From positions 1 through 20,642 of IMG/VR virus record IMGVR_UViG_3300006802_000765: 20,642 nt of DNA; one strand, given 5' to 3'. Each line of letters begins with the position of its first letter. The stretch's first letter is position 1. The notes beneath the pieces are model-generated. The model had not been told where the DNA came from. It was given only the letters and a program-made list of their open reading frames with translations, and made no database searches. This document shows, in pieces, positions 1 to 20,642 of this stretch. Source of the DNA: a virus. A program made the position numbers and the translations under genes.

Positions 1-2
1 GG

Positions 3-32
3 CGCTCGATCTACGGATCGCTCCCGACCTAA
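3..32 (+). CDS. C-terminal tail of an upstream gene (partial)
   Basis: Reading frame 3 is open from the window edge and ends in TAA at 30-32, giving a last peptide RSIYGSLPT. It stops just before a strong terminator, which is what the end of a highly expressed gene would look like. From context (next to a TNFPNGITSFG-type structural protein and small basic proteins) the missing body could be the major capsid protein, but nine residues cannot prove this. The other two forward frames stay open through this stretch, so the choice of frame rests on the stop-plus-terminator arrangement. Confidence 0.4.
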   Translation, partial: RSIYGSLPT

Positions 33-40
33 TAAACTTA

Positions 41-73
41 CCCGGAGGCCTACATGGTCTCCGGGTTTCTCTT
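41..73 (+). terminator. Rho-independent terminator
   Basis: A 10-bp stem pairs CCCGGAGGCC (41-50) with GGTCTCCGGG (56-65), with one G-U wobble and a five-base loop TACAT. It is followed at once by the T-rich run TTTCTCTT (66-73). It lies between the stop of the upstream gene and the start of the beta-helix gene. It probably ends or attenuates transcripts from the capsid side, so the next gene may be read through or need its own promoter. I see no convincing promoter between 74 and 89. Confidence 0.85.
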
Positions 74-89
74 ATAAGGCGCAGCCAAC

Positions 90-1124
90 ATGGCTCTTAC
101 AAACTTCCCGAACGGCATCACGTCCTTCGGCGTCCCTGTGCTCGGCAACATTGGCGGTATTCCGCTCACCGGCACTTATTTCTTCGTCGATCCGGCTGGC
201 GGCTCTGACGCCTATGACGGACTTTCGCCGGAGACGCCTTTCCAGACAATCTACGCGGCTTATGCTGCGGCGACGGCTGGCAACAACGACGTTATTGTCC
301 TGATCGGCAATGGCTCGACGAGCGGCACCGCTCGCATGTCGACGGCGCTGGCGCAGTCGGTCACGTCTTCGGCGACGACTGGCACGATCACCTGGGCGAA
401 GAACGCGACGCACCTGATTGGCGTCACGGCTCCGACCGGTGTTTCAAACCGCGCTCGCTTCGCACCCCCGACCGGCACCTATACCGCTGCCACCTTCGGC
501 AACAGCGGCAATATGTTCAACGTTACCGCTTCCGGGTGCATCTTCGCTAACTTCTCGGTCTTCAACGGCTTCTCGACTGGCTCCGCCAGCCAGATCGCCT
601 GGATCGAGAACGGTGGTCGCAACTATTACGACAGCGTTCAGTTCGGTGGTTTCGGCGACACGCAGTCTGCTCAGGGCACTGGCGCTCGCGCGCTTAAGGT
701 CATGGGCACGGGCGAGAATACGTTCGTTGGCTGCACCATCGGCCTCGACACGGTCACTCGCACGGTCGCGAACGCCAATCTTGAATTTGCTGGCGCTACC
801 CCGCGCAACAAATTCATCAACTGCGACTTCCCGCTGCTTACGTCGTCGGCCTCTGCGCTGGCGATCCTTGGCTCCGGGGCTGGCGCAATTGATCGTTGGA
901 ATAAGTTCCAGCAGTGCCTGTTCTACAACGCTGTAGACAGCACCGCGACGACGATCACGGCGGTTGCATCGCTTAATGCTGCGGCTGGCGGCTCGCTTGT
1001 GTTCAACAACTGCACGGCGGCTGGAGCCACAAAATGGGGCGATGCGGGTGCTCTCGCCAACTCCTATGTTGACAATGCTCCCCCGACTGCGGCCACTTCT
1101 GGCCTCGCCGTCAATCCTGCCTAA
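90..1124 (+). CDS. Beta-helix virion structural protein (TNFPNGITSFG type)
   Basis: The 344-residue product opens with the TNFPNGITSFGVPV signature that I recognise from a widespread group of uncharacterised virion proteins encoded beside capsid genes. Residues about 30-75 (YFFVDPAGGSDAYDGLSP...F.TIYAAYAAA...NDVIVLIGNG) match the start of a DUF1565-like right-handed parallel beta-helix. The rest is Gly/Ser/Thr/Ala/Asn-rich with spaced short strands (GCIFANFSVFNG, NTFVGCTIGLD, NKFINCDFPLL, NKFQQCLFYNA, SLVFNNCTA), consistent with helix rungs. There is no signal peptide or membrane segment. A weak AAGG lies 11 bases before the ATG. A head decoration protein, head fibre or baseplate-side protein are all possible. 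Structural role is fairly sure; exact location in the particle is unknown. Confidence 0.8.
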   Translation: MALTNFPNGITSFGVPVLGNIGGIPLTGTYFFVDPAGGSDAYDGLSPETPFQTIYAAYAAATAGNNDVIVLIGNGSTSGTARMSTALAQSVTSSATTGTITWAKNATHLIGVTAPTGVSNRARFAPPTGTYTAATFGNSGNMFNVTASGCIFANFSVFNGFSTGSASQIAWIENGGRNYYDSVQFGGFGDTQSAQGTGARALKVMGTGENTFVGCTIGLDTVTRTVANANLEFAGATPRNKFINCDFPLLTSSASALAILGSGAGAIDRWNKFQQCLFYNAVDSTATTITAVASLNAAAGGSLVFNNCTAAGATKWGDAGALANSYVDNAPPTAATSGLAVNPA

Positions 1125-1136
1125 TAGGAGGTTCTT

Positions 1137-1373
1137 ATGGGTTTCTACGAAGGTCAGGACGGCCCGGCGGTCGTCAAGTCTGCGAAGTCTGGTACTAATG
1201 GCTTCAAGAAGGGTGGCAAGGCCGAGAAGGCCGAGGGCGGCTGCATGAAGAAGGGCGGCAAGGTCATGTCGTCTGCGGCGAAGGGCAAGAAGCCCGCTCG
1301 CGCGACAGGCGGCGGCGTCTTCTCGTCGGCGCACAGCGGTTCGCCGCGTGGCGCGACGCCGAAGCCTTACTGA
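1137..1373 (+). CDS. Small basic Gly/Lys-rich phage protein
   Basis: The product has 78 residues and is strongly basic, with repeated KKGGK-type runs at about residues 24-44 (GFKKGGKAEKAEGG, MKKGGKVMSSAAKGKK) and a single cysteine. A perfect Shine-Dalgarno AGGAGG sits five bases before the ATG, which fixes the start. It follows the beta-helix gene by 12 bases and precedes two more small basic proteins. Small Lys/Gly-rich proteins of this kind recur beside capsid genes in metagenomic phages. I know no function. Charge suggests contact with DNA or with the acidic capsid interior, but that is inference. Confidence 0.75.
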   Translation: MGFYEGQDGPAVVKSAKSGTNGFKKGGKAEKAEGGCMKKGGKVMSSAAKGKKPARATGGGVFSSAHSGSPRGATPKPY

Positions 1374-1380
1374 TGTAGTT

Positions 1381-1400
1381 GGGGGCTTCGGCCCCCTTCT
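1381..1400 (+). terminator. UUCG-tetraloop hairpin, probable weak terminator
   Basis: A perfect six-pair stem GGGGGC (1381-1386) / GCCCCC (1391-1396) closes the extra-stable C(UUCG)G tetraloop and is followed by TTCT. It starts eight bases after the stop of the preceding gene. The T-tract is short, so it may act as an attenuator or a 3' RNA-stabilising hairpin and not a full terminator. It also lies about 25 bases upstream of the start of the DUF6321 gene. Confidence 0.65.
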
Positions 1401-1420
1401 CCACTTTCGGGGGTATCCTT

Positions 1421-1690
1421 ATGGCAAAGACACCCGTCTGGCAGCGGAAAGAGGGACAAAATCCCGAGGGGGGACTCAATGCCAAGGGCAGGGCCTCCGC
1501 CAATCGCCAGGGTATGAACCTCAAGCCTCCCGTATCCAAAGAGCAAGCTGAGAAGAGTCCGAAGGCTGCGTCCCGTCGCTCTTCCTTCTGTGCGAGAATG
1601 ACAGGGATGAAGAAGAAACTTACGGGGTCAGCAAAGGCTGCTGATCCGAACAGCCGCATCAACAAGGCCCTCCGGAAGTGGGACTGCTGA
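1421..1690 (+). CDS. DUF6321 family small protein
   Basis: The 89-residue product shows the pattern I know as DUF6321: WQRKEGQNPEGGLNAKGR near the N-terminus, then SRRSSFCARMTGMKKKL and the ending DPNSRINKALRKWDC. Function is unknown; members are small basic proteins common in podovirus-like phages and in metagenomic contigs. The reading frame is open from a TTG at 1379, but that start would put the codons through the UUCG hairpin and add 14 residues foreign to the family, so the ATG at 1421 is chosen. It is followed by the next gene with one intervening base. The two cysteines (in SFCARM and at the C-terminus) are part of the conserved pattern as I remember it. Confidence 0.8.
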   Translation: MAKTPVWQRKEGQNPEGGLNAKGRASANRQGMNLKPPVSKEQAEKSPKAASRRSSFCARMTGMKKKLTGSAKAADPNSRINKALRKWDC

Positions 1691-1691
1691 C

Positions 1692-1865
1692 ATGACAAAA
1701 CCTTTCTGGGAAAAATCTGCGCCCAAGGACACAAAAAAGAAGGCGCTGAGCGCAAAAGGCGTTAAGATAGCAAAAGCTAAAGCCCGTGCCGCTGGTAGAC
1801 CTTATCCTAACTTGGTCGACAATGCTGCAGCAGCTCGCGCTGGCCTTACGAAGGGAAAAAGATAA
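1692..1865 (+). CDS. Small basic phage protein, 57 residues
   Basis: An ATG two bases after the stop of the DUF6321 gene opens a 57-residue frame ending in TAA whose last A is also the first base of the next ATG. The product starts MTKPFWEKSAPK, has a lysine/alanine-rich middle (KKKALSAKGVKIAKAKARAAG) and a RPYPNLVDNAAAARAG tail. I recognise the RPYPNLVDN ending from small proteins that accompany DUF6321 in related phages. Function is unknown. The tight coupling to both neighbours argues that it is a real gene although it is very short. Confidence 0.75.
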   Translation: MTKPFWEKSAPKDTKKKALSAKGVKIAKAKARAAGRPYPNLVDNAAAARAGLTKGKR

Positions 1866-2521
1866 TGCAGCCGATTACGATCTCAGTCGGCCCTCTCACG
1901 TCGGCAAGCGCGAACAATATCGCCACTTCGCAGGTTGTCTCCGGAGCTGCTAATGTAAACCTGAACGGCTCGCTTGTCTCTGGCGGCGTCGCCACGCTTG
2001 ATAAGCCCCGGCGGGTTTTGATCACCAATGTTGGCAACGACAGCGCCGTTACGTTCACGGTCTACGGAACGTGGATTGGTGGTCAGTCAATCTCTGAGAC
2101 GCTTCAAGGGACGAGCGGAAGCACCGTCGCCACGACGCTTGACTTCGCGACGGTAACGCAAATCGCTACAAGTGGTTCAACGAGCGCCTCCGGTATCACG
2201 GTTGGAACAAATACGGTAGCTGGATCTCGCTGGCTCCGCCTTGATAGCTGGGCCAATAACAACACGGCGATCCAGTGCAATGCTTCCGGCACTGTGAACT
2301 ATACGGTTCAGGTGACGATGGACGACCCGAACAGCCCGACAAATCCTGTAACGCCAGTCAATGTGACTTGGCTCAATACGAATGATGCTGACGCTGTTTC
2401 GGCCACTGCTGACATCTTCACGAACTTCCAGTTTACGCCGACCTTCGCCCGCGTCCTGCTCAATAGCGGCTCTGGCACTGTGACGGCCACCTTCGCTCAG
2501 TTTAACGTGGTGAACCTATGA
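1865..2521 (+). CDS. Conserved virion structural protein, beta-rich
   Basis: The 218-residue product begins MQPITISVGPLTSASANNIATSQ and has a long Ser/Thr/Gly/Asn-rich body with few charged residues, typical of an all-beta capsid or tail component. Signature stretches are TLDKPRRVLITNVGNDSAVTF (about residues 45-65), SETLQGTSG and SRWLRLDSW. I recall similar proteins of unknown function beside capsid genes in many environmental phages. It starts on the last base of the previous stop and overlaps the next gene by four bases (ATGA), so the run is translationally coupled. No enzyme motif is visible. It could be a head decoration or head-completion protein. Confidence 0.7.
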   Translation: MQPITISVGPLTSASANNIATSQVVSGAANVNLNGSLVSGGVATLDKPRRVLITNVGNDSAVTFTVYGTWIGGQSISETLQGTSGSTVATTLDFATVTQIATSGSTSASGITVGTNTVAGSRWLRLDSWANNNTAIQCNASGTVNYTVQVTMDDPNSPTNPVTPVNVTWLNTNDADAVSATADIFTNFQFTPTFARVLLNSGSGTVTATFAQFNVVNL

Positions 2522-2835
2522 CAGGGCCTGCCTGGACTCCCGGCACTGGTGGCGGATCGTCTTCTACGATTGCGTTCACTTCAAAGACCAGTGCATACAC
2601 AATCGACAATACGGATTGTATGGTTGATTGCACCACTGGCACTTTTACTGTGACATTGCCGACTGCGGTTGGTCTTGAAGGGAAATATTTTATTGTCAAG
2701 AACAGCGGGTCTGGCATTATAACTATTGATGCATATGGGTCTGAAACCATTGATGGCGTTCTAAACAAAATCCTTGCTGTTAGGTATGAAAGCCTCACAA
2801 TGATTTCTGACGGAACGAATTGGAAGGTAATCTGA
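2518..2835 (+). CDS. Short fibre-type structural protein
   Basis: The 105-residue product has a Gly/Pro-rich lead (GPAWTPGTGGGSSS) and then a compact beta module around residues 22-105: TIDNTDCMVDCTTGTFTVTLPTAV, GKYFIVKNSGSGIITID and a closing SLTMISDGTNWKVI. This layout (strand, LP turn, IVKNSGSGIITI, ISDGTNW end) is common in the repeated modules of phage tail fibres and neck appendages. It overlaps the genes on both sides (ATGA at the start, TGATG at the end). The region is clearly more AT-rich than the first 2.5 kb. A free-standing short fibre or a head-fibre component is likely. Confidence 0.65.
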   Translation: MTGPAWTPGTGGGSSSTIAFTSKTSAYTIDNTDCMVDCTTGTFTVTLPTAVGLEGKYFIVKNSGSGIITIDAYGSETIDGVLNKILAVRYESLTMISDGTNWKVI

Positions 2836-3323
2836 TGTCGTATCATGTTTCTCCCGCTCCTAGTGCAACATTTTCAAGTTCTGTAACTCAGAGTGTTGCT
2901 AATGCTGCTAATTCTCAGGCCATAACTTACAACACGACACTTAATGCTCAGGGCATTAGCCTGTCATCAAATAGCCGTATCGTTCTTCCTCAAGTTGGAA
3001 ATTACTGTTTTACGTTTTCTGCGATTGGTCACAATTCTGGTTCAGCAAGCGCAAAAGACATGAATATTTGGATAAGAAAGAACGGTGTAGATGAAGCTAA
3101 TACAAGCACTATCATCGGCACATCAAAAGATGCTCCTACAACGATAGTTGCGACGTTTATTGTTAGTTGCACAACTTCTGGCGATTACTTTGAGTTGTGG
3201 ATGGCTGGTGAAGATACGGGCGCGCAAATCTTAGCAACTGCTGCTCAGGCGGCTGTTCCCGGTGTTTCTCCTGCACAACCTGCATGCCCTTCGATTGTTA
3301 CCGCTGTTTGGCAGATTAGCTAA
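2835..3323 (+). CDS. C1q/TNF-like jelly-roll virion protein
   Basis: The 162-residue product starts at an ATG that shares its A with the previous stop; an in-frame TTG at 2820 would add five residues inside the preceding gene and is less likely. The pattern SVANAANSQAITYNTT, SRIVLPQVGNYCFTFSAIGHNSG, MNIWIRKNG, ATFIVSCTTSGDYFELWMAG resembles the C1q-like trimeric jelly-roll heads found on phage fibres, in which alternating strands run up to a GxYxF core. No signal peptide is present. It probably forms a trimeric knob on a head or tail fibre. Its AT-richness matches the gene before it, suggesting the two moved together. Confidence 0.65.
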   Translation: MSYHVSPAPSATFSSSVTQSVANAANSQAITYNTTLNAQGISLSSNSRIVLPQVGNYCFTFSAIGHNSGSASAKDMNIWIRKNGVDEANTSTIIGTSKDAPTTIVATFIVSCTTSGDYFELWMAGEDTGAQILATAAQAAVPGVSPAQPACPSIVTAVWQIS

Positions 3324-3333
3324 GGATGGTTAG

Positions 3334-4008
3334 ATGTCCACGAGCGGAACATATAACTTCAATCCGTCTCTGGGCGAACTGACGCTATATGCCTATCAGT
3401 TGATAGGCTTACGCCCTACGTCGCTCCTCCAGGAGCACTTTGACGCTGCCCGCACGGCGACGAACCTGATCCTGATGCGGTGGTCTAACCAGGGCGTTAA
3501 TCTCTGGTCAGTAGACCTCCAGACGGTCACGCTTACCGCGGGACAGAACACGTACACTGTTCCCTCAAATACTGTCGTCATCCTCGACGCATATGTGACT
3601 GTCGATGGGATTGATCGCATCATACTTCCTGTGAGCCGCACGGAGTACGCGTCTTATCCAAACAAGGCGCAGCAAGGTTTCCCCACGACGTTCTGGTTCA
3701 ATCGCCAGCTGTCGCCGTACGTCATCCTATGGCCCGTTCCGAGCAGCTCCTCATATACGCTGAACTACTTCCGTCTGATACAGCTCCAGGACGCGAACTT
3801 GAATGGCACTGAGCAGGTAGATATTCCGCCTATCTGGCTGGAGGCTCTGGCCTACAATCTTGCTCTTCGCCTTGCTCAGATCTGGGCTCCTGACAAGATT
3901 GCGATGGTAAAGACATTTGCCGACGAGGCCTACAACATCGCGGCAGCTCAGAATATTGAGACAGCCCAGCAGTACATCTCGCCGCAAATTTCGGGATACT
4001 TCCGATGA
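3334..4008 (+). CDS. P22 gp4-like head-tail adaptor / tail accessory factor
   Basis: The 224-residue product resembles P22 tail accessory factor gp4 and its environmental relatives: GELTLYAYQLIGLRPTSL at the N-terminus, helical AARTATNLILMRWSNQGVNLW, strand-rich LTAGQNTYTVP and SRTEYASYPNKAQQGFPTTFW, LWPVP, then a helical end (IWLEALAYNLALRLA..., AMVKTFADEAYNIAAAQ). Proteins of this group bind under the portal, close the head after packaging and seat the tail hub. An AAGGA lies eight bases before the ATG. The stop overlaps the start of the next gene (ATGA). The assignment is by pattern memory; a second adaptor-type gene lies at 13988. Confidence 0.75.
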   Translation: MSTSGTYNFNPSLGELTLYAYQLIGLRPTSLLQEHFDAARTATNLILMRWSNQGVNLWSVDLQTVTLTAGQNTYTVPSNTVVILDAYVTVDGIDRIILPVSRTEYASYPNKAQQGFPTTFWFNRQLSPYVILWPVPSSSSYTLNYFRLIQLQDANLNGTEQVDIPPIWLEALAYNLALRLAQIWAPDKIAMVKTFADEAYNIAAAQNIETAQQYISPQISGYFR

Positions 4009-4754
4009 GGCCTCATGGCCGCGCCAGAGTAAGCTCCAGAAGCCCGCGCGCGTTTGCGATATGCGACAGGTGCGGATTTTTGTATAATCACGTCAATTTG
4101 CAGTGGCAGTATGACTGGGCGGGCGCTTCTTTAATCAACAAGCGCATTCTTGTCTGCGACACATGCAATGACGTTCCGCAGCAGCAGCTTCGAGCCATCG
4201 TGGTCCCAGCCGATCCGGTTCCTATCCAGAACCCGCGCATTCAGGATTATCAGACAGCAGAAACGGATTATCGCATTACGCAAGGCAATACGACGAACGC
4301 GCAGACCGGGATACCCGTTCCCGGTGGTGAAACTCGCATTACGCAGAGCAACGATACGCGCGTCACACAGCAGATTGGCGGCACGAGATCAGATCGCAGC
4401 CAGCAACCGGGTCTTGACCAAAATGCTATCATGCCGTTGCAGGGGGCAACGGCCTATGGTGTCAATATTCCTGTTTTGTCGGCTATATCAAATGGGTCTG
4501 GGTTGGTAACTATTACATGTTCTGCGGCGCATAATCTTTCAACAAATGATCAAATATCCGTTGAGGGGTTTTCTGCGGCTACGGCAAACGGCTTCTACAC
4601 AATTACAGTAACGTCTGGGACGGCGTTTACCTATCAGGTAAATCCTGTCCTTGCCGCAGGATCTTTGCTGACATCGACGACAAAAATGGTTACGGCAAAC
4701 GCCGGATTACCATATAATAATTCTCAGATACCGCAGACAGGACCGCTATCGTGA
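4005..4754 (+). CDS. Neck/tail structural protein with CxxC pair and beta module
   Basis: The 249-residue product has two parts. The N-terminus carries CDRC (residues 20-23) and CDTC (51-54), 27 residues apart, flanking [21 protein letters not shown]; this looks like a zinc ribbon or rubredoxin-like knuckle. Residues about 70-145 are a low-complexity linker rich in T/Q/N/R. Residues about 157-235 form a beta module ([24 protein letters not shown]...[18 protein letters not shown]) like those that databases label ubiquitin-activating E1 FCCH-like. It overlaps the adaptor upstream by four bases and the collagen gene downstream by four, so it likely joins the neck and the fibres. Function is not established. 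Confidence 0.7.
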
Positions 4755-6475
4755 GCAACATCCAAATCCCGAACCTACCTGCTGCTACATCGCTTACAGG
4801 CGGCGAGCAGCTTGAGGCTGTTCAGTCCGGGACATCTGTTCGCGTAACGTCTTCTCAAATTGCGGGGTTAAATCCTGGCCCGACCGGGCCGGCCGGTCCT
4901 GTAGGTCCAACTGGTCCGTCTGGAAATACAGGCCCCACGGGTCCTACGGGTCCCGCAGGCTCCACGGGCGTTGCTGGCCCCACGGGCTCTATCGGTCCGA
5001 CAGGCCCTTCTGTGACAGGGCCTACTGGCGTTGCCGGCCCCACTGGCTCTACCGGCCCGACCGGCCCGTCAGTAACAGGGCCTAACGGGCCAACCGGCCC
5101 GACCGGGCCAAGCGGTCCCACCGGGTCAACCGGAATTTCCGGCCCGACGGGCCCGACAGGCGTAGCAGGGCCGGGCGGTGGGCTTGGTCCCACGGGGCCA
5201 ACGGGGCCTGTCGGAGCGGGCTTCAATTACAAGGGCACCGTAGCCAATGCGGCCGCGCTTCCGGGCTACCCCAGCTCATATACGGGAAGCGTCGGCGACG
5301 CCTATATTACGACGAACGACAGCCATCTTTGGATATGGAGCGGGTCGACATGGGTTGACAACGGTCCCGTTACTACGGGGGTTACAGGTCCAACAGGCCC
5401 AACAGGCCCAACAGGCCCAACTGGACCTACGGGCTCGGCAGGCCCTACCGGTTCTGCTGGTAACGCTGGCCCGACCGGCCCTACTGGCAGCACAGGAAGT
5501 GCTGGGCCGACGGGACCGACCGGAGCTGCCTCCAACGTTGCCGGCCCGACTGGTTCAACTGGCCCGACCGGCCCGACTGGCCCTACAGGCGCGGCGTCCA
5601 ATGTTGCGGGGCCAACTGGCCCTACAGGCGCTACTGGCCCGGCTGGCGGGGGAATTAACTACAAGGGCACTGTTGCAAATTCTGCGGCTCTTCCGGGCTA
5701 CCCAAGCTCCTACACAGGCAACGTTGGCGACGCTTATGTAACCCTTGACAATACACATCTTTGGGTGTGGGACGGGTCGACTTGGGTTGACAATGGCGCA
5801 ATCACGTCAGTTGCTGGCCCGACGGGTCCGACAGGACCGACAGGCTCTACCGGCTCAACAGGACCTACGGGTCCTACAGGCCCGACGGGCTCTACTGGTT
5901 TGACGGGACCTACGGGTCCGACAGGGCCTACAGGGTCTACTGGTTCCACAGGACCTACAGGACCTACAGGACCTACGGGCTCTACTGGTTCCACAGGACC
6001 TACGGGGCCTACAGGACCTACAGGGTCTACTGGTTCCACAGGTCCTACAGGCCCTACAGGGCCGACGGGCTCTACTGGCTCCACAGGACCTACAGGCCCT
6101 ACAGGGCCGACCGGATCGACAGGAGCGGCCGGGTCAACAGGGCCGACAGGGCCGACAGGGCCTACTGGATCAACTGGAGCCTCCGGTTCGACGGGTCCAA
6201 CCGGCCCAACTGGTCCCACAGGATCAACTGGAGCCGCTGGCTCAACAGGGCCGACAGGCCCAACCGGTCCGACAGGCTCAACCGGCGCCGCCGGGTCAAC
6301 GGGACCGACGGGGCCGACTGGTCCAACAGGCTCCACTGGCGCTGCCGGCTCAACCGGCCCAACTGGTCCGACTGGCCCTACTGGCTCTACCGGCACTGGT
6401 GGCCCGACTGGCCCTACAGGGGCAAATTCGCCAGCGAATAAAATCGTCGGACTTATCCTGACGTTTGGAGGTTAA
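4751..6475 (+). CDS. Collagen-like tail fibre protein
   Basis: The 574-residue product starts at GTG (GTGA overlap with the preceding stop). Residues 1-42 form a non-collagen head ([20 protein letters not shown]...SQIAGLNPG), a type that in other phages attaches fibres to the particle. The rest is Gly-X-Y collagen sequence dominated by GPT, broken twice by PSVTG and by two copies of a 48-residue globular module (residues 158-205 and 302-349). The second half (356-550) is nearly pure repeat. The end, [15 protein letters not shown], is a short hydrophobic cap. Such proteins form trimeric stalks. Threonine fills most Y positions where animals have hydroxyproline, so threonine glycosylation could stabilise the helix. 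Role in adsorption is inferred. Confidence 0.85.
5222..5365 (+). repeat. Globular fibre module, copy 1
   Basis: A 48-residue unit ([15 protein letters not shown]... to ...GSTWVDNG) interrupts the collagen repeat. It matches copy 2 at 38 of 48 residues, while many third codon positions differ. The pattern YKGTV...LP...GDAY...LW.W.GSTWV.NG is a small beta module that I recall in many phage fibres and that may bind sugar or set trimer register. Confidence 0.8.
5654..5797 (+). repeat. Globular fibre module, copy 2
   Basis: Second copy of the 48-residue module ([15 protein letters not shown]... to ...GSTWVDNG), 432 bases (144 codons) after the first. Differences cluster at the stretch TTNDSH versus TLDNTH. 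This indicates an old internal duplication followed by drift, with the collagen segment between the copies evolving faster. Confidence 0.8.
5816..6400 (+). repeat. Tandem collagen repeats, 45-bp then 54-bp units
   Basis: Six 45-bp units coding [15 protein letters not shown] (one has GLT) run from 5816 to 6085. Five 54-bp units coding [18 protein letters not shown] (one has GAS) follow from 6086 to 6355, and a degenerate unit ends the array. The longer unit looks like the shorter one with one extra triplet pair. Synonymous differences between units are frequent, so the array is not freshly expanded, but neighbouring units are still close enough for slippage. Confidence 0.9.
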
Positions 6476-6477
6476 AA

Positions 6478-6870
6478 ATGGCCGCGCCTAATATTGCCAA
6501 TCCGACGACCATTACTGGCATTACATCGTATTACACTATCACCGGAAACACGTCTGTTTCGGTGCTAACAAATACGGCTTCGTCAGGAAAGGTTCTTAAA
6601 ATAGAGAGCTTGAATGTCGCGAACACGACAAGTGTAGCTGTTAACTGCACGGTGAACTATTACACAAAGTCAGTTACTCAAGGCTCTGCCCCTTCCGGGG
6701 GAACTGCTTTTGCTATCTGCTCGACTGTCAGCATTCCTGCGAATGCGACACTTGTTGTAATTGAAAAAACGAACAGCATTTATCTGGAAGAAGATAGATG
6801 TTTGGCTATAACTTCCGGCAATGCCAGTGGTTTTTTGACAGCCACGATTGGCTATGAGGATATTAGCTAA
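6478..6870 (+). CDS. Conserved small virion protein (MAAPNI...NPTTITG type)
   Basis: The 130-residue product begins MAAPNIANPTTITGITSYY and ends LTATIGYEDIS, with SSGKVLKIESLNVAN and PANATLVVIEKTNSIYLEEDRCLAI between. I recognise this pattern from small proteins encoded among the neck and fibre genes of myovirus- and podovirus-like environmental phages; it is beta-rich and of unknown function. A GGAGG overlaps the end of the collagen gene six bases before the ATG. Its last base is shared with the ATG of the next gene. It may be a fibre-attachment or tip protein, given its place between two fibre genes. Confidence 0.7.
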   Translation: MAAPNIANPTTITGITSYYTITGNTSVSVLTNTASSGKVLKIESLNVANTTSVAVNCTVNYYTKSVTQGSAPSGGTAFAICSTVSIPANATLVVIEKTNSIYLEEDRCLAITSGNASGFLTATIGYEDIS

Positions 6871-7856
6871 TGACGACTCGATGGAACGGCGGAATTATTG
6901 GGCCAAACAATACGCCGACAATATCGGCAGCTTCTGGAGTATGGAATTTAGCCAGACAGGAGCTTGCGCGCTTAGCTGGAATATGGCCTTTTGATTTGCC
7001 AGTCGATTATTTGGTTGTTGCCGGTGGTGGTTCTGGCGGTGGGAACTCTACTGGTAACTACGCTACCGGTGGCGGTGGCGGTGGCGGTGGTTTCCTCACC
7101 GGAACTTCTTACATCCTCAAAAGCGGCGTAACTTACACGGTAACTGTTGGCGCTGGCGGCGTCGGCACATTAGGCTCGGGGAACAGCGGCAACAATTCTG
7201 TTTTTGATGCTATTACCGCGACGGGCGGTGGTAGAGGTGGTGGGTATGACACCAATCTTGGTGCATCTGGCGGCTCCGGTGGCGGCGGTGCAGGACGAAA
7301 TGTCAATGAAACAAATACTGGCGGTGATGGCACCAGCGGGCAAGGCAGTAAGGGCGGCACAGGCTATTCAGCCGCTGGCGCACGTATTGCTGGCGGCGGC
7401 GGTGGTGGCGCCAGCAATACAAGTGGAACAACGGTAACTGGAGGCACAGCATCCGTAGGCCAAGGCGGCAACGGTGGCGCGGGCGCTGCTAACTCGTATA
7501 GCGGATCATCGGTTAATTATGCTGGCGGCGGTGGTGGCGGCGCAGGATTTAGTGTTTCGGGAGGAACTGCTGGAACAGGCACCGACGGCGGCGGTAATGG
7601 CAATGCGGCGGCCAGTAATACTACAGTAAACGGGTTTGCTGGAACTGCAAATCGCGGCGGTGGCGGTGGCGGTGGTGCAAATAGTTCAACTGGTCCTTCT
7701 GGCTTTAGCGGCGGCAATGGTGGCTCTGGTGTCGTGATTATTCGTTACCCGGATACATATCCGGCGGCTACGTCCACGACTGGAACACTAACAATCACTA
7801 CGTCAGGCGGATACAGAATTTATAATTTCACCGGCTCTGGCACTATAACTATTTAA
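6870..7856 (+). CDS. Glycine-rich tail fibre adhesin
   Basis: The 328-residue product has a short N-terminal segment with helical potential (WNLARQELARLAGIWPF, residues about 25-41), then the hallmark VDYLVVAGGG of the phage glycine-rich fibre domain, then long polyglycine runs (five to seven Gly in a row, at least six times) separated by variable Ser/Asn/Thr loops, and closes the domain with SGVVIIRYPD near residues 285-297. A small beta tail (LTITTSGGYRIYNFTGSGTITI) follows. In phage S16 gp38 a comparable domain packs into a sandwich of polyglycine type II helices whose loops bind the receptor; I infer the same build here. The variable loops are the expected determinants of host range. It overlaps the previous stop by one base. 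Confidence 0.85.
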   Translation: MTTRWNGGIIGPNNTPTISAASGVWNLARQELARLAGIWPFDLPVDYLVVAGGGSGGGNSTGNYATGGGGGGGGFLTGTSYILKSGVTYTVTVGAGGVGTLGSGNSGNNSVFDAITATGGGRGGGYDTNLGASGGSGGGGAGRNVNETNTGGDGTSGQGSKGGTGYSAAGARIAGGGGGGASNTSGTTVTGGTASVGQGGNGGAGAANSYSGSSVNYAGGGGGGAGFSVSGGTAGTGTDGGGNGNAAASNTTVNGFAGTANRGGGGGGGANSSTGPSGFSGGNGGSGVVIIRYPDTYPAATSTTGTLTITTSGGYRIYNFTGSGTITI

Positions 7857-7866
7857 GGATTGAGTG

Positions 7867-8229
7867 ATGGCGCACTTTGCAAAAATGAACGGGGATGTTG
7901 TTGAAATAGTAATAGTCGTGGGAAACGCAGATATTCGCGATTTGCCGTTCCCGCAGTCTGAAGCGATTGGAGTTGAATTTTGCAAGTCCATATTTGGTCA
8001 GGACACTGAGTGGTTGCAGACAAGTTATAATAATTCTTTCCGAAAATGGTTTGCGGGGCCAGGGTTTACTTACGATAGTGTGAAAGATGCTTTTGTCCCA
8101 CCAAAGCCGTATCCGTCATGGCTGTTTGACGAAGAAATCTGGTATTGGAAAGCTCCTGTTCCCTGCCCGACAGATGGAAAAATGTATGTTTGGAATGAAG
8201 AAACATTGTCCTGGACTGAAATGACTTAA
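7867..8229 (+). CDS. Conserved fibre-associated phage protein, unknown function
   Basis: The 120-residue product starts MAHFAKMNGDVVEIVIVV; the ATG at 7867 is chosen because AAGGA lies seven bases upstream, while the in-frame GTG at 7864 is too close. Conserved-looking stretches are WLQTSYNNSFRKWFAGPGFTYD and AFVPPKPYPSW...WKAPVPCPTDGKMYVWNEETLSW. I recall close relatives in many marine and freshwater phages, usually near tail-fibre genes. There is no signal peptide, membrane segment or enzyme motif. The family is sometimes mentioned beside fibre-assembly proteins, but I cannot confirm that role. Confidence 0.65.
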   Translation: MAHFAKMNGDVVEIVIVVGNADIRDLPFPQSEAIGVEFCKSIFGQDTEWLQTSYNNSFRKWFAGPGFTYDSVKDAFVPPKPYPSWLFDEEIWYWKAPVPCPTDGKMYVWNEETLSWTEMT

Positions 8230-8252
8230 TCTCAGGCGCAGAAGAGGGGACT

Positions 8253-8273
8253 ATGCCTACCAGCTTTGGCTAA
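8253..8273 (+). other. Six-codon mini-ORF, possible gene remnant or leader
   Basis: ATG CCT ACC AGC TTT GGC TAA follows a good ribosome site (AGAGGGG, 8243-8249) and encodes MPTSFG. The start context AGAGGGGACTATGCC is nearly the same as that of the downstream glycosyltransferase (AGAGGGGCTATGCC at 9141), so this may be the stump of a deleted gene or a leader peptide. The rest of 8230-8288 shows nothing coding. Confidence 0.25.
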
Positions 8274-8288
8274 ATTTTAGGTTGAATT

Positions 8289-8310
8289 TTAATGCCTAGG
8301 GGGGCATTAA
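8289..8310 (+). promoter_or_regulatory. Hairpin covering the SD and start of the GT17 gene
   Basis: A perfect 8-bp inverted repeat pairs TTAATGCC (8289-8296) with GGCATTAA (8303-8310) around loop TAGGGG. The Shine-Dalgarno-like AGGGGGG (8298-8304) lies in the loop and 3' arm, and the A of the start ATG (8310) is the last paired base. In RNA this would partly hide the start site, so it is a candidate translational control element. No T-run follows, so it is unlikely to be a terminator. Confidence 0.5.
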
Positions 8311-9140
8311 TGAGCATCGTCGATGCATTTCTTTTTCACAATGAAATCGACGTATTGAAAATGAGGCTTGAGCTTCATTATGATTACGTCGATAGGTTTT
8401 GTATTTGCGAGGCAGACCTTACTTTCAGCGGAAAACCAAAAGAGCGCACTTTCGACGCGAGAAGAAGCGAATTTGGTAGATGGCAGAACAAGATAGAATA
8501 TGTTCGCCATTTTGCAAAAGCAGATGGTTTGGACCTGTATCGCAAAGACACCGAATTTAACTTTTCATCGCCAGCGTGGACGCTGGAAAACAGCCAAAGG
8601 AACAATCTGGCCGCTGCATGTCTGAAAAACGCAAACGACGACGACATTGTAATCATATCTGACGTTGACGAGCTGATTAATCCAGAGGCCTTTGAGCGCA
8701 TCAAAAGCCGGAAAGATTTTGACATTGCGCGATTGCAACTGCTCAATCACTACTACTTCATGAACTGCCGGGCGGTCGGCCTAAACAAGTGGTGGTGCGC
8801 CCCGATAGCGGTCAGGGCGTCGAGGCTGAAGACTATAAACGACATATCTTCAATGCGGCCATACGGGGAAATTGACGACGTCATATTGCAGGCGGGGTGG
8901 CATTTTTCGTATCTGGGCGGCGTTGAAAGAATTATGGACAAGATTTCATCTTTCTCCCATACCGAGCTGGACAATCCGGACATAAACAACGCCGAAAACA
9001 TATCAAAAAGCATTGAGAAGGCGACGGATTACATAGGCAGGGAGGGGCATGAATATGCCTTTTACCCGACAGGAAGTTACCCGGACTGCATACAAAAACT
9101 GATGACGAAGAACAGACATCTGGTGAAATGGTATCTTTAG
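8310..9140 (+). CDS. GT17-type glycosyltransferase
   Basis: The 276-residue product matches glycosyltransferase family 17 (the family of animal beta-1,4-mannosyl-glycoprotein GlcNAc-transferase, with many bacterial and phage members). It has the opening IVDAFLFHNEIDVLKMRLE, then FSGKPK (residues 39-44), ENSQRNNL (93-100), the metal-binding motif DVDE (118-121) in IISDVDELINPEAF, and GWHFSYLGG (196-204). The ATG at 8310 puts the family N-terminus at residue 2; the upstream ATG at 8292 would add MPRGAL through the hairpin. Sugar and acceptor cannot be read from sequence. Candidates are a virion protein such as the nearby collagen-like fibre, or host surface polysaccharide. It is followed after nine bases by a second glycosyltransferase gene. 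Confidence 0.85.
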   Translation: MSIVDAFLFHNEIDVLKMRLELHYDYVDRFCICEADLTFSGKPKERTFDARRSEFGRWQNKIEYVRHFAKADGLDLYRKDTEFNFSSPAWTLENSQRNNLAAACLKNANDDDIVIISDVDELINPEAFERIKSRKDFDIARLQLLNHYYFMNCRAVGLNKWWCAPIAVRASRLKTINDISSMRPYGEIDDVILQAGWHFSYLGGVERIMDKISSFSHTELDNPDINNAENISKSIEKATDYIGREGHEYAFYPTGSYPDCIQKLMTKNRHLVKWYL

Positions 9141-9149
9141 AGAGGGGCT

Positions 9150-10883
9150 ATGCCGAAAATTATCACCTGCACCGTGAACAGCAGATGCACGAGTGTCCTC
9201 GCGGCGAGTGTTGACAGCTACTGCCCCGAGGCGGGGCTCGTTATTCACAAGGTTCAGCAAACGACCTTTGGTGAAAGCTTCAATGCCGCAATGACAGAGG
9301 CTTTTGAGGCGGACGACGAGATCATCATCGCCAATGACGACGTCGTTCTGACGCCGTCTTCCTATCGACTGCTGATGGAGGATGTCGAAATCCTGAAGGC
9401 GCAATATGGCGACAGGATTGGATTTGTCGCTGCGCATACTGACTCGGCTTTCCCGGCGCAAAATATTCGCTTCCAGCACGGCTCTAATATGGACAGATAC
9501 AGATGCCAGTGGGAGTGGGAGAAGGCGGCCAGGGCTGCGGAAGTCGTCGCGCCGATATTCGCGTGGATATCAAAGAAGGCCTTCGAGGCAGCGCAATTTC
9601 CGCCGCTGAACTGGTATTCTGACGACGTGATCTGCCGAGATCTTGGCAAGCAGGGCTTTGTGCACTTTATCTCGCGCGCATACGTCCACCATGTCGGCTC
9701 GCAAACGGTGGGCCACGACGACGGTAACAATTCCGCACTTTCGTTACCTTGGCTGCGCGCGAACAGGCCAGACTACGCAGATATGTGGTTTGGGCCTGAG
9801 CGAGCAGAAGACCCGCCGAAGAAGCCCAAAATATGTGTTTACGCTATCTCAAAGAATGAGGAGCAATTTGTTGAACGATTTGTTCGGTCAGCGCGGGATG
9901 CTGACCTCATTCTTGTGGCGGACACCGGGAGCGAAGACGGGACGGTTGAGGCATGCGAGCGTTTGGGCGTGCATGTCGTTCGCATTCACATATCCCCTTG
10001 GCGCTTTGATAGCGCCAGAAATGCTGCTCTCGCGCTGATCCCGGCGGATTTTGATATTTGCGTCAGCCTTGATCTTGACGAGGTTCTGGAGCCGGGATGG
10101 CGGGAGGAGATTGAACGCGTCTGGACGCCTTCAACAACTCGGCTGATATATTTTTATGACTGGGGCAACGGCCTTCGGTTTAAATACGAAAAAATCCACG
10201 CCCGCAAGGGGTATCATTGGCATCACCCATGCCATGAATATCCGCGCCCTGATCTTCGCGTTTCAGAGGTTTGGGCAGAAACAGACATGCTGCTTGTGCG
10301 CCACCTGCCCGATCCGACGAAAAGCCGGGGGCAGTATCTCGACCTTCTTGAGCTATCGGTGAAGGAAGACCCGCACTGCCCACGAAACGCTTTCTACTAT
10401 GCTCGCGAGATGTCATTTTACGGCAAATGGAACGAGGCGATTGACGCCTGCCAGAAGTATCTCGCCATGCCGGAGGCAATATGGGCTGATGAGCGCGCCT
10501 ACGCGCACCGGGTGATTGGCCTGTGCCGGGAAAACTTGCGCGACGTTGCTGGCGCCGAAGCCGCTTACTGGGCGGCGGTTGCTGAAGCTCCATGGGCGCG
10601 AGAGCCGCACGTGGCATTGGCGCAGCTTTATCACAATCAAGGCAACTGGGCGGCGTGCTATGCATCGGCGCATAGGGCACTCGTTTTCAAAGAGCCGAAA
10701 AAAGTATATACTACCGACCCAAAGGCATGGGGCTCCTGGCCGCATGACCTTTTGGCGATTGCGGCGTGGAAAATGGGGTTTCGCGAAGAGGCATTGGCCA
10801 ACGGAGAAATTGCCGCGTCGCTTGAGCCGGGCAATAAACGTTTACAAGAGAACCTTTTGTGGTTCCGAGGCGAAAAGGAATAG
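9150..10883 (+). CDS. Two-domain glycosyltransferase with C-terminal TPR-like repeats
   Basis: The 577-residue product carries two GT-A-like domains. The first (about 1-215) has IIIANDDVVLTPSSYRLL (NDD at 62-64) and NWYSDDVICRDL, resembling GT2-like enzymes. The second (about 226-390) begins PKICVYAISKNEEQFVERF and has VADTGSEDGTVE (257-266) and the DxD motif DLDE (308-311), as in SunS-type and related GT2 proteins. After it, helical pairs at about 410-565 (NAFYYAREMSFYGKWNEAIDACQKYL, RAYAHRVIGLCRENLRDVAGAEAAYWAAVA, PHVALAQLYHNQGNWAACYASAHRAL, DLLAIAAWKMGFREEALANGEIA) look like TPRs that may present the acceptor. SD GAGGGG precedes the ATG. It likely works with the GT17 protein on one glycan. 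Donor and acceptor are unknown. Confidence 0.8.
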   Translation: MPKIITCTVNSRCTSVLAASVDSYCPEAGLVIHKVQQTTFGESFNAAMTEAFEADDEIIIANDDVVLTPSSYRLLMEDVEILKAQYGDRIGFVAAHTDSAFPAQNIRFQHGSNMDRYRCQWEWEKAARAAEVVAPIFAWISKKAFEAAQFPPLNWYSDDVICRDLGKQGFVHFISRAYVHHVGSQTVGHDDGNNSALSLPWLRANRPDYADMWFGPERAEDPPKKPKICVYAISKNEEQFVERFVRSARDADLILVADTGSEDGTVEACERLGVHVVRIHISPWRFDSARNAALALIPADFDICVSLDLDEVLEPGWREEIERVWTPSTTRLIYFYDWGNGLRFKYEKIHARKGYHWHHPCHEYPRPDLRVSEVWAETDMLLVRHLPDPTKSRGQYLDLLELSVKEDPHCPRNAFYYAREMSFYGKWNEAIDACQKYLAMPEAIWADERAYAHRVIGLCRENLRDVAGAEAAYWAAVAEAPWAREPHVALAQLYHNQGNWAACYASAHRALVFKEPKKVYTTDPKAWGSWPHDLLAIAAWKMGFREEALANGEIAASLEPGNKRLQENLLWFRGEKE

Positions 10884-10887
10884 GCCA

Positions 10888-11145
10888 GTGCCAGACTACC
10901 AGGTTCTCTTCAACATCGTCATCGGCATCCTCGGAGCCATGGGCGGGTGGATGCTGAACACGATGTGGGTTTCGCTCAAAGACCTTCAGGCGGCGGATAC
11001 GAAATTAGCCGAAAAGGTCAGCGCAATCGAGGTTCTGGTAGCTGGGCAATATGTGACGCGTGACGAATTCACGGTGACGATGCAAGCGGTATTTGCGAAG
11101 CTGGACAAGATACAGGACACGCTGAACAACAAGGTTGACCGCTGA
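10888..11145 (+). CDS. Small membrane protein with coiled coil
   Basis: The 85-residue product starts at GTG, with AAGGAA seven bases upstream; the same frame is open far upstream, but only as an out-of-frame shadow of the glycosyltransferase. Residues 5-25 (QVLFNIVIGILGAMGGWMLN) form a single hydrophobic, Gly-containing membrane segment. The rest (SLKDLQAADTKLAEKVSAIEVLV...KLDKIQDTLNNKVDR) is amphipathic and likely coiled coil. I recall relatives in many environmental phages near tailspike and lysis genes. TM-plus-coiled-coil architecture recalls holin-associated XhlA or spanin proteins, but no function is shown. It ends one base into the tailspike ATG (TGATG). Confidence 0.65.
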   Translation: MPDYQVLFNIVIGILGAMGGWMLNTMWVSLKDLQAADTKLAEKVSAIEVLVAGQYVTRDEFTVTMQAVFAKLDKIQDTLNNKVDR

Positions 11146-12878
11146 TGGTTGATGACATTGCCACAGTTTGGGGAGGGCAGGTGCGGCTCGGCCGCAACCC
11201 GGCTAACGACGAAGTTCTACTTGGTAATTCAGGCGGTAATTTTACGCTTACCAATATTTCAGCTATCATACCCATTTCTGAAGAAGTAGTTTATGCGACT
11301 GTCGCTGCTGCAACAGCCGCAACAATTAATGCCGGCGTTGATGCGGTAAAAACGCTTGGTTATTCCACGGTTGGCGATCCCGGGGCAGCTACATATAAAA
11401 GATCTGCTTCTGAGCCAACACACGCCGGCAAGTTCCAAAGCGCAGATGGAGCGTGGTGGGAACTGACAACGCTTCAGCCTAATCCGTATATGTTTGGTGC
11501 TGCGGGTAATGGCTCAACAAATGACACTACTGCACTTCAAAATCTCTTTGATTATGCTGACGCTAAAAACACAATAGCATATCTTGCCTCTGGCAACTAT
11601 GCCGTTCCATCAACAAGTCTTACCGTAAATACCAATGTTCAGGTTGTTGGTTGCGGACGCGACGCGCAGATTTGGCGCACTAATGATGTGGCTTTGCCGG
11701 TTTTTAACTTAACATCTAAAACTGCGGTAGTTTTGCGAAATTTTGCTATTATTAAAACTGTTCAATTAACTTCTACAACATCTCAAGCAATAGCAACATC
11801 AGGTTCAAAAACATTCACCGTTTCTGCTAATGCTTCTACAGGGCTATTCCCTTATACGGCTGGCCAATTTATTACAATTAAAGCCGCCGCTTCTGCTGCA
11901 AATTATATGGTTGGAACAGTTACAAGTTACACCGGAACAAGTTTGGTTCTTTCAATCGTCGGTGGATCTGGAAGCGGGACTTTTACATCATGGTATTTTA
12001 CGTGCTATGACAATAGTAATGCCGCAGTTATTATGTCTTCATGCACGCAGTGTGTTTGTGACGCATTATATGTTTCAGGCACATCTTTTTATGTTGGGTT
12101 GGAGACCCTGAATGGTACTAATGACACATTAATAAATAACGTCGTAAACTCTGTTTGGAACAGAGGACTTTATATTTATGCAACATCAGGAACGTCGCGT
12201 GCCTGCAAGCTTTTGGGGAACTCAATTCTTGGAGGAAGCTTGACTGACTATGCGATTAATTGCAACGGTTCTACTGCTGGGTACATATACAACGCCATTA
12301 TCGATGGCAACTCTACCTATGCGTCGGTATTTGACGGTATAGTTGTTGGCGGCAGAATGGAACAGTCAGTCGTAAGTAACAATCAAATTGACAATGTAGT
12401 GGGCGTTCAGGGAGGAGTGTATGTTGGTATTGGCATCTTGATTGAAGAAGCAAATACATATCAAGCTAGCTACAACACCATAGTTGGCAACAATATATAT
12501 TCTGCATATAGTGCGGGAATTATTACCTTAAACTCATATGCAAACAATGTTAGCGCAAATTCTATAAAGTTCTGCGGAACAGGCATTTATTGTCTTCAAT
12601 CCGGCTCAACATATACGAATTCTTATCACACATTTACGGGAAATAACATAAATGGGTGCACTGCGGCTGGAATTAGTGTTGCTACAGGAACTGCTGGGTA
12701 TAGCTACGGTAATGTTTTTACTGGAAATACGTCTACAGCAAACTCAACATATGGGTTCATAGCCGATGCGAACAGCGACAGGCTTTCAGTTACGGGCAAC
12801 GTGTTTTATTCGAACACGACCTCTAATTACAGCAACTCCGCCACCAATTCACAGGCGGCGGGCAATGTTACGGCTTAA
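11145..12878 (+). CDS. Beta-helix tailspike / pectate-lyase-like fibre
   Basis: The 577-residue product begins with an attachment-type head: MVDDIATVWGGQVRLGRNPANDEVLLGNSGGNFTLTN (residues 1-37), a motif I know from phage tailspikes. A linker domain follows (VKTLGYSTVGDPGAATYKR, KFQSADGAWWEL). The catalytic-fold domain opens with MFGAAGNGSTNDTTALQNLFDYA (about 117-138), the classic start of the Pectate_lyase_3 right-handed beta-helix, and continues as Asn/Ser/Gly-rich rungs with GNN/GNS turns to the C-terminus. It should bind and possibly cleave host surface polysaccharide. No C-terminal trimerising or chaperone domain is obvious. The gene is visibly more AT-rich than the endolysin gene after it, consistent with separate acquisition. 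Confidence 0.85.
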   Translation: MVDDIATVWGGQVRLGRNPANDEVLLGNSGGNFTLTNISAIIPISEEVVYATVAAATAATINAGVDAVKTLGYSTVGDPGAATYKRSASEPTHAGKFQSADGAWWELTTLQPNPYMFGAAGNGSTNDTTALQNLFDYADAKNTIAYLASGNYAVPSTSLTVNTNVQVVGCGRDAQIWRTNDVALPVFNLTSKTAVVLRNFAIIKTVQLTSTTSQAIATSGSKTFTVSANASTGLFPYTAGQFITIKAAASAANYMVGTVTSYTGTSLVLSIVGGSGSGTFTSWYFTCYDNSNAAVIMSSCTQCVCDALYVSGTSFYVGLETLNGTNDTLINNVVNSVWNRGLYIYATSGTSRACKLLGNSILGGSLTDYAINCNGSTAGYIYNAIIDGNSTYASVFDGIVVGGRMEQSVVSNNQIDNVVGVQGGVYVGIGILIEEANTYQASYNTIVGNNIYSAYSAGIITLNSYANNVSANSIKFCGTGIYCLQSGSTYTNSYHTFTGNNINGCTAAGISVATGTAGYSYGNVFTGNTSTANSTYGFIADANSDRLSVTGNVFYSNTTSNYSNSATNSQAAGNVTA

Positions 12879-12899
12879 TTCTGAGCAGGATGGAAAAGT

Positions 12900-13277
12900 A
12901 TGACCAAACTGAACGCGACATCCATCACCCGCCTTCGTGGCGTAGATCCAAACCTGGTCGCTCTGGCGAAGACAGCCCGCGAGATCAGCCCCATTCCCTT
13001 TGAGATCACCGAAGGCCTGCGCACGATGGAGCGCCAGCGGTATCTTGTCAAAACCGGCAAGAGCCGCACGATGAAGTCCTACCATCTGCGCGGCAAGGCG
13101 ATAGACTTCGTCGCCATGCCCGGCGGAAAGGTGTCGTGGAACCTGCCCGATTACAAAACCATCGTCGAGAAAGCGTTCAAGCCAGCGGCGAAAGCGTTGG
13201 GTCTGTCCGACAAGATTACGTATGGTATCTACTGGAAGTCAATCGTAGATGGTCCGCATGTTCAGATCGAAACTTAG
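12900..13277 (+). CDS. M15 peptidase endolysin
   Basis: The 125-residue product is a compact, single-domain D,D- or L,D-type peptidase of the M15 family (VanY-like / T5 endolysin-like). It shows EGLRTMERQRYLVKTGKSRT (39-58), the zinc motif SYHLRGKAIDF with H62 and D69, and the third ligand H120 in VDGPHVQIE. These enzymes cut stem peptides of peptidoglycan to lyse the host. There is no signal peptide, so release should depend on a holin, for which the next gene is the best candidate. A GGATGGAAAAG stretch before the ATG is a modest ribosome site. Length equals the usual catalytic core without a wall-binding domain, as is normal for phages of Gram-negative hosts. Confidence 0.9.
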   Translation: MTKLNATSITRLRGVDPNLVALAKTAREISPIPFEITEGLRTMERQRYLVKTGKSRTMKSYHLRGKAIDFVAMPGGKVSWNLPDYKTIVEKAFKPAAKALGLSDKITYGIYWKSIVDGPHVQIET

Positions 13278-13289
13278 CAGGAGGGTAAA

Positions 13290-13460
13290 ATGTTGAGCAA
13301 CTGGATGACAACTATTCCCGGCGCGATCCAGCTACTGATCGTTCTGTGGAACATCTGGAACACCAAGACCGTCAATGTTGAAGACCTTCGCCAGGCGTTG
13401 GTGGGAGTTGGCTTCATCATGGCGAAAGACTTCAACTTCACCGGCGGAACGAGGTCATAA
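13290..13460 (+). CDS. Holin-like one-TM small protein
   Basis: The 56-residue product has an excellent SD (AGGAGGG, 13279-13285) four bases before the ATG. Residues about 7-23 (TTIPGAIQLLIVLWNIW) are hydrophobic; VEDLRQALVGVGFIMAKDFNFTGGT follows. The pattern NW.TT..G...L... and the end AKDFNFTGG match small phage proteins I have seen next to endolysins and that are suspected holins or pinholins. It lies directly after the endolysin gene and its last base is the first base of the next ATG, so it belongs to the lysis cassette. Holin function is inferred from size, membrane segment and position only. Confidence 0.65.
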   Translation: MLSNWMTTIPGAIQLLIVLWNIWNTKTVNVEDLRQALVGVGFIMAKDFNFTGGTRS

Positions 13461-13603
13461 TGCAAGACGCTCTACGCTTCCTCGTCATTGCGTCTCTCTA
13501 CAGCCTGGCCTTGTTCGGTCTGGCTGCGGCCCTGACATCGTGCTCTGACATGAAGTACGCAGAGTGCGTTGTTCGAGATAGGACTAGCAACCCTTGCAAC
13601 TGA
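13460..13603 (+). CDS. Tiny lipoprotein in the lysis cassette
   Basis: The 47-residue product has a signal sequence (QDALRFLVIASLYSLALFGLAAA) and the lipobox LTSC (residues 25-28), which would leave a 20-residue mature lipoprotein CSDMKYAECVVRDRTSNPCN with three cysteines. Start and stop both overlap neighbours (TAATG at 13458, and the stop lies in the next frame). It sits just before an Rz-like gene. A lipoprotein in a lysis cassette suggests an outer-membrane or spanin-like role, but a better Rz1 candidate lies downstream, so this one is unexplained. Too short for family assignment. Confidence 0.6.
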   Translation: MQDALRFLVIASLYSLALFGLAAALTSCSDMKYAECVVRDRTSNPCN

Positions 13604-13809
13604 TCATTGCTGTCCTTCTCGCCCTACTGGTGCTATTCTTCCTCCTGGGAAGAGTAGCACTACTCATGCTCAAGGACGCGGGGCGAGACGAAGCCCTGCG
13701 AGAAATCTCCGACAGGAACGCCGACGTCCTTCGGAAGCAGTCGGAGGTAATTCTAGAGGAGAAGTCCGTTGAGGAAGTTGCTCGCGACCTTGACCGCGGT
13801 GGGTTTTAG
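13594..13809 (+). CDS. Rz-like inner-membrane spanin subunit
   Basis: The 71-residue product starts at TTG; an in-frame TAG at 13585 leaves no other useful upstream start, and an AGGA lies ten bases before it. Residues 1-25 (QLIIAVLLALLVLFFLLGRVALLML) are one N-terminal membrane anchor; the rest (DAGRDEALREISDRNADVLRKQSEVILEEKSVEEVARDL) is charged and helical. This is the layout of an i-spanin. The 3' part overlaps the start of a lipoprotein gene in another frame, the classic Rz/Rz1 arrangement. It is shorter than lambda Rz (about 150 residues), so the periplasmic part would have to be matched by a longer o-spanin partner. Confidence 0.65.
   Translation: MQLIIAVLLALLVLFFLLGRVALLMLKDAGRDEALREISDRNADVLRKQSEVILEEKSVEEVARDLDRGGF
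13757..13761 (+). promoter_or_regulatory. Ribosome binding site of the Rz1-like gene
   Basis: AGGAG lies inside the Rz-like gene, seven bases before the TTG at 13769. It decides the start of the overlapping lipoprotein gene, which has no ATG in its signal sequence. Confidence 0.7.
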
Positions 13810-13987
13810 CCTATCCGCTTGCAACTCTGTTCCTTCCAGTGGCTGTCCTCCGCTTATAAGGTATAGTGCAGAGACTCAGAAGAAGGCGGCTGAGGAGTTA
13901 CGGCGGCTCCCCCCGGGTTCACCTCTGGCTAAGTTAGTTGTAGACTACAAGAAGATGAGAGACGCCTGCCGGATTGGAGCTCTGTAG
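13769..13987 (+). CDS. Rz1-like outer-membrane lipoprotein (o-spanin)
   Basis: The 72-residue product starts at TTG with a strong SD and has a complete lipoprotein signal: RKLLATLTAVGFSLSAC, lipobox LSAC with the lipidated cysteine at residue 18. The mature part (CNSVPSSGCPPLIRYSAETQKKAAEELRRLPPGSPLAKLVVDYKKMRD...) has the CPPL...Y...Q...L..LPP.SPL...V.DY pattern I recall from alphaproteobacterial prophages beside lysis genes. Its first 41 bases overlap the Rz-like gene in a different frame. With the Rz-like partner it should bridge inner and outer membranes and fuse them at lysis. It ends directly before the ATG of the next gene. Confidence 0.75.
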   Translation: MRKLLATLTAVGFSLSACNSVPSSGCPPLIRYSAETQKKAAEELRRLPPGSPLAKLVVDYKKMRDACRIGAL

Positions 13988-14764
13988 ATGACGACTGGTT
14001 TGAGCTACGACGGCTCTGTCTCTGGGACTACGAGCTACGTCACCCAGATCTCGACCATGGCGGTGGTCGACCCGGCGAACACGGCTTTCCTGGCGATCCT
14101 CCCTCAGGCGATCACCTACGCCGAGAACAGGATCTGCAGGGACCTGGACTTCCTGTTTACGTCGGTCTCAAATAGCAGCTACTCGGTATCATCGGGAAGC
14201 AGGACGATCACTGTTCCCTCAGCTAACTTCTACCCGTTCGAGAACGGTACGCTGGTCGTATGCGAGCAGATTAACCTCCTCACCCCCTCGGGAGCAACAG
14301 ATCCAGACTCTGCGATCCGCGTCCCGCTCCTCCCTGTGACGAAGGAGTTCCTGGACGCAGTCTATGGGTCTTCGTCTTCTACAGGACAGCCAAAGTACTT
14401 CTGCCCATTTGGCGACGGGGAGAGCAACTACACGTTCCTGGTTGGGCCCTACGCGGACCAGTCCTACTACGTAGAGATTGTAGGAACTTACCGTCCCGCC
14501 TCCCTGTCTGTGTCTAATCCGACTACGTTCATCAGTCTCTATCTTCCTGACCTCATGATCATGGCTTCCATGATCTATATCTCTGCGTATCAGAGGAACT
14601 TCTCGTCTGCGTCAGGTAACGACCCCCAGATGCCCGTTACCTACGAGACGCAATACCAGACGCTGCTCAGGAGCGCGGTTGCTGAAGAGAACCGGAAGAA
14701 GCAAGAAGCTGCCGCCTGGAGCTCTCAGTCGGTGTCGACTTCTGCAACACCCACTCGGGGATAA
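13988..14764 (+). CDS. Phage head-tail adaptor protein (second neck gene)
   Basis: The 258-residue product matches a common environmental-phage adaptor pattern: TSYVTQISTMAVVDPANTAFLAILPQAITYAENRICRDLDFL at the N-terminus, RTITVP strand, INLLTPSGATDPDSAIRVPLLPVTKEFLDAVYG, VGPYADQSYYVEIVGTYRP, and the helical end LPDLMIMASMIYISAYQRNF...QYQTLLRSAVAEENRKKQ. These proteins ring the portal exit. The ATG abuts the stop of the Rz1-like gene. Arginine is mostly AGG here (for example three times in the first 75 residues), unlike the CGC-dominated genes at the window start. It is not similar at sequence level to the gp4-like gene at 3334, although both would occupy the neck. Confidence 0.75.
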   Translation: MTTGLSYDGSVSGTTSYVTQISTMAVVDPANTAFLAILPQAITYAENRICRDLDFLFTSVSNSSYSVSSGSRTITVPSANFYPFENGTLVVCEQINLLTPSGATDPDSAIRVPLLPVTKEFLDAVYGSSSSTGQPKYFCPFGDGESNYTFLVGPYADQSYYVEIVGTYRPASLSVSNPTTFISLYLPDLMIMASMIYISAYQRNFSSASGNDPQMPVTYETQYQTLLRSAVAEENRKKQEAAAWSSQSVSTSATPTRG

Positions 14765-14767
14765 CGA

Positions 14768-17515
14768 ATGCCCCACTCTGCACTGAAGTTTGTTCCTGGA
14801 GTAGACGAGAACAGGACTCTCGCCCTGAACGAGGCGTCCTTGTCCTACACGCAGCTCGTCCGGTTCGTCCCCGACAAGCAAGGATTGGGACTAGTCCAGA
14901 AGTTAGGTGGATGGACGAGGTTCTTTCCGTCCAGCGTCGGTTCAACGGTCCGCGCATTGTGGGGATGGCAGGACATCAACGCTTCTTCTCACTTGTCTCT
15001 TGGCAGCCAGAACCGGACGACAGTCACTACTGCGACCAGCGGGACTGGCTCAACCGTAACCCTGACGCACGACGGATCCGTGACCTTCTCGGTGGGAGAC
15101 ACTGTATACGTGAGCGGCGTCACGCCGACTGGATACAACGGCACGTACTCGCTGACGGGCGTCACGTCGACGACAGTCTCATATACCGGGACCACAACGG
15201 GTTCCATGCAGATTGCTGGCACTATCGTCTCGGGCGACGCCCTGTCCGTAATCTCAGACGGCCAGCGTACGATCCTCACTCCGAGGACGAACGTCTTCAG
15301 TGTCACTCCTAACTTCACTACGACTATCGGGAGTTCTCAGGTCCTGGTTACTATTGCGAACTCATATGCAGATGACTATGACTCCGTATACTTCAAGACA
15401 CCGATAGCTGTTGACGGATTAGTCTTGTCGGGGCTGTACAGGACGACATACGTAGACGGGCTCAACCAGTTCTACGTCACAGCGGTGGATGCGACTGGAA
15501 CTCCCCAGCTAGCTACGTCCACTGTATCCTCAGGGGGATCTGTTCCGTCATTTGCATTCACGAGCGGAGAGGCCTATGCCGACGTTACTCTGGCAAACCA
15601 CGGGTATGCCGTCGGCGACACATTTACTGTACTAGAGCCGCTCCATGCGGGCGCGGTCACAATTTACGGTAACTACTCAGTTACAAGAGTCACGTCATCG
15701 AGCGTGTTCCGGATAAACTTGGGCTCCGCGGCGTCGACAACTACTGTCATCTCTGCTAGCTACTCGGGCGGAACGGCGAGCGTCATATACTCGGGGGACT
15801 ATAACTTCTCCGTAGGTAACACGGTCATAGTGGCGTCGATCACCTCAACAGGTCCCGGATCGTACAATGGCACGTTCACCGTAACTTCAGCCGGAAACGA
15901 GTGCATTGTTACGGGAGCGTCCTGGAGCGGAGGAACTGCAACAGTCTCCTATACAAACACGCCCGGGGAGGCAAGGACGTTCTCCGTCAGCGAGACGATC
16001 ATCGTGGCTGGCCTATCTCCCAGCGGATACAACGGGACCTACACAGTCACCGCTCAGACTGCCTCGACGGTTTCCTACGCCGTAGCTTCCGATCCGGGAA
16101 CTTACGCGTCCGGTGGGGTCATCTACGGTCGAGTTTCCTATGCTCTCGGTTCGAGCGGTGGAACTTACACCTCTGGTGGGACAGTCTTCAACTCCGTAGC
16201 TGCAGAGAATGCTGGTAAACTTTACGCTGTCCTCTACAACACCCCTGGCCCTCTCCCCGAGGGCACAGGGTACGGCGTCGGAGGCTACGGGTCCGGCGGT
16301 TACGGTACGGGCATCACGCCTCCCGCGTCAGGACTTGCTGGAAATCCCATCTCTGCTACTGACTGGACGCTGGACAACTGGGGCAGCATCCTGATCGCAG
16401 GAAAGGTCGGTGGAGAGATCTACACGTGGGACCCGCTGAGCAACACCGACCGGGCATCCATCATAACGGAAGCTCCTCCTATAAATGATGGATGCTTCGT
16501 GGCTATGCCGCAGAGGCAGATCGTTGCCTGGGGATCGACGTTCACTGGCATCCAGGACCCACTGCTGATCCGCTGGTGCGACGTAGAGAACTATAACGAC
16601 TGGACGGCGTCGCTGACGAACCAGGCTGGCTCGTACCGCATCCCGAAGGGATCAAAGATCGTCTGCGGCATCCAGGGACCGCAGCAAGGACTCATCTGGA
16701 CTGACCTCGGTCTCTGGGCTATGCAATACTCTGGCCCTCCGTACGTCTACCAGTTCAACGAGATCGGCAATGGGTGCGGACTGATCTCTCGGAAGGCCGC
16801 AGCGTCTCTGAACGGCATCATCTACTGGATGGGCCAGTCGCAGTTCTTCCGCCTTGGAGGTACAGGCGTCGAACCGATCCGCTGTCCTATCTGGGACGTG
16901 ATCTTCCAAGACCTTGACACGGATAACTTAGACAAGATCCGAATTGCTCCGAACTCGCGGTTTGGTGAGATCACCTGGTACTACCCGACGAAGAGCAACG
17001 GCGGAGAGATAAACGCCTACGCTAAGTACAACATCGTCCTCGATGCGTGGGACTTTGGAGAGCTGATCCGCACAGCGTGGATCAACGAGTCTGTCCTCGG
17101 TCCTCCGATTGGCGCAGGATACACTTCGTCTTCTCCGAGCCAGAAACTGATCTACCAGCACGAGACTTCGACTGACGCGGACGGCGCAGCAATGACCTCG
17201 TACTTTCAGACAGGCTACATCGCGCTGTCGGAAGGAGAGTGGAAGATTTTTGTCGACCAGGTGTGGCCCGACATGAAGTGGGGATACTTCAACGGATCTC
17301 AGGACGCTGACCTGACTATCTCGTTCTATGTCACAGACTATCCGGGGAACACAGCGACAGAGTACGGTCCGCTGACATTCAACGTGTCGACAGAATTCTT
17401 GACTCCGCGCTTCCGCGGGAGGCTCGTCTCCATCAAGATGCAGAGCGACGATGCTGGATCTTTCTGGCGTATAGGCGCAACGAGGTATCGCTTCCAGCAG
17501 GATGGGAAGTTTTAA
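14768..17515 (+). CDS. Tail hub / P22 gp10-like stabilisation protein with inserted beta repeats
   Basis: The 915-residue product has a core like P22 gp10-type tail hub proteins: N-terminal ALKFVPGVDENRTLALNEASLSYTQLVRFVPDKQGL.L..KLGGWTRF and the 'ALWGWQD' strand (1-75), then a C-terminal part (480-915) with repeated propeller-like WT..NWGSILIAG...GEIYTWDP, IVAWGS...DPLLIRWCDVENYNDW, GLIWTDLGLWAMQY and IYWMGQSQFFRLGG. Between them, residues about 93-455 hold several short beta modules (separate entry), an unusual enlargement. A Gly/Tyr stretch (GYGVGGYGSGGYGTG, 501-515) hinges the two parts. It should sit below the adaptor, holding DNA in and carrying fibres. It follows the adaptor by three bases. 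Confidence 0.75.
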   Translation: MPHSALKFVPGVDENRTLALNEASLSYTQLVRFVPDKQGLGLVQKLGGWTRFFPSSVGSTVRALWGWQDINASSHLSLGSQNRTTVTTATSGTGSTVTLTHDGSVTFSVGDTVYVSGVTPTGYNGTYSLTGVTSTTVSYTGTTTGSMQIAGTIVSGDALSVISDGQRTILTPRTNVFSVTPNFTTTIGSSQVLVTIANSYADDYDSVYFKTPIAVDGLVLSGLYRTTYVDGLNQFYVTAVDATGTPQLATSTVSSGGSVPSFAFTSGEAYADVTLANHGYAVGDTFTVLEPLHAGAVTIYGNYSVTRVTSSSVFRINLGSAASTTTVISASYSGGTASVIYSGDYNFSVGNTVIVASITSTGPGSYNGTFTVTSAGNECIVTGASWSGGTATVSYTNTPGEARTFSVSETIIVAGLSPSGYNGTYTVTAQTASTVSYAVASDPGTYASGGVIYGRVSYALGSSGGTYTSGGTVFNSVAAENAGKLYAVLYNTPGPLPEGTGYGVGGYGSGGYGTGITPPASGLAGNPISATDWTLDNWGSILIAGKVGGEIYTWDPLSNTDRASIITEAPPINDGCFVAMPQRQIVAWGSTFTGIQDPLLIRWCDVENYNDWTASLTNQAGSYRIPKGSKIVCGIQGPQQGLIWTDLGLWAMQYSGPPYVYQFNEIGNGCGLISRKAAASLNGIIYWMGQSQFFRLGGTGVEPIRCPIWDVIFQDLDTDNLDKIRIAPNSRFGEITWYYPTKSNGGEINAYAKYNIVLDAWDFGELIRTAWINESVLGPPIGAGYTSSSPSQKLIYQHETSTDADGAAMTSYFQTGYIALSEGEWKIFVDQVWPDMKWGYFNGSQDADLTISFYVTDYPGNTATEYGPLTFNVSTEFLTPRFRGRLVSIKMQSDDAGSFWRIGATRYRFQQDGKF
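15044..16129 (+). repeat. Four FCCH-like beta modules inside the tail hub gene
   Basis: Modules at about residues 93-154, 260-325, 328-390 and 384-454 share a pattern: V.VT/Y..-F.VG-(D/N/E)T(V/I)-V...(S/T)PTGYNGTY-V(T)-T.S.V.Y-....G.I. The clearest copies contain GYNGTY at 122-127 and 420-425 and SYNGTF at 365-370. Databases commonly name such modules ubiquitin-activating E1 FCCH-like, with no enzymatic meaning. Copies are diverged at DNA level. Confidence 0.65.
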
Positions 17516-17517
17516 GA

Positions 17518-18105
17518 ATGACTACTCCGAGCGACATCCTCACGACGCAGAAGAACGGCGTCATTGGTATAAACAACTTGTCGCAGGAGCTGAAATCCTT
17601 CTTCACGAGTTACCGGTTCTTCAGCGGCCAGTACAGGTCGCAGACAGTTTCTTCTCGAACGCAAGTTGCGAGTGGCTCTGGGCGCCTCGTCTCAATTAAC
17701 GTCGTCACAGCAGGAAGCACCGCTGGTGGTGTGTACGACACGGTCCTCCTGAACGTCACAGGCGCCAGCGGCGACGGGACAAAGGCGACAGTAACTTACT
17801 CTCCTACGTTCTCGACGTCAGTTGGCGAGACGATCTTCGTAACTGGTATCTCGCCGTCTGGCTATAACGAGACCGCAGGCGACACGATCACGGACGTAGT
17901 CAGCACGAGCAGCCTGAAGTACGCAAACATCACCACTACGACGTACGTGTCAGGCGGCGTGATATTCGTCAGCCGGGCTTCCGAGCAAGTCTGCGCAGTA
18001 GCCAACACGATCGGGAACTACATCATCGGCGCTCCATTCTCGACTGGCCTCGTCATCAATCCTGGGACCAGCCAAGTCCTGAACGTCGTTTACTCACTGG
18101 ACTGA
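17518..18105 (+). CDS. Virion structural protein with one beta module
   Basis: The 195-residue product starts MTTPSDILTTQKNGVIGINNLSQELKSFFTSYRFFSGQYRSQTVSS, followed by a beta module at about 75-150 (TKATVTYSPTFSTSVGETIFVTGISPSGYNETAGDTITDVV...LKYA...TYVSGGVIFV) of the same kind as those in the hub gene. The end NTIGNYIIGAPFSTGLVINPGTSQVLNVVYSLD resembles a beta finish common in small phage structural proteins. It lies three bases after the hub gene and five before the next, in one operon. A neck or tail-tip role is likely. No enzyme motif is present. Confidence 0.65.
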   Translation: MTTPSDILTTQKNGVIGINNLSQELKSFFTSYRFFSGQYRSQTVSSRTQVASGSGRLVSINVVTAGSTAGGVYDTVLLNVTGASGDGTKATVTYSPTFSTSVGETIFVTGISPSGYNETAGDTITDVVSTSSLKYANITTTTYVSGGVIFVSRASEQVCAVANTIGNYIIGAPFSTGLVINPGTSQVLNVVYSLD

Positions 18106-18109
18106 CATC

Positions 18110-18610
18110 ATGCCGCTCAAGAAAGGTTCCTCCCGAGAGACGATTTCCCATAACATCAGGGAGATGATGGAGCACGGGCATCCGCAGGATCAGGCGGTTG
18201 CTGCAGCCCTGCACTCAGCGAAGCCACGGGCGTCCGGAGGCGACGCTAAGAAGATCCATGTTGGTCCGATACATAGCTCCGTAGCTGGCAGGACCGATCA
18301 CCTCCCGATCAACGTCCCTTCCGGCTCTTACGTGATCCCTGCCGACATTGTTTCTTCCCTTGGGGAGGGTAACACGATGGCTGGTTTCCAGATACTGAAC
18401 GACATGCTCGGCGTCCAGAAGCTTGGAGAGGAACCTGGAACTGAGATCGTCGCAGCTGGAGGAGAGTACGTGATCTCTCCATATACGTGCGACCGCATCG
18501 GAGGAGGGGACATCGACAGGGGACACAGGACCTTCGACGACTTCGTAAAGAAGTTTAGAGCGGAAACTGTAGAGACCTTGAAGAAGCTCCCCGGTCCGAA
18601 GAGGGACTGA
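18110..18610 (+). CDS. MPLKKGSS-type phage protein
   Basis: The 166-residue product opens with the pattern MPLKKGSSRETISHNIREMMEHGHPQDQAVAAAL (1-34), which I know from many small phage proteins of unknown function. It continues with GRTDHLPINVPSGSYVIPADIVSSLGEGNTMAGF (60-93) and TEIVAAGGEYVISP, then a helical charged C-terminus (DDFVKKFRAETVETLKKLPGPKRD). Two short 'Y-V-I-P/S-P' turns (GSYVIP and GEYVIS) are suggestive of an internal repeat. There is no membrane segment. The family is found beside tail-hub and internal virion genes, so a virion or assembly role is plausible but unproven. Confidence 0.7.
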   Translation: MPLKKGSSRETISHNIREMMEHGHPQDQAVAAALHSAKPRASGGDAKKIHVGPIHSSVAGRTDHLPINVPSGSYVIPADIVSSLGEGNTMAGFQILNDMLGVQKLGEEPGTEIVAAGGEYVISPYTCDRIGGGDIDRGHRTFDDFVKKFRAETVETLKKLPGPKRD

Positions 18611-18624
18611 AGAAGGGGACAAGA

Positions 18625-19125
18625 ATGACGGACGACATACACGTACGAATTGGGACACCGGAAGATCTACCTGGATGCATGGAGATGTTCCTCCAAGCTA
18701 ACCTAGAGAACGGCATCGACAAGTTATCGCAGGAGAAGCTCCTGAGCATCGTCTGGCCGTCGCTGCACCAGGATGCTGGCGTCGTTGGAATTGTGGGACC
18801 AGTCGGAGAGAAACCAGAGGGGGTGGTGTTACTCCGAATTGAGTCTCTGTGGTATAGTGATGCTCCAGTGATCGCTGAGAAACTTGTGTTTGTTCATCCC
18901 GATTACCGGAGTGCTCGTGGGGGACGAGCTCGGAAGTTGTGTGAGTTCAGCAAGAAGGTGTCAGACGAGCTCGGCATGCCGCTGATCATAGGCATCGTGT
19001 CTAATGATCGGACCAAGGGTAAGGTCAGGATGTACGAGCGACTGCTCGGTCCTGCTGCTGGGGCTTACTTCTTGTACAACGGGAAAACTGGACTAGTCCA
19101 GGAAGCCCACACGAAGGACAGTTAA
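18625..19125 (+). CDS. GNAT family N-acetyltransferase
   Basis: The 166-residue product has the GNAT layout: RIGTPEDLPGCMEMFLQANLENG (8-30) as the first strand and helices, EGVVLLRIESLWYSDAPVIAEKLVFVHPDYRSARGGRARKLCEFSKKVSDELG (65-117) as the central strands with the acetyl-CoA loop (VHPDYRSARGGRARKL, motif A), and NDRTKGKVRMYERLLGPAAGAYFLYN (127-152) as motif B. The acceptor is unknown. GNAT genes of this type recur among structural genes of podovirus-like phages, where acetylation of virion or host proteins has been suggested. SD AAGGGGA lies six bases before the ATG. Confidence 0.8.
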   Translation: MTDDIHVRIGTPEDLPGCMEMFLQANLENGIDKLSQEKLLSIVWPSLHQDAGVVGIVGPVGEKPEGVVLLRIESLWYSDAPVIAEKLVFVHPDYRSARGGRARKLCEFSKKVSDELGMPLIIGIVSNDRTKGKVRMYERLLGPAAGAYFLYNGKTGLVQEAHTKDS

Positions 19126-19127
19126 GC

Positions 19128-20642
19128 ATGTGCTCCTTTGGCTCTGGAAGCTCCGGTCCCTCTGCGCCAACTACGCAGTTTACTACACAGACCACGACAG
19201 CTGATCCTCGCGCTCAGGCGATGTACAGCCAAGCGTGGCAGCAAGCGCAGAAGGTGGCAAACAGGCCATTCCAGCCGTACAGCTACGATCCAAGCGCCTT
19301 TGTTGCTCCGCTCAATCCCGTCCAGCTCCAGGCGGTCGGGAACATTGCGGGATACCAAGGAACAGCAGATCCGTACTACCAGGCAGCTGGCGGAATGGCT
19401 GGCGCCGCTGGCATGACGACCACACCGGAAGTCGTCGGCCAGTACATGTCCCCGTACATGAGCCAGGTCGTTGATCCGATCAAAGCGGCGATGCAGCAGC
19501 AGTTCGGCCAGCAGCTCTCCCAGCAGCAGGCGCAGGCGATCAAGGCTGGCGCCTTCGGCGGAGAGCGCGCTGGCCTTCAGCGTGCCCAGCTCATGGGACA
19601 GCAGGCGCTGGGCCTCGGTCAGGCGCTGAGCCCACTGTACCAGACGGGATACGGACAAGCACTCCAGGGCGCTCAGACAGACCTCGCTCGCCAGTTGCAG
19701 GCATCCCAGGTCCTTGGCGGACTTGGAACTGGCGCGCAGACGGCAGGCCTTCAAGGCGCGCAGGCGCTGCTGGGTGCAGGCACGCTCGGCCAGCAGACAC
19801 AGCAGGCAGGCCTCCAGGCCCTCTATAACCAGTACATGCTCCAGCAGCAGTATCCGTTCATGGCGGCTCAGTACCTGTCTCAGACAGCTGGAGCCCTTGG
19901 TCCCGGATACGGCGGAACGACCACTGGCACGCAGCAGTCGATGCAGCCTCTATCCTACTGGGGCAATCCTCTGTCGGACCCGGACCTCAAGACTGGCCCC
20001 CGAGGAGACGACAAGCCGGAGGTCATCGGCGAGACCAATGACGGCCAGAAGATCTACCGCTACCGCCTCATTGATCCCGACACTGGAGAGCTTGGACCTC
20101 CGCAGATTGGCCTCATGGCTGACGAGGTCGAGGAGCGAACGCCGGAGGCGGTTGGCGACTACAAGGGCTACCGCACCGTCGACTATGCGAAGGCGACCGA
20201 CGACGCAGCCCGCATGGGAGGCGGCGTAAGGTCCTCAGGGGACTACGCCGACGGCGGAAGCGTCCTCGACGACATCCTAGAGTCACAGGGGAAGATGTAT
20301 GAGCCCCTCTCGAAGTCGACAGAGAAGGGCATCGTCCCCTCTGCGACGATCACTCCCGCACGCCTTGAGTCTCCGTCGCTGTCTTATTCGAAGCCTCAGC
20401 AACAGCAGCAGTCCAGCCTCGCTGACAGCCTTGGCAGCGCGTTGAACCTATACAAGGGCGGCAAAGAAGCTCTGAGCCTCGGAAAAGAAGCGGCTGGCGG
20501 ACTTGGCCTCAGCGGCCTCTTGTCTGGCCTTGGCTCTGCAGCCGGAACAGTCGGAGCTACGGGCGGCGTTCCTGTTGGAGTCTTAGGAGCTCTTGGATCA
20601 ACGGCCGTCCCGACCTTCGGTGCGGCTGCTGCTCCTGCAGCA
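19128..20642 (+). CDS. Gln/Gly/Ala-rich virion protein with internal S74-like chaperone domain (partial)
   Basis: A frame open from ATG 19128 to the window end gives at least 505 residues. Residues 1-280 are Gln/Ala/Gly-rich and helical (MSQVVDPIKAAMQQQFGQQLSQQQAQAIKAGAFGGERAGLQRAQLM...), like internal virion or ejection proteins. Residues about 283-365 (SDPDLK, GETNDGQKIYRYRLI, QIGLMADEVEERTPEAVG, YRTVDYAKAT) match the intramolecular chaperone of endosialidase fold (peptidase S74 type), with S283, D284 and K288 in the expected spacing. After it come a Gln-rich linker and an Ala/Gly-rich tail with GLGLSGLLSGLGSAAG repeats. The S74-like domain is normally C-terminal on fibres; here it lies inside. 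The 3' end is missing. Confidence 0.75.
   Translation, partial: MCSFGSGSSGPSAPTTQFTTQTTTADPRAQAMYSQAWQQAQKVANRPFQPYSYDPSAFVAPLNPVQLQAVGNIAGYQGTADPYYQAAGGMAGAAGMTTTPEVVGQYMSPYMSQVVDPIKAAMQQQFGQQLSQQQAQAIKAGAFGGERAGLQRAQLMGQQALGLGQALSPLYQTGYGQALQGAQTDLARQLQASQVLGGLGTGAQTAGLQGAQALLGAGTLGQQTQQAGLQALYNQYMLQQQYPFMAAQYLSQTAGALGPGYGGTTTGTQQSMQPLSYWGNPLSDPDLKTGPRGDDKPEVIGETNDGQKIYRYRLIDPDTGELGPPQIGLMADEVEERTPEAVGDYKGYRTVDYAKATDDAARMGGGVRSSGDYADGGSVLDDILESQGKMYEPLSKSTEKGIVPSATITPARLESPSLSYSKPQQQQQSSLADSLGSALNLYKGGKEALSLGKEAAGGLGLSGLLSGLGSAAGTVGATGGVPVGVLGALGSTAVPTFGAAAAPAA

Follow-up and report, generated by a model that had tools for sequence, protein, structure and literature searches.

Our best reading of the gene that closes the 20,642-base virus record analyzed here (the whole stretch, called the window) is that it encodes a fused ejection (internal virion) protein in which an S74/ICA-type module, shortened and lacking the coil, sits where the helical N-domain gives way to the C-part, and that the Ser–Lys pair of this module still cuts. 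For that statement as a whole we see even chances. S74/ICA domains have been studied, according to the parts of the cited sources available to us, as C-terminal fibre chaperones and in MYRF, whose coil builds the cutting-competent trimer. A widespread subfamily with the cutting pair and without the coil, located at the joints of injection proteins, raises the question of whether the pair works coil-free. The coil-less module also lends itself to simple test constructs and may point to a way in which ejection proteins mature.

The Window Gene and Its Neighborhood

The ORF runs on the plus strand from 19128 to 20642, codes for 505 residues without a stop up to the window end, and is open at its 3′ side. 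The features considered were as follows:

18625..19125, + strand: GNAT-type acetyltransferase gene, the constant upstream neighbor of the ejection-type family (phrog_1249 'acetyltransferase', E 3e-4; neighbor counts)
19128..20642, + strand: ejection-type protein gene with its 3′ end beyond the window (ORF of at least 505 residues; phrog_4287 match; homologues of 987–1,976 aa)
19206..19898, + strand: helical N-domain core, residues 27–257 (AlphaFold2 helices 27–44 to 187–257; conserved in 84 sequences)
19968..20216, + strand: S74/ICA-type module without C-terminal coil, residues 281–363 (partial PF13884 match; model; VIA match to MYRF ICA)
19974..19991, + strand: SDPDLK hexapeptide with the putative Ser–Lys dyad S283/K288 (translation)
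20217..20642, + strand: low-confidence Gly-/Gln-rich start of the C-part, residues 364–505 (translation; model confidence falls after about residue 360, modeled to 401)

The translation of the ORF contains SDPDLK, GLMADEVEERTPEAVG and VDYAKAT as quoted in the sequence-only reading that preceded this work. S283 is encoded by 19974–19976 and K288 by 19989–19991, and the putative cut, if there is any, would fall between L282 and S283. That reading had also placed the module inside a long ejection-type protein, which was borne out by the layout of the relatives and by a match to phrog_4287 'DNA ejection protein' across most of the profile (window-protein residues 13–356, profile positions 5–386 of 392, E 9.9e-21). 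Elsewhere in the window, in a single row, stand a collagen-repeat fibre-like protein (4751–6475), a GT17-type glycosyltransferase (8292–9140), a GT2-type glycosyltransferase (9150–10883), and a weakly matching beta-helix protein (11145–12878).

A GNAT-like gene was present directly upstream of all 119 fused proteins with the first module and of all 18 N-domain proteins without a module, as well as of 9 of the 10 standalone forms with the N-domain and 19 of the 35 other standalone forms. The idea that the GNAT acts on the dyad Lys was unsupported, since the module-less N-domain proteins have the same neighbor. In the available part of PMC10783043, a 'chaperone of endosialidase' and an acetyltransferase are among the genes common to some alphaproteobacterial phage clusters, and for Sulfitobacter phage PhiGT1 the available text states that most internal virion proteins are omitted from the main map (PMC10386132). 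Searches of the open-licence PubMed Central literature turned up no paper describing S74 modules in ejection proteins; the available portions of PMC7139368, PMC13299392, and PMC6851490 held nothing on the module.

Identity and Predicted Fold of the Module

Judged from sequence profiles, the segment is almost certainly an S74/ICA relative. The window copy matched Pfam PF13884 with 17.4 bits (E 1.2e-4 in a one-genome search; 13.7 and 17.1 bits in further runs), which is below the curated cut-off of 22 bits, and it covered only profile positions 24–57 of 58, so taken alone it would point to S74 weakly, at a level above chance. The homologous proteins exceeded the cut-off (P0003 with 37.1, P0005 with 43.8, and P0006 with 35.3 bits), and PF13884 was matched by 95 of the 97 aligned family modules, the window included (E 0.01 or better). 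The S74/ICA identity is thus secured by the relatives although the window copy is sub-threshold; the S74-like module claimed earlier is real, and a resemblance by chance or composition was rejected on the same figures. A sequence profile of the modules matched 6f45 (E 0.0013), 7dc3 MYRF (0.0038), and 3gud GA-1 neck appendage (0.024), all of them ranking beneath a repeat hit on ThreeFoil, a designed protein. The ThreeFoil match (3pg0), like the SUMO and procarboxypeptidase matches of a five-sequence profile, was set aside as short, repeat, or chance.

In the AlphaFold2 model of residues 1–401 (84 sequences, mean pLDDT 71.3, pTM 0.35), the N-domain was predicted to be helical, with helices between residues 27 and 257. 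Residues 281–360 were confident (strands 298–302, 308–315, and 322–328, helix 331–337, strands 342–345 and 348–351), and a short helix (353–363) closed the module, after which confidence fell. The module modeled alone reached a mean pLDDT of 84.3 and a pTM of 0.71. Foldseek found no match for it in the PDB at E 0.001 and likewise nothing usable for the 401-residue model. The best row of VIA-align 2 was the MYRF ICA domain (7dc3_B; Z 4.2, rmsd 6.1, 76 residues; next row Z 2.5), which gives modest backing to an ICA fold of the predicted structure. The closest BFVD models were uncultured phage proteins of 850–1,487 residues; since three of the top five are named 'Intramolecular chaperone auto-processing domain containing protein', the domain has already been recognized by automatic annotation.

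Layout of the Fused Relatives

The relatives, collected by scans of viral contigs and genome contigs, follow the plan of the phrog_4287 family: a helical N-domain is succeeded by the module and, as a rule, by over 600 further residues, in which a peptidoglycan-degrading domain is often present. A first census gave 110 distinct ejection-type proteins with the module, 72 of them complete; of these, 71 are 987–1,976 aa long and extend more than 600 residues past the module, and one is standalone. On the N-domain tree, the window groups most closely with L010 (1,369 aa) and L002 (1,322 aa), both with complete ORFs; the L002 protein has Hydrolase_2 at 730–838. MW202675.1, annotated as 'internal virion protein D', carries the module at 277–327, with the dyad at S277/K282, and an SLT domain at 601–694. 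Lytic domains commonly follow the module, though, of six two-module proteins searched with Pfam, three had none and a fourth had only one below threshold. The earlier remark that the module lies in the middle of the protein holds as a description of the whole family and is not particular to the window.

Conservation of the Ser–Lys Pair

The module starts with the SDxxxK motif, and the S, D, and K positions (283, 284, and 288) are kept as the sequence-only reading had stated. In the first census, all three residues were found in 110 of 110 distinct module-bearing ejection-type proteins. A whole-module profile recovered them in 167 of 168 distinct segments of N-domain proteins and in 52 of 54 others, the three exceptions (L020, L062, and L202) being unaligned on the dyad side. 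The L062 segment is truncated by the contig end. L202 (ORF from 5752) is a fibre-type S74 protein of 141 aa from a bacterial MAG, with Cys replacing Ser in CDPLFK.

A body-only profile (residues 298–360), blind to the dyad, was used to escape circularity. The sequence-only reading had named loss of S or K in relatives as the finding that would speak against it; with the body-only profile, SD...K was found upstream of 194 of the 195 module bodies in N-domain proteins, which does not refute the reading. The only body without it belongs to L020 (protein from 4672, residues about 430–505), which has an SD..MKTG stump further along and adjoins lineages having no module at all, as if, in this one case, the dyad had been lost before the module. 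Among the aligned segments of N-domain proteins, none had A, T, or N in place of S. PMC10769870 (available part) names SDxxxK as the catalytic motif of S74 and shows that processing of Bd3182 is blocked by S782A; S-to-A exchange blocks processing also according to PMC8326128 and PMC3742443, as far as those texts were available.

The SDPDLK dyad was invariant in two alignments (one of 84 sequences). In the 84-sequence alignment the invariant columns were seven only, i.e., S283, D284, K288, G301, G306, G328, and A331, and in the set of N-domain proteins G301 was as invariant as the dyad. Because some glycines are equally fixed, the invariance of the dyad is strong evidence but does not by itself prove catalysis.

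The retention of the dyad in these alignments favors a working Ser–Lys site. The main rival to this reading proposes an S74 fold that does not cleave and acts as a structural joint or a local oligomerization piece, with S, D, and K kept for a structural network; we consider it a real possibility, somewhat short of even chances. The fold glycines, as constant as the dyad, suit such a joint, but a Ser with a Lys five positions on, kept at all but one of the bodies in a known catalytic motif and with none of the exchanges of S mentioned above, exceed what a joint would need.

Absence of the Coil and the Beta-Helix

Trimerization of MYRF depends mainly on its C-terminal triple coiled coil, and only trimers are cleaved (PMC8326128); processing also requires the leucine-zipper residues (PMC3742443), as described in the available portions of these papers. 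T5 pb1 is described in the same partial way as having a C-terminal triple coil, long hairpins, and Ser1264, Lys1269, and Arg1250 from the neighboring chain (PMC4690869). In the window protein, the C-terminal helix (353–363) gives way to low confidence and forms no predicted trimeric coiled coil. No trimeric coil was found beside the module in 154 fused-type tails, 50 residues being examined in each; these tails are Gly/Pro-rich, with 17 residues as the longest Gly/Pro-free run within the stretch examined. The AlphaFold2 model showed neither an upstream trimeric beta-helix or stalk (no strand of at least three residues before 298) nor a long hairpin in the module. Since the coil and the upstream beta-helix are both missing, the module is a coil-less variant and not a full ICA member.

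Autocleavage in the form first put forward is left unsupported by these results: the coil that drives trimerization of the MYRF ICA domain is absent, the N-side is helical, and there is no triple beta-helix. The non-cleaving joint gains here, because a protein without the coil lacks the known means of building the cutting trimer. Arg at position −14 was tried as a mark of cleaving copies, an upstream Arg having been named for K1F and T5 (PMC8326128 and PMC4690869, available parts). It occurred in none of 201 mini modules and none of 12 local fibre-type modules, and it does not discriminate, since the local fibre-type modules also lack it.

Coil-bearing fibre-type S74 proteins are encoded separately in the same genomes as the coil-less module in L009 (10989), L019 (11124), and L008 (3469), and also in ppBeUSDA76-2.

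The motifs of the module are common to fibre S74 domains, and the protein could on that ground be taken for a fibre with an ordinary S74 chaperone whose coil lies further along the chain. We find this scarcely credible, the least probable of the readings considered. The separate coil-bearing proteins of L009, L019, and ppBeUSDA76-2 differ from it in the flanks on both sides; the N-domain is helical and the residues that follow the module are Gly-rich; the relatives carry lytic domains; and the 154 tails hold no coil beside the module.

Presence, Loss, and Duplication of the Module

Searching with the N-domain by itself yielded 71 distinct proteins, in which the module was present in 51 and absent in 16, four being cut too early. 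The complete module-less proteins are 1,050–1,524 aa long and, being still long, remain fused; the other module-less ones run off their contigs. Because 16 of 67 relatives do without the module, cleavage is not essential to the fused proteins in general, and the notion of cleavage as their general need falls. Persistence of the fused layout in the absence of the module is also what a non-cleaving joint would allow. A tree of 135 N-domains, of which 120 have the first module and 15 lack it, required at least nine changes of this label, seven of them forced by well-supported branches; the second module needed 15 changes.

Two modules were found in 34 of 162 distinct module-bearing N-domain proteins, e.g., L063 (2425), L219 (5932), and L105 (4739). 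All of these proteins have SD...K in both modules, and for 26 of them the ORF is complete. At the second site, the window's clade and L020 have a stump, SD..xKTG after a hydrophobic stretch and without the body (residue 536 in L002, 527 in L010, 552 in L013, 562 in L019, and 799 in L020); the window breaks off at residue 505 of its protein, ahead of the stump site. A downstream SD..[LAMTVI]K occurred in 14 of the 82 one-module fused proteins, while 50 shuffles (79 distinct tails) averaged 4.2 and never exceeded 10; the KTG context was found in only 6 of the 14 cases, two of which are near copies.

Two facts tell against our best reading: the window's own copy stays short of the Pfam threshold, and bodiless stumps persist in its clade. 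The same two facts, together with at least nine losses or gains of the module on the tree, could be accommodated by a degenerate, functionless remnant of a fibre-type S74 domain acquired by recombination. This explanation is already disfavored and seems to us very improbable, as 194 of 195 bodies with SD...K and a high-confidence predicted fold give no signs of decay, and presence or absence of the whole module is the rule, half-decayed copies being rare.

Split Relatives and the Fusion Joint

In Bradyrhizobium phage ppBeUSDA76-2, the N-part and the module form a 367-aa gene, which has its dyad at S297/K302, ends two residues past the module profile, and is followed by a 496-aa gene. Module-ending genes closely followed by the next gene were found also in Rhizobium phage RHph_N2, EBPR podovirus 2, Sulfitobacter pCB2047-C, Ochrobactrum vB_OspP_OH, Sinorhizobium phiM5, and Pseudomonas PAE2; the gene with which the pCB2047-A record opens likewise terminates with the module. 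According to the GenBank notes for phiM5, the module protein and the three proteins following it were detected in the phage particle proteome.

Among 52 complete ORFs with a near-terminal module, 39 stop 0–13 residues past it, too few for a coil; the remaining 13, with 19–52 residues past the module, are read from their sequences as mostly fibre-type proteins with helical tails. Following ORFs were available for 24 of 30 standalone ORFs, and 5 of the 24 matched a fused C-part, always beyond the module. P0003 and P0007 also match by BLASTP (E 7e-7), although P0007 did not appear with phmmer at E 1e-3. Since the N-part and module make up a gene of their own in these podovirus relatives and some of the next genes match C-parts, the fusion joint lies after the module and not at S283. 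The position of the module at the end of the N-protein gene in the split relatives fits a non-cleaving joint as well. The view of the module as a stray fibre end does not stand: it belongs to a separate coil-less subfamily that recurs in the ejection-type family and ends the N-protein in split relatives.

Possible Processing of the Fused Proteins

Self-cleavage by the module, which we infer, hangs roughly in the balance. The missing coil and the dispensability of the module argue against essential classical cleavage. Oligomerization via another part of the protein, for example, the N-domain, may bring on the Ser–Lys cut just before S283. In the fused proteins such a cut would yield a free helical N-part and a C-part beginning with the module, products much like the two separate proteins found in the split relatives. 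If the fused proteins are cut, the two-part split proposed in the sequence-only reading would be right, but as a family-wide trait.

More tentatively, and at a level that we would call doubtful, the protein could be a self-cleaving ejection polyprotein, in which two ejection proteins were fused and one or two coil-less Ser–Lys ICA modules were kept as cut sites. Folding or assembly would then release the helical, middle, and lytic parts. If true, an ICA domain would cut without its coil and outside any fibre.

Comparison with Known Systems

The T7 gp14–gp15–gp16 and P22 ejection proteins resemble the family in their proposed internal virion role and in that one member of each set brings a peptidoglycan-degrading domain (PMC8954989). 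Unlike here, neither an S74 module nor a fusion is mentioned for those proteins in the available portions of that paper on ejection proteins, in which cleavage by a host enzyme is described as perhaps needed for P22 gp20.

With the Peptidase_S74/ICA domains of phage fibres and tailspikes (K1F endosialidase, T5 pb1, and GA-1 neck appendage), the module shares the SDxxxK start, the G-x-A-Q/D-E-V motif, and the profile and Pfam matches. It differs from them in lacking the C-terminal triple coil and the long hairpins (known for T5 from the available part of PMC4690869) as well as the preceding beta-helix, and it often lies away from the protein end. As in MYRF, a eukaryotic transcription factor, the ICA module stands within a longer chain and has Ser and Lys five residues apart, whereas MYRF has the coil, with the zipper residues required (PMC8326128 and PMC3742443, in part), and its sequence neighborhood is unrelated. 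Further counterparts are phrog_4287 'DNA ejection protein' and phrog_6121 'virion structural protein', 392-position profiles ending in an S74-like part; in contrast to them, the window protein, which matches phrog_4287, and most of the viral relatives found extend hundreds of residues past the profile.
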